Shown here in pieces: positions 1 through 64,000 of a stretch of 64,000 bases of DNA (position 1 is the stretch's first letter; every line of letters starts with the position of its first letter). The translations under genes were made by a program, and so were the position numbers. A model generated the notes under the pieces. That model did no database searches. It saw only the letters and a list, made by a program, of their open reading frames with translations, and was not told where the DNA came from. Origin of the DNA: Crocinitomicaceae bacterium (lineage in GTDB: Bacteria; Bacteroidota; Bacteroidia; Flavobacteriales_D; Crocinitomicaceae). The stretch spans positions 62,001 through 126,000 of the forward strand of contig JAHEMR010000005.1 of the NCBI GenBank assembly GCA_024643545.1, given 5' to 3'.

Positions 1-1
1 T

Positions 2-4912
<4,911 letters not shown>

Positions 4913-5232
4913 ACTTCTATTTTTATATACATTATTTTGTAACGAATGGACCAAAATGGTATTCTTAGTTGAAACAGCATTGAACATTTCTTTATTTTTC
5001 ATTGTTGTACCCATCTTCATATTCATTCATTTTTGTAAAAACTGAGCCTTGTAAATAAACGCAAGATTCTGACCAAACATCTGATAACCAGATATTTGAC
5101 AGATTAATCTTAAACGTTATTACTTGATTATTAAGCTCTTCAGCCCAATTTCTCCATTATATTTAATTCCCAAATGTATGCAAATAAAAGTAATTAACAA
5201 AAATTTTACCTGCCGAAAACGCCGATGAAAAT
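4913..5232. other. Intergenic region upstream of the giant adhesin gene
   Basis: No independent gene is visible. The part nearest the adhesin (4913-5026) is an in-frame, stop-free extension of that gene with several ATGs, so it is either leader or an N-terminal extension. On the minus strand GATGTTTG at 5074-5081 is a one-mismatch copy of TAnnTTTG and is the best promoter candidate, but it is weak. Confidence 0.4.
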
Positions 5233-5262
5233 AAAAAAAGGGAGGCTTTAGGCCCCCCTTTT
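5233..5262 (-). terminator. Rho-independent terminator of the 1158-aa GEVED protein gene
   Basis: Read on the minus strand, a GC-rich stem (GGGGGGC pairing with GCCTCCC, one G-U pair) is followed by a run of seven T. It lies 18 bases past the stop codon at 5281. Confidence 0.85.
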
Positions 5263-5280
5263 AAGTTTGATTGATTCAAC

Positions 5281-8200
5281 TTATTGTTTCACCACGCGAT
5301 TTGTAATGGTTTTATCTGTACCATTCAAACGAATCATGTAAACACCTGTTTCCAATTGTTTCATATTTAATTGAATTGAATCATTTGCAAAGTTACCTTT
5401 CGTCAAAAGAACAACTACTTTCCCCTGCATATCCAACACCTGGATGTTTTCAATGGTGAAATCCATTCCATTTTCGATATTTAATACATCTGTAGTTGGG
5501 TTTGGATACATTTCAAATGATCCTGACACATCTCCGATCGAAGCCGTGAAGTCGCACGTTCCATCTACCGTAACTAATACGTTTGAGGTATCATCCGGAC
5601 AAACACCATTTCCAACGATGTAATCGTAATTGAAGAATCCTGGTATGTTTGCAGCAGTATCCAAGTTTCCTGCCAATGGATTGTTACTTGGATCATACCA
5701 AGTACCTCCTAAGTCAACAATTCCACCTAATCCTTGTAATAAGTTAAACGGTTCGTTTTTACACACGGTAAATGCTCCATCTAATCCAGCTTGTGAAGGA
5801 GGGAATACATCCACTTCAGCAGGAGAAGAATCGTTTGCACAACCATCAGTCAAGGTATAAGTAAATGTGAATGGAATAGATGCTAATCCATTTGTAATGA
5901 ATAAGTTTCCTTGAAGTCCTAATGTAGGGATTGTTTGAGTCCAAACTCCACCTGTTTGATAATTAGCGATTCCATTAAATAAGTTCACTGTATCACCATA
6001 ACAAATTTGTAATACTTCACCTTGAACACCTGCATTCAAAATGATTTCTTTGATTGCGATGCCGTAGTTTCCTGATGTTCCATCGAATGCATCGTGAAGG
6101 ATGTAATATGTGTTTCCTGGAGTTAATCCACACGCTGTAAAGTTTGGCGCGACACTTGTTCCCATCATATCATTGTCATTCGCAGAAATCATCTGGAAAG
6201 AAGCAATATTATCACATGCGGACGTACTGTAAACTGCTGCTTGACCATTGTAAGTCATTCCAGTACAGTTCACACGCACACTTCCTGATGGTGGGGCAAT
6301 AAATTTAAACCATGTTGTCAAGTTTAAGTTTTGGTTTTCCCATCCTGTTTCTGTTTGGGCACCTGTTACTGGTGGAACCATAGCAATTTCGTTTGCATCA
6401 ATGGATGCTCCATTATTATTGAAGACATGCATTACATTGTCCACTGGAAGCATTTGCGCTCCACAAATCGTATCATTTGATAATGGCATAACTACGTTAA
6501 ATGGACCGATAAAGTACGAAGTATCTTGACCACAAACTGTTTGAAGATACATTTGGAAAGATTGTCCAGCCATGAAGTTTGCATCAAATAATGTGTCACT
6601 AAAGTTATTGTCTAATACGTATGTTGTTCCAGTACTAAATGCACTTCCAGCATTTACCAATTGCATGTTGAATCCAGTTGATGGTAAAATCGTCTGATTC
6701 CATGTCCAATTAGTAATAATACTGTCCATTTCTGTATTCACAACAATGTTTGTTGGATTCGCACAAATCGGAGCCGGCAAGATGTTAATGATATAATCTT
6801 CTGTCTCCCCTGAACCCATGTTTGTACATGCATCACCTGCCCCATTGATATTACCTGCACCACGAGAACGGATGCGCATTCCTGTATTTCCTGTTAAAGC
6901 GGTCATTGGAATCGTAATATTCACAGAGCCTGTCGTTGCAGAAGAAATATTTGTCCCAACTTGTGTCCATTCTGTTGGCTCGTAAGCCCCGTTATGATCA
7001 TAGTCAATCCATACAGAAACGATAGCACCAGTATAAACAGAAGGTGCTTGAACCGTTACATCTAATGTGTAATCCATTCCTTGAATAACAGATGGACCAT
7101 TGGTAAATGCTGTGTAGAACGGACTAGCTGTTGGATTTGTAGCAGCTGTATTGTTAACGTATCCATTCATTGCAACTTCGTCCATTAATGAACCATCTCC
7201 ACCTGCGTTCACTGTGTTGCAGTAACAGTTAAAGAATGGATTTGAACCTACTAAAACTGGCGTTGAAATTGCTGTTGATCCGGATGCAGTACATGTCATT
7301 ACCAATTGGAAATAGGTATCAGCATTCACTGTCGTTGCATAGGTGTTACTCGTTGCTCCTGTAATGTTTGTCCATGGCCCTGTTGCAGTGGCTGCACTTT
7401 GCCATTGATAGGTAATTCCTGAAGCCAAGGTTGAACCAGTCGTACTTAACGTTACAGTTGTAGAAGGACAAACCGGTGTCGCAGAAGTAACCGTTGTTCC
7501 TCCGGTGATAGTTCCAGAACATGTTGCCGCTGGAACAATATTAATTAAATAATCTTCCGTCTCACCGTATCCATAAGACAAACATGGAGAGATTGGAGTA
7601 AATGATGTAGAAGAATATCCTTCTGCACATACAATTCTTATAGCTGTGTTTCCTGGGACCGCCGTAATTGGAATATTAAATGTTCCTGTAACGACACGCG
7701 GACCAGCAGTTGTTGTTGACTCCACGAAAACATCTTCTCCTAAATCTGTAAAGATTCCATTTTGATTGAAGTCAACCCAAATACCGATACCATTTGCATA
7801 ATATGTTCCGCCATCACACTCATCTTGAGAAATCGAAAAAGCAACACTTTGACCTGTAATAACGGAGGTAATTGCAGGTAGTGATTTAAAATTCGAATAT
7901 CCACCTAAAATAGAACCTGGTCCCGGAGCTGCAGATGCACACCCATTTGCATTGGAATACAATGGATCTGTTGAACCACCATTTACTGTTACATTGTAAA
8001 TTTCTTCGTCTGCTGTAGGAACCGTAGCTGCTGAATTACAATAACAGTTATAAAATGGATTCATGGTAACTAACACTGGCGTAGAAGTTCCTGTTGAACC
8101 GGCACTACATGTTACGATGCAATGATAATAAGTATCCACTGCTTGTTGAGTAGTTAAGTTTCCTGAAGTCGCTCCCGTGATATTTGTCCATGGCCCATTT

Positions 8201-8757
8201 GAAGTTGGAGCACTTTGCCATTGGTAAGACAAACCTGTTCCAAGTGTTGCGCCAGTTAGTGCCAAAGAAAAGTTTTGTGATGGACACGCAGCGGCTGGAC
8301 TTGCAGTTGTAGTTCCACCTAAAACTGGATTCGTACATGCAGTTGCTGGGCTAATATAAGTTATTGACGTAGTTACACAATTGAATGCTTGCGTACAAGC
8401 CGCATCTACAGTCCAGTGTGCATAGTATGTTCCGGCAACTGTTGAATTCCACTGCAACGGGCTATTACCTGATGCGATAACACTCCCGGTTGGACTTCCT
8501 TGTGTAATCGTAATAAATCCACCTTGTGCTATGGCACATTGATAGATCGTTGCAGCATCCACATTGTTTAATTGTGAATATTCTGCTTGAAACGAACAAG
8601 TAGAAATTTGTGTAGTAATCGTTGTTGCCGTCGGCGCAGTTGCCCCACCAAAAGGATAGGAGCTTGTATTAAAACATTGCGCATGAGCAGCACCAGCGAA
8701 AATCATAGACAGTATAAATGAACATACTGTCTTAAACGAGTAGATTTTTGTTTTCAT
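5281..8757 (-). CDS. Secreted GEVED-domain protein with T9SS type A sorting domain
   Basis: 1158 aa. A signal peptide (about residues 1-26, ending AHAQ) precedes Ig-like modules with a SYQWQSA / TYQWQSA core (about 175-190 and 445-460). Two GEVED domains follow, about 300-405 and 560-658, each with an acidic loop (VDFNQNG / IDYDHNG) and the signature GETEDY. Residues about 800-910 resemble a jelly-roll or pre-peptidase-like domain (TWFKF...). Residues about 1085-1158 are a type A sorting domain: YPNPTTDVLNIENG, then GVYMIRL and a terminal VVKQ. Known role of these parts: export by Sec, then T9SS secretion or attachment to the surface. No catalytic residues are seen; substrate unknown. The gene has its own promoter and terminator, so it is probably monocistronic. 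Confidence 0.9.
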   Translation of the reverse strand: MKTKIYSFKTVCSFILSMIFAGAAHAQCFNTSSYPFGGATAPTATTITTQISTCSFQAEYSQLNNVDAATIYQCAIAQGGFITITQGSPTGSVIASGNSPLQWNSTVAGTYYAHWTVDAACTQAFNCVTTSITYISPATACTNPVLGGTTTASPAAACPSQNFSLALTGATLGTGLSYQWQSAPTSNGPWTNITGATSGNLTTQQAVDTYYHCIVTCSAGSTGTSTPVLVTMNPFYNCYCNSAATVPTADEEIYNVTVNGGSTDPLYSNANGCASAAPGPGSILGGYSNFKSLPAITSVITGQSVAFSISQDECDGGTYYANGIGIWVDFNQNGIFTDLGEDVFVESTTTAGPRVVTGTFNIPITAVPGNTAIRIVCAEGYSSTSFTPISPCLSYGYGETEDYLINIVPAATCSGTITGGTTVTSATPVCPSTTVTLSTTGSTLASGITYQWQSAATATGPWTNITGATSNTYATTVNADTYFQLVMTCTASGSTAISTPVLVGSNPFFNCYCNTVNAGGDGSLMDEVAMNGYVNNTAATNPTASPFYTAFTNGPSVIQGMDYTLDVTVQAPSVYTGAIVSVWIDYDHNGAYEPTEWTQVGTNISSATTGSVNITIPMTALTGNTGMRIRSRGAGNINGAGDACTNMGSGETEDYIINILPAPICANPTNIVVNTEMDSIITNWTWNQTILPSTGFNMQLVNAGSAFSTGTTYVLDNNFSDTLFDANFMAGQSFQMYLQTVCGQDTSYFIGPFNVVMPLSNDTICGAQMLPVDNVMHVFNNNGASIDANEIAMVPPVTGAQTETGWENQNLNLTTWFKFIAPPSGSVRVNCTGMTYNGQAAVYSTSACDNIASFQMISANDNDMMGTSVAPNFTACGLTPGNTYYILHDAFDGTSGNYGIAIKEIILNAGVQGEVLQICYGDTVNLFNGIANYQTGGVWTQTIPTLGLQGNLFITNGLASIPFTFTYTLTDGCANDSSPAEVDVFPPSQAGLDGAFTVCKNEPFNLLQGLGGIVDLGGTWYDPSNNPLAGNLDTAANIPGFFNYDYIVGNGVCPDDTSNVLVTVDGTCDFTASIGDVSGSFEMYPNPTTDVLNIENGMDFTIENIQVLDMQGKVVVLLTKGNFANDSIQLNMKQLETGVYMIRLNGTDKTITNRVVKQ

Positions 8758-8816
8758 TAAACGTTGCTTTTGTTAATTGAATAGTTAAGTTGCTATTTTA
8801 AAAAATAGGACTATAT

Positions 8817-8824
8817 CAAATATA
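8817..8824 (-). promoter_or_regulatory. -7 promoter element TATATTTG for the 1158-aa protein
   Basis: Perfect match to the Bacteroidota -7 consensus TAnnTTTG on the minus strand, 59 bases upstream of the ATG at 8757. A TTG lies 17 bases further upstream, slightly closer than the usual -33 spacing. Confidence 0.7.
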
Positions 8825-8954
8825 CATTTTTTTAAGATTAACAACGCAAATTTCTAATGATTTGATAACTAACAAAATAAATATCATTATTTCATTGTTA
8901 AAGAAACACCTTTAAAATAGATGTAAAAAAGCAATATAGCTCGTTTTTAGCCAT

Positions 8955-8984
8955 AAAAAAAGCCACCCGAAGGTGGCTTTAAAA
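8955..8984 (-). terminator. Terminator of the 3020-aa protein gene, UUCG tetraloop
   Basis: A perfect nine-base stem AAAGCCACC/GGTGGCTTT closes a C(TTCG)G loop on the minus strand and runs into a T tract. It lies just past the stop at 9002. Confidence 0.92.
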
Positions 8985-9001
8985 TATTGATAAAGTTCTG
9001 A

Positions 9002-12000
9002 TTAGTTTTTAACTACTCTGAATGTTTCAACCGCGTTTTCAGCTGTCAATCTTACCATATAAACTCCAGGAGTTACATTTGAGATATTTAACTTCCCGTT
9101 GTTTGTAACATTCAATTGCTCAGCAACTAATTTACCTTGTGCATCAAAGATTTGTACATCCGCATTCATATTTTCAGGCATTGATACATTCACCTCACCA
9201 TTTGTTGGATTAGGGAATACATTCATATCTGAAATATTGATTTGGTCTAAACCTACTGAACTGATCGTAATACAGTCAGATACATCTTCACATCCTTGTA
9301 AACTCGTTACAATTACTGCATAAGAACCGTTTGCCGTTGCAGTAAATTGAGCAGTCGTTGCAGTTGGGATATCCGTACCTGAAGCACAGTTAATCCATTG
9401 GTAGTTCATTCCTGCTGGAGAAGCCGCCACTGTAACGTCATTCACAACTGATACCAATGCAACTGGTGTAGCATTTACTGTTACCACTACTTGATCTGAA
9501 GCTTGACATCCGTTCAATGCAGTACCTGTAACAGTGTATGTTTGAGTTGCAGTTGGAGCGAAAGCTACACTATTCACAACACCATTGTTCCATAAGTACG
9601 TATTCGCACCTGAACCATTCAAGGTAGCAGTTGATCCTGAACAGATTGTTTGATCAGCACCAGCATTTACATCTGGTAAAGCTAATACAGTCAATACCAT
9701 TTGGTCTGTATTTGTACAGTTGTTAGCACCTACTGCCGTTACGGTGTAAGTTGCCGTAGAACCTGGCACAAACGCTACGTTGTTTGATACGTTGTTATTC
9801 CAAGTGATGAATCCATTACTTGTTGCTGACAACGTTACAGGTAAACCTGCACAAGAGGCGATATCCGGACCTGCATTCACAGTTGGACTAGGTAATACCG
9901 TTAATGTCGTTGATTGTGATGCATTTCCACAAGCATTTGAAGCTACATAAGTCAAGTTAACCACAACAGGGTCATTTGCTGTTGGTACATAAGTTACTGT
10001 ACCATTAGAAATGTTCGGTGAAATTGTACCTAAACCATTTGAAGTTGTCCAGAAGCCACCCATGCTGTTTGTTGATGCAGCACTTAACGTTGCAGGTGAA
10101 TTCGCACAAACTACTTGGTTACCAGTTACCGTTACCGTAGGACCCGTACTTACTGTAACCACTACTTGGTCTTGGTTCGTACATCCGTTCGCTCCAGTAC
10201 CTGTTACTGTGTACGATGTAGTCGCATTCGGGTAAAAAGGAATTGCTTGAGTTACACCGTTATTCCATGAATAAGTTGCTGCACCTGTTGCATTTAATGT
10301 TGCACTTAATCCAGCACATACAGTGATGTCATTTCCAGCGTTAACAGTTGGCAATGCCAATACTGTTACAACTACTTGATCTTGGTTTGTACATCCATTT
10401 GCACCTGTAGCCGTTACTGTATAAGTAGCAGTAGCTGTTGGTGTAAATTGCGTTGCATTCACCACACTGTTATTCCATTGGAATCCTGTTACAGCTGTTG
10501 GCGTATTTGCCGTTGTTTGAGCAAATAGAATCACTGGAGTCGTCGCACAAACTGTTTGATCGATACCAGCATTCACGATTGGCTGAGGCAATACGTTTAC
10601 GTTTACGTTATCGAAATTGTGACATCCATGGATATCCACTCCATCAACAGTATAATTAGCTGTTGAAGAAGGGAAGAATGGAGTCGCATTTGTTACGTTG
10701 TTTGTCCATGTATATGTTAATGCTCCTGAACCAGACAAAATGGCTGGAGAAGCATTACAAATTGTTTGGTCAACACCTGCATTTACAACTGGCAATGCCC
10801 AAACTGTTAATTGTACTTGATCATCATTTGTACATCCAACTGAGTTGGCAACACCTACATTATATGTATAAGTACCAGAAATAGTTGGAGTAACAGATAA
10901 TGTTCCCCCTACCGTTGGAGCAGAAATTCCACTTCCAGGATAAGTAGCAGTGGTCCATGTGAATGGTGCCAAACCATTACCCGTGAAAGTTGCTGTTTGA
11001 CCTAAACAAATTGCTTGGTCAACACCTGCTCCTGCCACTGGTATAGTTGAATAAGTTAAAGACAATGTATCAGAACTGAAACATCCCCATTGCGTTGTTC
11101 CTACCACTGAATATGTACCACTTGCACCAACTGTAAATGGAGTTGCATTTACAACACCTGAAACAGGACCTGTCCAAGCATATGTTCCTGAAACACCTGC
11201 ACCAACTGCTGTCAACGTTGTTTGCTCCGTTGCATTATTAGAACAGATCAATACGTCTTGACCAGCATTGATAACTGGAGTTGGGTGAATGGTAAAGTTA
11301 TTCGTTGACATATTTGTGAAACAAGATGTTGCAGGGTTTGTAGCTGTAACAATACGTGCTTCGATAACATCATTCGCCGTTGTATTGATCGCTGTTGTTG
11401 TTCCAGAAATCGACGATACAGCAGGGATTGTATTCCAAACATAAGTATATACAGCTGGCGGTGGAGATTGTAAATTAACTAAGTAATCTTCCGTTTCACC
11501 CCAAGTATATGTTCCACAAGAATTAACACTTGTTGCAACCGATGTTTCCACATTCACAACACGCATTCTCGTAATACCCAATTGAGCCGTTGTTGGAACC
11601 AAAACAAAACCACTTTCTGCGTGAGGCCCCACAGTTGAAGCTGTAGATTGGTATACTGTTTCACCTGCATCTAAGAAATCACCATCACGATTGTAATCAA
11701 TAAACACTTTCGTAAAGTTCGAATAGTTACCACCACACGTTCCAATAGAAACAATTACTGGGTAAGTAGTTCCTAACATTAAGTTTACCGGAGCTACCGT
11801 TGTAGTGAAATTAGAGTACTGACTCTGTAATGAACCAGCACCACCGGTAGTAGCACACGTAGACGTATTATTCAACGTACCAATTGTAACATTTAAAATT
11901 TCCTCATCCGCAGTTGATGTTGCATTGCTTGTACAGTATCCTGTTGGTTCTGTTTGAGGACCTGAAAGGGTACTAGAAGCGACAACCGTTACAGTACCAC

Positions 12001-15000
12001 CATTACAAATGTTTACTGGTGATGCTGTTGAAGATGTGATAACTGGATTAGGATTAACAGTTAACGCCAATGTTGCTGTACTTGCACATAATTGACCAGA
12101 TGTTTGAACAGCGGTTAATGTATAAACACCACTCGCACTACTAGTAAAGTTATAACCTGCAGCACTTGATCCATTTACTCCAGCAGCTGGAGACCAAGTA
12201 AAATTGTTGTATGCTGAAGCTCCAGTTAAAGTTGCATTCGATGAAGCTACACCATCACATGTAGTTAAAGCATTTGTACTTAAAGACAATGCTGGCGGTG
12301 CAATTACGGTTATTAAAACTGGTGTTGCATTACTTTGACAACCTGTTGCAGGATTTGATACAGTTGCGTACAATGTTGTAGTTGTTCCAACAATTGAACC
12401 ATACGTATTTGCAGAAGTTGACTGTAAAGCTGATCCTAAAGCAGCACTTGCATACCAGTTGAATGTAGGTGATGTAAATGCATTCGGATCTACTAATGAA
12501 GCTGTTGGTATTTGAGTACCACAATGTGTACTATTTGTCGCCGTTGGCGCCAAGAATGCTGGCTGAATTGTAATCGCCGCAGTAGACATCGTATTCGTAC
12601 AACCAGTAGCCGCTTCAGTAGCAGTAATTGACCAAGATTGTGTCGTTTGAGCTGAGGTTGTATTTGAAGCAACGACTGTTCCTGTAATAGCATTTATCGC
12701 AGGTGTTGTATTCCAAACATAACTATAAGGAATTGCTGGAGATGATTGAATGTTTAACCAATAATCTTCTGTTTCTCCCCATGTATATGTTCCACATGAA
12801 TTAACACCAGTTGCTACAGTAGTTTCAACATTTACAACTCGCATACGTGTGATACCCATTTGAGCAAATGCAGGCACAGTAATGTTACCATTCTCCAAAT
12901 GAGGACCGTTTGTAAATGTTGCTGATTGATAAGCTGTTTCACTTGCGTCAAGGAAATCACCATCTCTATTCCAATCGATGAAGACCTTTGTAAAATTGTT
13001 ATAGTTACCATTACATGTTCCAATTTGTACCGTTAAAGGATAAACCAATCCAGGTTGAACATTTAACGCAGGCACAAGAGTAGTGAAGTTCGAATATTGA
13101 TTTTGAATTGATCCAGCACCACCTGTTGTAGCACATGTAGAAGAATTAGTCATTGAACCAAGTGTCACACCTAAAATCTCTTCATCAAAAGTTGATGTTG
13201 CGTTACTTGCACAATATCCAACAGGTTCTGTTTGCGGACCACTAACGATACTTGAAGCCGCTAATGTTACATTTGAATTGTGACATGCAACTGCAGGACT
13301 TGCCGTAGCCGTTGTAATCACAGGTAACGCATTTACTGTTAAGTTAACTGTTACTACCGCTGTACAAACACCATTTGTACCAGTAATTGTATATGGATAA
13401 ACACCTGCTACTGTAGGAGTAGTTCCTAATGTAGCTTGCGTTACCGGAGCTGAAATTCCAGATCCTGTGTAAGTCGGGATATCCCAAGAATACGTGTAAG
13501 CTGGAGATGCAATTGAACTAACAGTAGTCGTAAACGGTTGACCCAAACAAATTGCTGGTGTTAAACCAGAAGAAATAACCAATGGATCCGGTGAAATCAC
13601 GGTCGCTACTAAAGGAGTCGTTGGACTGTAACAACCATTTGTTCCTAACTCACTTACATAGTATGTAGTTGTAGTTGAAATTGGATTTTGGAAAGTAGTC
13701 GAACCTGCAGCGAAACCTGCTGTTTGAATCACTAAATTATCAATCGTTTGTTCCATAGAAACACCACCAGTTCTAGCTGCGATCGCATGAGACCATGTTG
13801 ACTTGTCAGCAGAAACATAAGCTGCTGGCAACTGAACATTTGTAAAAATTGCCGTTCCATTCAACGTTAAAGTTAACTGACCTAATTGATTCGTTTCAAT
13901 TGTAACGTGGTTTGAACCAGATGCAATCCAAGATGTATTATTTACATAACCTAATACTCCAGGAGTAAGGTCGTTGAATGATGCTGCGGTGTTGTTATAT
14001 AAAATATAAATCCCTGCTGCATTAGGCATTACACCGTATGCGTCAAAACTTATTTTTAATTTGGAACCTGATCCCATCTCTGCTGCAGGAGTTGTTGAAG
14101 CAGTGTTCACGTCATTTCCAAAACTATAGCTTAATCCGTCAGCACCAGCCAATGATGTTGCCATATCGAAATCAACTTTATATTTCTGAGCATTCACACC
14201 TGGTGAAACCATGATACCACCTTGTTGACTTAATGCATTCGGTGTTAATTGTAATTGACCCAAAACACCTGTTAAGTTGGCAACACCTGTAAGTGTCGCT
14301 CCAGTTCCGATTGTAAGATTTGTAAAGTCGTTCGAGTAAAATGTTGTATAAGTTGAACTTACTGGAGGATTTTGAACAATCGTTCCATTAGTTGCAGCAT
14401 TATACCAATAGAACTGACCACTTCCTGCAGTACCTGCTGTAGAAGCTACTGCTGCCAATGGTGTATTCGTTCCACACTGTGCACTGTTCGTTGCTGCAGG
14501 CGCAGTTGGAAGAACTAAGGTTGTTACTGTGACATTGTTAGATTGAAGAGAACAACCACCACCAAAAACGGTAGCATTATACGTTGTTGTTGTTAATGGT
14601 GCTACTGATTGAGGATTGCTTGTTCCAACTACACTCGTACCCGTATACCAAGTAACTGATTGCGTAAATGTTACCGTATAATCTTCACGTTCACCCCAAG
14701 AAGAAGTTGTCGCATAAGATGTAATTAATGTTTCCATAGAAACAACACGCATTCTTGTTGTACCAAATGCTGTTAAAGGAATTGTAAATGAACCTGTAAC
14801 TGTATGTGGACCAACTTGTGTACCTGTAGGTTGGTAAACCATTTCTCCAGCATCAACGAAATCACCATCTTTATTAAAGTCAATAAAAATAGCCATAGAG
14901 TTAGAGTAATTGTTTCCAGTGTTAGTACTTGTTAATGAATACTGATAAGTATTACCCGCAGACATCGGAATCGTTGCGAGTGCAGAGAAATCTGTATAAG

Positions 15001-18000
15001 CACCAGCTGTTCCCGTTCCGGTTCCAATTGTACCAACCAATGATTGAACTGCGGAAGTATTGTTTAATAATGTTGTACCATTGTACGAAATAGTCACGTT
15101 TGCCAAATCTTCATCAATAGTAGATGTAACCGGTGCAGGCGCATATGTTGCTGGTGTTGAATTAATAACTGCCAATAAATTTGCATTTGCTCCTGAACAA
15201 ATTGTTGAAGAATTAACTGAAGCAACTGCTGTAGCTCCAAATAACGGTTCATCATTATAAGATGTGCCTGATAACGCAGTTGTGAATCCCCCTGAATTTG
15301 TTGCTGTTATCGCCCAAGCAATTGTTGCATTTACTGGAGTTGGCACCGGAATTGTTCCTGTCCAAGTTGTTCCCGATGTATTTGTCATGGCAATTGGTGT
15401 TTGTGCCACACCATTTGCTGTGTAGTTAAGATTCACTCCAGTAATTGTTCCACTTGAAGTAGTAACAGTTCCCGAAATAGTTCGAGCAGCAGCGGTACAT
15501 AAAGCTGGTGAGAAAGAAGGAGTTACGCCAGAAAATAAAATTTGGGGAGCAGGTGTAATTCCGGCGAACTCATCTGCGCCAATATCCGGAGCAGAACCAG
15601 TTCCCGTGTAACCTGTAATACCAGCACGAATATCACCGTCAATGTCATTATTCATAATCGGGTTTACAACAGAACCACTTTCAATCAATGATGTAACTGC
15701 TGGATTGATCCGCAAATAAGATGCATTTGAGGAAACAGTACTTATGAAAGTTGGGTTTTCCGTAAATGAACCAGCTTCACCAACAACTAATGCTTGGAAT
15801 GCCGGAACTGCTGTCAGGTTGTTTGTTGCATCCCAATAGATTACATTATTCGTTCCTGGGGTTCCTGCATAGTAAACATTTTTTCCAGAATTGATTGCAT
15901 CAAAGTTATTAAAAGCTGTTGAACTTCTTACATAAGCAACCGCTTTACCTGTACCTGTTGGAGTCGAATTATTTACAAAGATGTTTCCTACCAATTTCAA
16001 CGAACCCGCTGTTGCTGTAGTCGAAGTAGTCACATACAATGCTGCGGTTGTAAATGGTGATGATGTACTAGTAGCATTTAAATATACTGTATTATTAAAT
16101 ACGTTAACATTTGTTGGAGTTGTCGTTGCAGCAATCCACAAACCACGAATACGTGAACTACCAGCAGTAACCGCATTTGATCCCGCTGGAGCTTTGATAT
16201 CTCCAATTATGTTATTAAAGATGTTGTGTTGAGAACCACTAGACGGACTTAAGGTATACATACCAGCAGTGATTGCTGTCGTCGTTGGGCTTGTTGAAGT
16301 AACATTTGTAATCGAATTATTACGAATGTCCCCATTTCCACCTGAAAAATATGAAGCATACAAGGTTGTTCCATTTGTAGAAATCCCCGTTGTACTATTA
16401 CCTCTAGCGGTAAAATTAATTGCCGCAGCTGAATGGTAAAGACCATAATAAGCTCCTGTTCCTGTCGTTGTAATGTTATTAATTACGTTGTTGTTGTATT
16501 CACTATTGGGAGCATTTGCATATGTATAAATACCATAAATAGTACCGCTACCCGTAGGCTTGTTCGTTACGATGTTATTTATCGTATTGTTGTTTACCTT
16601 GTGAACTGTAGAAGCGTATCCATAGATATACATTCCATAGAATGTTGAACCTGTACCCGTTCCATTAATTGTAACGTTGGAAGCTGTATTATTTGTCACT
16701 ATCCAGTTATAACCAGAAGTTAAATAATATGGGTAAGTTGAGCTTCCTGTTGTTCCTGTACGCGTGATGTTCGTAACAATATTTCCAATAACATTCGAAT
16801 TCAAGGACAAACCTGATTTATAAATTCCATAAATTACACCTGATCCCGTCAATGCTGTAGCAGAATAAGTAATATCATGGATGTTATTGTTATTAATTGA
16901 TAATGTTGCTGGAGTCGGCCCATTTGCATAAATACCATAGAACGTACCAGTAGTAGCCGTTAAATAAGCCCCAGTTATGTTATTGTTGTTAATTTCAACT
17001 ACGTTCGTTGTACCACCAATACCGATTGCAACTTCGATTGGGGAAACTTGAGAAGTTGTACCACCACCGTAAATTAAAAGGGTATTATTATTACACGTAG
17101 CAGATGCTTCTGGTGAAGAAGAGTTCAAGAAAATGCCTCTTAATGTTGATATGTGATTAACACCCGTTCCATTGTTATTATTAATGGTATTATTGGAAAC
17201 ATTTAAATTCCATTGGTTACTTGCAAAAATACCTGTTGAAGGGTTACTTGCTAAAGCTGCACCACCGAAATTTAAAACATTATTACCAGATGCAGAAGTT
17301 GAACCTCCAATGTTGTTATTCCAATCACCTAAAGTTAGGGTTGGTGTTACTGCGGCATATCCAATTAAAACAACACCAGCATTACCGCCGTTGATTGTAT
17401 TTGAAATAATCGTATTGTTTGAGTTTGTTCCATCCGCCGATGTAGGAGTTAATGCAGCTGCAGCTGAAGACAATGTATTTAAAATAGCAATACCCATTGA
17501 ACCATTATGCCAAGGAGCAATTCCTGCAGCATTATTAATTCTACTTAACGTAATTGTACAATTCTTGATAGTATTATACTGAGCACCATTTGTAACACTT
17601 GCTTTCGTTAGAGCATATCCAAATTCCATAACAGTGGTTATGTCAAGGTTCGCTGCGCTTTCCTCAAGATTCAAACCATCAATAGTGATGTAATCTCCTC
17701 CGTCAATCACAAAGAAACCATCACCTGTGATACTTGGAATCATGTTCGTTCCAGTATAGGCTACCAATTTCGGATTAACACCAGCACCACTCTTTTGAAT
17801 GATAATTGGATTAGCAGCTGTACCAGTAGCAGTCAATGTGATTTTACCTGTTAAGGTTTCAGTGTAACCAGCAGGAACGTTTAACGTTACACCACCAGCA
17901 CCTACTCCTTGTGCATTCACATCTGTTACAAAAGCTGCAACACTTGCATAGTTCGTTGGAATAGTTTTAATCCCTGTCAACTGAGCGAAAAGCCCGTTGA

Positions 18001-18064
18001 AAAAGAAAACCATCGCTACCAATGCGAGATTTCTTAAACGTAATAGATTTGTAGAGTTACCCAT
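9002..18064 (-). CDS. Giant T9SS-secreted protein: beta-helix, GEVED x3, lectin-like and PKD-like repeats
   Basis: 3020 aa from the ATG at 18064. A GTG at 18082 is in frame, but it lies two bases from the -7 element and is rejected. Order of parts: signal peptide 1-28 (ends LFAQ). Asn-rich right-handed beta-helix repeats run to about 835 and end in the common DIGADEF motif. GEVED 1 is at about 1040-1130 (GEREDY). A jelly-roll lectin-like domain lies at about 1240-1450 (GADGLSYSFG). GEVED 2 and 3 (about 1610-1775 and 2030-2200, both GETEDY) are near copies. About eight tandem PKD/Ig-like modules of roughly 75 aa span 2260-2880. The C-terminal sorting domain is at about 2950-3020 (VFPNPTNGEVNV, PGVYMVRL, VVKN). 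It is probably a surface or extracellular adhesin or glycan-active protein. A polysaccharide lyase activity in the helix is possible but not shown by any residue I can name. Confidence 0.9.
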   Translation of the reverse strand: MGNSTNLLRLRNLALVAMVFFFNGLFAQLTGIKTIPTNYASVAAFVTDVNAQGVGAGGVTLNVPAGYTETLTGKITLTATGTAANPIIIQKSGAGVNPKLVAYTGTNMIPSITGDGFFVIDGGDYITIDGLNLEESAANLDITTVMEFGYALTKASVTNGAQYNTIKNCTITLSRINNAAGIAPWHNGSMGIAILNTLSSAAAALTPTSADGTNSNNTIISNTINGGNAGVVLIGYAAVTPTLTLGDWNNNIGGSTSASGNNVLNFGGAALASNPSTGIFASNQWNLNVSNNTINNNNGTGVNHISTLRGIFLNSSSPEASATCNNNTLLIYGGGTTSQVSPIEVAIGIGGTTNVVEINNNNITGAYLTATTGTFYGIYANGPTPATLSINNNNIHDITYSATALTGSGVIYGIYKSGLSLNSNVIGNIVTNITRTGTTGSSTYPYYLTSGYNWIVTNNTASNVTINGTGTGSTFYGMYIYGYASTVHKVNNNTINNIVTNKPTGSGTIYGIYTYANAPNSEYNNNVINNITTTGTGAYYGLYHSAAAINFTARGNSTTGISTNGTTLYASYFSGGNGDIRNNSITNVTSTSPTTTAITAGMYTLSPSSGSQHNIFNNIIGDIKAPAGSNAVTAGSSRIRGLWIAATTTPTNVNVFNNTVYLNATSTSSPFTTAALYVTTSTTATAGSLKLVGNIFVNNSTPTGTGKAVAYVRSSTAFNNFDAINSGKNVYYAGTPGTNNVIYWDATNNLTAVPAFQALVVGEAGSFTENPTFISTVSSNASYLRINPAVTSLIESGSVVNPIMNNDIDGDIRAGITGYTGTGSAPDIGADEFAGITPAPQILFSGVTPSFSPALCTAAARTISGTVTTSSGTITGVNLNYTANGVAQTPIAMTNTSGTTWTGTIPVPTPVNATIAWAITATNSGGFTTALSGTSYNDEPLFGATAVASVNSSTICSGANANLLAVINSTPATYAPAPVTSTIDEDLANVTISYNGTTLLNNTSAVQSLVGTIGTGTGTAGAYTDFSALATIPMSAGNTYQYSLTSTNTGNNYSNSMAIFIDFNKDGDFVDAGEMVYQPTGTQVGPHTVTGSFTIPLTAFGTTRMRVVSMETLITSYATTSSWGEREDYTVTFTQSVTWYTGTSVVGTSNPQSVAPLTTTTYNATVFGGGCSLQSNNVTVTTLVLPTAPAATNSAQCGTNTPLAAVASTAGTAGSGQFYWYNAATNGTIVQNPPVSSTYTTFYSNDFTNLTIGTGATLTGVANLTGVLGQLQLTPNALSQQGGIMVSPGVNAQKYKVDFDMATSLAGADGLSYSFGNDVNTASTTPAAEMGSGSKLKISFDAYGVMPNAAGIYILYNNTAASFNDLTPGVLGYVNNTSWIASGSNHVTIETNQLGQLTLTLNGTAIFTNVQLPAAYVSADKSTWSHAIAARTGGVSMEQTIDNLVIQTAGFAAGSTTFQNPISTTTTYYVSELGTNGCYSPTTPLVATVISPDPLVISSGLTPAICLGQPFTTTVSSIASPAYTYSWDIPTYTGSGISAPVTQATLGTTPTVAGVYPYTITGTNGVCTAVVTVNLTVNALPVITTATASPAVACHNSNVTLAASSIVSGPQTEPVGYCASNATSTFDEEILGVTLGSMTNSSTCATTGGAGSIQNQYSNFTTLVPALNVQPGLVYPLTVQIGTCNGNYNNFTKVFIDWNRDGDFLDASETAYQSATFTNGPHLENGNITVPAFAQMGITRMRVVNVETTVATGVNSCGTYTWGETEDYWLNIQSSPAIPYSYVWNTTPAINAITGTVVASNTTSAQTTQSWSITATEAATGCTNTMSTAAITIQPAFLAPTATNSTHCGTQIPTASLVDPNAFTSPTFNWYASAALGSALQSTSANTYGSIVGTTTTLYATVSNPATGCQSNATPVLITVIAPPALSLSTNALTTCDGVASSNATLTGASAYNNFTWSPAAGVNGSSAAGYNFTSSASGVYTLTAVQTSGQLCASTATLALTVNPNPVITSSTASPVNICNGGTVTVVASSTLSGPQTEPTGYCTSNATSTADEEILNVTIGTLNNTSTCATTGGAGSLQSQYSNFTTTVAPVNLMLGTTYPVIVSIGTCGGNYSNFTKVFIDYNRDGDFLDAGETVYQSTASTVGPHAESGFVLVPTTAQLGITRMRVVNVETSVATSVNSCGTYTWGETEDYLVNLQSPPPAVYTYVWNTIPAVSSISGTTTAINTTANDVIEARIVTATNPATSCFTNMSTNNFTIHPTPVINAGQDVLICSNNATEQTTLTAVGAGVSGTYAWTGPVSGVVNATPFTVGASGTYSVVGTTQWGCFSSDTLSLTYSTIPVAGAGVDQAICLGQTATFTGNGLAPFTWTTATYPGSGISAPTVGGTLSVTPTISGTYTYNVGVANSVGCTNDDQVQLTVWALPVVNAGVDQTICNASPAILSGSGALTYTWTNNVTNATPFFPSSTANYTVDGVDIHGCHNFDNVNVNVLPQPIVNAGIDQTVCATTPVILFAQTTANTPTAVTGFQWNNSVVNATQFTPTATATYTVTATGANGCTNQDQVVVTVLALPTVNAGNDITVCAGLSATLNATGAATYSWNNGVTQAIPFYPNATTSYTVTGTGANGCTNQDQVVVTVSTGPTVTVTGNQVVCANSPATLSAASTNSMGGFWTTSNGLGTISPNISNGTVTYVPTANDPVVVNLTYVASNACGNASQSTTLTVLPSPTVNAGPDIASCAGLPVTLSATSNGFITWNNNVSNNVAFVPGSTATYTVTAVGANNCTNTDQMVLTVLALPDVNAGADQTICSGSTATLNGSGANTYLWNNGVVNSVAFAPTATQTYTVTGTALNGCQASDQVVVTVNATPVALVSVVNDVTVAASPAGMNYQWINCASGTDIPTATTAQFTATANGSYAVIVTSLQGCEDVSDCITISSVGLDQINISDMNVFPNPTNGEVNVSMPENMNADVQIFDAQGKLVAEQLNVTNNGKLNISNVTPGVYMVRLTAENAVETFRVVKN
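9430..11280 (-). repeat. Tandem PKD/Ig-like module repeats
   Basis: About eight consecutive modules share the frame VNAGxDQTIC, then a Trp-Asn core (TYxWNNGV), then TYTVTG and NGCTNxDQVVVTV. The period is about 220-240 bp. Single modules differ enough to show divergence after duplication. Confidence 0.8.
11461..13260 (-). repeat. Duplicated GEVED block (copies about 11461-11985 and 12740-13260)
   Basis: The two roughly 520-bp blocks encode closely similar GEVED modules. Both contain SGPQTEP, DEEIL, STCATTGGAGS, a DRDGDFLDA-like acidic loop, GITRMRVVNVET, NSCGTYTWGETEDY and a downstream YVWNT. They are separated by an Ig-like stretch of about 750 bp, so the duplicated unit is about 1.28 kb. 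Confidence 0.8.
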
Positions 18065-18083
18065 AATAATAATTTTAGTCACG

Positions 18084-18113
18084 CAAATATATCATTTTAA
18101 GTTTAAAAAACAA
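18084..18113 (-). promoter_or_regulatory. Complete promoter TTG-N19-TATATTTG of the 3020-aa protein gene
   Basis: On the minus strand TTG (18113-18111), 19 bases and TATATTTG (18091-18084) match the Bacteroidota -33/-7 layout exactly. The ATG at 18064 follows after 19 bases. Confidence 0.8.
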
Positions 18114-18166
18114 AACCGAAAATTTTTATTCGGTTATTTAAAATTTAATCTGCCGGAAACATTCTG

Positions 18167-18174
18167 TACCTTTG
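18167..18174 (+). promoter_or_regulatory. -7 element TACCTTTG before the SDR gene
   Basis: Perfect TAnnTTTG, 23 bases before the ATG at 18198. Together with the promoter at 18084-18113 it forms a compact divergent promoter region. Confidence 0.7.
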
Positions 18175-18197
18175 TTTTTCAAAATAAAATTTGAAAG

Positions 18198-18977
18198 ATG
18201 AGAAATAATCGAACAGCATTGGTTTGTGGAAGCACACAGGGTATTGGTTTTGCCGTTGCCAAAAAATTAGCAGAAAATGGGTTTAATTTGGTGCTTTTGG
18301 CTCGAAATGAAGAAAAATTAACAAATGCATTGTCTCTTTTGGATCGCAGTCAAGGTCAAGAACACCAATGCCTTATTGCGGACTTTTCGAAGTCTACAGA
18401 ATTAAAATCGGTCATCGATTCTTTCATACAAAAAGGAAATACCATACATGTTTTGGTGAACAATACTGGGGGACCTAAAGGCGGATTGATTAAAGATGCT
18501 GCACCTGAAGAATTCATTCAGACTTTTAATCAACATTTGATTTGTAATCACATTTTAATGCAAGCCGTGAATCCTGGAATGATCGCAGACGGTTATGGTC
18601 GTATCATTAACATTATTTCCACTTCTGTCAAACAACCACTAGCAAATCTTGGTGTTTCCAATACCATTCGAGGCGCGGTTGCTAATTGGAGTAAAACACT
18701 TGCGGGGGAACTTGGTCAATATGGGATTACAGTGAACAATGTATTGCCCGGTGCTACCAATACTTCAAGACTTGCTGAAATTGCCGGCGTGAAATCGGAA
18801 AAAACAGGACAATCTGTATCGGAGATATTTGAAGAGATGGGAGGTGAAACACCGATGAACCGCATCGCGGAACCAGAAGAAGTAGCTGCAGCGGTTTGCT
18901 TTTTAGCATCTCCCGAAGCATCCTACATCAATGGAATCAATTTACCCGTGGATGGCGGCAGAACAAAGTGTTTATAA
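18198..18977 (+). CDS. Atypical short-chain dehydrogenase/reductase (FabG-like)
   Basis: 259 aa with a Rossmann fold. The N-terminal cofactor loop is CGSTQGIGFAVA (TGxxxGIG type), followed by NNTGGP in place of NNAG and a C-terminal VDGG. The Ser of the catalytic triad seems kept (IISTSV). Where the YxxxK motif should be the sequence reads SNTIR, so both the catalytic Tyr and Lys are replaced. This matches a known SDR subgroup that resembles beta-ketoacyl-ACP reductase but lacks the full tetrad. The function is therefore uncertain: a reductase with altered chemistry or a binding protein. It is transcribed alone from TACCTTTG. Confidence 0.85.
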   Translation: MRNNRTALVCGSTQGIGFAVAKKLAENGFNLVLLARNEEKLTNALSLLDRSQGQEHQCLIADFSKSTELKSVIDSFIQKGNTIHVLVNNTGGPKGGLIKDAAPEEFIQTFNQHLICNHILMQAVNPGMIADGYGRIINIISTSVKQPLANLGVSNTIRGAVANWSKTLAGELGQYGITVNNVLPGATNTSRLAEIAGVKSEKTGQSVSEIFEEMGGETPMNRIAEPEEVAAAVCFLASPEASYINGINLPVDGGRTKCL

Positions 18978-19024
18978 GCTAAAATCTAGCACAGAAAATT
19001 AGTAGCTATATATTAAAGGTATAC

Positions 19025-19348
19025 TCACTCGTTTTTGGACAAGCGATTTGAGATGTATGATCGATATGCCATTAAAGAAGGAAATCCAATTAATAAACAA
19101 GCTGCTAGAAAATAACCTTTCGTAACTAAATGGAATCCTTGGATGTCTTTGAGGTCCTCCGGATTAATTCCAATTCCAATGAAATAGGACAAGCTCAATT
19201 TAATGGGTAAGCCAATTTCTTTCGCCCCTTGCATGACGATAATTTCACCATCGAAAATGCTGATGTTGAAGAAAAACAAAGGAACGGCGAAGAGCACAAA
19301 TGTTAGTGCAAAAACAGCTAGTGGATTTTTAAAAAGATTTTTTATCAT
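19025..19348 (-). CDS. Small membrane protein, function unknown
   Basis: 107 aa with two clear hydrophobic segments: about residues 11-29 (VFALTFVLFAVPLFFF) and about 75-92 (GYFLAACLLIGFPSLMAY). A soluble stretch of about 45 residues lies between them and the tail is basic. I do not recognise a family. The ATG is preceded by TAATTTTG-N4, which places transcription start at or next to the start codon. The gene is divergent from the glycosyltransferase gene and convergent with the SDR gene. Confidence 0.7.
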   Translation of the reverse strand: MIKNLFKNPLAVFALTFVLFAVPLFFFNISIFDGEIIVMQGAKEIGLPIKLSLSYFIGIGINPEDLKDIQGFHLVTKGYFLAACLLIGFPSLMAYRSYISNRLSKNE

Positions 19349-19352
19349 CGGA

Positions 19353-19360
19353 CAAAATTA
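19353..19360 (-). promoter_or_regulatory. -7 element TAATTTTG four bases before ATG (leaderless geometry)
   Basis: On the minus strand TAATTTTG is followed by TCCG and then ATG at 19348. Confidence 0.65.
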
Positions 19361-19371
19361 ATCGTTTTATC

Positions 19372-19379
19372 TATATTCG
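19372..19379 (+). promoter_or_regulatory. -7-like element TATATTCG before the glycosyltransferase gene
   Basis: One mismatch to TAnnTTTG (TTCG variant), 16 bases before the TTG start at 19396 and divergent from the element at 19353-19360. Confidence 0.45.
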
Positions 19380-19395
19380 CCGACGATTTCATGTT

Positions 19396-20505
19396 TTGAC
19401 GAAAAAATTATCACTCGCTTATTTATGCACATCCCGAGGTTGGGGGGGGTTGGAGATGAACCATCTTCGAAATGCTCTTTGGATGAAAACGAGAGGTCAC
19501 GAAATCACCGTCATATGTACTGTGAATTCTCCTCTTGAAAAGGAAGCGTTAAACGCCAAGCTTTCGGTAATAAGTATTCGAAAACCTGCACGACATTATG
19601 CTTTTTTAAGTGCTTGGAGGATTTTTCTCAAACTAAAAAACATTGGGGTACAACAAATAATCATCCGAAACACCTCAGATATTAGCCTCGCAGCAAGTAT
19701 ATCTTTCTTCTCTTTTAAGCGAATACAAATCCATTATTTTATGGAACTAATTTTCCATGAGAAAAAGCAACAACTGTATAGAACCATTCGTTATTCCTTC
19801 TTGAGTTCATGGATATGTTCCCTACAATACATGAAAGAAAAGGTGTTGTTGGATACGCACATCGACCAAAAGACTGTTTGTGTTATTCCTTCTGCCTTGG
19901 ATTTCAGTCATATAATCAAACTAAATAAAACCGACGCGAGAAAACAACTGAATTTACCAGAGAACCCTGTGGTTTTTGGAATGATTGGTAGAATTGATCG
20001 AAAAAAACGCATTGACCTAGCCATTACAGCCCTATCCTTAATACAAAGAACAGATTGCCATTTAATCATTGTCGGTGAAGAGACTCCGGATACACCAGAT
20101 TCTTATTTAACAGAGCTTCAACAACTGATTCAAGAAAAAAAATTAGCAGAACAGGTTCATTTTTATGGATTTCATTCAGAAACTAGTCTGTTTTATAATG
20201 CCATTGATGCACTCATCATGGGTTCTGATTTTGAAACTTTCGGGATGAGCACCATTGAAGCACTCGCTCATCTGACACCAGTGATTGCAACAAATACAGG
20301 AGGTTCAAAGGAATTATTAACTCAGTTTCCCTTTGGGATTTTGGTTGAACCAGGAAATCCTTCACATTTTGCTCTTGCAATGGAACGGGTTGCGTTAATC
20401 GATCCGGAAAACTTCGATTCAAGGGCTTTTCAATCGTATTTCGACCACCAACGAATCTGCGAAATGATCGAATCTCGCATACTAAGTTGCGAAAGCATGC
20501 GTTAA
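19396..20505 (+). CDS. Glycosyltransferase family 4 (GT-B fold)
   Basis: 369 aa. The start is TTG: the conserved N-terminal strand (LAYLCTSRGWGGLEMNHLR) needs it, and the ATG at 19391 is out of frame. The N-terminal half is the acceptor lobe. The C-terminal half begins at about residue 190 (VFGMIGRIDRKKR) and carries the EX7E retaining-GT motif as ETFGMSTIE, followed by PVIATNTGG. Such enzymes move a sugar from a nucleotide sugar to a glycan or lipid acceptor, here probably for surface polysaccharide. The acceptor cannot be told from sequence. A histidine kinase gene follows after 30 bases; the flippase gene downstream would fit a glycan role. Confidence 0.88.
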   Translation: MTKKLSLAYLCTSRGWGGLEMNHLRNALWMKTRGHEITVICTVNSPLEKEALNAKLSVISIRKPARHYAFLSAWRIFLKLKNIGVQQIIIRNTSDISLAASISFFSFKRIQIHYFMELIFHEKKQQLYRTIRYSFLSSWICSLQYMKEKVLLDTHIDQKTVCVIPSALDFSHIIKLNKTDARKQLNLPENPVVFGMIGRIDRKKRIDLAITALSLIQRTDCHLIIVGEETPDTPDSYLTELQQLIQEKKLAEQVHFYGFHSETSLFYNAIDALIMGSDFETFGMSTIEALAHLTPVIATNTGGSKELLTQFPFGILVEPGNPSHFALAMERVALIDPENFDSRAFQSYFDHQRICEMIESRILSCESMR

Positions 20506-20535
20506 ACAAACGAAATCTCCTTAAATTCGTTCCAA

Positions 20536-22050
20536 ATGGACCTATATTCTGCCAAACAACGCTGGAAAGTTGTATTGATTTTCGTTTCTCTCCTAATCAT
20601 AGGGGCGTCTTTGTTTGTCTCCAACCAAATGATTCAAAAAATCGCTGAACGTGAACGATCGAAAGCAAAAGAATGGGCAGGTGCACTCAAAAAGAAAGTA
20701 GAATTAGTCGAGCTCAACGCACGAATTTTTAAATCCTTACGTGAAAGGGAGCGCGAGAAAATAGAATTAGTCGTTGCTGCCCAAAAAACACTATTAAATC
20801 CTTCAGATTTATCCTTAAATCAAGACTTGGCTTTTACCTTAAACATTATTGAGTCCAACAAGGACATTCCCGTCATCCTGTTAAACGACGACGGAACACT
20901 TGCTCAACATCGAAACCTCGACACACTGTTAAACAAGCAAAATCAGGAAGCTGCGATTTTAGCCCTTGCCAAAAAATGGAAAACGGAAGGTCATGAATTC
21001 CAAATAAATGTCTTTGGCGATATGCACATGTCCTTTCTTTACGGTGAATCACGCGCATATTTGAACTTACAAAAGCAGAGTGATTCCTTGATTACATCAT
21101 TTAACCAAGATTTAAGCAATCAATCCAACTTAATCCCTGTGTTATTTTACGATGTAAAGGGACAAAAAGTGATTTCCAGTAATTTACCTAAAAAAGAACT
21201 CAGTTCTTCCCGCATCGCTAAAACCATTGCCAATCTTAAGGCGCAAAACAAGCCCATACACATCAACTTTGGTGAAGGTGAAAAAATCCTTTACTTCAGT
21301 GATAGTCCGGAAGTCAAGCAACTCATTTGGCTCCCTTACATTCAATTTGGTGTAGTTGGATTAATCGTCATCATCGGTTACTTATTGTTTTCAACCTATC
21401 GAAAAGCAGAACAGAATCAAGTTTGGGCTGGACTTGCAAAAGAAACAGCGCATCAACTGGGCACTCCCCTATCCTCTTTAATGGCTTGGGTCAGCTACTT
21501 GGAAAATGAAGATGTAGATCCGATGGTTCCTAGGGAAATGCATAAAGATTTACAGCGCTTAGAGAAAATTACCGATCGCTTTTCGAAAATTGGATCTGGA
21601 GCAAAACTGGTGGAAGAGGATTTTGTTTTCACCATTGAAAACAACCTTAATTACCTAAAAGCGCGGCTTTCGGATAAAATCGACATCGAATTCACTGTAG
21701 ATGGCCAACGCCCCATGATCGTTCTACACAACCGTTCACTAATGGAATGGGTCGTAGAAAACATTTGTAAAAATGCTGTGGATGCGATGGGAGGCGTCGG
21801 AAAATTGCAAGTACACGTCAAAGAAGTCGCAGAATGGGTACATGTTGACATCACAGATTCCGGAAAAGGACTTACGGCAAAACAGTTCAAAACCATTTTT
21901 CAACCGGGATACTCAACAAAAAAAAGAGGTTGGGGATTGGGTCTTACTTTAGTCAAACGCATTGTCGAAGAATACCACAAAGGAAGAGTATTTGTCGTAG
22001 CATCTGAATTAGATAAAGGAACAACTTTTAGAATCAGCATTCCACACTAG
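20536..22050 (+). CDS. Membrane sensor histidine kinase
   Basis: 504 aa. TM1 is at about residues 13-30 and TM2 at about 267-288, enclosing a periplasmic sensor region of about 235 residues with no family I recognise. The H-box is ETAHQLGTPLSSL (phospho-acceptor His at about residue 308), followed by N-box ENICKNAVDAM, G1 DSGKGL and G2 GWGLGLTLVKRI. No response regulator gene is adjacent, so it is an orphan within this window. TAAATTCG lies 6 bases before the ATG and may be its -7 element. Confidence 0.9.
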   Translation: MDLYSAKQRWKVVLIFVSLLIIGASLFVSNQMIQKIAERERSKAKEWAGALKKKVELVELNARIFKSLREREREKIELVVAAQKTLLNPSDLSLNQDLAFTLNIIESNKDIPVILLNDDGTLAQHRNLDTLLNKQNQEAAILALAKKWKTEGHEFQINVFGDMHMSFLYGESRAYLNLQKQSDSLITSFNQDLSNQSNLIPVLFYDVKGQKVISSNLPKKELSSSRIAKTIANLKAQNKPIHINFGEGEKILYFSDSPEVKQLIWLPYIQFGVVGLIVIIGYLLFSTYRKAEQNQVWAGLAKETAHQLGTPLSSLMAWVSYLENEDVDPMVPREMHKDLQRLEKITDRFSKIGSGAKLVEEDFVFTIENNLNYLKARLSDKIDIEFTVDGQRPMIVLHNRSLMEWVVENICKNAVDAMGGVGKLQVHVKEVAEWVHVDITDSGKGLTAKQFKTIFQPGYSTKKRGWGLGLTLVKRIVEEYHKGRVFVVASELDKGTTFRISIPH

Positions 22051-22096
22051 AAACTGAACGAAAATTTCTCGCTATTTTAGCGGACAAATTCAATTT

Positions 22097-22873
22097 ATGT
22101 ATCAATTCATCCTTGCCGAAACCAAAGAACACATCGGCTATCTTACGATTAATCGTCCAAGTCAGTTGAATGCCCTAAATAAGGACACCATTGCTGAATT
22201 ACATGAAGCGTTAAAATCCTTCAACCTTGATCCTGAAATCGCTGTAATTATTTTAACTGGTTCAGGAGAGAAAGCCTTTGTTGCAGGAGCGGATATCAAA
22301 GAATTTGCTGATTTTACCATTGCTCAAGGTGGAGAATTAGCTGTAACAGGTCAAACGACCCTTTTTGATTTCATTGAAAACTTAAGTACTCCAGTAATCG
22401 CGGCTGTAAATGGATTTGCACTTGGCGGAGGATTAGAACTTGCGATGGCGGCACATATCCGCGTGGCATCAAGCAATGCACGCATGGGATTGCCCGAAGT
22501 ATCCTTGGGAGTAATCCCTGGTTATGGAGGAACGCAACGACTTCCACAATTAATTGGAAAAGGAAAAGCGAACGAAATCATTTTCACCGCAGGAATGATG
22601 AAAGCAGACGAAGCTCTGCAATGGGGATTAGTGAACTACGTGGTAGAACAATCCGAATTGATCGCAAAATGTGAAGAAATAGCACAAAAAATAGTGGCGA
22701 ATTCACCTATGGCCATTGCCGCAGCCATTCGTTCTGTAAATGCCGGATTTAAAGATGGCGTAAATGGCTATGAAACAGAAATCGAGTCCTTTGCACATTG
22801 TTTCGGAACAAACGAATTTGTGGAAGGAACTACCGCATTTTTAGAAAAACGAAAAGCCAATTTCAGAGGCTAA
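22097..22873 (+). CDS. Enoyl-CoA hydratase/isomerase (crotonase) family protein
   Basis: 258 aa, the usual crotonase length. The oxyanion-hole segments are FVAGADIKEF (about residue 65) and GFALGGGLELAMA (about 108). LPEVSLGVIPGYGGTQRLP (about 135-153) holds the Glu pair expected in hydratases. It would hydrate trans-2-enoyl-CoA in fatty-acid or butanoate metabolism. It abuts the flippase gene (start one base after this stop), which looks like transcriptional convenience only. Confidence 0.92.
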   Translation: MYQFILAETKEHIGYLTINRPSQLNALNKDTIAELHEALKSFNLDPEIAVIILTGSGEKAFVAGADIKEFADFTIAQGGELAVTGQTTLFDFIENLSTPVIAAVNGFALGGGLELAMAAHIRVASSNARMGLPEVSLGVIPGYGGTQRLPQLIGKGKANEIIFTAGMMKADEALQWGLVNYVVEQSELIAKCEEIAQKIVANSPMAIAAAIRSVNAGFKDGVNGYETEIESFAHCFGTNEFVEGTTAFLEKRKANFRG

Positions 22874-24337
22874 ATGAGCAATCCCATTCGTAAATTAATG
22901 AGTCAAACCGCCGTCTATGGACTTTCTTCCATTGTCGGACGTTTGTTGAACTATTTATTGGTTCCTTTATATACGAGTGTTTTTACGGATCCAGCCCATT
23001 ACGGGGTGGTTTCTGAATTGTACGCTTGGGTTGCCTTTCTGATTGTCATTCTAACTTTTGGAATGGAAACTGCCTTTTTCCGCTTCATTCAAACGAGTGT
23101 GAACAAAGAGCAAACCTATCTCAATTCACTGGCAACTGTCCTTGGTCTGAATGTCTTCTTTTTCGCCATTTTGTTATTCTTCAATAATGACATCGCATCC
23201 TTTATGCTTTATGAAGGACACAACGAATACATCATTCTATTAGGTATTATTGTAAGTATTGATGCACTCACCGCCATTCCCTTGGCAAAATTAAGGGTGG
23301 AGGAAAAATCCATGCGTTTCGTAAGTATCCAAATTACTTCCATTCTCGTGAATGTTGGATTAAACTTATTTTTGATGCTGTACCTCTTCAATCCAGCACG
23401 GCCAGAAGAGGGGGTTCTTTTCATTTTACTTGCTAATTTATGCGCCTCACTTGTGAAACCAGTAATGTTATATGATTCCTTTAAACTAAGTGCTTTAAAA
23501 ATAAATTGGGGGGAAATCAAACTGATGTTGTTTTATTCTTTTCCACTCGTTATTGGCAGTTTTGCCGGCATCATCAACGAGACAATTGATCGCATACTGC
23601 TCAAACAAATCATTTACAATCCAGAAGATTTAAGCACCCTTCATACGGCGGAAGGAGAAGTCGGTATCTATAGCGCTTGTTACAAATTAGCCATGTTGGT
23701 GACCATTCTATTACAGGCGTATCGCTATGCAGCAGAACCATTCTTCTTCAATCAAATGAAAAACGAAGATCGAAACGTGATATATGTAAAGGTGATGAAT
23801 CTTTTCGTTGCGACAGTTTGTTTTGTGTTTTTGTTCGTTAGTTTGAACATCGACATTTTTAAGCATTTTATTCAAAATCAACGATATTGGGTTGGATTAC
23901 CCGTTGTGCCTATTCTTCTTTTGGCCAATGTTTTTCTTGGAATCTACTACAACCAAAGTATTTGGTACAAACTAAGCGGGAAAACACAATACGGTGCTTA
24001 TATTGCCTTATTTGGAGCCGCTTTAACGATTGGTATCAATCTGCTTTTCATTCCTAAATACGGATACATGGCCAGTGCATGGGCAACCTTCATCGTATAC
24101 GCCGTTCAAATGGTTATCTCCTATTTTCTCGGACAAAAACACTACCCTATTCCATACAATATCAAAAAATTCTTCCTGTACTTAGGATTAGCACTTATCA
24201 TTTATTCCATCGGTTCACGCATACATTTCGAACGTTACTTTGCGCAGTTCGTTTTACAAAATGCCTTGCTTTTAGCATATGTGCTCTTTGTTTTTAAAAT
24301 GGAACGTCATTCCTTTTCCAACAAGCTCTCCTTGTAA
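22874..24337 (+). CDS. Polysaccharide flippase (Wzx/MATE-like, MOP superfamily)
   Basis: 487 aa with about 12-14 hydrophobic helices. The N-terminus GLSSIVGRLLNYLLVPLYTSVF is characteristic of the polysaccharide-export branch of the MOP exporter family. It should move a lipid-linked oligosaccharide across the inner membrane, a step before O-antigen or capsule polymerisation. It starts directly after the crotonase stop. With the GT4 gene upstream this hints at a small surface-glycan cluster, though no polymerase or ligase is present here. Confidence 0.88.
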   Translation: MSNPIRKLMSQTAVYGLSSIVGRLLNYLLVPLYTSVFTDPAHYGVVSELYAWVAFLIVILTFGMETAFFRFIQTSVNKEQTYLNSLATVLGLNVFFFAILLFFNNDIASFMLYEGHNEYIILLGIIVSIDALTAIPLAKLRVEEKSMRFVSIQITSILVNVGLNLFLMLYLFNPARPEEGVLFILLANLCASLVKPVMLYDSFKLSALKINWGEIKLMLFYSFPLVIGSFAGIINETIDRILLKQIIYNPEDLSTLHTAEGEVGIYSACYKLAMLVTILLQAYRYAAEPFFFNQMKNEDRNVIYVKVMNLFVATVCFVFLFVSLNIDIFKHFIQNQRYWVGLPVVPILLLANVFLGIYYNQSIWYKLSGKTQYGAYIALFGAALTIGINLLFIPKYGYMASAWATFIVYAVQMVISYFLGQKHYPIPYNIKKFFLYLGLALIIYSIGSRIHFERYFAQFVLQNALLLAYVLFVFKMERHSFSNKLSL

Positions 24338-24395
24338 TCTGTGCTGACTTAAAACTTTTTATTCGAAAGTTTGTTCTATAATCACCGAATCAGCT

Positions 24396-24403
24396 TAAAT
24401 TTG
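24396..24403 (+). promoter_or_regulatory. -7 element TAAATTTG four bases before dxs ATG (leaderless geometry)
   Basis: TAAATTTG, then TTAA, then ATG at 24408. The N4 spacing is the same as in five other genes of this window. Confidence 0.65.
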
Positions 24404-24407
24404 TTAA

Positions 24408-26366
24408 ATGGCATCACATTCTTATCAAGCAGGTCCATTTTTGGAGCAAATAAACACTCCTAATGACTTGAGAGAAAAATTCACAGAGGAGCAACTTCCA
24501 CAAGTCGCGGACGAATTACGTCAGTACATTGTTGATGTCATTTCTGAAATTGGAAATAGTCATTTTGGGGCAAGCTTGGGAGTCGTAGAACTTTCTGTAG
24601 CCCTTCATTATGTGTTTAATACTCCTGAAGATCAATTAGTTTGGGATGTTGGACATCAAGCATATGGACACAAAATCCTTACCGGAAGACGCGATCAATT
24701 TCACACGAACAGATTAAAAGGTGGGATTTCAGGTTTTCCTAAACGTTCAGAGAGCGAATACGATACGTTTGGTGTCGGACATTCATCCACATCAATTTCC
24801 GCAGCCTTAGGAATGGCGGTTGCCAACCGATATAAAGGCGAAACACAGCGTCAGCATGTAGCCATCATTGGTGACGGTGCCATGACTGCTGGCTTGGCAT
24901 TCGAAGGAATGAATCACGCAGGATTTGAAAAAGACGCGAATTTATTGGTTGTTTTAAACGACAACTGTATGTCCATTGACCCTAACGTTGGTGCACTAAA
25001 AGAATACCTCACTGACATCACAACATCACATACCTACAACAAAGTAAAGGAAGAAGTGTGGAAATTATTGGGGAAAATCTCCAAATTTGGTCCAGATGCT
25101 CAAACCATCGCTTCCAAAGTTTCAAACGCCTTGAAAGGGACTTTATTGAATCAAAGTAACCTCTTTGAATCCTTAAATTTCAGGTATTTTGGTCCAGTAG
25201 ACGGTCATGATGTTGTTGGACTTGCGAAGGTAATGGCTGATTTAAAAGATATCCCTGGTCCAAAAATATTACATTGCATTACCCGCAAAGGAGCCGGTTA
25301 CAAATTTTCTGAAGAAGGAAATCCTACCAAATGGCATGCCCCTGGAGTCTTCAATAAAGAGACAGGAGAAATTGTCAAAATCATTCCAAAATCTCCACAA
25401 CCACCCAAATACCAAGATGTTTTTGGACATACCATCGTTGAGTTAGCAGAGAAAAATGAAAAAATCATGGGTGTTACACCTGCGATGCCTTCCGGATGTT
25501 CACTGAACATCATGATGGCAGCGATGCCCGACAGAAGTTTTGATGTTGGTATTGCAGAGCAACACGCGGTGACATTTAGTGCTGGATTAGCGACACAAGG
25601 ACTCGTACCTTTTTGCAACATTTACTCCTCGTTCATGCAGCGTGCATTCGACCAAGTTTTACACGATGTCGCTTTGCAAAACTTAAACGTTGTATTTTGT
25701 TTAGACCGTGGAGGACTTGTTGGAGCGGATGGGGCAACGCATCATGGCGCATACGATTTAGCTTATATGCGTTGTATTCCAAACATGGTTGTTTCTGCTC
25801 CGATGAACGAAGAAGAACTTCGAAACTTGATGTTTACAGCACAATTGAAAGATCAAGGTCCATTCTCTATTCGTTATCCACGTGGAAATGGAGTGATGAC
25901 CGAATGGAAAACACCAATGAAAGAAATCAAAATTGGTGAAGGAAGAAAAGTAACAAATGGTGAAGATGTGGCGATTTTAACCATTGGGCATCCCGGTAAT
26001 TTTGCACAAGAAGCCATCCATGAACTAACCGGAAATGGGATTTCCGTAGCGCACTACGACATGCGTTTCGTTAAACCAATCGATGAAGTCATGCTACATG
26101 AAGTATTTACGAAGTTTAATAAGGTAATTACGATTGAAGACGGTTGTTTAATGGGCGGATTCGGGTCAGCAGTCATTGAATTCATGGTGGATCAAAAATA
26201 CCAAGCAGAAGTTGTTCGTCTCGGAATACCGGATGAATACGTGCATCATGGAACACAAGAAGAATTATGGGCAGACTGTGGTTTTGATACTGCAGCTATT
26301 GTGAAAGCGGTGAAAGAAATTACGAAATTCGAGCATACATCAACCTCGAATCAAAAAGTGAGCTAA
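24408..26366 (+). CDS. dxs: 1-deoxy-D-xylulose-5-phosphate synthase
   Basis: 652 aa, a little longer than the usual 620-640. It joins pyruvate and glyceraldehyde-3-phosphate with thiamine diphosphate, the first step of the MEP isoprenoid pathway. Visible: substrate-loop WDVGHQAYGHKILTGR (about residue 80), ThDP/Mg motif GDGAMTAG...NDNCMSID (about 157-190), and the pyrimidine-binding domain with DVGIAEQHAVTFSAG (about 380) and DRGGLVGADGATHHG (about 430). The C-terminal transketolase domain starts at about 500. It stands apart from other MEP genes in the window; uppS, a consumer of its product, lies at 59 kb. Confidence 0.96.
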   Translation: MASHSYQAGPFLEQINTPNDLREKFTEEQLPQVADELRQYIVDVISEIGNSHFGASLGVVELSVALHYVFNTPEDQLVWDVGHQAYGHKILTGRRDQFHTNRLKGGISGFPKRSESEYDTFGVGHSSTSISAALGMAVANRYKGETQRQHVAIIGDGAMTAGLAFEGMNHAGFEKDANLLVVLNDNCMSIDPNVGALKEYLTDITTSHTYNKVKEEVWKLLGKISKFGPDAQTIASKVSNALKGTLLNQSNLFESLNFRYFGPVDGHDVVGLAKVMADLKDIPGPKILHCITRKGAGYKFSEEGNPTKWHAPGVFNKETGEIVKIIPKSPQPPKYQDVFGHTIVELAEKNEKIMGVTPAMPSGCSLNIMMAAMPDRSFDVGIAEQHAVTFSAGLATQGLVPFCNIYSSFMQRAFDQVLHDVALQNLNVVFCLDRGGLVGADGATHHGAYDLAYMRCIPNMVVSAPMNEEELRNLMFTAQLKDQGPFSIRYPRGNGVMTEWKTPMKEIKIGEGRKVTNGEDVAILTIGHPGNFAQEAIHELTGNGISVAHYDMRFVKPIDEVMLHEVFTKFNKVITIEDGCLMGGFGSAVIEFMVDQKYQAEVVRLGIPDEYVHHGTQEELWADCGFDTAAIVKAVKEITKFEHTSTSNQKVS

Positions 26367-26411
26367 TTTACTTTTCAACCTACATTCCGTTCTCTTTTCA
26401 CATTTAATTTA

Positions 26412-26429
26412 TATTTTCGTTCGAAAATA
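26412..26429. promoter_or_regulatory. Perfect inverted repeat TATTTTCG-TT-CGAAAATA before the permease gene
   Basis: Eight-base arms separated by TT. The left arm is also a one-mismatch -7 element (TATTTTCG, TTCG variant), so it may be the permease promoter with a dyad over it. No T tract follows, so it is not a typical terminator of dxs. Confidence 0.5.
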
Positions 26430-26457
26430 ATTGGAAAAACGAAGTCTGTTTTTTTAA

Positions 26458-26478
26458 TTATTGTAATTTGGACAATAA
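26458..26478. promoter_or_regulatory. Operator site 1: TTATTGT-N7-ACAATAA (perfect)
   Basis: Perfect seven-base inverted repeat with a 7-bp spacer, 16 bases before the GTG of the permease gene; the arms extend two more bases outward. The same palindrome stands before susC (28776-28796). Confidence 0.75.
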
Positions 26479-26493
26479 TTTAAACCTGTATTT

Positions 26494-27918
26494 GTGAAAA
26501 AAACCAATTTCGGTGCCTTTGGTACACTCATCACTATTTTCTTTTTCTGGGGATTTGTTGCGGCAAGTAACGACATTTTGATTCCGGTCTTCAAAAAAGC
26601 CTTACACCTAAGTCAATTTGAATCACAATTGATTTCATTTGCCTTTTATGTAGCTTATACAGTTGGATCTATCCTCTATTTTGCCATTTCAGCACTGTTG
26701 AAAAAAGATGTTTTAAACAAAATCGGTTACCGCAATGGATTAGCGCTTGGACTAATTATTTCAGCTGTTGGAACCCTATTGTTTATCCCAGCTTCGAATA
26801 ATGCCTCATTTATCATGTTAATTTCAGGATTATTCATTGTTGGACTAGGATTTGCGCTACAACAAATTGCAGCCAATCCACTAGCAATTCAAATGGGAGA
26901 TCCTGCACAAGGAAACATCCGTTTGAGTATGGCCGGGGGGATTAATAACGTTGGAACAACGATTGGACCCGTAATTGTTTCCTTTGCTATTTTTGGTGGT
27001 GTATCTTCGGGAGAAACCACGCTCAATTTAGCAGCGGTTCAAACCCCATACATTTGCCTAGGCATTGCTTTTGTTATCGCCGCTATTTTCTTTAAATTTT
27101 CTTCTGTGCCGGATCGCATCGAAGGTTCGTCTTCCGAAGGTGCAGGAAAAATCATGGAAACTCTTCGTCATCCTCAAGTATTATTGGGGATGTTAGCAAT
27201 TTTCTTATATGTGGGAGTAGAAGTTGCAACTGCAAGTAATTTGCCTGAATTTATGAAGCAAAAGCTTGGCACAAGTGAAAATGCAGTCGCTCCTTTCGTT
27301 TCTTTGTACTGGGCAAGTTTGATGATTGGTCGTTGGACCTCCGCTGCAGGGGTTTTTGATTTGAGCAAATCCATGAAAACATTACTTGGGATTGTACTTC
27401 CATTCGTGGCATTCGGAATTTTTGCCGGAGCAAACATAATCGGAGGACATGACATCAATGAGCTTTACCCATACTTGGGTATTGTCGTACTTCTAATCGC
27501 TGCAGATTATGTAAGTGCAGGTAATCCAGTTAAACAAATTATGATTTACGGAACGTTAGGTGCCCTTGCGTTAGCCATCGGTATTTTTAGTTCAGGAATG
27601 ACCAGTGTTTTTGCCTTTATTTCTGTTGGTTTATTTTGTAGTACATTATGGCCATGTATCTTTACATTATCCATCGCGGGTATGGGAGAAAACACCAATA
27701 CAGCCTCAAGTTTACTCATCATGATGATTATGGGGGGCGGATTCATTTCAGTTCTACAAGGTGCGCTGGCTGATGACTCCGTTTTAGGAATTCAACAATC
27801 CTACTGGTTAGGGGTCGTTTGCTTTGCATACCTCGTTTTCTTTGCTTGGAGCGTAAGTAAAATACTTCAAAGAAGAGGGGTTGATATTTTTTCTGCTGAA
27901 AAAGTTTCTGGACATTAA
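26494..27918 (+). CDS. MFS sugar permease, FucP/GluP (fucose/glucose-galactose:H+) family
   Basis: 474 aa with about 12 transmembrane helices and a GTG start that matches the conserved N-terminus (ITIFFFWGFVAASNDILIPVFK). The Asn-Asp in TM1 and LQQIAANPLAIQMG (about residues 128-141) are typical of the FHS/GluP group, which carries hexoses with protons or sodium. In this locus it should carry glucose released from beta-glucan into the cytoplasm. It is followed after 18 bases by the NUDIX regulator gene, probably in one operon. A perfect copy of the locus palindrome just upstream points to control by that regulator. Confidence 0.88.
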   Translation: MKKTNFGAFGTLITIFFFWGFVAASNDILIPVFKKALHLSQFESQLISFAFYVAYTVGSILYFAISALLKKDVLNKIGYRNGLALGLIISAVGTLLFIPASNNASFIMLISGLFIVGLGFALQQIAANPLAIQMGDPAQGNIRLSMAGGINNVGTTIGPVIVSFAIFGGVSSGETTLNLAAVQTPYICLGIAFVIAAIFFKFSSVPDRIEGSSSEGAGKIMETLRHPQVLLGMLAIFLYVGVEVATASNLPEFMKQKLGTSENAVAPFVSLYWASLMIGRWTSAAGVFDLSKSMKTLLGIVLPFVAFGIFAGANIIGGHDINELYPYLGIVVLLIAADYVSAGNPVKQIMIYGTLGALALAIGIFSSGMTSVFAFISVGLFCSTLWPCIFTLSIAGMGENTNTASSLLIMMIMGGGFISVLQGALADDSVLGIQQSYWLGVVCFAYLVFFAWSVSKILQRRGVDIFSAEKVSGH

Positions 27919-27936
27919 ATTCCCTTTGTTTTGAGC

Positions 27937-28632
27937 ATGTACCGCATTGATTTTAATGACTTTTTCACCTCGGCATTTTCCGTGGATTGTATTTTATTTG
28001 GTTATTCGGAAGGTGAAATAAAAGCCTTATTGATTAAAAGAGCCATGCAACCATTTGAAAATCTCTGGGCGATCCCGGGTGATTTAATATATCCGGATGA
28101 AGATTTAGAGCAAGCTGCAGAACGCGTCTTGTTTGAATTAACCGGATTAAATAACATTGCGATGCACCAATCGCAGACATTTGGAAAACCAAATAGACAT
28201 CCCCAAGGACGCGTAATTACCATCTCCTACTTCGCATTACTTCGTATCGAAGATTTTGAGGTAAAAGCATCTTCCTGGGCAGGAGATGTACAATGGGTTT
28301 CACTCAAAAACATGCCGGATTTAGCGTTTGATCACAATCACATTTTATCAAGCACGTATGAAATGCTCAAATTGAAACTTCAAAATGAACCCATTTGTTT
28401 CGATTTACTTCCAGAACGATTTACTCTGAATGAATTCCAACAACTGTACGAATTTGCCTTTGAACAGGCGTTTGATAAAGCGAACTTCAGAAAAAAAATC
28501 AAATACATTCCACTCATCGCACATGACGAAAAACAGCAAAATGTTAAACATCGTCCAGCAAAGCTCTTTTCATTCGACAAATCATCCTTCGAAGAAGAAA
28601 CGAAGCAAAACCGTTACACATTTAAAATGTAA
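27937..28632 (+). CDS. NUDIX-domain transcriptional regulator (NrtR/AraR-like)
   Basis: 231 aa from the ATG at 27937; a TTG two codons earlier is less likely. Residues about 10-145 are a NUDIX fold: VDCILFGY, LLIKRA, LWAIPGDL. The NUDIX box is degenerate: the R is kept, but two of the catalytic Glu are Val and Leu (ERVLFELTG). Residues about 150-231 form a winged-helix-like C-terminus (LPERFTLNEFQQLYEFAF, FRKKI, NRYTFKM). Known relatives are NUDIX-derived regulators that sense sugar or nucleotide ligands without hydrolysing them. It sits between the permease gene and susC, and is the likely binder of TTATTGT-N7-ACAATAA; the ligand is unknown. Confidence 0.85.
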   Translation: MYRIDFNDFFTSAFSVDCILFGYSEGEIKALLIKRAMQPFENLWAIPGDLIYPDEDLEQAAERVLFELTGLNNIAMHQSQTFGKPNRHPQGRVITISYFALLRIEDFEVKASSWAGDVQWVSLKNMPDLAFDHNHILSSTYEMLKLKLQNEPICFDLLPERFTLNEFQQLYEFAFEQAFDKANFRKKIKYIPLIAHDEKQQNVKHRPAKLFSFDKSSFEEETKQNRYTFKM

Positions 28633-28645
28633 AATTTAAAATACT

Positions 28646-28670
28646 AGTTATTGTATTTTGTACAATTATT
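28646..28670. promoter_or_regulatory. Operator site 2: TTATTGT-N7-ACAATTA (one mismatch)
   Basis: Shares the left arm with sites 1 and 3 and has one altered base in the right arm. Its TTG (28651-28653) is exactly 19 bases before TATATTTA (28673-28680), so the operator overlaps a -33 element. No protein gene starts within the next 150 bases. Confidence 0.6.
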
Positions 28671-28672
28671 TA

Positions 28673-28680
28673 TATATTTA
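28673..28680 (+). promoter_or_regulatory. -7 element TATATTTA of a putative short transcript
   Basis: TTG-N19-TATATTTA makes a near-consensus promoter that fires toward the terminator at 28727-28754. The same eight bases plus C recur before susC at 28810-28818. Confidence 0.5.
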
Positions 28681-28684
28681 CCAT

Positions 28685-28754
28685 GTACTAGCGAACATTT
28701 CGAATAGTCAATGGTTAAATACTTAGTAAAAAGGGGCTTCGGTCCCTTTTTTTT
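28685..28754 (+). ncRNA. Candidate regulated small RNA, about 70 nt
   Basis: Promoter (28651-28680), operator overlap and a strong terminator (28727-28754) enclose about 70 bases with no plausible protein frame. The ATG at 28711 opens a frame that runs through the terminator, and the one at 28683 gives two codons. The segment contains the small dyad CGAA-CAT-TTCG at 28692-28702. Alternatively the terminator simply ends the permease-regulator transcript and the promoter is weak. Confidence 0.4.
28727..28754 (+). terminator. Terminator with UUCG loop between regulator gene and susC
   Basis: AAGGGGC and GTCCCTT pair around TTCG (one G-U pair), extended by A-T pairs, with an eight-T run. Confidence 0.85.
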
Positions 28755-28775
28755 AGAGGCGAGATTTAAAAAAAG

Positions 28776-28796
28776 TTATTGTTCTTTTTACAATAA
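28776..28796. promoter_or_regulatory. Operator site 3: TTATTGT-N7-ACAATAA (perfect)
   Basis: Perfect palindrome 40 bases before the susC ATG, ending 13 bases before the -7-like TATATTTA at 28810. It therefore covers the -33 region, a position suited to repression or to activator contact. Confidence 0.75.
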
Positions 28797-28809
28797 TTGA
28801 TAATCTTTT

Positions 28810-28817
28810 TATATTTA
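28810..28817 (+). promoter_or_regulatory. -7 element TATATTTA of the susCD operon
   Basis: One mismatch to TAnnTTTG. It lies 19 bases before the susC ATG, directly downstream of operator site 3. Confidence 0.5.
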
Positions 28818-28836
28818 CGAAACTAACTAAGCTAAA

Positions 28837-31800
28837 ATGATTAAAAAACTATTCATTCAACTGCTATTTATTGGAGTGAGTGGCTTCGCATTTTCTCAAG
28901 AAATGTCGGTCACTGGATTCGTAAAAAGCGAACAAAACGTAGGATTACCGTTTGTTAAAGTTCAAGTAAAAGGGATTACTACAGGCGTTACGACTGACGG
29001 AACTGGTTTTTACACTTTAAAAGTAAGCGATGTCACCAATTCTACCCTCTTGTTTACCTTAACTGGATATGAAAAACAAGAAGTACAGCTTAACGGCCGA
29101 AGCACGCTAGACATTGTTCTCGTAGAACTCGTAAACAATCAGCAAGAAGTTGTAGTTGGATATGGCACCTCGAAAAGCAAAGAAGTAACCGGAGCAACTT
29201 CGAGAGTGAACGGTGAAAACATTGAGAAAATGAGTGTTGCACGTGTTGACCAAGCCCTACAAGGACAAGTTGCGGGTGTTAATATTGCTACGAATTCAGG
29301 TTCGCCAGGCGGATCTTCAAACATACGTATTCGTGGTTTATCCACTTTTGGAGATAACGACCCATTAATTTTAGTAGATGGTGTTGTATATGATTCAGAA
29401 GGATTAAATGCACTAAACCCGTCGGATATTAAATCCATCAACGTCTTAAAAGACGCGACTGCAGGTATTTACGGTGTTCGTGCAGCGAATGGAGTGATCA
29501 TCGTTGAAACGAAAAAAGGAAACATCAATAGCAAACCTCAAGTGGAATACAATGCTTATTGGGGTCAACAACAAACATCTAGAAAACTCGACTTATTAAC
29601 CGCTCAAGAATATGCCGTTATTAAAAATGAGATGTTTGCCATGGGCGGTCAAGACATGCCTTTCAATAACACCAATTTAGGAATAGGAACACCATGGCAA
29701 GATTCTGTCTTCCAAACTGCACCTATTCAAAGTCACAACTTAAGCATCAGCGGAGGAACAATGAATACGCGCTATTCCATCGCTTTAGGATACTTTAATC
29801 AAGATGGTATCGTTGGTGGACCTAAATCAAATTTCTCGCGTTACAATGCTCGCATGAATTTCAGCACAGACATGTCAACGAAACTAAAGTTAAACTCAGT
29901 CTTACTTTATTCAAACGACTCTCGTAGCACTTTGCCAGAGAATGGAATTGGTTCTGTGTTATATAATACCATAAATGCATTCCCGAATGTTCCTATTCGC
30001 AAACCAAACGGACAATTCTCGTATTTGGAACAAGTGAGTGACATCATTAATCCAATTGCGCAAATGCAGAACCAATATAATTGGAACACAGCGAATAAAC
30101 TTGTTGGAAAAGAAGAATTTATCTATTCATTCAATGATCATTTATCCTTCACAAACAGGGTAAACTACAACGTAGCATTTGTCGATGGAAAAGTATTCTC
30201 ACCTCTCGTTTGGTACGGAGAAGGAAAGTATGCGAATACTGCTATCAATGATCAATTGGAAACACCAACGGTTGAATTAGCGCCTGGTGTCGAAATTAAC
30301 CGTGGAGCAGCTGTTTACGAAGAACGTTCAACGTTTGTTGATTTAACGTACGAAAGCTTCTTGAATTACGAACGTACATTCAATGAAAATCACAAGATTA
30401 AAGGGACAGCAGGTGTTTCCATTTTTCAACGTAAAGGAAATTCATTGAGCGGAACAGCATATGGCATTCCAAACAATTCCGTGGAATACGCAGACATTTC
30501 AGCAAATACTGCTCAAGGTGGTTACTTAAATAACGTTGGCTCTTGGCAGTTTACTGAGCGCCTTGTTTCCTCGTTCTTGCGTGCTGAATACAGCTACAAA
30601 GAGAAATACATGTTCTCCGGAATCTTAAGAAGAGATGGATCAAGTAAATTCGGACCAAATAGCCGTTACGGTATCTTTCCAACAGCATCCGTTGGTTGGT
30701 TAATGTCCGAGGAATCATTCTTCAAAGTAAAATTCATCGACTACGCAAAACTTCGTGTAAGTTACGGTGTTTCTGGAAATGACCAGATTCCTAACTTTGC
30801 ATACCGTGGATTGTTAAACGGAGAAGGAGTTTACGTTTTTGATGATTTAATCACTCAAGGTGTTGCGATTGGACGACCATCAAACCCAGATTTAAAATGG
30901 GAAACAACTCGTCAGTTGAACATTGGTGCAGACTTCACATTCTGGAAAAAATTAGACTTTACTACCAATTACTTTATCAAAAATACGTTTGATTTACTTT
31001 TCCAACCTGATGTTACGGCGATCATTGGTTCATACGGACCTGGTGGATATCCCCCGGTAATCAATGCTGGAAATGTATCAAACAAAGGAGTCGAATTGGA
31101 ATTTGCTTACCATATCCGCAAGAAAAAAGATTTCTCAACGGATTTAAATTTTAACGTGACAACGATCACGAATAAGGTAACCAAAGTTCCGAATGGCGTA
31201 GACTATATCCCAGGAGCTGGATTCAGTGTTGGTGGAGATGTCGCAACGCGTTTTCAACAAGGGTATGAAATTGGTTATTTCTATGGTTACCAAACAGCCG
31301 GTGTTTTCCAAAATCAAGCACAAATCGATGCTTCACCAGTACAAGACGGAGCAAAACCAGGAGACTTAATCTTTGTTGATCAAAATGGGGATGGAAAAAT
31401 CAGTTTTTCTGATGACAGTGACAAAACCTATTTAGGTTCAGCCATCCCAGACTTCACTTTCGGATTCTCTTTCAATGTGCGATACAAAGCGTTCGACCTT
31501 TCAGGTATGGTTTATTCAGCGATTGGACAAGAAATCATTCGTAACTATGAGCGCCAGCAACCATATGCGAATCAGCTAGGATACATGGTTGACCGTTGGA
31601 CCGGAGAAGGATCAACGAACGTTAATCCACGTGTAACGACTGAATCGACGCATAATAACGTATTCTCTTCTTACTACGTAGAAGATGGATCATTTGCACG
31701 ATTGAAAAATGTTCAACTTGGTTACAGTTTCTCTGCGGCAAAATTAAAGAAAATCAAAGTGGATTCATTCCGCGTCTATCTTTCTGCTAACAACCTATTT

Positions 31801-31926
31801 ACGTTGACGCGCTACCAAGGATTCGACCCAGACCTTGGTTCCTCTAATGCGCTTTCAGCAGGTGTTGACTACGGATTTTATCCACAAGCAAAAACATTCA
31901 TGGGTGGTATTCAATTAAAATTCTAA
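28837..31926 (+). CDS. SusC-like TonB-dependent outer-membrane transporter
   Basis: 1029 aa. Signal peptide 1-20 (ends AFSQ), then a carboxypeptidase-D-like regulatory domain (about 24-95, VTGFVKSEQNVGLPFVKVQVKG). The plug domain (about 105-230) has the SusC hallmark VVVGYG and IRIRGLSTFGDNDPLILVDGV. The rest is the 22-strand barrel, ending in an aromatic-rich strand (MGGIQLKF). With SusD it should bind and import oligosaccharides using TonB energy. The susD start lies 3 bases after its stop. Operator site 3 precedes it, so this is probably the first gene of the glucan-utilisation operon that runs to GH3. Confidence 0.95.
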   Translation: MIKKLFIQLLFIGVSGFAFSQEMSVTGFVKSEQNVGLPFVKVQVKGITTGVTTDGTGFYTLKVSDVTNSTLLFTLTGYEKQEVQLNGRSTLDIVLVELVNNQQEVVVGYGTSKSKEVTGATSRVNGENIEKMSVARVDQALQGQVAGVNIATNSGSPGGSSNIRIRGLSTFGDNDPLILVDGVVYDSEGLNALNPSDIKSINVLKDATAGIYGVRAANGVIIVETKKGNINSKPQVEYNAYWGQQQTSRKLDLLTAQEYAVIKNEMFAMGGQDMPFNNTNLGIGTPWQDSVFQTAPIQSHNLSISGGTMNTRYSIALGYFNQDGIVGGPKSNFSRYNARMNFSTDMSTKLKLNSVLLYSNDSRSTLPENGIGSVLYNTINAFPNVPIRKPNGQFSYLEQVSDIINPIAQMQNQYNWNTANKLVGKEEFIYSFNDHLSFTNRVNYNVAFVDGKVFSPLVWYGEGKYANTAINDQLETPTVELAPGVEINRGAAVYEERSTFVDLTYESFLNYERTFNENHKIKGTAGVSIFQRKGNSLSGTAYGIPNNSVEYADISANTAQGGYLNNVGSWQFTERLVSSFLRAEYSYKEKYMFSGILRRDGSSKFGPNSRYGIFPTASVGWLMSEESFFKVKFIDYAKLRVSYGVSGNDQIPNFAYRGLLNGEGVYVFDDLITQGVAIGRPSNPDLKWETTRQLNIGADFTFWKKLDFTTNYFIKNTFDLLFQPDVTAIIGSYGPGGYPPVINAGNVSNKGVELEFAYHIRKKKDFSTDLNFNVTTITNKVTKVPNGVDYIPGAGFSVGGDVATRFQQGYEIGYFYGYQTAGVFQNQAQIDASPVQDGAKPGDLIFVDQNGDGKISFSDDSDKTYLGSAIPDFTFGFSFNVRYKAFDLSGMVYSAIGQEIIRNYERQQPYANQLGYMVDRWTGEGSTNVNPRVTTESTHNNVFSSYYVEDGSFARLKNVQLGYSFSAAKLKKIKVDSFRVYLSANNLFTLTRYQGFDPDLGSSNALSAGVDYGFYPQAKTFMGGIQLKF

Positions 31927-31929
31927 ACG

Positions 31930-33399
31930 ATGAAACGAATTCAAAAATCACTGATTTTTACAGGTCTAATCATCCTGTCACTTACACAAACAGCTTGTGA
32001 TAAGTTCCTTTCCGTTGATCCTCCTTACACACAAGATGTAGAGAATTTCTTTCAAACACCAGAGGATTATGACCGTGCATTAACCGGAGCATACGATTTA
32101 TTACAAGCGTCCTTCTTAACCCTGTGGATTGGAGAAATTGCATCTGATAACGCCATTGCCGGTGGGGAAAGTGTGAATGACTCTCCCGGATTGCATCAAA
32201 TCGATAACATGACGCATGGTGGTGTAAATGTGGAACTTAGAAATGTGTTACGTTGGAATTATACGGGATTAACTCGCGCGAACTACATCCTTGAACACAA
32301 AGACAACATCGATTTTCCTGGAAAAGCACACATCATCGCAGAAGCTAAATTCCTTCGCGCATACTACTACTTTGAATTAGTGAAATATTTTGGAGATGTT
32401 CCATTAATCATCGACAAACGAATCGGCATTGAAGAAGCACTTCAAATCCCGCGTTCGCCGAAATCAGAGGTTTACGCACAAATCGAAAAAGATTTACAAG
32501 AAGCTTCTGCAGTTCTTAACCCTGTTGCAAGTCAAAAAGGGAGAGCAACAAAAGGAGCCGCTTTGTCATTCTTAGGAAAAGTTTACTTGTATCAAAATAA
32601 ATTTACAGAAGCAGCAGCAACTTTTGACGAAGTAATTGCTTCCGGAAGTTATAGCCTCATTCCAAATTATACAGATCTTTTTTCTGTTGCCAATGAAAAC
32701 AACAGTGAAACAGTATTTGATGTACAATACACAGGTTTAGAAGGAGGAAGTTACGGATGTTTAATTTGCCTTGAAGGAAACGCAGCCGTTGGATTCCAAG
32801 GAATTCGTCAATACAATGGTCCCGTTTATGGCGATGGAAACAGCTACAACTTGCCTACGCAAGAATTATATGATGCGTTCAGTTCCATCGACGGACGTCG
32901 CGCAGCAACAGTTTTAGACATCGATGCATTTATCGCATCACAACCAAATCCAGCTTCGATAACCTATGCCATTGGTGCTGGTGGACACACCGGATATTAC
33001 AACAATAAGTACATCAAACGTCAAGGTGAAATCGGTTTGCCAGATAATGATTTAACAAGTCCAGTAAATTACCGTGTTATGCGCTATGCAGACGTCCTTT
33101 TAATGGCTGCAGAGGCACACTACCAACTTGGACATACATCAACGGCACAGCAATTGGTTAATCAAGTGAGAGGCCGTGCAGGGGTGCCTGGAATTCCAGT
33201 CAATTCTATTAACGTCATTTATAAAGAACGTCGATATGAATTATCAGGTGAAGGATTACGCTTCTTTGACTTGGTGAGAACTGGTCAGGCAGCCACCTAC
33301 ATTAACGGGTTCGTTACAGGAAAACATGAATTATTCCCAATTCCACAAGTTGAAATTGATTTAACTGGAGGTCATTGGTCACAAAACCCAGGATATTAA
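31930..33399 (+). CDS. SusD/RagB-like glycan-binding lipoprotein
   Basis: 489 aa with a lipoprotein signal (lipobox LTQTAC, Cys at about residue 23). The mature N-terminus DKFLSVDPP and the TPR-like segments AEAKFLRAYYYFELVKYFGDVPL and KGAALSFLGKVYLYQ are typical. The C-terminal part ends ELFPIPQVEIDL...WSQNPGY, the standard SusD ending. It caps the SusC barrel at the cell surface and binds incoming glycan. Tight coupling to susC (3-base gap) fits the obligate complex. Confidence 0.95.
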   Translation: MKRIQKSLIFTGLIILSLTQTACDKFLSVDPPYTQDVENFFQTPEDYDRALTGAYDLLQASFLTLWIGEIASDNAIAGGESVNDSPGLHQIDNMTHGGVNVELRNVLRWNYTGLTRANYILEHKDNIDFPGKAHIIAEAKFLRAYYYFELVKYFGDVPLIIDKRIGIEEALQIPRSPKSEVYAQIEKDLQEASAVLNPVASQKGRATKGAALSFLGKVYLYQNKFTEAAATFDEVIASGSYSLIPNYTDLFSVANENNSETVFDVQYTGLEGGSYGCLICLEGNAAVGFQGIRQYNGPVYGDGNSYNLPTQELYDAFSSIDGRRAATVLDIDAFIASQPNPASITYAIGAGGHTGYYNNKYIKRQGEIGLPDNDLTSPVNYRVMRYADVLLMAAEAHYQLGHTSTAQQLVNQVRGRAGVPGIPVNSINVIYKERRYELSGEGLRFFDLVRTGQAATYINGFVTGKHELFPIPQVEIDLTGGHWSQNPGY

Positions 33400-33411
33400 T
33401 ATTTAAAACCT

Positions 33412-34263
33412 ATGAAAATGAAACTACTATTTTCAGCAAGCATTCTTTTAATCCTTTTTGCTTGTAAAAAAGACAATCCGCAATTGGGCCCAGCACCAAC
33501 TGCCGCAGATGCCGCATTCACCTATTCACCTTCTGCGACTAATGCCAATATCATTGAGTTTACTGCGAATAATCCAAACCTTCAATGTCTTTGGGATTTT
33601 GGAAATGGAACGAAAGCAAAAGGAGCTTCGGTTAGTTCTCCTTATCCATATGCTGGAACTTACACCGTAAAATTAACGGTGTTTTCTTCTGGTGGAAGTA
33701 AAAGTTCTACTCAAGAAGTTACAATTGCCCAAGATAACTTAGGACTCTTGAATAATCCTATTTTCATCATGTTAACGGGTGGAATAAATGGTCCTGGCTA
33801 TAAAACTTGGGTGATTGATTCGACAGCCGATGGTCATATGGGTGTTGGTCCAGATCCAATTAGTCCATTGGGAAACATTCCAGAATGGTGGTCAGCTGGT
33901 CCTTTAGACAAGTCTGGTGCTGGTTTGTATGGAGACCAATACGTTTTCCACTTAAACGGATTTAAATTCGACATGATCAATCATGGTGATGTATATGTAC
34001 ACAATTCACTTTCAGCTAATTTCCCAGGTTCGTTTCAAAATCTAGGTGATTTTACAGCTCCTTATGCTGACCAAATGGATGAGTCTTGGACATTACTAGA
34101 AAACGCTGATACCACCATCACGATTTCCAATAACGCATTCATTGGTTTCTATACGGGAGTACATACGTATAGAATATTGGATATAACTGACTCTACACTA
34201 TCTTTACAGTACAAACATCACGCAGGCGGATTCAATTGGTATTTACGCCTGAAAAGTGAATAA
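33412..34263 (+). CDS. PKD-domain surface lipoprotein, probable glucan-binding protein
   Basis: 283 aa; ATGs at 33412 and 33418 are both possible. Lipobox ILFAC. Residues about 38-108 are a PKD domain (CLWDFGNG, YAGTYTVKLTV). Residues about 120-283 form a second domain with TWVID, GVGPDP, WWSAGP, DQYVFHLNGFKF and a closing GGFNWYLRLK. The same plan (TWKLA, VGPDA, WWSN, ending GYWQFIYQK) opens the T9SS protein at 37836, so I treat it as a shared module. Its position after susD is where surface glycan-binding proteins usually stand. Glucan binding is inferred from context. Confidence 0.82.
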   Translation: MKMKLLFSASILLILFACKKDNPQLGPAPTAADAAFTYSPSATNANIIEFTANNPNLQCLWDFGNGTKAKGASVSSPYPYAGTYTVKLTVFSSGGSKSSTQEVTIAQDNLGLLNNPIFIMLTGGINGPGYKTWVIDSTADGHMGVGPDPISPLGNIPEWWSAGPLDKSGAGLYGDQYVFHLNGFKFDMINHGDVYVHNSLSANFPGSFQNLGDFTAPYADQMDESWTLLENADTTITISNNAFIGFYTGVHTYRILDITDSTLSLQYKHHAGGFNWYLRLKSE

Positions 34264-34273
34264 CATCATCATT

Positions 34274-35362
34274 ATGAGCATTCATCACCTAATTGTTTTT
34301 GTTTTTGCTGGACTCGCAGGCTGCGATAAAAACAAACCACCAGTTGTTACGTTGCCCACGAATTTGGTGACTTCCATAACAACGAACGGAGGTTTAGTGG
34401 ATATACAAGCAACGGCAGAAAACGCAAACTTCTACACCGTTACCTTTTATCATAATAATGATTCAACGGTAGTTGAGACAACAGATGGACATGCTGCTCA
34501 TACTTTTACAGCTACGGGTACATATGCAATCAAAACATGTGCACATACCACCTACACAGACTTTATTCAAAAAACTGACAATGTCATAGTGAATATTTCT
34601 GGAGGGACTTCAGGTGCACCAACCACAGGTTACAGTACCCCTAATTCATACGCAAACTATTCACTGGTTTGGAGTGACGAATTCAATGGTACAAGTTTAT
34701 CCTCAGACTGGACATTTGACCTTGGTACCGGAAGCGGTGGATGGGGAAATAATGAATTACAATATTACACCAACCAAAACTACAGCCTAAATGGTGGCTA
34801 TTTAGAAATTACGGCGAAAAATCAATCATTTAATTCTCAATTGTATACTTCTACGCGAATGAAAACGCAAGGAATTAAATCTTGGAAATATGGGCGAATT
34901 GACATCCGCGCTGCCATTCCTTACGGACAAGGTATCTGGCCTGCGCTGTGGATGTTAGGAGACAATATTTCAACAAGTGGATGGCCGGCTTGTGGAGAAA
35001 TTGATGTCATGGAATTAATTGGAGGAGCTGGTGCAAATGACCGCACAGTTTACGGAACGGCACACTGGAGTGACAATGGTACGCATGCGCAATATGGAAA
35101 TAGTAGCACTTTACCTTCTGGGAAATTTGCAGATCAATTCCATGTTTTCTCCATTATATGGACACAAAATAGCATTACATGGCTAAGAGATGATGTCGTT
35201 TACAACACATTGGATATTACCCCAGCAAATCTTAGTGAATTTCAAGAAAAATTCTTCTTGATTTTTAACGTAGCAGTAGGCGGTAACTGGCCTGGAAATC
35301 CAGATGCTACGACTGCCTTCCCTCAGACAATGTACGTTGACTACGTTCGCGTTTTTCAATAA
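34274..35362 (+). CDS. GH16 endo-beta-1,3-glucanase (laminarinase) lipoprotein
   Basis: 362 aa from the ATG at 34274; an in-frame GTG at 34256 would overlap the previous gene by 8 bases. Lipobox GLAGC, then an Ig/PKD-like region to about residue 110. The GH16 domain begins YSLVWSDEFNG. The catalytic motif is GEIDVMELIG, with nucleophile E242, D244 and acid/base E247, the bulged form typical of laminarinases. WKYGRIDIRA, PALWMLG and AVGGNWPG are further GH16_3 hallmarks. It should cut internal beta-1,3 (or mixed-linkage) glucan bonds at the cell surface. Within the SusCD operon it defines the likely substrate. Confidence 0.93.
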   Translation: MSIHHLIVFVFAGLAGCDKNKPPVVTLPTNLVTSITTNGGLVDIQATAENANFYTVTFYHNNDSTVVETTDGHAAHTFTATGTYAIKTCAHTTYTDFIQKTDNVIVNISGGTSGAPTTGYSTPNSYANYSLVWSDEFNGTSLSSDWTFDLGTGSGGWGNNELQYYTNQNYSLNGGYLEITAKNQSFNSQLYTSTRMKTQGIKSWKYGRIDIRAAIPYGQGIWPALWMLGDNISTSGWPACGEIDVMELIGGAGANDRTVYGTAHWSDNGTHAQYGNSSTLPSGKFADQFHVFSIIWTQNSITWLRDDVVYNTLDITPANLSEFQEKFFLIFNVAVGGNWPGNPDATTAFPQTMYVDYVRVFQ

Positions 35363-35385
35363 ACAGATTATAAATTAATACACCA

Positions 35386-37689
35386 ATGAAAAATTTACAT
35401 TCCTACTTCGGTGGCATGCTTTTGCTATTGTTTTCCTGTAAAAGCGCACAATCGATTACCTCCACTCAATCAAGCTCTGAAGAAAAATCATTGAACGCAC
35501 GTATTGCTCAGATGTCTATTGAGGAAAAAGTTGGGCAAACTTGTCAAATTACCTTAGACGTCATCACCCAAACAGATGCGAAAGGCCAGACACTTACTCC
35601 GTCAGCCATTGATACTGCGAAACTAAACGAAGCCATTCTTAAATACCATGTTGGCTCCGTTTTAAATGTTGGTTGGCACACCCTAAGTTTGGATGAATGG
35701 AAAGGAATTATTCCCGCCGTTCAAAATCCATACACAACAGGAAAAACAAACGTGCCGATTATTTATGGAATTGACGCTATTCACGGAGTAAATTACACCG
35801 TTGGCGCCACATTATTCCCGCAAGAAATTGGATTAGCAGCAACTTGGAATCCTGCATTGGCGAAAAATTTCGGTGAAATCACCGCTTATGAAACCCGAGC
35901 GTCTGGAATTCCATGGAATTTTTCTCCTGTACTAGATTTAGGAAGACAACCTCTTTGGTCACGCACCTTTGAAACACTCGGTGAAGATCCTTACTTAATT
36001 TCACAAATGGGTTCTGCCATCATTGATGGATACCAAGGAGGTACAACACCTGATGCATACCATGTAGCATCTTGTATGAAGCATTTTGTCGGATATAGCG
36101 GAACAAATAGTGGTCGAGATAGAACCCCTGCTTGGATTCCAGAAAAATACATGAAAGAACTATACTTGCCTTCCTTCAAAGCAGCGGTGGAACATGGCGC
36201 ATTGACCGTTATGATCAATAGTGGCGTTGTTAATGGGATTCCTGGACATATCAATCACCATTTAATTACTGAAACACTGAAAAACGAGTGGGGATTTGAA
36301 GGATTTGCCGTTTCGGATTGGGAAGATTTTATCATGTTACACACCGTACACTCAACTTCACCTAGTTTGGCGGATGCATATGTACAAGCCTTCAACGCTG
36401 GGGTTGATATGAGCATGGTTCCATTAAGTCCACAATACAAAGAATATTGCACCATTATGGTAGACGCCGTAAAAACAGGTAAAATTTCCATGGATCGTTT
36501 GGATGATGCCGTTCGTAGAATATTGCGTGTTAAAACGCGATTGGGTTTATTTGAAAAACCCGTTCCAACATTCGAGAACTATCCCAAATTTGGTTGTGCG
36601 GAATTTAAACAAGCTTCCTTGAATGCAGCGTTAGAATCCATCACCTTATTGAAAAACGAAAACAGCGTTTTGCCTTTGAAAACCAATCAAAAAATATTGA
36701 TTGCAGGTCCAACATCAAATAACATGATTTACCTAAATGGTGCTTGGACGCATACCTGGCAAGGAATGGATACCGCTTTTAATACCCGCGGATGTTTAAC
36801 CGTTAAGGAAGCGTTTGAAAAGAAATTAGGAAAAGAAAATTGCTTGTTTACACAAGGAGCAGAATTGTATGCAGACGGTGGTTTTGAAAAAACACGCTAC
36901 GTAAATTTAAACGACTATAAAGAAAAATTGAAGTTAGTGGATGTTGTCGTTTTATGTTTGGGAGAACTTCCTGCTACAGAAAAACCAGGTGACATTTTAT
37001 CTTTAAATCTGAATTCAGAACAACGAATTCTAGCTCAAATCGCTTACGAGCAAAACAAAAAAGTAATCCTTGTGCTAATTGAAGGAAGACCGCGCATTAT
37101 TCATGACATTGTAGCGGGTGCTGCAGGTATTGTTCAAGCATATTTACCTGGTAATTATGGTGCGGAAGCTTTGGTTGCATTAATGTTTGGTGAAAAGAAT
37201 TTTAGTGGAAAACTTCCATACACCTACCCTAAATTTGATGGAGTCATTGAATTTTACGATCATCCCAAAAGTGTAGACCGTTCAAAATCTGGAGATTTCT
37301 CCGCATATAATCCTGAATGGGACTTTGGTTTTGGACTTAATTACTCAAACTTTGAATATACCGCGCTTAACTTAAGTCAAGATACATTTTCAGACAAAGA
37401 CAGCATCGCTGTAACCGTAACCCTTAAAAATAAAAGTTCAATCGCCGGCAAAGAGGTTATTCAACTTTACGCAAGTGATGACTACGCCAGTTTAATTCCA
37501 ACCGGTAAATCCTTAAAAAGATTCTGCAAAATCGACGTGCCCGCGAATTCAGAGGTAAGTAAAACATTTTATTTAAACAGAACTGATTTTCAATTCGTAG
37601 GAAAAGAGGGGGTATTTATCGTTGAAGAGGGAGAATTTACGATTCGTGTCGGAAATCTGAGTAAAAAATTAAGCTACAAAAAGAAATAA
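35386..37689 (+). CDS. GH3 beta-glucosidase, lipoprotein
   Basis: 767 aa with lipobox LLFSC. The N-terminal TIM barrel carries YGIDAIHGVNY, the KHFVGYSGTNSGRDR substrate loop and the nucleophile motif FAVSDWEDF with D311. The C-terminal alpha/beta sandwich (about 415-640) contains GELPATEKPGD, where the acid/base Glu is expected. A fibronectin-III-like domain closes the protein (about 670-767). It should release glucose from the non-reducing ends of beta-glucan oligosaccharides, probably in the periplasm. It is the last gene of the susC operon. Confidence 0.94.
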   Translation: MKNLHSYFGGMLLLLFSCKSAQSITSTQSSSEEKSLNARIAQMSIEEKVGQTCQITLDVITQTDAKGQTLTPSAIDTAKLNEAILKYHVGSVLNVGWHTLSLDEWKGIIPAVQNPYTTGKTNVPIIYGIDAIHGVNYTVGATLFPQEIGLAATWNPALAKNFGEITAYETRASGIPWNFSPVLDLGRQPLWSRTFETLGEDPYLISQMGSAIIDGYQGGTTPDAYHVASCMKHFVGYSGTNSGRDRTPAWIPEKYMKELYLPSFKAAVEHGALTVMINSGVVNGIPGHINHHLITETLKNEWGFEGFAVSDWEDFIMLHTVHSTSPSLADAYVQAFNAGVDMSMVPLSPQYKEYCTIMVDAVKTGKISMDRLDDAVRRILRVKTRLGLFEKPVPTFENYPKFGCAEFKQASLNAALESITLLKNENSVLPLKTNQKILIAGPTSNNMIYLNGAWTHTWQGMDTAFNTRGCLTVKEAFEKKLGKENCLFTQGAELYADGGFEKTRYVNLNDYKEKLKLVDVVVLCLGELPATEKPGDILSLNLNSEQRILAQIAYEQNKKVILVLIEGRPRIIHDIVAGAAGIVQAYLPGNYGAEALVALMFGEKNFSGKLPYTYPKFDGVIEFYDHPKSVDRSKSGDFSAYNPEWDFGFGLNYSNFEYTALNLSQDTFSDKDSIAVTVTLKNKSSIAGKEVIQLYASDDYASLIPTGKSLKRFCKIDVPANSEVSKTFYLNRTDFQFVGKEGVFIVEEGEFTIRVGNLSKKLSYKKK

Positions 37690-37730
37690 ACAGCAGCGAA
37701 CATTTTCGTTAATACATTGTTTAGAAGAGG

Positions 37731-37773
37731 AATACAATAAATTTTTTTATCCTTATTGTATTTTTTACTATAT
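37731..37773 (+). promoter_or_regulatory. Composite element: AATACAATAA...TTATTGTATT hairpin overlapping operator site 4
   Basis: A perfect ten-base inverted repeat (37731-37740 and 37753-37762, 12-base loop) is followed by a T run, so it can end the GH3 transcript. Its right arm TTATTGT also starts a degenerate copy of the operator (TTATTGT-N7-ACTATAT, 37753-37773). TAGTTTCG follows at once and could be a -7 variant for the next gene. Confidence 0.5.
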
Positions 37774-37835
37774 TAGTTTCGGTTTTCACATGAAAATCAA
37801 CTATTTTTGAATTATAAACCTTTATTAATTAAAAC

Positions 37836-39278
37836 ATGAAAAAACTTTACATTTTATTTCTTCTTCCTTTCTTTGGACTTAATGCCCAAATCGAAAGTAC
37901 TTGGAAACTAGCACCACAAGCGGGAGCTTTGGCTGTTGGACCAGATGCTACAAACTTAACGTGGTGGTCAAACTCTTCAGGAGACGTTACTACAAGAGCT
38001 TGTTTATTTGATGACTCAGTGAAATTTGCTCCAGGAGGAACAATGACACATTACATGGATGGTAATACTTGGTTAGAAGGATGGCAAGGTGCTGCACCAG
38101 ATGGCTGTGGTGCTCCAGTAGCTCCACACAATGGTGGTCAAGCAACTTACAACTTTGATGCTGCCGCAGGAACACTAACTGTAAACGGACTTGGTGCTCA
38201 CCTTGGTTTAGCGAAAGTAACAAACACAGGTGAATTGACTAGCCCAGCTAACGCCGTGTCTTCTATCACTTACAACGTAGCTTTTTCAAATGGAGGAAAC
38301 ACCATGACGTTAGGAATTAACTTTGGTCCTGGTTACTGGCAGTTTATTTACCAAAAAACACAAATTGTTCAAGCAGCGACACCGTTAATCACGTTCCAAG
38401 TGAACATGAATAACTACACTGGACCTGCATTTACGAACGTTTATGTAAGTGGTACATTTAACAACTGGAGCGGAAACGCAAACCCAATGACTGATGCGAA
38501 CTTAGATGGAATTTGGGAGGTAACTTTACCAATCAACCAAGGAGCTATTGAATACAAATTCTCTTTAGACAACTGGTCTAACTCTGAGCAATTCGCTGGA
38601 GGAGAAACGTGTACAGTAACTAATGGTGGATTCACAAACCGTTCTTACACAGTAGTTGGAGACGCTAACTTAGGCGCAGTATGTTACGAAAGTTGTTCAG
38701 TTTGTACATCTGATGTTACATTCCACGTTAACATGAGTGACTACGTTGGGGCAGCATTTACAGGAGTGTTCATTAATGGAACATTCAACGGATGGAATGG
38801 AACTTCCAATCCAATGACGGATGCAAACTTAGACGGAATCTGGGATGTTACTTTACCATTGCCAAATGGAGCGATTGAGTACAAATTTACCTTAGACGGA
38901 TGGAATGCTTCTGAGCAATTTGTTGGTGGTGAGTCATGTACCATTACAACAGGTGGATTTACAAATCGTGCGTACACAGTAGCTGGAGTAGCTGACTTAG
39001 GAGTTGTATGTTACCAAGCTTGTGCTGATTGTATTGGTGGATTGAATGAAAATGTAGCTTCTACATTCACATTAATGCCGAATCCTGCACAAACATCGTT
39101 CAACATCGTTTCTGCTGAAAAAATCACAGAAATTGAATTAGTTGACTTAAGCGGAAAATCAGTTCGCAAAGTAACTGGTACAACTAACGTAAATGTTGCT
39201 GACCTTGTTCAAGGAATGTACACAGTAATCGTTCGTTCTGAGAACGGAACTTCTACATCACGTGTAATCGTTGAATAA
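37836..39278 (+). CDS. T9SS-secreted protein with WWS-type domain and two CBM48/E-set-like repeats
   Basis: 480 aa. Signal peptide 1-18 (ends LNAQ). Residues 20-172 form a domain shared with the PKD lipoprotein (TWKLA, AVGPDA, WWSN, TWLEGWQG, GPGYWQFIYQK). Two tandem modules follow, about 186-287 and 295-396. Each has a GTFNNW/GTFNGW motif, DANLDGIWxVTLP and AIEYKF, which is the pattern of glycogen-binding CBM48/AMPK-beta-like E-set domains. Residues about 410-480 are a type A sorting domain (MPNPAQTSFNI, GMYTVIVR). No catalytic motif is seen. Probably an extracellular glucan-binding protein of this locus; own terminator at 39302-39329. Confidence 0.88.
   Translation: MKKLYILFLLPFFGLNAQIESTWKLAPQAGALAVGPDATNLTWWSNSSGDVTTRACLFDDSVKFAPGGTMTHYMDGNTWLEGWQGAAPDGCGAPVAPHNGGQATYNFDAAAGTLTVNGLGAHLGLAKVTNTGELTSPANAVSSITYNVAFSNGGNTMTLGINFGPGYWQFIYQKTQIVQAATPLITFQVNMNNYTGPAFTNVYVSGTFNNWSGNANPMTDANLDGIWEVTLPINQGAIEYKFSLDNWSNSEQFAGGETCTVTNGGFTNRSYTVVGDANLGAVCYESCSVCTSDVTFHVNMSDYVGAAFTGVFINGTFNGWNGTSNPMTDANLDGIWDVTLPLPNGAIEYKFTLDGWNASEQFVGGESCTITTGGFTNRAYTVAGVADLGVVCYQACADCIGGLNENVASTFTLMPNPAQTSFNIVSAEKITEIELVDLSGKSVRKVTGTTNVNVADLVQGMYTVIVRSENGTSTSRVIVE
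38391..39022 (+). repeat. Two direct 305-bp repeats (offset 327 bp) encoding the E-set modules
   Basis: 38391-38695 and 38718-39022 align in frame at an offset of exactly 109 codons and encode nearly the same module. This indicates a recent internal duplication. Confidence 0.85.
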
Positions 39279-39301
39279 TCATACTTACATTTGATTAAAT
39301 T

Positions 39302-39329
39302 TAAGAGGGGCTTGTCCCCTCTTTTTTTT
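39302..39329 (+). terminator. Terminator of the T9SS E-set protein gene
   Basis: Perfect stem AGAGGGG/CCCCTCT with loop CTTGT, followed by eight T. Confidence 0.92.
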
Positions 39330-39374
39330 GTTTCAAAAAATGGGATTTAACGCAATCCATCCTCCTACTTTCCG

Positions 39375-39382
39375 TATTTTTG
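39375..39382 (+). promoter_or_regulatory. -7 element TATTTTTG four bases before ATG (leaderless geometry)
   Basis: TATTTTTG, TCCC, ATG at 39387. Confidence 0.6.
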
Positions 39383-39386
39383 TCCC

Positions 39387-39746
39387 ATGGATCATGACAT
39401 CGAATTGAAATTTCAACAAGTTAAAAAAAGCCTAGAAAAAGACTTCGGGCCAGGACTCGATGTACCCTCTTTGCTATTTCTTATTGGGGTGAATGAATTA
39501 GGCATTGGCTACAAAAACTTCAGTAAACAAGAAAAGACTGAATTAATGCACATTGCTATTTGCACCTTATTGGAACCTTATGGTTATTACGAATTTGAAG
39601 GAAGGGATAAAGACCAATGGCCGCACTTTAAACTAAATCAATTAATCCCTGCACTCGGACATCAAGAAGAACAGCATTTGATGAAAGAGGCAATGATTGA
39701 TTACTTCGTTCAAAATGACTACTATACACCTGAAGAATCTGAATGA
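39387..39746 (+). CDS. Conserved-looking hypothetical protein, cytoplasmic
   Basis: 119 aa, acidic, with no signal peptide or membrane segment. I do not recognise a family. It looks all-helical, with segments such as LLFLIGVNELGIGY and LMHIAICTLLEPYGYYEFEGRD, and ends in an acidic tail. The start is supported by TATTTTTG-N4-ATG. It is followed by cyoE, which has its own promoter. Confidence 0.7.
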   Translation: MDHDIELKFQQVKKSLEKDFGPGLDVPSLLFLIGVNELGIGYKNFSKQEKTELMHIAICTLLEPYGYYEFEGRDKDQWPHFKLNQLIPALGHQEEQHLMKEAMIDYFVQNDYYTPEESE

Positions 39747-39800
39747 TCTACCTCATGAAAAGAGCTTGTAAAAATGTTACAGAAGAACAAGCTTAATTCG

Positions 39801-39808
39801 TAATTTTG
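39801..39808 (+). promoter_or_regulatory. -7 element TAATTTTG four bases before cyoE ATG (leaderless geometry)
   Basis: TAATTTTG, CACC, ATG at 39813. It opens the oxidase cluster. Confidence 0.65.
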
Positions 39809-39812
39809 CACC

Positions 39813-40685
39813 ATGACACAAGAGACTACTCAAGCTCCATCCACATTTAAAACCTATTTGGTTTTCACCAAATTTCGATTATCCTTTCTTGTGATTTTAT
39901 CAGCACTATCCGGGTATTTATTTGCCGGTGGGAAAGATGGCTTAGTGATTTTCTATTTAATGCTTGGTGGAACGCTTGTAACGGCTGCTTCAAACGGTGC
40001 GAATCAAATTTGGGAGCGCGATTTAGACAAATTCATGAACCGTACCAATCGCCGTCCATTACCAACTGGTCAAATGTCCCTGCGTGAAGCGTATATCATC
40101 TGTGTATTTTCTCTTATCAGTGGAACAGTTTTATTAGCCTTAATCAATTGGAAAAGTGCCATTCTAGGACTTTCAGCGTTTATCAGTTACGTTTTCATTT
40201 ACACTCCTCTTAAACAAAAAACGCCTTGGGCAGTATTCGTTGGTGCTTTTCCAGGTGCCATACCTCCATTACTAGGGGCAATTGCACATACCAATGCATT
40301 TGGATTCGAGCCTGGAGTGTTGTTTTTCGTTCAATTCACTTGGCAATTTCCACATTTCTGGGCAATTGCTTGGGTCTTATACGATGATTACAATAAAGCA
40401 GGCTTTTCACTTTTACCTTCTCGAACAGGAAGATCCAAATATTCTGCCTTTCAAATCATGTTGTATGCATTAGCCCTAATTCCATTTAGCCTCGTTCCTT
40501 GGTTATTGGGATGGACCGGTATTTACTCGCTCATCATTGCAAGTGTGCTTGGAATTGGTTTCTTCCTATATGCGTACAAACTTTACCACAGCCTAGAAGT
40601 TTTAGATGCGCGTAAACTTATGTTCGCCTCATTTGTTTATTTACCGATCATACAATTTGTTTATGTGTTTGATCGCACCATATAA
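39813..40685 (+). CDS. cyoE: Protoheme IX farnesyltransferase (heme O synthase)
   Basis: 290 aa, the usual length, with about eight or nine transmembrane helices of the UbiA superfamily. The prenyl-diphosphate-binding motif is NQIWERDLDKFMNRTNRRPLP (about residues 66-86), and the second aspartate region is YDDYNKAG (about 190). It transfers farnesyl to heme B, the first step towards heme A for aa3-type oxidases. It leads a run of oxidase genes. The gap to the next gene is 31 bases, so co-transcription is likely. Confidence 0.94.
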   Translation: MTQETTQAPSTFKTYLVFTKFRLSFLVILSALSGYLFAGGKDGLVIFYLMLGGTLVTAASNGANQIWERDLDKFMNRTNRRPLPTGQMSLREAYIICVFSLISGTVLLALINWKSAILGLSAFISYVFIYTPLKQKTPWAVFVGAFPGAIPPLLGAIAHTNAFGFEPGVLFFVQFTWQFPHFWAIAWVLYDDYNKAGFSLLPSRTGRSKYSAFQIMLYALALIPFSLVPWLLGWTGIYSLIIASVLGIGFFLYAYKLYHSLEVLDARKLMFASFVYLPIIQFVYVFDRTI

Positions 40686-40716
40686 TCGTACATTCATTCC
40701 TTAAATCGAATACGCC

Positions 40717-41802
40717 ATGAGCACCGAAAACGAAGAAAAAATGACTAAAAAAAGAGATTTCTCCAACGAAATTAGTCCAGAAGTAAAGGAGAAAATGAAG
40801 AAAAACCTAGTTTACGTAGGGATTTTTAGTGTGATTATGTTGTTCGCAGGATTTACCTCCGGGTACTATGTATCCATGGGAGATTCCTTCTGGCTGAAAT
40901 ACCCCATGCCAACATTCTTTTGGCTGAGCACTGCGAGTATTGCCTTGAGTAGTTTAGCTTTTGTACTTGCTATTAGAAGTGCAAAGAAAAATCAACAAGG
41001 ACAGATAAAAATGTGGATGGCAGCTACACTCATTTTTGGTGCAGGATTCATCTATTGTCAATTTAAAGGGTATGGAGAATTGGTTCGAAATGGCTTCCAC
41101 GCCGTGAATAATTTAGTGGTTACGGATGGTCGATATGGTGATTATTTTGAAGTAAAATACAACGACAAATTTATCGATGTTGATGGTAACAAATTCGTTT
41201 ACGAAGGGAAAGAAATGAGTCCAAATGACTTCAAATCATTTCAAAATTTCATGCAGCAGTTCAAAACAGTTAAACAAAACAAAGCACTTAGAATTACCAA
41301 GCCTGACGGTCGTTTTCAGTTGTATTTTAACCAGCAACCACTCATCATTAAAAAAGGACAATTATTTGCAAATGATTCCACTCAACTTCAATATACCGAT
41401 GAAATTAGATTAAGTCAACTTGCGGTTAACATCCTGGATGGACGCGGAGACTTCTTTGCAAGAGGAGCGTACGGAAAAGACTTTACCATCTATTACAAAA
41501 AACACTTGTTAGATTATAAAGACCGAAAACTTTGGTACAAAGGTGAAAGCATCAAGCCTCATTTACAAGTGAAAGCGATGGAATCAGCAGACTCTGCTTC
41601 ACAATATTTATACCTAATTACCTTCGTTCACCTACTTCATGTGCTTGTTGCATTAATCTATTTATTAAAAGTGTCAACAGCTTCATTTAGAGGCCGTTTC
41701 AATTCAGAGAACCACTTGTCATTGCGATTAAGCGCATTATTCTGGCACTTTTTAGGTGTTTTATGGTTAGCTTTACTCTTGTTTTTCATATTTATTCACT
41801 AA
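40717..41802 (+). CDS. Cytochrome c oxidase subunit III family protein with large inserted domain
   Basis: 361 aa. Two N-terminal helices (VGIFSVIMLFAGFTSGYY; FFWLSTASIALSSLAFVLA), a third at about residues 93-107 and two C-terminal helices (LITFVHLLHVLVALIYLL; LSALFWHFLGVLWLALLLFFIFI) match the CoxC/CyoC fold. Between them lie about 170 hydrophilic residues (about 115-285) with no family I recognise. Two shorter halves around an insert are unusual for this family, which is normally about 200-270 aa. It is adjacent to a second subunit III paralogue. Confidence 0.85.
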   Translation: MSTENEEKMTKKRDFSNEISPEVKEKMKKNLVYVGIFSVIMLFAGFTSGYYVSMGDSFWLKYPMPTFFWLSTASIALSSLAFVLAIRSAKKNQQGQIKMWMAATLIFGAGFIYCQFKGYGELVRNGFHAVNNLVVTDGRYGDYFEVKYNDKFIDVDGNKFVYEGKEMSPNDFKSFQNFMQQFKTVKQNKALRITKPDGRFQLYFNQQPLIIKKGQLFANDSTQLQYTDEIRLSQLAVNILDGRGDFFARGAYGKDFTIYYKKHLLDYKDRKLWYKGESIKPHLQVKAMESADSASQYLYLITFVHLLHVLVALIYLLKVSTASFRGRFNSENHLSLRLSALFWHFLGVLWLALLLFFIFIH

Positions 41803-41822
41803 ACTTGCAAAAAATTAGTTAA

Positions 41823-42848
41823 ATGGCTGGACATACAACACAACTAGATGCCAAGACCCTTTGGGGTGGAAAAGAGTCTCCTTTTCAAACAAGCTATGGT
41901 AAATTAATGATGTGGTTTTTCCTAGTGTCAGATGCTTTGACATTTAGTGGATTACTTATTGCTTATGGTTTTACGCGTCACGATGCGCAAGATGCATGGC
42001 CTATTGGTGAAGAAACATTTAATTCGATGCCCTTCCTTGGACACGGATATCCTCTACTCTACGTAGCGTTGATGACATTCATTCTTATCGTTTCTTCTGT
42101 AACAATGGTGTTAGCCGTTGAGGCAGGCCATCGAATGGACAGAAAAGGAGTAACGAAATGGATGATCGCTACGATTATTGGTGGATTCTTCTTTGTAGGT
42201 TCCCAAGCTTGGGAATGGTCTCACTTTATTCATGGTTCTGAATTTGGTAAAATTGAACTAGCTGATGGATCACAAGCCATTGTAAAAGGACATTTCGGTG
42301 AAATCAAAAACTTTACAGTAATTGAAGCCGGAAAGCACCACAAGGTAGGTGAAGTGATGAAAGACGATTTAATGCATGCATTTCAACATGCTGCTGAAAA
42401 AGGACACCTAGAAGGTGGAAATATTCATTTCGCAGATGGAACGGTTGCCAAAATCAACAAAGCAAAAGACCATGAGATGAAATTAATCATCAAAAAATCA
42501 GGGTCTAAAAACGTAATTGGTGGTAAAGCAATTACAGGCGCTGCTGCAGAAAAATTGTATTATGAAGCACTTTACAGCGGCGAAGCTAATCGCGTTGTTT
42601 ATGGTGCAAACATGAAACAAAACGAATACGGTCCTCAACAATACGCACAATTCTTCTTCTTCATTACTGGATTCCACGGTTTCCACGTATTTTCAGGAGT
42701 AGTAATCAACATCATTATTTTATTAGGTGTGCTTGGTGGAACCTACCACAAAAGAGGACACTATGAAATGGTTGAAAAAACTGGACTTTACTGGCACTTT
42801 GTCGATTTAGTTTGGGTGTTTGTATTTACATTCTTCTATTTGATCTGA
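41823..42848 (+). CDS. Cytochrome c oxidase subunit III with inserted soluble region
   Basis: 341 aa. The helix pairs around LMMWFFLVSDALTFSGLLIAYG, LLYVALMTFILIVSSVTMVLA and ATIIGGFFFVGSQAWEWSHF, then FFFITGFHGFHVFSGVVINI and KTGLYWHFVDLVWVFVFTFFYLI, are canonical subunit III. The conserved acidic and His residues (SQAWEW, GFHGFHV, YWHFVDLVW) are present. About 120 hydrophilic residues (about 140-260), rich in Lys and His, are inserted after the SQAWEW helix. It is a structural subunit of the terminal oxidase in the inner membrane, in an operon with subunit IV. Confidence 0.92.
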   Translation: MAGHTTQLDAKTLWGGKESPFQTSYGKLMMWFFLVSDALTFSGLLIAYGFTRHDAQDAWPIGEETFNSMPFLGHGYPLLYVALMTFILIVSSVTMVLAVEAGHRMDRKGVTKWMIATIIGGFFFVGSQAWEWSHFIHGSEFGKIELADGSQAIVKGHFGEIKNFTVIEAGKHHKVGEVMKDDLMHAFQHAAEKGHLEGGNIHFADGTVAKINKAKDHEMKLIIKKSGSKNVIGGKAITGAAAEKLYYEALYSGEANRVVYGANMKQNEYGPQQYAQFFFFITGFHGFHVFSGVVINIIILLGVLGGTYHKRGHYEMVEKTGLYWHFVDLVWVFVFTFFYLI

Positions 42849-42873
42849 TTTAATCACACTAAAATATATTCTC

Positions 42874-43242
42874 ATGGAAAGAGATGACTTAATTGAATAT
42901 TCTTTACACAATCACCACGATGAGGCTACTGGAAAGTCGATTCGTAAGAAAATCGTTCAAGTAACTGTATTATTAACAATTATTACGACAGTTGAGGTAT
43001 TCTTGGGTGCTTTAATTAAACAAAGCAGTGATGCTTGGGCATATGTAAAATGGTCATTTATTGTTATGACCCTTGTGAAAGCAGCATATATCGTTATGGT
43101 GTTTATGCACTTAGGTGATGAGAAAAAAGCCCTTAGAAACGTTATTTTGATTCCATACGCAATCTTCATCGCTTACCTTATCTTTATTGGATTATGGGAG
43201 GCAACAGAAGTAGCTGCAGCATGGAAATCTTTCGGATTCTAA
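42874..43242 (+). CDS. Cytochrome c oxidase subunit IV (prokaryotic type)
   Basis: 122 aa with three hydrophobic helices (VTVLLTIITTVEVFLGALI; FIVMTLVKAAYIVMVFMHL; VILIPYAIFIAYLIFIGLW). VKAxYIVxxFMHLGDEKK is the family signature. It probably stabilises the oxidase complex. The start lies 25 bases after the subunit III stop, and the next gene starts 3 bases after its own stop. Confidence 0.9.
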   Translation: MERDDLIEYSLHNHHDEATGKSIRKKIVQVTVLLTIITTVEVFLGALIKQSSDAWAYVKWSFIVMTLVKAAYIVMVFMHLGDEKKALRNVILIPYAIFIAYLIFIGLWEATEVAAAWKSFGF

Positions 43243-43245
43243 TAC

Positions 43246-43941
43246 ATGCCACAAACCCAGCAACCCAGAAGTCGTGCTAAATCGATTCTAGCCTTGCTGT
43301 TGGTATTTGGTCCAGCACTCTTTTTAATACTCATATCTACACGTCGCTGTGAACATAAGTTCAAGCAGCTTGATGACTACGGATTAGTAAAAGCACCTAC
43401 GTTTCAAGTCCTTGAAAACGGTCAATACAAAACAAAGTCATTAAGTGATTACAAAGGCGATTTAGTCGTTATTTCCACTATTCAAACAACATGCCCAAAA
43501 GAATGCGGCATTTCACTTTGGCATTTCAATCAAATTCTATTTCAACACATTCGAAAAAACAAACGAAAAAAGCTTAAGCAAGTACGTTTGATCTCCTTCG
43601 CAACAGATGAATTTGGTCGTCCAGCAAGTGATGAACAAATCCAATCCATTAGAGAGATGCTCAAAGATGATGTGGAAGACTATGACCCATCATTATGGAT
43701 TGTTGCAAAAGGTGATCCCGCAAAAGTGTATGACATTAAGCACAACAACCAACGTTTGTACCGAAGAGGAAAAGAGTACTTTGGTGGTGTAAGTTATTCC
43801 TCACTTATGCTCCTACTCGATAAACAAAATCACCTCAGAATGGTTTTAAAAGGTGATGAAGAGGGAATGATTCGCCGAATGAAAGAACACCTTGCCCTGC
43901 TTCAAAAGCAATACGATAAAGAACGGGCAAAAAATGGCTAA
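43246..43941 (+). CDS. SCO1/SenC-like thioredoxin-fold protein lacking the copper-ligand His
   Basis: 231 aa with an N-terminal anchor (SILALLLVFGPALFLILIS). The thioredoxin fold keeps the CxxxC pair in TTCPKECGISLWHF. The third copper ligand of SCO proteins, a His in a GxxHS context, is replaced: the matching segment reads FGGVSYSSLMLLLD, with no His. This suggests a thiol-disulfide role in oxidase assembly in place of copper delivery. The 3' end overlaps the next SCO gene by 8 bases (ATGGCTAA), indicating translational coupling. Confidence 0.8.
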   Translation: MPQTQQPRSRAKSILALLLVFGPALFLILISTRRCEHKFKQLDDYGLVKAPTFQVLENGQYKTKSLSDYKGDLVVISTIQTTCPKECGISLWHFNQILFQHIRKNKRKKLKQVRLISFATDEFGRPASDEQIQSIREMLKDDVEDYDPSLWIVAKGDPAKVYDIKHNNQRLYRRGKEYFGGVSYSSLMLLLDKQNHLRMVLKGDEEGMIRRMKEHLALLQKQYDKERAKNG

Positions 43942-44602
43942 ACTTTCTCTTACTTCAATGATTTTTCTGCTACTTTTTTCTTGTAGCAATGAGACGCCAC
44001 CCAAACTTCCCATACTTGGAAATGCAGATATCCTGTATAAAACGGTCGATGGAAAGGAAGTAGCAGACACCTTATACCCGACAATTCCTGCATTCACTTT
44101 TTTAAATGAAGACAGCGTTCTAGTTACCAATAAAACCTACAAAAACCGTATTTGGGTCGTAGAGTTTTTCTTTGCTACTTGTCCAACGATTTGTCCAATT
44201 ATGAATGCGCAATTCAAGAAATTAAGCCAAGAGACGAGAAAGCATCAAAAACACATACAATTTTTATCCTTCAGCATCAACCCTAAAAACGATGTGCCTT
44301 CCGTTTTATCAAAATACAAACGCGATCATGGCATCACAGCAAATAACTGGGCCTTCCTTACGGGAAATGAAGCAGAAACACACCGACTCGGCATCGAAAA
44401 CTTTTTGACCTTCGCGGGAAGAGATGACGAAGCAGCAGGTGGATACGCCCACTCCGGATCGTTTACCCTAGTAGACAAATCTGGGCACGTACGTGGTGTG
44501 TATGCCGTAACGAACATGGACTTAAGTGTCAACGCCAAAGAGTACAAACGACTGAAAACAGATTTAATTAACCTTTTGAAATATGAATACCATGTCGAAT
44601 AA
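43934..44602 (+). CDS. SCO1/SenC family copper chaperone, lipoprotein
   Basis: 222 aa from ATG 43934; a longer frame from 43892 lies inside the previous gene and lacks the signal. Lipobox LLLFSC. The copper site is complete: FFATCPTICPIMN (CxxxC) and the late His in GGYAHSGSFTLVD. It should deliver copper to the CuA centre of subunit II or keep it reduced. Together with the paralogue just upstream it forms an intact and a degenerate SCO pair. Confidence 0.93.
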   Translation: MAKLSLTSMIFLLLFSCSNETPPKLPILGNADILYKTVDGKEVADTLYPTIPAFTFLNEDSVLVTNKTYKNRIWVVEFFFATCPTICPIMNAQFKKLSQETRKHQKHIQFLSFSINPKNDVPSVLSKYKRDHGITANNWAFLTGNEAETHRLGIENFLTFAGRDDEAAGGYAHSGSFTLVDKSGHVRGVYAVTNMDLSVNAKEYKRLKTDLINLLKYEYHVE

Positions 44603-45113
44603 CAACATACCATCATCCAAATACAGAAAACTCGTCGTTGCTGTATCTATTATCATTCCCATTGCCGTAGCGGCATTATTTGGAATTAAAGTTGAAGGCG
44701 TCGATTTATCGTGTTTACCGCCATTTTATGCATCATTAAATGGAATAACAGCTATTTTGTTAATTCTTGCCTTAGTATTCATTAAAAAAGGCAATATGAA
44801 GCTTCATCAACGAACGATACAATTGTGTCTAGCGATTAGCTTATTGTTTTTGCTCTGCTATGTCGCTTACCATATGACATCAGATAGCACGGCATATGAA
44901 GGAACATACAAGGCAATCTATTATTTCATTTTAATATCACATATCCTGTTGAGCGTTGCTGTCATTCCAGTGGTCTTGTTTACGTATTTATTCGCTTTAG
45001 AAGGAAATTATGTGAAACACAAAAAATACACGCGATTTGCCTTTCCCATTTGGTTATATGTTGCGGTAACTGGTGTTGTGGTATATTGGATGATTTCTCC
45101 TTACTACGTTTAA
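44592..45113 (+). CDS. DUF420 family membrane protein (CtaM-like)
   Basis: 173 aa from ATG 44592; ATG 44583 is also possible. Both overlap the SCO stop. Four to five helices. The DUF420 marks are LPPFYASLNGITAILL, MKLHQRTIQLC and YHMTSD, plus ISHILLSVAVIPVVLFTYLFAL and KHKKYTRFAFPIWLYVAVTGVVVYWM. Conserved His in MKLHQ and ISHI could bind heme. Members of the family in Firmicutes (CtaM) are needed for cytochrome aa3 maturation. Its place after SCO supports the same role. Confidence 0.87.
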   Translation: MSNNNIPSSKYRKLVVAVSIIIPIAVAALFGIKVEGVDLSCLPPFYASLNGITAILLILALVFIKKGNMKLHQRTIQLCLAISLLFLLCYVAYHMTSDSTAYEGTYKAIYYFILISHILLSVAVIPVVLFTYLFALEGNYVKHKKYTRFAFPIWLYVAVTGVVVYWMISPYYV

Positions 45114-45164
45114 TCATTCCCGGGAAAAAAGTGTAACTTTCAGTTCAACATTAAATTCTTAAAA

Positions 45165-45602
45165 ATGGACCAAACTCATTTACACCTCATCACCAATCAC
45201 CTAGCCATCATTGGCACCCTATTCGCTGGAATAGTTCTAATCATCGGATTAATTTCTGACACCGTTCAAACACGTATTGCTGCATTTATTTTAATGCTCA
45301 TTTCAAGCATCGGTGGATATATTACATTCAAAACAGGACACGAAGCTGAAGAAACCGTTGAACATATCAAAGGAATCAGTGAATACATGATTGAGCAACA
45401 CGAAGAATTTGCAGAAAAAGCCTTGTGGTTTATTATTCTTCTGTTTATTGCCTCAATTGTTGGTTTATATGCAGGGAAAAAGAACCTTGCAGCTGAGAAA
45501 AAAATCTCATGGATTATTTTATTCATCTCTTTTGTTAGCTTTGCTATATTCGCTTGGACAGGATATTTAGGTGGACAAATAATGCATACGAACGATTTTT
45601 AA
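45165..45602 (+). CDS. Four-helix membrane protein, function unknown (DUF2231-like)
   Basis: 145 aa. The N-terminus HLHLITNHLAIIGTLFAGIVLIIG is His-rich at the membrane edge, as in DUF2231-type proteins. Helices lie at about residues 13-33, 40-57, 86-104 and 115-134. A charged loop (HEAEETVEHIKG...EQHEEFAEKA) joins the pairs. TAACTTTC (45134-45141) may be its -7 element. It follows the oxidase-maturation genes, which makes a respiratory role possible but unproven. Confidence 0.7.
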   Translation: MDQTHLHLITNHLAIIGTLFAGIVLIIGLISDTVQTRIAAFILMLISSIGGYITFKTGHEAEETVEHIKGISEYMIEQHEEFAEKALWFIILLFIASIVGLYAGKKNLAAEKKISWIILFISFVSFAIFAWTGYLGGQIMHTNDF

Positions 45603-45614
45603 TTTCCTTTTTTC

Positions 45615-46052
45615 ATGAGCACTTCTGACAAACAAAATCGTTACGACAAAGCCTATCTTAGATTGGCCTTAAGTTGGGCTCAGCTATCTCATTGCGCGCG
45701 TAAAAAAGTGGGTGCAATCATCGTGAAAGATTCCATCATTATTTCCGACGGTTATAACGGAACACCGGCCGGCTTCGATAACTGCTGTGAAAATGACGAA
45801 GGACAAACACATTGGTATGTTTTACACGCAGAAGCGAATGCTATTCTGAAAGTAGCAAGATCCTCAAACAATTGCAAAGATGCCACATTGTATTTAACGC
45901 ATTCACCTTGTAAAGATTGTAGTAAACTCGTACTGCAATCCGGAATAACGCGTTTAGTCTACCAAGAAGCGTATAAAGACACATCCGGAATAGACTTTCT
46001 TAAAAGTGCTGGATTAGAAGTGGTTCAATTAGAAAACTGTGACGATGTCTGA
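45615..46052 (+). CDS. Deoxycytidylate (dCMP) deaminase family protein
   Basis: 145 aa. The zinc site is complete: HAEANAI (His and catalytic Glu) and SPCKDCSKLV (two Cys). ARKKVGAIIVKD and SDGYNGTPAGFDNCCE are dCMP-deaminase marks (substrate-binding GYNGTP). It should make dUMP from dCMP for thymidylate synthesis; ComE-type relatives share the fold. The end overlaps the ctp gene by 8 bases. Confidence 0.92.
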   Translation: MSTSDKQNRYDKAYLRLALSWAQLSHCARKKVGAIIVKDSIIISDGYNGTPAGFDNCCENDEGQTHWYVLHAEANAILKVARSSNNCKDATLYLTHSPCKDCSKLVLQSGITRLVYQEAYKDTSGIDFLKSAGLEVVQLENCDDV

Positions 46053-47616
46053 AGAAACAAAAAGCAATTATATCCTTCCCATTATTATTTCACTAGTACT
46101 AGCAAGTGGCATTATCGGTGGGCAACTATTGAGTAATGTCACAAAAAAATCTAGCAGTGAAATCCAAAAACTAGAAGACATCTTATCACTTCTAGATAAG
46201 AACTACGTGGATAAAGTGGATAAAGATTCCGTTTTTGAAGCGACGATATCAGATATGCTTCACAAATTAGACCCGCACAGCAATTACATCGCTGCTAGAG
46301 ATATGAAATCAGTAAACGAATCCATTGAAGGAAAATTCGGTGGCGTTGGAATTCGGTTTTTACTTTTGCGCGATACCATCTGTGTGACCAATATCATCCC
46401 TAATTCTCCATCTGAACAGGCAGGAGTTAAGGCAGGGGATAAAATCATAAAGGTAAATGGGAAAAAACTGCACGGAAAAAATACCACAAATGACATGGTA
46501 CTAGCTGCTTTAAAAGGAGAACCTGGAACTTCTGTTAAAGTGACCATTTTACGTGGGAAAAAACAACTTAATGTAACGTTAATTCGAGGTATTATTCCTA
46601 TTTCTTCCATACCATGCGCTTACATGTTGGATAAACAAACGGGATACATTCTTATTTCCGAGTTTTCCCAAGTAACAGCAGAAGAATTTTACACTGAAAG
46701 CTCTAAACTTGTCAAACAAGGAATGACAAAACTAGTCTTGGATTTAAGAAATAATCCAGGAGGAGTGATGGCTTCAGCCATCGAAATTGCGGATGATTTC
46801 CTAGCAAAAAACAACAAGATTCTCAGATCTAAAGGAAAAAACGAAGGGGAACACACTTATTATTCAACTTCCGGTGGACACCTTGAAAAAACAAAATTAG
46901 TTGTTTTAATTAATGCACATTCCGCTTCTGCCAGTGAAATATTAGCAGGAGCAATTCAAGACAACGACAGAGGTGTAATTGTTGGCAGAAGATCCTATGG
47001 TAAAGGGTTGATTCAAAAGGATGAAATCCTCCGCGATGGAAGTAGCCTTCGATTAACAATAGCACGCTACTATACTCCATCTGGACGTTGTATTCAACGT
47101 TCCTACAAAGGTGGGTATGAAAGTTACATGAAGGATGAAGAACGCATTGCAAGAAACGAATTCTTTAAACCAGATAGTTCCATTTTTGTCGACTCCTTGA
47201 AATTCAAAACCAAACATGGACGAACTGTCTATGGTGGCGGCGGAATTATGCCAGACGTATTCGTTCCCGGAGATACCACAGGAACTTCTTTTTACTTCAC
47301 TGAATTACAGTGGAGTGGCGCCCCAAGAGCTTTTGCATTCGACTTTATGCAACAGAATCGATCAAAATGGTCCAACTCTAAAGACTTTGTTCAGCAGTTT
47401 CAAGTGAGCGATGAATTATTAAAGAAATTTGTTGCGTTTGCTCAAAAAGACTTTCATGTTCAAAAAGATCCAATCGGATTTGCGGTAAGTAAAGAATTGA
47501 TAAAAAGAGCTTTGAAAGCAGAGATTGCAAGTCAAAACTGGACTGAAGAAGGTTATTACAGAGTCATCAACCCGTTTGACAAAGAATTGATGAAGGCGAT
47601 CTCTTGTTTTAACTAA
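46045..47616 (+). CDS. C-terminal processing protease (S41, CtpA/Prc-like)
   Basis: 523 aa from ATG 46045 (GTG 46039 is in frame). An N-terminal signal anchor (YILPIIISLVLASGIIGGQLL) is followed by a PDZ domain at about residues 90-170 (GGVGIRF, PSEQAGVKAGDKIIKVNGK). The S41 protease domain has LDLRNNPGG, the catalytic Ser in NAHSASASEILAGAIQD and the catalytic Lys in RSYGKGLIQ. It acts in the periplasm on C-termini of envelope proteins. Overlap with the deaminase gene suggests co-transcription without a functional link. Confidence 0.94.
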   Translation: MSEETKSNYILPIIISLVLASGIIGGQLLSNVTKKSSSEIQKLEDILSLLDKNYVDKVDKDSVFEATISDMLHKLDPHSNYIAARDMKSVNESIEGKFGGVGIRFLLLRDTICVTNIIPNSPSEQAGVKAGDKIIKVNGKKLHGKNTTNDMVLAALKGEPGTSVKVTILRGKKQLNVTLIRGIIPISSIPCAYMLDKQTGYILISEFSQVTAEEFYTESSKLVKQGMTKLVLDLRNNPGGVMASAIEIADDFLAKNNKILRSKGKNEGEHTYYSTSGGHLEKTKLVVLINAHSASASEILAGAIQDNDRGVIVGRRSYGKGLIQKDEILRDGSSLRLTIARYYTPSGRCIQRSYKGGYESYMKDEERIARNEFFKPDSSIFVDSLKFKTKHGRTVYGGGGIMPDVFVPGDTTGTSFYFTELQWSGAPRAFAFDFMQQNRSKWSNSKDFVQQFQVSDELLKKFVAFAQKDFHVQKDPIGFAVSKELIKRALKAEIASQNWTEEGYYRVINPFDKELMKAISCFN

Positions 47617-47617
47617 T

Positions 47618-47731
47618 TTATTTTTTTCGTTCGGAAAGAAATAAAATAATAAACAGTCCAACCATACCTAATACAGTCCAAACAGCCACCCAAAAGGTGC
47701 TTCCCATTGCTAAAGGTAAAAGTATGTCCAT
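47618..47731 (-). CDS. 37-residue single-helix membrane miniprotein
   Basis: The frame ATG 47731 to TAA 47618 encodes a short hydrophilic start, a 24-residue hydrophobic helix (about 10-31, with FWVAVWTVLGMVGLFIILF) and a charged tail (SERKK). This is an N-out, C-in single-pass layout by the positive-inside rule. It starts with an A-rich stretch upstream and ends two bases from the stop of the convergent ctp gene. TAATTTTC about 12 bases upstream is a one-mismatch -7 element. It is too short for default gene finding; function unknown. Other minus-strand frames overlapping it are Cys/Arg-rich and unlikely. Confidence 0.55.
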   Translation of the reverse strand: MDILLPLAMGSTFWVAVWTVLGMVGLFIILFLSERKK

Positions 47732-47886
47732 GGTGTTTTTTCTGAAAATTAATGGATAAACACATACGGATCTTTACAAATGAACATCGAAGCGAATACA
47801 ATTATCATTCAAGCCATCTTAACGATAATAGCTTGATTATTAGATTCATTCGTAAGTTTTTGAGAAAGAATGTCTGAACAATCCGC

Positions 47887-48744
47887 TTAAAACAATTTTT
47901 CTTGCCAATCCGCAGCTTGATTTTGCGTTAACAATCCTAAGTCCAATAATTCCGAAACCACTTTTGCAAAATCCTGATGATCAAGCTCATTTCCGTAATT
48001 CCATTCAGTGCCAGCTAACCATTGTTCCACTTGCTCTTTAGGTAAAGCATACCTCCAAGCAAATTGTTCGGCTGAATTCGACTGATGTTTGAGGCGATGT
48101 GCCTCTTTTTGTACAATTGACACCATTTCATGTAACAAGGATTCATCGGAATCAAGTAACTCTTTTCTAACAGCTATAACAAAACATGGCCATGGAGTGA
48201 GCACCTCATCCAGCAAATGACATTTACCTTGATCAACAAAAGGAGAAGTAGTAAATTTTTCCCAAAGAAATCCCTGGGCTTCACCATTATTTAAGGCCCA
48301 AATACCGCCGTAAACATCACCTACCACATTAAACTTTAACGTATCAAGGTCCCATTTTTCCTGCTGTGCCTTTACGAATGCCATAAGGTGTGAGCCTGAA
48401 CCTTCACGTGAAATCGCAAATGTTTTACCATTTAGCTCATCCACGGCTTTGATGGTTCCATCTACTGGTACATGAAGACCCCAACATAAAGGACTAGCAA
48501 CATATACATTGATTATTTTGGCGTCAAGACCTTGTAAAATGGCACGGGTTATTCCTTCTGTCAATAAGACAGCGATATCAATGGATCCAGCTTGAAGACC
48601 TTTAATCATTTGTCCGGTACCACCCGTCATATCAGACCAATGTAATTCAACACCTAACGACTGAAACACACCTTCTTCGATGGCATTGCGCCACGGAAGA
48701 TTAAAATGTTCTGGCACTCCGCCTATTTTAAATCGTTTCATCAT
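47887..48744 (-). CDS. Periplasmic-binding-protein-fold protein without signal peptide (Ca3427/NMT1-like)
   Basis: 285 aa. The fold matches the NMT1/ThiY-type class 2 binding proteins: MKRFKIGGVPEHFNLPW, DMTGGTGQMIKGLQAGSIDIAVLLTEG, and REGSGSHLMAFVKAQQ. It starts directly with the first beta strand, with no signal peptide or lipobox, so it is probably cytoplasmic. A known subgroup (Candida Ca3427-like) has the same arrangement and no assigned function. The start overlaps the stop of the ABC exporter gene by 4 bases, so the two are translationally coupled. The ligand is unknown. Confidence 0.82.
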   Translation of the reverse strand: MMKRFKIGGVPEHFNLPWRNAIEEGVFQSLGVELHWSDMTGGTGQMIKGLQAGSIDIAVLLTEGITRAILQGLDAKIINVYVASPLCWGLHVPVDGTIKAVDELNGKTFAISREGSGSHLMAFVKAQQEKWDLDTLKFNVVGDVYGGIWALNNGEAQGFLWEKFTTSPFVDQGKCHLLDEVLTPWPCFVIAVRKELLDSDESLLHEMVSIVQKEAHRLKHQSNSAEQFAWRYALPKEQVEQWLAGTEWNYGNELDHQDFAKVVSELLDLGLLTQNQAADWQEKLF

Positions 48745-50513
48745 GCGTGTTGATTAAAAAATTGCATTTCATACAATCGTTTGTAATATCCATTCTCTAT
48801 TTGCAACAATTCGTGGTGGTTTCCAATTTCAACCAATTCTCCTTTTTCCATCACGACAATTCGATCTGCTTTTTGAATCGTTGACAAGCGATGCGCAATG
48901 ACAATCGAGGTTCTACCCGTTGTGATTTTGTCCGTAGCACGCTGTATCAATTGTTCACTTTCACTATCTACATTGGAAGTCGCTTCATCTAAAATTAAAA
49001 TTTGTGGCGAATAGATGTAGGCGCGAATAAACGCAATTAATTGCCGCTGCCCTACCGATAATATACCGCCTCTTTCTCCGATTTCGTGCTGATAATTCCC
49101 CGGTAAATTCATGATGAACTCATGCGCGCCAACAGCCTTTGCAGCAGATTCCACATCCTTCATGGAAAATTGTGGATCACCAAGCGTAATATTTGAGAAA
49201 ATTGTACCCGAAAAAAGAAAAACATCCTGTAAGACAATCGCAATGTTCTTTCTCAATTCAGACAATTGAATGTTTTGAATGGGAACTGTTCCAATTCGTA
49301 TTTCTCCTGAATCGTGTTCATAAAAACGCCCTAGCAAATTCACGATGGAAGTTTTACCAGCACCAGTTGCACCAACAAAAGCCACCGTTTCTCCATGGTT
49401 AATTGTCAAATTCACATTTTTCAATACTGGACTTCCTTTCACATAAGAAAAATCCACATTTTCAAAAGAAACAGGCTGTGCAAAATCCACATTCGTCAAA
49501 TTGCCACTGTGCTGTAAATCTGCCTGCTCGTCAAGTACGTCAAATACCCTTTCTGCACGGACTGTTCCTCGTTGGAGAATGTTAAACTTATCCGCAAGTT
49601 GCCTGATTGGACGATATAACTGATTGATCCATAAAGTGAATGCAAATACTTCTCCGTACATCGAACGAATTTCAGCTGATGATTTTCCTGAAACATTAAG
49701 TGCACCCCAAACCAATAAAAAAGCAATGGACAAAGAACTTAGTATTTCAACTACCGGAAAGAAGATGGAGTTCGCCCATACGGCTTGAATGTGCGCTTGT
49801 TTATGCCCCTCGTTTATCTTCTCAAAACGCTTATATTCTTCCCGCTCACGGTTGAATAATTGAACAACACTCATTCCGCTTAGTCGTTCCTGAACAAAGG
49901 TGTTTAACCTTGTCACTGCAACCCGTTCTTTTTGAAAAGAGTCTTTCATAGATTTGGCGAAAATTCTCGTTGCTAGCAATAAAAAAGGAATTGGCACCAA
50001 AGTCATCCATGCTAATTCCCAATTATTCCAAAACATCAGGAATAAGATAAAAATTAATGAAAATAAGTCAGAAATAATTTCCATGATTCCAGAAGAAAAG
50101 ACCTCCGTTATGGCCTCCATATCTGAAACCACACGCGTCACCATAGCACCTACCGGGTTTTTATCAAAATAGGACATCCGTAAACGCAGAAAATGTTCAA
50201 TGATTTTCTTTCTCAAATCACGGATAACAGATTGCGCCAATAAGTTGGAAAAATAAGATGAAATAAGTTGGAGAAATCCCTCCACTACCATAACACCGAG
50301 CAAAAGCAACGACCACCAGAGTAACATCGATGGATTTTGCGTTTCAACGATGTACTTGTCCACCATTCTTCCAATTAACAAAGGGCGTAATGGTCCAGGA
50401 ATGGACAACAATAAGACCGAAATAAGTGCTATCGAAAGATACTTGCGATACGGTTTCGCAAAGAATAACAAGCGTTTAAAAAGCTTTTTTTTCGGTGGTT
50501 GATTTGACTTCAT
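48741..50513 (-). CDS. ABC transporter, fused permease and ATPase (MsbA/MdlB-like exporter)
   Basis: 590 aa. Six transmembrane helices are in the first 310 residues (for example YLSIALISVLLLSIPGPLRPLLIG). The ATPase has Walker A GATGAGKTS, a Q-loop region, signature LSVGQRQ, Walker B ILILDEATSNVD and H-switch IVIAHRLST. It works as a homodimer or with a partner half-transporter, moving lipid or drug-like substrates outward. The promoter TAATTTTG lies 10 bases upstream of its ATG. The following gene encodes a binding-protein-fold product, which is not standard for exporters. Confidence 0.93.
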   Translation of the reverse strand: MKSNQPPKKKLFKRLLFFAKPYRKYLSIALISVLLLSIPGPLRPLLIGRMVDKYIVETQNPSMLLWWSLLLLGVMVVEGFLQLISSYFSNLLAQSVIRDLRKKIIEHFLRLRMSYFDKNPVGAMVTRVVSDMEAITEVFSSGIMEIISDLFSLIFILFLMFWNNWELAWMTLVPIPFLLLATRIFAKSMKDSFQKERVAVTRLNTFVQERLSGMSVVQLFNREREEYKRFEKINEGHKQAHIQAVWANSIFFPVVEILSSLSIAFLLVWGALNVSGKSSAEIRSMYGEVFAFTLWINQLYRPIRQLADKFNILQRGTVRAERVFDVLDEQADLQHSGNLTNVDFAQPVSFENVDFSYVKGSPVLKNVNLTINHGETVAFVGATGAGKTSIVNLLGRFYEHDSGEIRIGTVPIQNIQLSELRKNIAIVLQDVFLFSGTIFSNITLGDPQFSMKDVESAAKAVGAHEFIMNLPGNYQHEIGERGGILSVGQRQLIAFIRAYIYSPQILILDEATSNVDSESEQLIQRATDKITTGRTSIVIAHRLSTIQKADRIVVMEKGELVEIGNHHELLQIENGYYKRLYEMQFFNQHA

Positions 50514-50523
50514 GTTCGGTTTA

Positions 50524-50531
50524 CAAAATTA
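50524..50531 (-). promoter_or_regulatory. -7 element TAATTTTG of the ABC exporter operon
   Basis: Perfect TAnnTTTG on the minus strand, 10 bases before ATG 50513. Confidence 0.65.
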
Positions 50532-50592
50532 ACGCAATTCACCAATAAACGCATTGTATTTAAGCGAGCATGTGTGAGTTCATCAACGCATT

Positions 50593-50622
50593 TTGTAGAA
50601 ACTTTTATTTTAGCTACCTTTG
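50593..50622 (+). promoter_or_regulatory. Complete promoter TTG-N19-TACCTTTG of prs
   Basis: TTG 50593-50595, 19 bases, TACCTTTG 50615-50622. The element lies downstream of the upstream ATG at 50570 and so argues against that start. Confidence 0.8.
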
Positions 50623-50632
50623 CGTTCAATTT

Positions 50633-51571
50633 TTGAAAGACGTGGGAGTAAAAATATTTGCCGGTAGATCATCAGAAGCCCTTGCTTCTAAAGTTGCGGA
50701 AAGTTTTGGCGTTTCACTTGGAGACGTTAAAGTAAGTGTATTCAGTGATGGAGAATTTCAACCATCATTTGAAGAAACCGTTCGTGGACAAGACGTTTTT
50801 ATCGTTCAATCAACGATGCCACCAACAGAAAATTTATTCGAATTACTCTTGTTGGTCGATGCTGCTCGTCGTGCTTCTGCTCGAAAAATCATTACTGTTA
50901 TTCCTTATTTTGGATTTGCTCGTCAAGACAGAAAAGACAAACCGCGTGTTGCCATTGGTGCAAAACTTGTTGCGAACATGTTGATGGCAGCTGGTGTTGA
51001 CCGTGTCATGACAATGGATTTACACGCTGACCAAATCCAAGGGTTCTTTGAAGTACCTGTTGATCATTTATACGCTTCGACCCTGTTTTTGGAAGAAATT
51101 GAAAAATTAGACACGTCAAATTTAGTAGTTGCGGCACCAGATGCAGGAGGTGCTAAACGTGCTAATTCTTATGCTAAGAATTTGAATTGTGGATTAGCGT
51201 TATGTCATAAACACCGTAAAAGACCAAATGAAATTGCTGAAATGACTGTCATCGGAGACGTTGATGGAAAAGACGTAATCATTATTGACGACATGTGTGA
51301 CACAGCAGGAACGTTAACAACCGCTGCAGATTTATTGATTGAAAAAGGCGCAAAAAGTGTGCGTGCTTTCTGTACACACGCCGTTCTAAGTGGTCCTGCT
51401 TATGACCGCATTGAAAAATCTAAATTAACCGAACTAATTGTAACCGACACGATTCCAATGTCACAAACAAGTGACAAAATTCGCGTGATTACAGTGGCAG
51501 AATTGTTTGGAGATGTTATCAAACGTCTTGTAAATAATGAGTCCATTAGTTCTCATTTTGTAATCTCTTAA
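50633..51571 (+). CDS. prs: Ribose-phosphate pyrophosphokinase (PRPP synthetase)
   Basis: 312 aa from TTG 50633, the usual length; GTG 50642 is the other option. A longer frame from ATG 50570 adds 21 unrelated residues and would place the promoter inside the gene. It makes PRPP from ribose-5-phosphate and ATP. Visible: VKIFAGRSSEALA, SDGEFQPSFEETVRGQDVFIVQS, PYFGFARQDRKDKPR (flexible loop), the Mg site MDLHADQIQGFF and the PRPP loop VIIIDDMCDTAGT. It is followed after 10 bases by rplY, a common arrangement in bacteria. Confidence 0.95.
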   Translation: MKDVGVKIFAGRSSEALASKVAESFGVSLGDVKVSVFSDGEFQPSFEETVRGQDVFIVQSTMPPTENLFELLLLVDAARRASARKIITVIPYFGFARQDRKDKPRVAIGAKLVANMLMAAGVDRVMTMDLHADQIQGFFEVPVDHLYASTLFLEEIEKLDTSNLVVAAPDAGGAKRANSYAKNLNCGLALCHKHRKRPNEIAEMTVIGDVDGKDVIIIDDMCDTAGTLTTAADLLIEKGAKSVRAFCTHAVLSGPAYDRIEKSKLTELIVTDTIPMSQTSDKIRVITVAELFGDVIKRLVNNESISSHFVIS

Positions 51572-51581
51572 TTAAATATAC

Positions 51582-52172
51582 ATGAAAACAGCACATTTGA
51601 GCGGTTCGCTTAGATCGAACGTAGGGAAAAAGGATGCTGCCAGCCTAAGAAATGCTGGTCAAGTTCCTTGTGTGCTTTACGGCCAAGGTGAGCAAACTCA
51701 CTTCTCAGTAAAGCGAACTGAAATGGACAAAATTGTTTACTCACCGGAAGTTTACCAAGTTGCCTTGGATATCGATGGTAAAAAAGCAATGGCAATCATT
51801 CGTGAATTGCAACAACACCCAACAAAAGACACCATTCAACACGTTGACTTTTTGGAATTAAGCGATACGAAAACTGTTCGTATTAAACTTCCAGTAAGAT
51901 TAATTGGTTCTTCTCGTGGTGTTATGGCTGGTGGTAAATTAATGACCGTATTCCGTACGCTACAATGCGTTGGATTGGCAAAAGACCTTCCAGATGCAAT
52001 TACATTAGATATTTCTAAATTGCGTATCGGACAATCTATCCGTGTAAACAGCATTGAAATTCCAGGTGTTACTTTATTAGACCCTGCAAATGCAGTTGTT
52101 GTTTCCGTTAAAATGGCTCGTGGTGCTGTCAAAGGTGCTGATGCTGACGACGAGGAAGAAGAAGAAGCATAA
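51582..52172 (+). CDS. rplY: 50S ribosomal protein L25 (CTC/TL5 long form)
   Basis: 196 aa. The N-terminal L25 domain (about 1-95: SGSLRSNVGKKDAASLRNAGQVPCVLYG) binds 5S rRNA. The C-terminal CTC beta domain (about 96-185) has VRIKLPVRLIGSSRGVMAGGKL and ends in an acidic tail. It is encoded just after prs, as in many genomes, and is terminated by a strong hairpin. Confidence 0.95.
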   Translation: MKTAHLSGSLRSNVGKKDAASLRNAGQVPCVLYGQGEQTHFSVKRTEMDKIVYSPEVYQVALDIDGKKAMAIIRELQQHPTKDTIQHVDFLELSDTKTVRIKLPVRLIGSSRGVMAGGKLMTVFRTLQCVGLAKDLPDAITLDISKLRIGQSIRVNSIEIPGVTLLDPANAVVVSVKMARGAVKGADADDEEEEEA

Positions 52173-52203
52173 AAACATAGTTGATGTTTACCATCAAATT
52201 ATA

Positions 52204-52232
52204 CGAAACCGCCCTAGTGGCGGTTTTTTTTT
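52204..52232 (+). terminator. Terminator of prs-rplY
   Basis: Perfect stem AAACCGCC/GGCGGTTT, loop CTAGT, followed by a long T run. Confidence 0.93.
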
Positions 52233-52285
52233 GCCTAATTAACAAGATAATCAATGACATCGTTTTCGAATTGATAATTGTTGCT

Positions 52286-52293
52286 TAATTTCG
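52286..52293 (+). promoter_or_regulatory. -7-like element TAATTTCG before the DPM-synthase-like gene
   Basis: TTCG variant of TAnnTTTG, 10 bases before ATG 52304, just downstream of the prs-rplY terminator. Confidence 0.45.
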
Positions 52294-52303
52294 TTACATC
52301 CGT

Positions 52304-53017
52304 ATGGCAACAAAATCAATTGTTATTATTCCAACTTACAATGAACTCGACAATGTCGGTCCAATGGTAAATGCCATACTTGCACTAAAAAGAAATTTTG
52401 ACATCCTTTTCATTGATGATCAATCACCAGACGGAACAGCTATTGAAATAGAAAAATTACAAGCTAAGCATCCGGAACAAATTCACCTAGAAAAAAGATC
52501 CGGAAAACTTGGTCTTGGCACTGCTTACATTCATGGTTTTAAGTGGGCAATGGACAATAGCTATGATTACATAGTTGAAATGGATTGCGATTTCTCCCAT
52601 AATCCAAACGATCTCATTCGGCTTTTAGAGAGCTGTGAGTCAGGGGTTGATGTGGCAATTGGTTCCCGATATTGCCGGGGTGGACATGTAAAAAACTGGC
52701 CTTTGAAACGGATCTTAATGAGTTATTTCGCCAGTGTATATGTGCGAATCATTTTGATGATCGGCATAAAAGACACCACTGCCGGATTCAAGTGTTACCG
52801 AGCAGAGGTTTTGAAAGCCATCAAATTAGACAACATCACATTCAAAGGATATGCCTTTCAAATCTGCATGAAATATGCCGCATTAAAACATGGTTTTATT
52901 GTGAAAGAAATACCGATTACATTCGTGGACCGCATTGTCGGAGAATCAAAAATGTCAACAGGAATATTCAAAGAAGCATTCTTTGGAGTGTGGAAAATGC
53001 GTAAAATGAATTTATGA
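52304..53017 (+). CDS. Polyprenol-phosphate mannosyltransferase-like GT2
   Basis: 237 aa. The GT-A core is IIPTYNELDNVGPMV, FDILFIDDQSPDGTA, VEMDCDFSHNP (catalytic D-x-D region) and RYCRGGHVKNWPL. The GFKCYRAEVLKAI and KYAALKHGFIVKEIPITFVDR segments are typical of dolichol-phosphate mannose synthases. The soluble form lacks the C-terminal membrane helices of longer family members. It should make a polyprenyl-phospho-sugar donor for protein or glycan glycosylation. The 3' end overlaps pyrC by 4 bases (ATGA). Confidence 0.9.
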   Translation: MATKSIVIIPTYNELDNVGPMVNAILALKRNFDILFIDDQSPDGTAIEIEKLQAKHPEQIHLEKRSGKLGLGTAYIHGFKWAMDNSYDYIVEMDCDFSHNPNDLIRLLESCESGVDVAIGSRYCRGGHVKNWPLKRILMSYFASVYVRIILMIGIKDTTAGFKCYRAEVLKAIKLDNITFKGYAFQICMKYAALKHGFIVKEIPITFVDRIVGESKMSTGIFKEAFFGVWKMRKMNL

Positions 53018-54354
53018 ATAATTATTTGATTAAAGCCGGGATCATTGTCAACGAAGGAAAACAATTTGTTGGGGATGTATTAATCCTAAATGGCCGTATC
53101 GAAAAAATAGCGTCGAGTATTGATTTACCGAGTGGTGTCTCTGAAATCAACGCAGAAGGAAAATATGTGCTTCCAGGTTGTATTGATGATCAAGTTCATT
53201 TTAGAGAACCAGGATTAACGCACAAAGGAACAATATTTACCGAATCAAGAGCTGCTGTTGCTGGGGGAATTACGTCCTTCATGGAAATGCCGAATACCGT
53301 TCCAAATGCATTAACCCAAGCATTATTAGAGGACAAATATCAAATTGCTGCAGAAACTTCCTTAGCTAACTACTCGTTTTTTATGGGTGCTTCCAATGAT
53401 AATTTGGAGGAAGTTTTAAAAACAAACCATCAGAATATTTGTGGTATAAAGATCTTTATGGGTTCCTCAACGGGAAATATGTTGGTGGATAAAGAAGCGG
53501 TCTTAGAAAGCCTCTTTTCGCGTGTTTCCATGCTTATCGCAACGCACTGTGAAGATGAATTGACCGTCAGAAGAAATATGTCCCTATTTCAAGAGAAATA
53601 CGGTGAAGACATTCCGATTGAAGCACACCCACTCATCCGAAGTGAAGAAGCGTGTTTTCTATCTTCCTCTTTGGCAGTTTCCCTTGCAAAAAAGTATCAA
53701 TCTAGGCTACATGTTTTGCACGTTTCAACAGAACGAGAAACACATTTGTTCGACAATACCTTGCCATTAGAGAAAAAACACATTACTGCCGAAGCTTGTA
53801 TTCACCACCTTTGGTTTTCGGATCAAGATTATTCAGAGAAAGGGAACCTCATCAAATGGAATCCAGCCGTGAAAACAGCCGCCGACCGCGAAGGAATATG
53901 GAAAGCTGTTCTTGAGGATCGTATTGATGTGATCGCAACAGATCATGCACCGCATACACTTGAAGAAAAAGCGAATAAATACTTGAGTGCACCATCTGGT
54001 GGTCCATTGGTACAGCACGCATTAATTGCGATGTTAAATAAAGTGCAAGAGGGACGCATTAGCATAGAAAGAGTTGTCGAAAAAATGGCACATTCCCCCG
54101 CAATATTATTCAGAATTCAAGACCGTGGATTTTTACGCGAGGGATACCGCGCAGATATCGTAATTGTAGATCCAAACCGAAATACAACAGTGAATAAAGA
54201 AAATTGTTTATCGAAATGTGCCTGGTCTCCTTTTGAAGGATATACGTTTTCACATGCCATTGACAGCACCTTTATAAACGGTAGAATGGCCTACTCAAAT
54301 GGAGCGTTTTTTGAAGGAAAAAAAGGTGAACGTTTACTATTTACTATTTCGTAA
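53014..54354 (+). CDS. pyrC: Dihydroorotase
   Basis: 446 aa, class I type. It closes carbamoyl-aspartate to dihydroorotate in pyrimidine synthesis. Visible: GCIDDQVHFREPGLTHKG (about residues 54-70), MEMPNTVPNA, KIFMGSSTGNMLV at the carboxylated-Lys site, IATHCEDE, LHVLHVST and the late Asp in VIATDHAPHT. The usual H-x-H zinc pair reads Q-V-H, a change I recall from other Bacteroidota dihydroorotases. It overlaps its neighbours on both sides (4 bases upstream, 1 base downstream). Confidence 0.92.
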   Translation: MNNYLIKAGIIVNEGKQFVGDVLILNGRIEKIASSIDLPSGVSEINAEGKYVLPGCIDDQVHFREPGLTHKGTIFTESRAAVAGGITSFMEMPNTVPNALTQALLEDKYQIAAETSLANYSFFMGASNDNLEEVLKTNHQNICGIKIFMGSSTGNMLVDKEAVLESLFSRVSMLIATHCEDELTVRRNMSLFQEKYGEDIPIEAHPLIRSEEACFLSSSLAVSLAKKYQSRLHVLHVSTERETHLFDNTLPLEKKHITAEACIHHLWFSDQDYSEKGNLIKWNPAVKTAADREGIWKAVLEDRIDVIATDHAPHTLEEKANKYLSAPSGGPLVQHALIAMLNKVQEGRISIERVVEKMAHSPAILFRIQDRGFLREGYRADIVIVDPNRNTTVNKENCLSKCAWSPFEGYTFSHAIDSTFINGRMAYSNGAFFEGKKGERLLFTIS

Positions 54355-54683
54355 TGAAATTATCAATCGTACTTTTTTGCCTAACTTTTCTGCTTGCTTG
54401 TCAATCACAAACAACAAAAAGACCAGATCAATTGATTGAAAAAGAAAAAATGAGTCTTGTTTTGGAGGATGTATTACTGATGGAAAGTTATTTCCAAAGC
54501 AAACACGGCATTCCGGGCATCTATAAAGAAGCATTGGATGAATCCCTAAATCGTGTTTTTAAAAAACACCACATCACCAAGAAGCAATTCAAAGAAAGTT
54601 ATGTGTATTATGCGAGTCAACCTGAAGAATTTAAAGAACTCAACACATCGATAATGGACCACCTTAGTCGACAGATTCCTTAA
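54354..54683 (+). CDS. DUF4296 lipoprotein
   Basis: 109 aa with lipobox FLLAC. The mature part has RPDQLIEKEKMSLVLEDVLLMESYF and HITKKQFKESYVYYASQPEEF, the DUF4296 pattern found in Bacteroidota. The family is helical and has no known function. The A of the pyrC TAA stop is shared with its ATG. The 3' end overlaps murI on the other strand by 4 bases. Confidence 0.88.
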   Translation: MKLSIVLFCLTFLLACQSQTTKRPDQLIEKEKMSLVLEDVLLMESYFQSKHGIPGIYKEALDESLNRVFKKHHITKKQFKESYVYYASQPEEFKELNTSIMDHLSRQIP

Positions 54684-55504
54684 AAACTATGGTGAGCTGA
54701 CGCTACCGGATATCCCAGAAAACGTTCTGCTTTTTCGTTAAAAACAACCGAAGACTCTGAACTGTAAAATGTACGACTGCCATTTTTAGTTAATTTTTCT
54801 TCCATTTCGGGATGTACAACTAAGTATTCTTTTAATTTCTCTGCTACAATCGGACCTTGCGATACAATATTTATGTGTTTTCCTGCGATTTCCTGTATTT
54901 TATCCTTAATTACAGGATAATGCGTACACGCCAAGATTATCGTGTCTATAAGTGGGTCTTTCGCTAAAATTGCACGAACATCTTCTTCAATGAATTGGAT
55001 TCCGGCAGGATGAAGGTGTTTTTCGTTTTCAATGAGGGGAACCCACATCGGACACGCGTGTTGTGTCACATGAATATCTGGAGCGAATTTTTTTAATTCG
55101 ATGACATAGGAGTTACTTTGAATGGTTCCTGTCGTTCCTAAAACCCCAACATGGTGATTTTTGCTTAAAAATCCGATTTCTTCGGTGCTAGGACGAATCA
55201 CACCTAATACGCGTTTTTCTGGGGCGATATTAGGCAAATCTTGTTGTTGTATGGTGCGAAGAGCTTTAGCAGAAGCCGTGTTGCAAGCTAGAACTACCAA
55301 CGGACAACCCTGGTCAAATAAAAACTGAACAGCTTCTAATGTAAATTCATAGACAACATCGAAAGATCGATTGCCATAAGGTGCCCTGGCATTATCTCCG
55401 AAATACAAATAATCGTATTCAGGAAGTAATTTTTGGACTTCTTCGAAAACGGTAAGACCACCGTATCCAGAGTCAAAAATCCCAATTGGCGCATTTTTAT
55501 TCAT
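54680..55504 (-). CDS. murI: Glutamate racemase
   Basis: 274 aa. It converts L- to D-glutamate for peptidoglycan. Both catalytic Cys are present, in VVLACNTASA (about residue 74) and IILACTHYP (about 186). IGIFDSGYGGLTV and YFGDNARAPYG form the N-terminal active-site loops. It is monocistronic: its -7 element (TAGTTTTG) lies four bases before the ATG and directly behind the terminator of the bamA operon. Confidence 0.95.
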   Translation of the reverse strand: MNKNAPIGIFDSGYGGLTVFEEVQKLLPEYDYLYFGDNARAPYGNRSFDVVYEFTLEAVQFLFDQGCPLVVLACNTASAKALRTIQQQDLPNIAPEKRVLGVIRPSTEEIGFLSKNHHVGVLGTTGTIQSNSYVIELKKFAPDIHVTQHACPMWVPLIENEKHLHPAGIQFIEEDVRAILAKDPLIDTIILACTHYPVIKDKIQEIAGKHINIVSQGPIVAEKLKEYLVVHPEMEEKLTKNGSRTFYSSESSVVFNEKAERFLGYPVASAHHSF

Positions 55505-55508
55505 GATT

Positions 55509-55516
55509 CAAAACTA
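55509..55516 (-). promoter_or_regulatory. -7 element TAGTTTTG four bases before murI ATG (leaderless geometry)
   Basis: On the minus strand TAGTTTTG, AATC, ATG at 55504. Confidence 0.65.
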
Positions 55517-55518
55517 AA

Positions 55519-55550
55519 CAAAAAAGGCAATCACATGGATTGCCTTTCGT
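55519..55550 (-). terminator. Terminator of the uppS-bamA-ompH operon
   Basis: Perfect ten-base stem AAAGGCAATC/GATTGCCTTT with a five-base loop; on the minus strand a T run follows. Confidence 0.9.
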
Positions 55551-55570
55551 TTTTTAAAACATATTTGTCT

Positions 55571-56086
55571 TTATTTTTTGATTGCGGAAGCATCCAAAAT
55601 TAACAACTCTGTAATCACTTCGTTAGTAATATCCATACCGCCTTTGTAATACATGGTCATTGAAGATTGATCCAAAACGTAGTTTAATTTTTTACGTTCC
55701 GCTACGATTTCAATCGCTTTTTGAACACGATCCAAAATTGGTTGGTTTAATTGTTGGCTGTATGTTTTTAATTCTTGTTCTAATTCAGCTTGACGTGTTT
55801 CGAGGTTTTGCTGCATGCGCATCAATTTATTTTGCTCATTTTCTTTAATCATTGGCGGCATGTCTTTTTCCTTTTCCATGAAAATTTTATATGCAGATTC
55901 AAATGCTTTTTGCATTTCTTCAAGTTCAGCCACTCCTGATTTTTGAATTTGATCCAACTGAGCCATCGCAGTTTTGCGAGAAGGCATTGTATCCAATAAT
56001 TTCTGTGAATCAACGTGTGCTACTTTAGATTGAGCAACTGCTCCAAATCCAATAAATAAAACCAATCCAAATAATAAATTTTTCAT
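55571..56086 (-). CDS. OmpH/Skp family periplasmic chaperone (copy 2)
   Basis: 171 aa. Signal peptide 1-18 (ends AVAQ). The mature start KVAHVDSQKLLDTMPSR and the end KKLNYVLDQSSMTMYY frame a long coiled coil (about 45-125, rich in Glu, Gln and Lys) that forms the tentacles of the Skp trimer. It should hold unfolded outer-membrane proteins on the way to BamA. It is the last gene of the operon, after a paralogue. Confidence 0.92.
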   Translation of the reverse strand: MKNLLFGLVLFIGFGAVAQSKVAHVDSQKLLDTMPSRKTAMAQLDQIQKSGVAELEEMQKAFESAYKIFMEKEKDMPPMIKENEQNKLMRMQQNLETRQAELEQELKTYSQQLNQPILDRVQKAIEIVAERKKLNYVLDQSSMTMYYKGGMDITNEVITELLILDASAIKK

Positions 56087-56098
56087 TCTTGCTATATG

Positions 56099-56611
56099 TT
56101 ACTTTGTTATACCCATTTCTTCGAGAACAGAATCACTCATGTCAAACTCTTTCTCTGCATAAACCAAATTACTTTGGTTTGATTTATCAAAAACGAAGGA
56201 ATACCCTTCTCTCTTTGCTACTTTTTTCATTGCTGTAAAAACACGGTCCTGAATAGGCTTCACCAACTCTTGACGCTTTTGGAAATAATCTCCATCTGAG
56301 CCAAAATGTTGTGTTTGCAGATCAATCGCGTCTTTTTCTAGTTTCTCTATTTCTGTTTTACGTTTTTCCTTTTCCTCTTTTGGAAGAAGTACTTCTTCTC
56401 TATCGAAACTTGCTTTTTTCGTTTTAATTACTTCGTAACGTTCTTCAATTTCTTTTGTCCAACGTTCCGCCATTTTATCTAATCGCTCTTTTGCTTCAAC
56501 ATATTCTGGAACATTTTTCAAGATGTAATCAGAATCAATAAATGCATACGTTTGTGCATTGACAAAACGCATGCCAAAAAACAGGATAAAGAGAAAACAA
56601 TACTTTGCCAT
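56099..56611 (-). CDS. OmpH/Skp family periplasmic chaperone (copy 1)
   Basis: 170 aa. Signal peptide 1-19 (ends VNAQ). TYAFIDSDYILKNVPEYVEAKERLD and the end GYSFVFDKSNQSNLVYAE are Skp marks around a coiled coil rich in Glu and Lys. It lies between bamA and a second Skp gene, 12 bases from the latter. Two tandem Skp genes after bamA are common in Bacteroidota. Confidence 0.92.
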   Translation of the reverse strand: MAKYCFLFILFFGMRFVNAQTYAFIDSDYILKNVPEYVEAKERLDKMAERWTKEIEERYEVIKTKKASFDREEVLLPKEEKEKRKTEIEKLEKDAIDLQTQHFGSDGDYFQKRQELVKPIQDRVFTAMKKVAKREGYSFVFDKSNQSNLVYAEKEFDMSDSVLEEMGITK

Positions 56612-56662
56612 AAAAAAAATTGTTTCTAAAGAACGGCGAAGTTAAACATTTATTGTAATATT

Positions 56663-59218
56663 CTATAATTCACCCAAGTTCATTCCAATCGTGAAGCTCA
56701 ATTTTGGATAGAATCCTTTGTTCGTAATCGAAGCATCAGAACCAGATGTTGAACCAGCTCCACTGGACCAACTATCTAATTTATCGAACCCTAAACCGTA
56801 ATCTAATCCTAACATACCAAACATCGGTAAAAAGACACGTATTCCAACACCGGCTGAACGTTTCACATTAAAAGGATTGAATTTATCAAACGTTGGATAC
56901 GTATTTCCGGCCTCTAAAAAAGTTAATGCGTAGAATGTTGCTTGAGGATTTAACGAAATTGGGTATCGTAATTCTAAGGTATATTTCGCAATAATTGGAT
57001 CACCGCCATTCGCTGAAATACTTTGGTCATCGTAACCTCTAAGCGCAATGATTTCACGTCCACCCAATTGATTCACACCTGATAAACCGCTTCCTCCCAT
57101 TGAATAGCGATCGAAGGGAGTTAAACCTTTTGATTTGTTGTACATGCCAATGTAACCAAAACCAAAACGAGGCATAAGCACCAATTTTTTATCAGCAGTT
57201 AAAGGTAAAAACCACTCTCCTGTAAATTTAAAGCGGTAATATTCTAAGAATAAGAACCGTTCTCGGTCCGTCATAGCTGCGTAATCAACATCGTCTCTAA
57301 AATAGGAATAAGGCAGGGTTGCTTTCGCGGTTAATGTAAAATTTGATCCACTCTGAGGATAAATTGGCGCACTTACTGAACTACGTTGTAAAACATATTT
57401 TAAAGCAATATCATTTGCATAACCCTCATTAAAGAGAGGAAAACGCGAGTCCTTCATTACATCATAATACTGATAACTCAACTCATAATATGCAGTAAAA
57501 TAATCATCTGGCCATTTTTTACGTCGGCCGAGTCCAACTCCTGTTCCGGTAATTGAAAGTCCCGTGTATTTTGGATCTGACCTTAAGAAACCTGTTGTTG
57601 ATAATGCGGTACGATTCACCCAAAAAGAAAGTGAATTTGGTTTTTTACCACCCAACCATGGCTCGGTGAATGAAAAGTTATATCCTTGGTAATAACGGCC
57701 ATTGGATTGAGCTCGAATGGATAATCGTTGGCCATCCCCACCAGGAAGTGGCGACCACGCCTCTTTCTTAAAGAAGTTTTTGGTAGAAAAATTATTAAAT
57801 GATAATCCAACTGTACCAATGATTCTACCAGGAGTTGATGGACCAGCCCCACCATATCCACCAGATAATTCAATTTGATCGCTCGATTTTTCCTCCACTA
57901 CATATTCAATATCCACGGTTCCTTTTGCTGGATTTGGCATTGGATTTACTTGGAATCCTTGATCATTAAAAAATCCTAACTGGGACAATTCGCGCTGCGT
58001 TCTCATGATGTCTTCTTTGTTGAACACATCCCCAGGCTTGGTTCTAACTTCACGTAAAATAACGTGGTCATTTGTTTTCGTGTTTCCTCGAATCGTAATG
58101 GTTCCGTTTGTAGCTATTTTACCTTCAATGATTCGAATTTGATGATTGATATGGTTATTCGTAACATTCGTCTCTACAGGAATTACTTGAAAGAATAAAT
58201 AGCCTTTATTCATGTAAAGTGCTGAGATGTCTCTGCCATCGGGACCACCGAACAAGCGCTGCGTAAATAATTCTTTGTTATACAAATCACCTTTATGAAT
58301 TCCAAGAACGGTATCTAAAAAGCTTGAACGGTACTTCGTATTACCAATCCATTCCACCTCGCCGAAATAGTACTTTTCTCCTTCACTAATTTGGATTTCG
58401 ATTTTTAAATTCTTCTCATCAAGAAGGTAAACCGTATCATGAATAATTTGAGCATCGCGCAGACCTACCTTGTTGAACTTCGCCATCAACGCCGTTTTAT
58501 CTGTTTGATAACTAGATTCGGTAAATTTTGAACGCTTAAAGATGCGCAGAACACCTTTTTGTTTGGTGTCTTTCATAGCCATTTTCAATTTCCATAATGG
58601 AACTTCTGTGCTGCCGGTAATTTCAATTTCTTTAATCCCTATTTTTGGTCCTTTATCAATGGTAATCGCGAATATCTCTGAATCGTTAATTAAGGTGTCT
58701 TTCGTACGAGCGATGCTTACATTCGCATGGTAAAAACCCTTTTCACGGAAGTAACCTCTTATCTTGCTTTTGGTTTGGAAAATAAGATTTTCAGTAATCG
58801 TTTTTCCGGCATAAAGGGAAATTTCTTCACGTACTTTATCCGCTTCCCGTTTAGTGATTCCATCGAACTTAAATTTCGATAATTTAGGTCTCGGCGCCAA
58901 TTCAATCACAAGGTAAATTACACCTGCCAACTCTTTTTCCGCGTATATAGAAATATTTGAGAATAGTCCTTCCGCCCATAAATTTTGAATGGCTTTATTA
59001 ATTTGTTGACTCGGAAGTGTAATCATTTGACCTTGACGCAATCCAGCAATCATTTTAATACCTTGGTGATCGTAATTGTCTGCGCCTACAACACGAATCG
59101 GGCCTATTTCATATTCTTTTGGCGAGGAATAACTAAAATCTAAGCCACCTAGCGTAGTTGGTCCATTTTGACTGTATGCCACAAAAGAAAAAAGTATAAA
59201 TACAACTAAGTATCTCAT
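56663..59218 (-). CDS. bamA: Outer membrane protein assembly factor BamA
   Basis: 851 aa. After a signal peptide (ends AYSQ), five POTRA domains span about residues 35-440: GPIRVVGADNYDHQGIKMIAGL, KLSKFKFDGITKREADKVREEI, GIKEIEITGSTEVPLWKLKMA, YFGEVEWIGNTKYRS and GTITIRGNTKTNDHVILREV. The Omp85 barrel occupies about 455-851, with GGYGGAGP and the GMGGSGLSG-like loop (RYSMGGSGLSG). It inserts barrel proteins into the outer membrane. Its ATG overlaps the uppS stop by 4 bases, giving the order uppS-bamA-ompH-ompH. Confidence 0.95.
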   Translation of the reverse strand: MRYLVVFILFSFVAYSQNGPTTLGGLDFSYSSPKEYEIGPIRVVGADNYDHQGIKMIAGLRQGQMITLPSQQINKAIQNLWAEGLFSNISIYAEKELAGVIYLVIELAPRPKLSKFKFDGITKREADKVREEISLYAGKTITENLIFQTKSKIRGYFREKGFYHANVSIARTKDTLINDSEIFAITIDKGPKIGIKEIEITGSTEVPLWKLKMAMKDTKQKGVLRIFKRSKFTESSYQTDKTALMAKFNKVGLRDAQIIHDTVYLLDEKNLKIEIQISEGEKYYFGEVEWIGNTKYRSSFLDTVLGIHKGDLYNKELFTQRLFGGPDGRDISALYMNKGYLFFQVIPVETNVTNNHINHQIRIIEGKIATNGTITIRGNTKTNDHVILREVRTKPGDVFNKEDIMRTQRELSQLGFFNDQGFQVNPMPNPAKGTVDIEYVVEEKSSDQIELSGGYGGAGPSTPGRIIGTVGLSFNNFSTKNFFKKEAWSPLPGGDGQRLSIRAQSNGRYYQGYNFSFTEPWLGGKKPNSLSFWVNRTALSTTGFLRSDPKYTGLSITGTGVGLGRRKKWPDDYFTAYYELSYQYYDVMKDSRFPLFNEGYANDIALKYVLQRSSVSAPIYPQSGSNFTLTAKATLPYSYFRDDVDYAAMTDRERFLFLEYYRFKFTGEWFLPLTADKKLVLMPRFGFGYIGMYNKSKGLTPFDRYSMGGSGLSGVNQLGGREIIALRGYDDQSISANGGDPIIAKYTLELRYPISLNPQATFYALTFLEAGNTYPTFDKFNPFNVKRSAGVGIRVFLPMFGMLGLDYGLGFDKLDSWSSGAGSTSGSDASITNKGFYPKLSFTIGMNLGEL

Positions 59219-59973
59219 TTATTATCATTTAATTGTTCAGAGATTTTTCCAAATCTTCTTTCTCTTTGTTGATATGCACGAATTGCGTCCAAAAACTCCT
59301 TTTTTCGGAAGTCCGGCCAATGCACAGCAGTAAAGTATAACTCAGTATAAGACAATTGCCATAGCAAAAAGTTACTAATGCGGCATTCTCCACTTGTTCG
59401 AATCAATAATTCTGGGTCCGGAATTCCTGCTGTATTCAATTTTTCACTGATGGAATCCTCGGTAATTTGACTAATAGTAATCGTTCCGTTTTTTACTTCC
59501 GTTGCTAAACTTCGACAAGCATTCATAATTTCGGATCTCGCACTATAATTGAGCGCTAAAACCAAAGTAAGCTCTCTGTTTTCACGCGTTTTTTCGGTTG
59601 CTTCATTCAATGATTTTATGCAAGAAACCGGCAACGCCGAAATATCACCAATGGTCATTAAACGCACACCGTTTTCATGCATTTCATCGGTTTCATTTGT
59701 AATAGCTTGAACGAGTAGATCCATTAAGCCTGCAACTTCTTCAGCTGGACGATTCCAATTTTCTGTTGAAAAAGCATACATCGTTAAATACTGTATGCCT
59801 ATTTCCCTTGCGGTTTTGATGATTTCTTTAACAGATAAAACGCCTTCAGCATGACCAAACAAGCGATGTTGACCTTGATTTTTTGCCCATCGACCATTTC
59901 CATCCATAATGAAAGCAACATGCTTTGGGATGTTTGTTTGTTCTAATTGAGTCAATAAATTCGTCATTTCCAT
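59215..59973 (-). CDS. uppS: Isoprenyl (undecaprenyl) diphosphate synthase
   Basis: 252 aa from ATG 59973. A longer frame from 60039 adds 22 residues and would contain the -7 element. Visible: the catalytic Asp in FIMDGNGRWAKNQGQHRLFGHAEG, then MYAFSTENWNRP, ALNYSARSEI, and the substrate-binding IRTSGECRISNFLLWQLSYTELYF (TSGE where RTSGE/R is usual). It elongates isoprenyl diphosphate to the C55 carrier for peptidoglycan and glycans. It heads the bamA operon. Confidence 0.94.
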   Translation of the reverse strand: MEMTNLLTQLEQTNIPKHVAFIMDGNGRWAKNQGQHRLFGHAEGVLSVKEIIKTAREIGIQYLTMYAFSTENWNRPAEEVAGLMDLLVQAITNETDEMHENGVRLMTIGDISALPVSCIKSLNEATEKTRENRELTLVLALNYSARSEIMNACRSLATEVKNGTITISQITEDSISEKLNTAGIPDPELLIRTSGECRISNFLLWQLSYTELYFTAVHWPDFRKKEFLDAIRAYQQRERRFGKISEQLNDNK

Positions 59974-59981
59974 GTTCTTAA

Positions 59982-59989
59982 CGAAGGTA
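59982..59989 (-). promoter_or_regulatory. -7-like element TACCTTCG of the uppS-bamA operon
   Basis: On the minus strand TACCTTCG (TTCG variant) lies eight bases before ATG 59973. Confidence 0.45.
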
Positions 59990-60037
59990 ATCAAAGAATC
60001 TTGTGTTATGTATGCAAAAGCGCATAAACTATTTCTC

Positions 60038-60075
60038 AAAAAAAAAGGGACTGGTTAACCATATCCCTTTTTTTA
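60038..60075 (-). terminator. Terminator of atpD-atpC
   Basis: Stem AAAAGGGA/TCCCTTTT extended by A-T pairs, 13-base loop containing the dyad GGTTAACC, T runs on both sides. It lies 16 bases past the atpC stop. Confidence 0.75.
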
Positions 60076-60090
60076 TCTTTTTGTGTCTTG

Positions 60091-60369
60091 TTATTCAGCT
60101 AAAATAACGAGGCGATTATTGTTTAATTCAGCCACTCCTCCTTTGATTGAAGCGTGTACTTTAGATCCAGAACGAACCAATGAATTGCTCATTTCCGCAT
60201 CTGATTCGTTTCCGCTTAATTCAAAAATCACTTCGCCGTTTTTCAATGAAGAAATAATTGGCGCGTGATTATTCAACACTTGAAACACGCCGTCTAAACC
60301 CGGAAGAGTAACACTTGTCACTTCCCCTTTGAAAAGACTTGATTCTGGAGTGATAATTTCTAATTTCAT
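60091..60369 (-). CDS. atpC: ATP synthase F1 epsilon subunit, short form
   Basis: 92 aa. Only the N-terminal beta sandwich is present (KLEIITPESSLFKGEVTSVTLPG, FQVLNNHAPIISSLKNG, VAELNNNRLVILAE). The C-terminal helix pair that inhibits ATP hydrolysis in longer forms (about 130-140 aa) is absent. It connects the rotor to F1. It lies 12 bases after atpD. Confidence 0.93.
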   Translation of the reverse strand: MKLEIITPESSLFKGEVTSVTLPGLDGVFQVLNNHAPIISSLKNGEVIFELSGNESDAEMSNSLVRSGSKVHASIKGGVAELNNNRLVILAE

Positions 60370-60381
60370 GTGTAAAAGGTA

Positions 60382-61923
<1,542 letters not shown>

Positions 61924-61959
61924 TTATTTGAATTTACGAGAATTAAAACGAAGATTGTT

Positions 61960-63165
61960 TTAGGTGCTTTTGACAATGAGTCGAACAGGAAAATAGGAAA
62001 AGAGAAAACTTAGCAAAGAAACAGAGGAAAGGATTAAGAAAAAGTCAGTCAACGAGAAGACAATTGGAAAAGGAATATTCGCACCTGGAATGACTAAAAA
62101 CTCACTACTTAACTGAAGAAAACAAACCAAGTAACCTAAAATTAACCCAAGAAAAATTCCAACTCCGGAGATCAATAAACCCTCGAAGAAAAAAATCCTG
62201 AAAATGTCTTTTTTGCCCATACCAATGGCGCTTAACAATTGAATACTGTCTTTTTTCTCGACATAAAGCATGGTTAGAGAAGCCACCAAATTAAATGCGG
62301 CTAAAATGAAAACAAATAAGAGAATAATAAACACAACTAGGCGTTCAGATTTGCTTGTGCGAAAAATTAATTCGTTCTTTTCTAAATTGGTTCGAACTTG
62401 AAATGCTGTGTTGTGAATTACTTTTTCAATTCGTTCTTTCACTGTTTGAGCATCGTAACCATGTTTTAAGGATACATATAACTTGCTCACTTCCTGATTA
62501 TAACCAAGTAAATCTGAGGCAGATTGAAAGTCCCACATGAGTGCACTGGCATTCACTTCCTGATTGAAATTAACAGCACCATCTATCGATAATCGTGCGG
62601 AATGAAAAGGTGCTTTTCCTAAGCGTATTTTCACGTTTCTTTTTGGCGCATAAATCAGTATTTCATCGGGTTCTGTGCTGCCTATGCGAACTTTTAAATT
62701 TTGCATTAACTCAGCGCCTAAAAAAGCAAAATGACCATCGGAATAGGCCTTTTCTCCAAAGCTTCCCAATAAATGTTTTTGAATGTGACAATCCTTAAGA
62801 AATGACTTCTCTACCCCATAAAGTTTCGCATTCATCCACTTTTGATCATTTCGGAGGACAATAATTTCCTCTATTTGCCGTGAAACATCCTTAACTCCGG
62901 GTATAGATTTTATTTTTTGAAAAGCTATTTCATTTTCAAAAAAAGTTTTTCTTTGCGCATGCTGAATGGTAATAGGGGGGTCGAACTCACTATACAATTG
63001 TTCAATCATTTTCTCTATTCCATTGAAAGCAGAAAGTAGAACAACAAGAGCAGCAGTAATAATCATTACACCAAAAAGAGATATTCTACTAATCAACGTA
63101 ACGATGTTACGCTTTCCTTTCGACCACAAATACCTTTTTGCTATGTATAATGACGTGTTAATCAC
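61960..63165 (-). CDS. FtsX-like ABC permease (LolC/LolE-like)
   Basis: 401 aa. TM1 (VTLISRISLFGVMIITAALVVLLSAFNG, about residues 21-48) is followed by a MacB-like periplasmic domain (about 50-265). Three helices come next (VFIILLFVFILAAFNLVASLTML; IFFFEGLLISGVGIFLGLILGYLVCFLQL; FFLILSSVSLLSFLFSYFPV). The N-terminal YIAKRYLWSKGKRN is the LolCE hallmark. It probably extracts lipoproteins for transport to the outer membrane with a LolD-type ATPase encoded elsewhere. The start overlaps the rbfA stop by 4 bases. Confidence 0.9.
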   Translation of the reverse strand: MINTSLYIAKRYLWSKGKRNIVTLISRISLFGVMIITAALVVLLSAFNGIEKMIEQLYSEFDPPITIQHAQRKTFFENEIAFQKIKSIPGVKDVSRQIEEIIVLRNDQKWMNAKLYGVEKSFLKDCHIQKHLLGSFGEKAYSDGHFAFLGAELMQNLKVRIGSTEPDEILIYAPKRNVKIRLGKAPFHSARLSIDGAVNFNQEVNASALMWDFQSASDLLGYNQEVSKLYVSLKHGYDAQTVKERIEKVIHNTAFQVRTNLEKNELIFRTSKSERLVVFIILLFVFILAAFNLVASLTMLYVEKKDSIQLLSAIGMGKKDIFRIFFFEGLLISGVGIFLGLILGYLVCFLQLSSEFLVIPGANIPFPIVFSLTDFFLILSSVSLLSFLFSYFPVRLIVKST

Positions 63166-63500
63166 TTCTTTTTCAGTAACTCATCAATTTTCATAGCATA
63201 ATCCAATGAATCATCAATGTGAAAAACCAAATCCGGTATTTTACGCAGGTTTTTTAAACGATTCCCTACTTCACGACGAATTTTACCTTGATTCGCTCGG
63301 ATATTTTCCAAAACCACATTTTTATCTGGCCCGGCAAAAACACTTAAGAAACAACGTGCTAAAGATAAGTCTGAAGTGACTCTCACCACGGTTACAGTTA
63401 CCATTGAACCCAAGCAAATTTCACCTGCGTTTCGTTGAAAAAAGGTAGATAATTCAGCTTGAATAACCGCTTCGATTTTATTTTGTCGTATTGAACTCAT
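63162..63500 (-). CDS. rbfA: Ribosome-binding factor A
   Basis: 112 aa, a KH-like fold: SSIRQNKIEAVIQAELSTFFQRNA, TVTVVRVTSDLSLARCFLSVF and LRKIPDLVFHIDDSLDYAMKIDELL are standard RbfA segments. It helps 16S rRNA 5'-end maturation in the 30S subunit. Its -7 element TAACTTTG stands four bases before the ATG and overlaps the last codons of the upstream glycosyltransferase gene region. Confidence 0.94.
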   Translation of the reverse strand: MSSIRQNKIEAVIQAELSTFFQRNAGEICLGSMVTVTVVRVTSDLSLARCFLSVFAGPDKNVVLENIRANQGKIRREVGNRLKNLRKIPDLVFHIDDSLDYAMKIDELLKKK

Positions 63501-63504
63501 GCGT

Positions 63505-63512
63505 CAAAGTTA
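63505..63512 (-). promoter_or_regulatory. -7 element TAACTTTG four bases before rbfA ATG (leaderless geometry)
   Basis: On the minus strand TAACTTTG, ACGC, ATG at 63500. Confidence 0.65.
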
Positions 63513-63517
63513 TGAAA

Positions 63518-64000
63518 TTAAGAAGGAACTCCATCTTTTGTGGAGATATGTGTCATGCCATCAATCACTCGTTTCACTTGCCAAATGTTTAAACGTGTTG
63601 TGTTATTTGCTCTTTTAAGTCTGTTTATTCGTTCCTTTTGAAGTTTTTTTAATTGCTTAAAAACAGCCAACAAGGATTTCATGTGCAAGGTGTTCCCAAT
63701 AAGTAATTGTCCAATGGAACTTAAAAAGTTTATCTTTAAATAAATCCAATTCAACATAGGTGGAAGGTGTAAAAAATGAACATAATGCTTATTGCGCTTC
63801 GCAATCATACTTACTTTTTTATTTGGCAACTTTTTTATCGTGGAAGATTGTGCATGATAACAGATTGCCAAAGGCTGAAAATAAAGCCTCCATCCGTTAC
63901 GCCAAGCGTGGATTCCCAAATCGACATCTTCTGAATAATATGGATTAAACAATTCACAAAAACCTCCTAATTGAGCGAGGTATTCCTTTCGAACCAACGC
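63518..64000 (-). CDS. Family 2 glycosyltransferase, C-terminal part (5' end outside window)
   Basis: At least 160 aa; the frame is open to base 64000. The visible part starts inside the catalytic domain: GGFCELFNPYYSEDVDLGIHAWRNGWRLYF carries the ED dyad that holds the catalytic base in GT2 enzymes. PLAICYHAQSSTIKK (His after the base) follows. The tail has one hydrophobic stretch (about LNWIYLKINFLSSIGQLLIG) and a basic coil. It probably adds a sugar to a surface glycan. Confidence 0.85.
   Translation of the reverse strand, partial: ALVRKEYLAQLGGFCELFNPYYSEDVDLGIHAWRNGWRLYFQPLAICYHAQSSTIKKLPNKKVSMIAKRNKHYVHFLHLPPMLNWIYLKINFLSSIGQLLIGNTLHMKSLLAVFKQLKKLQKERINRLKRANNTTRLNIWQVKRVIDGMTHISTKDGVPS

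Follow-up and report, generated by a model that had tools for sequence, protein, structure and literature searches.

SusCD loci are usually controlled by HTCS regulators, SusR-like regulators or ECF sigma/anti-sigma pairs. The NrtR family supplies another type of sugar regulator in Bacteroidota. BtAraR (BT0354) of Bacteroides thetaiotaomicron joins a NUDIX-like domain with an impaired box to a winged helix, and it recognizes tandem, 21-bp semi-palindromic operators with 7 bp between two 4-bp cores, given as GTGT-N7-ACAC in passages of PMC4666351. The same passages predict that SusCD operons fall under BtAraR, in some cases together with HTCS regulators. A second NUDIX-derived member, XylR (BT0791), is a predicted regulator of xylose genes, as parts of PMC3878776 and PMC4666351 state, and it is compared here by description. 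A third, SoNrtR (3gz5/3gz6), belongs to NAD metabolism.

Here, a stretch of 64,000 nucleotides from a Crocinitomicaceae bacterium (the window) was analysed around the palindrome TTATTGT-N7-ACAATAA, which an initial annotation had placed at four positions in a beta-glucan locus and had tentatively assigned to a NUDIX-domain regulator. Comparisons of sequences support that regulon interpretation. The protein is likely to be a repressor of the AraR type, with glucose as its probable inducer, that acts through four operators on the MFS permease-regulator unit, the susC-susD-PKD-GH16-GH3 unit and the gene for a CBM48 T9SS protein.

A beta-glucan locus with a NUDIX-derived regulator

The features of the locus, in window coordinates, are as follows.

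26458..26478, no strand, putative operator O1, TTATTGTAATTTGGACAATAA, 5' of the MFS-regulator operon
26494..27918, + strand, MFS sugar permease of the FucP/GluP/NagP type (Pfam MFS_1)
27937..28632, + strand, NUDIX-derived transcriptional regulator, NUDIX + NrtR_WHD + AraR_C (Pfam; PDB relatives)
28648..28668, no strand, putative operator O2, distal susC operator, one mismatch
28685..28755, + strand, candidate short RNA: 5' stem-loop, core, GC hairpin and T-run; ends approximate
28776..28796, no strand, putative operator O3, proximal susC operator, exact
28837..31926, + strand, susC (TIGR04056, 789 bits)
31930..33399, + strand, susD (Pfam SusD_RagB)
33412..34263, + strand, PKD-domain protein (Pfam PKD)
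34256..35362, + strand, GH16, endo-1,3-beta-glucanase (laminarinase)-like (top PDB match 4crq, an endo-1,3-beta-glucanase, E 2.9e-71)
35386..37689, + strand, GH3, beta-glucosidase-like (top PDB match 5jp0, BoGH3B, E 1.7e-170)
37753..37773, no strand, putative operator O4, TTATTGTATTTTTTACTATAT, two mismatches, continuing into TATATTAG
37836..39278, + strand, T9SS-secreted protein with two CBM48-like domains (Pfam CBM_48 in two stretches; Por_Secre_tail)

A SusC/SusD pair together with a laminarinase-like GH16 and a GH3 enzyme marks a PUL whose predicted substrate is beta-1,3-glucan of the laminarin type. The permease matches the NCBIfam models NagP, gluP and fucP, all below their cut-offs, and the last protein, first read as an 'E-set' protein, carries two CBM48 stretches and a T9SS tail in Pfam. 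The regulator had been named the only DNA-binding candidate, and it is indeed the one protein of the eight in the locus with a DNA-binding Pfam domain; no HTCS, SusR-like or ECF sigma/anti-sigma protein was found among the eight with Pfam, and no NAD gene among the eight as annotated. In the source genome (93% complete), a search for an HTCS partner returned no Y_Y_Y match. As in the HTCS, SusR-like and ECF schemes, control of the PUL would be linked to its substrate.

The regulator matches PF00293 (NUDIX-like, N-terminal) with 47.3 bits (cut-off 21.1), the NrtR winged helix PF21906 at its C-terminus with 64.1 bits (cut-off 27) and PF19368 with 46.0 bits (cut-off 23.8). Its NUDIX box reads GDLIYPDEDLEQAAERVLFELTGL and is degenerate as claimed, the REUxEE part being impaired (compare RVLAELTGL in BtAraR). 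An impaired NUDIX-like N-terminus, a C-terminal winged helix and a putative palindromic operator of ~21 bp in the promoters of linked metabolic genes place it, by comparison, with proteins of the NrtR/AraR type. In other families of the class, sources that name such proteins call them '8-oxo-dGTP diphosphatase' or 'NUDIX hydrolase'.

The top PDB relative is BtAraR (5bs6/5deq, E 7.4e-47), which covers residues 13-223 of 231, and the resemblance extends to the operator, with its 21-bp semi-palindrome, 7-bp spacing and tandem arrangement, and to the predicted control of SusCD operons. The regulator keeps Lys179, Asn181, Lys184 and Arg205, and the sugar-binding triad of BtAraR (Arg34, Arg86 and His131) is kept in it and in 48/48 genus-level orthologs. 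The six DNA contacts of an AraR ortholog (Lys179, Arg180, Asn181, Lys184, Lys204 and Arg205) are nonetheless not all present: Ala replaces the intercalating Arg180 both in this protein and in 47/47 genus-level orthologs with the helix covered (the alignment holds no protein row for L078, and L073 is cut before the helix), and Lys204 is His in the query. The pocket residues Phe36, Gly48, Phe49 and Gly89 of BtAraR are replaced by Met, Asp, Leu and Gln. Moreover, the neighbours are beta-glucan genes rather than arabinose genes, the operator core is TTGT instead of GTGT, and some BtAraR-controlled PULs are shared with HTCS regulators.

SoNrtR shares the domain order and fold family (E 5.2e-24). 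The NCBIfam equivalog NF050029 for NrtR regulators of NAD metabolism gives 139.1 bits against a cut-off of 400, and of the ADP-ribose contacts named in passages of PMC4666351, Asn43, Lys76 and Arg98 of SoNrtR correspond to Met, Leu and Gln, while the Arg41 equivalent is kept. The same genome also encodes a paralog (G000:C1:126564), a NUDIX regulator 42% identical to the first. It belongs to an alpha-glucan clade that is separate in the tree (99/99), adjoins GH65, pgmB-like, MFS and GH13 genes, and keeps Arg180.

Palindromic sites and their conservation

A recount in the window found the four palindromes where they had been reported, with perfect copies at 26458 and 28776, a single mismatch in the copy at 28648 and two in that at 37753. 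Scatter through the genome would have spoken against the earlier proposal; of its 2.75 Mb, the beta-glucan locus alone contains exact copies, two in number. Three one-mismatch copies occur genome-wide, one of them in the locus; the other two (window 1996 and C2:237643) were discarded as operators, as they lie inside reading frames.

Could the palindromes have arisen by chance in intergenic DNA rich in AT, or as copies of a repeated mobile element there? At looser thresholds there is no excess: the window has 8 matches with three or fewer mismatches against 11.4 expected from shuffles, and the genome has 41 with two or fewer against 43 for a reversed control. The signal above chance thus lies in exactness, placement and conservation, and loose counts alone carry none. 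In 97 upstream regions of MFS, susC and CBM48 genes from related loci, the site gave 52 exact matches in 42 regions, whereas each of 41 other permutations of the half-site gave 0. When the spacer was varied from 3 to 12, matches at one mismatch or fewer appeared at length 7 alone. The same three genes are preceded by the site, and dxs, susD, PKD and GH16 in the relatives are not. We therefore regard the chance explanation as having a negligible probability.

For these comparisons, removing 12 duplicates from 65 orthologous loci left 53, and the counts before MFS, susC and CBM48 genes took 49 of the 53 (L074-L077 were left out). L085, a paralog locus, did not enter the analysis. With up to two mismatches, the conservation in related loci that the initial annotation called for was found 5' of MFS in 29/34 relatives, of susC in 36/37 and of the CBM48-T9SS gene in 25/27. 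The first figure becomes 32 with three sites inside the dxs end (L067, L068 and L069); 29 is the fair count because these are probably chance. At this threshold the MFS site is absent from L070 and L072, and from L067-L069 outside the dxs gene, the susC site from L120, and the CBM48 site from L071 and L120; L075 and L101 have no site across the stretch examined. The degenerate copy O4 looks real, since its right half, ACTATAT, is identical in all 25 relatives that keep the copy; the best permuted control reached 7/27.

Among the loci read that have the regulator and lack the exact site, five carry an ATATTGT variant in its place before susC, and in the rearranged loci L117-L119, L110 and L111 sites are present beside the regulator. 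In other families, from which 40 loci were fetched (69/295 genomes had a match at E <= 1e-50), exact sites occur in L170, L187, L076 and L077. The distant relative L076 has a one-mismatch site before zwf-pgl-edd-eda, and L077 an exact site between gapdh and the regulator, contexts that point to glucose. Some reference proteins came from L075, L076, L077 and L079, so that self-matches account for the entries of L076 (ED genes), L077 (gapdh) and L079 (alpha genes); the figure of 21/30 is independent of these entries.

Regulator, operator and the proposed mechanism

Among 61 genomes of the genus, the exact site was computed to occur in 31/44 with the regulator and in 0/17 without it (p=2e-7). The 31/44 includes G021, in which a contig end truncates the regulator gene; counted as regulator-less, it changes the figures to 30/43 against 1/18 (p=3e-6). 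Thirteen of the 44 regulator-bearing genomes have no exact site, some genomes scored as regulator-less are incomplete (e.g. 68% and 74%), and the loci share ancestry, so that counts in these tests are not independent. Across the 61 genomes, the regulator gene is no more than 3 kb away from 47/54 exact sites. Of the seven remote sites, four are on other contigs 5' of displaced parts of the locus: L137 upstream of MFS, and L134, L135 and L136 5' of CBM48-T9SS genes adjoining GH16 or GH3 (the L135 context was judged from near-identity to L134). The unlinked sites L131, L132 and L133 were rejected as background, as they share one position within a 456-aa reading frame.

These data bear on whether the palindrome serves a different, perhaps global regulator of the Crp-like kind, with the NUDIX protein a bystander. 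Passages of PMC3878776 describe an extra palindrome, wwwTATGTTnTAnAACATAwww, in Bacteroides AraR/XylR operons, and a figure in PMC4666351 shows the araM promoters with a putative Crp-like site. That palindrome differs from the present one in half-sites and spacing, however, and a global regulator's site would be expected elsewhere and in NUDIX-less genomes, where exact copies are absent. Furthermore, the core of the half-site varies together with the recognition helix of the NUDIX protein, which makes a bystander role very improbable. Among 48 loci (37 plus 11 others; L179, L180 and L199, which have no regulator row, are absent), 14/20 with Lys/Arg179-Arg180 have a GTGT site, versus 1/28 of the others. 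TTGT alone did not separate the helix classes significantly (11/28 vs 3/20, p=0.11), and 12/28 loci of the second class have no exact 4+4 site among the kinds tried. A GTGT site is lacking in 6/20 loci of the Lys/Arg179-Arg180 class, among them the own paralog's locus, where the proposed code predicts one.

We infer that the protein binds these sites, represses and responds to a sugar. The four palindromes would be operators of the protein encoded at 27937-28632, which would act as BtAraR does, as a dimer whose winged helices read TTGT-N7-ACAA. Three transcription units (MFS-regulator, susC-susD-PKD-GH16-GH3 and the CBM48 T9SS gene) would have their core promoter elements covered by the repressor, which would thereby govern its own gene as well. 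Beta-1,3-glucan would be degraded to glucose and the glucose imported by the MFS permease; glucose or a close derivative would then enter the dead NUDIX pocket and release the repressor. By eye, the O1 spacer includes the -7-like TAATTTGG (26464-26471), and the -7-like TATATTTAC accompanies O2 at 28673-28681 and O3 at 28810-28818. The offsets from operator centre to -7-like box, likewise judged by eye, vary by promoter (about -4, 6, 15-17 and 24 nt), the pattern expected of a repressor. A sigma-70-type promoter scan was set aside, as it does not model Bacteroidota promoters.

It is quite conceivable, at somewhat less than an even chance, that the same regulator and operators work by activation, or that the effector is gentiobiose, laminaribiose, glucose-6-phosphate or a nucleotide sugar rather than glucose. 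The O3 centre near -33 of the susC promoter (by eye) is compatible with activation, but such variable offsets are unusual for an activator, and passages of PMC4666351 give L-arabinose as a negative effector of BtAraR binding. As for the effector, GH3 could leave disaccharides and the pocket differs from that of BtAraR at positions 36, 48, 49 and 89, whereas Arg34, Arg86 and His131 are kept.

A candidate short RNA, and implications of the proposed regulon

Between the two susC operators lies a second, unexplained feature, a conserved candidate short RNA. Its core, GTCAATGGTTAAATACTTAG (28707-28726), occurs exactly once in the genome and is followed by a GC hairpin (28731-28748) and a T-run. The hairpin at 28731 is absent from the output of a terminator scan, perhaps because a preceding A-run lengthens the stem. 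Rfam gave no match at the candidate, so that assignment of the susC leader to a known RNA family was rejected; the only regional match (37651-37701) is far below cut-off. A leader peptide was also rejected, because the alignments show no frame shared between clades. By duplex energy, no target among the locus genes was prominent in both clades. The RNA model R1, from one clade only, has strong matches (E <= 3.5e-16) at this locus in at least 6/61 genomes, at least four of which supplied R1 sequences; other R1 matches, among those listed, are weak (E >= 1.2e-4) and give no wider family.

The initial annotation also held that such a locus would have a distinct control scheme. What is new is that the regulon concerns beta-glucan, that an HTCS partner is apparently lacking, and that both recognition helix and operator have changed; placing SusCD genes under a NUDIX regulator is not wholly new, as this was already predicted for BtAraR. 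Our literature search found no publication in which a beta-glucan locus has a NUDIX regulator; for SusCD operons, control by AraR has been published.

In water, beta-glucans of the laminarin type carry a large flow of carbon, and polysaccharide sensing in Bacteroidota has been argued mostly from HTCS systems. If the proposal is true, a single soluble repressor, probably reading the end product, follows a different logic, in which the locus responds to released monosaccharide rather than to an oligosaccharide at the membrane. Tentatively, and with some doubt, NUDIX-derived regulators might be class-wide sensors of glucose polymers in Bacteroidia, divided into branches for beta-glucan, alpha-glucan and glycolysis. 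The beta branch would have moved from GTGT to TTGT, TGGT or TAGT by losing either the intercalating Arg180 or Lys179, and in this genus it would also drive a conserved, terminated small RNA between two susC operators, adding a second control layer. Because protein-DNA structures have been solved in this family, the sites and linked residues open specificity, effector and the role of an intercalating arginine to direct experiment, and the helix-operator code could help to annotate loci elsewhere in the class, in other families.

A palindrome upstream of the three proposed units

The locus encodes eight proteins. Pfam and NCBIfam identify a FucP/GluP/NagP-type MFS permease, a regulator with NUDIX, NrtR_WHD and AraR_C domains, SusC, SusD and a PKD protein; Pfam adds GH16, whose closest solved structures are endo-1,3-beta-glucanases (4crq, E 2.9e-71), GH3, closest to BoGH3B (5jp0, E 1.7e-170), and a T9SS protein carrying two CBM48-like domains. 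As the initial annotation proposed, the regulator is the sole one found to have a DNA-binding domain. No match to Y_Y_Y, the sensor of hybrid two-component systems, was found in the genome (93% complete). Judging from the intergenic gaps, the genes may form three units (MFS-regulator; susC-susD-PKD-GH16-GH3; the CBM48 gene), with a putative operator ahead of each.

26458-26478: O1, exact TTATTGT-N7-ACAATAA (0 mismatches), before the MFS gene
27937-28632 (+): NUDIX-derived regulator
28648-28668: O2, one mismatch, the distal of two sites before susC
28776-28796: O3, exact (0 mismatches), the proximal site before susC
37753-37773: O4, degenerate (2 mismatches), before the CBM48 gene

All four copies are as first described, and the two exact ones are the only ones in the genome (2.75 Mb, 38 contigs). 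The locus also has one of the three one-mismatch copies, the other two being within reading frames, and one of the 36 two-mismatch copies. Loose counts are at chance level in the window (8 vs 11.4 expected) and in the genome (41 vs 43 for the reversed control). Therefore, the case stands on exactness, position and conservation.

Conservation and linkage to the regulator gene

Orthologous loci (65 read; 53 once 12 duplicates were removed) were scanned over 250 nt before gene starts, at up to 2 mismatches unless stated. The conservation in related loci expected of a regulon was found: the site lies upstream of susC in 36/37 loci (35/37 at up to 1 mismatch), of the CBM48 gene in 25/27, with the right half ACTATAT every time, and of MFS in 32/34, or 29/34 without three sites within the end of dxs that are probably due to chance. 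At this threshold it was absent from susC of L120, CBM48 of L071 and L120, and MFS of L070 and L072, while L075 and L101 had no site at all. It preceded GH3 in 2/22 loci, and dxs (0/35), susD (0/30), PKD (0/30) and GH16 (0/26) in none. None of 41 permuted half-sites exceeded 3/37 for susC, 7/27 for the CBM48 gene and 4/34 for MFS. Across 97 upstream regions there were 52 exact matches, and zero for the 41 other permutations; among spacer lengths of 3 to 12, 7 alone works.

The sites are linked to the regulator gene. A scan of 61 genomes from the genus gave 54 exact sites (reversed control, 2), spread over 31 genomes. At least one occurs in 31/44 genomes with a regulator ortholog, including G021, a relative whose regulator gene is cut at a contig end, and in 0/17 genomes lacking one, some of them incomplete (Fisher p=2e-7; p=3e-6 with G021 counted as lacking). 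By position in the match list, 47/54 are no more than 3 kb from the regulator gene, and four of the remaining seven are on other contigs, upstream of homologs of locus genes: MFS (L137), CBM48-T9SS followed by GH16 (L134, and L135, assigned through near-identity to L134), and CBM48-T9SS with GH3 preceding (L136). Exact palindromes at L131:7623, L132:5028 and L133:5666, from three related species, occupy one position within a 456-aa reading frame and were set aside as background. In rearranged loci, the site (0 to 2 mismatches) precedes GH3 and a T9SS gene that accompany the regulator (L117-L119) or the regulator gene itself (L110 and L111).

In several relatives (L104:8150-9967, L113 and L141) a different and longer MFS-like frame (~540-605 aa) takes the permease's place downstream of O1, with the operator retained. 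The host is a member of the Flavobacteriales, and the regulator's near relatives come from genomes labelled Crocinitomicaceae, Cryomorphaceae and Flavobacteriales; some bins carry other names.

The regulator and its relatives

The best solved relative is BtAraR (BT0354 of Bacteroides thetaiotaomicron, NrtR family; E 7.4e-47). According to PMC4666351, its Arg34, Arg86 and His131 hydrogen-bond L-arabinose. In our alignment these are kept in 48/48 genus-level orthologs, whereas Phe36, Gly48, Phe49 and Gly89 are all changed in the query. The NUDIX box, initially called degenerate, is broken in the same manner as that of BtAraR. For SoNrtR (a regulator of NAD metabolism; 3gz5/3gz6) the same paper names ADP-ribose contacts; of these, the query keeps the equivalent of Arg41 and has other residues in place of Asn43, Lys76 and Arg98.

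The contacted cores in the BtAraR-DNA structure, GTGT-N7-ACAC (PMC4666351, section 15, Table 2), share the spacing of TTGT-N7-ACAA here. The recognition helix reads DKANFRK in the query and DKRNFRK in BtAraR; therefore, the DNA-intercalating arginine is alanine, as in 47/47 genus-level orthologs with the helix covered. Exact 4+4 sites near gene starts were compared across 48 loci, drawn from other families and from paralogs. Regulators with Lys/Arg179-Arg180 had GTGT-N7-ACAC in 14/20 loci versus 1/28 others (p=1e-6, a statistic inflated, like others of this test, by kinship among loci). The six without GTGT include the own paralog's locus. The other 28 had TTGT in 11, TGGT in 4 and TAGT in 3, and 12 had none of the exact site kinds tried; TTGT alone did not significantly separate the classes (3/20 vs 11/28, p=0.11). 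Several tree branches contain Lys-Arg regulators with GTGT, L175 within the beta-glucan clade among them. A Thr/Val179-Arg180 group (support 94/74) has TTGT in 4/5 members (L076, L077, L187 and L193, not L189); L198, a Thr-Arg protein placed elsewhere, has neither GTGT nor TTGT.

In a tree of 66 proteins, the query belongs to a fully supported set of 14, itself nested in a larger clade (43 proteins, 97/93). The alpha-glucan paralogs fall outside this clade (10 rows, 99/99), as does BtAraR, on a long branch of unsure placement. Neighbor genes (at least 30% identity over at least 40% of a reference) agree with the branches: outside the main genus set, 21/30 beta-clade loci have GH16, GH3, a GH5-like gene or part of a five-gene set, and alpha-clade loci have beta-type neighbors in 0/9 and GH65/GH13/pgmB-type genes in 7/9. 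A further 9 loci include 4 with gapdh and a kinase-like gene.

The recurrent five-gene set near the regulator (L119:13260-20391, preceded by a one-mismatch site) comprises a GH2/GH5-like enzyme, two Pfam-less families (~615 and ~563 aa), a weak CBM11-like protein and a CBM9 protein; it recurs whole or in part in L074, L075, L077, L171-L173, L176-L178, L185, L187, L189 and L200. A second NUDIX/NrtR regulator of the own genome (L079:8466-9275; G000:C1:126564), divergent from a GH65-pgmB-MFS-GH13-kinase-like locus, is probably the alpha-glucan equivalent; its locus showed no exact GTGT site. Two NUDIX regulators occur together in L117 (L117:13318-14022), L074, L201, L202 and L208, adjacent in L202 and L208 and otherwise a few kb apart, which suggests duplication and division of labor.

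In other families, a complete Entner-Doudoroff set, zwf-pgl-edd-eda, adjoins the NUDIX regulator (L076:11280-15759, by Pfam; L186, by similarity to L076). The site before zwf has one mismatch in L076 and is a variant in L186, and L077 has an exact site between gapdh and the regulator. Because site and regulator adjoin these genes, glucose is the favored candidate for the effector.

Candidate RNA, promoters and a model of control

28685-28755: candidate short terminated transcript between O2 and O3

The stretch between O2 and O3 contains a promoter-like box, ~70 nt of sequence, and a GC hairpin plus T-run (Vienna -8.5 kcal/mol), the hairpin not being among terminator-scan predictions. The arrangement is kept in two clades whose sequences differ, with unchanged blocks of 20/20 columns in 13 sequences (first clade) and 10/10 in 12 (second). 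Past the T-run, spacer identity is 0.65 in the first clade and 0.60-0.68 in the second, climbing beside O3 to 0.85 and 0.77; parts of the transcribed stretch are as variable as the spacer (0.60 in one block). A third clade (L067-L070, L072) has a single operator, and a leader and hairpin without T-run continue into susC. Folding gives one layout in all three: a stem-loop at the 5' end, an unpaired core of GGUUAA type, and a hairpin at the 3' end. The 3' hairpins carry a few compensatory changes; in the 5' stems there are several broken pairs as well. Rfam gave no family match, the core occurs once in the own genome, and among the matches listed a first-clade model matched strongly solely at this locus (6/61 genomes). 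The candidate may be a small RNA or an attenuator, or it may mark where the MFS-regulator transcript ends.

Promoter elements were picked out by eye, guided by the consensus given in PMC7366714 (TAnnTTTG at -7, TTTG near -33). Measured from the operator center, the -7-like box begins at about -4 nt (MFS), 6 nt (CBM48), 15-17 nt (distal susC) and 24 nt (proximal susC). Overlap with promoter elements at such varied offsets suits a repressor, and the ~10-nt steps may mean that the protein binds one face.

The initial annotation saw here what would be a distinct control scheme. In open-licence literature searched by title and abstract, no paper was found on control of a beta-glucan locus by a NUDIX regulator, which does not by itself prove novelty; predicted control of SusCD operons by BtAraR is already published (PMC4666351), so such a regulator over SusCD is not wholly new. 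We infer that the regulator binds these sites and represses, with a sugar effector. The glucan would be cut and its product imported via the MFS permease; the product would bind the regulator's NUDIX pocket, and the repressor would then be released from all operators, including its own.
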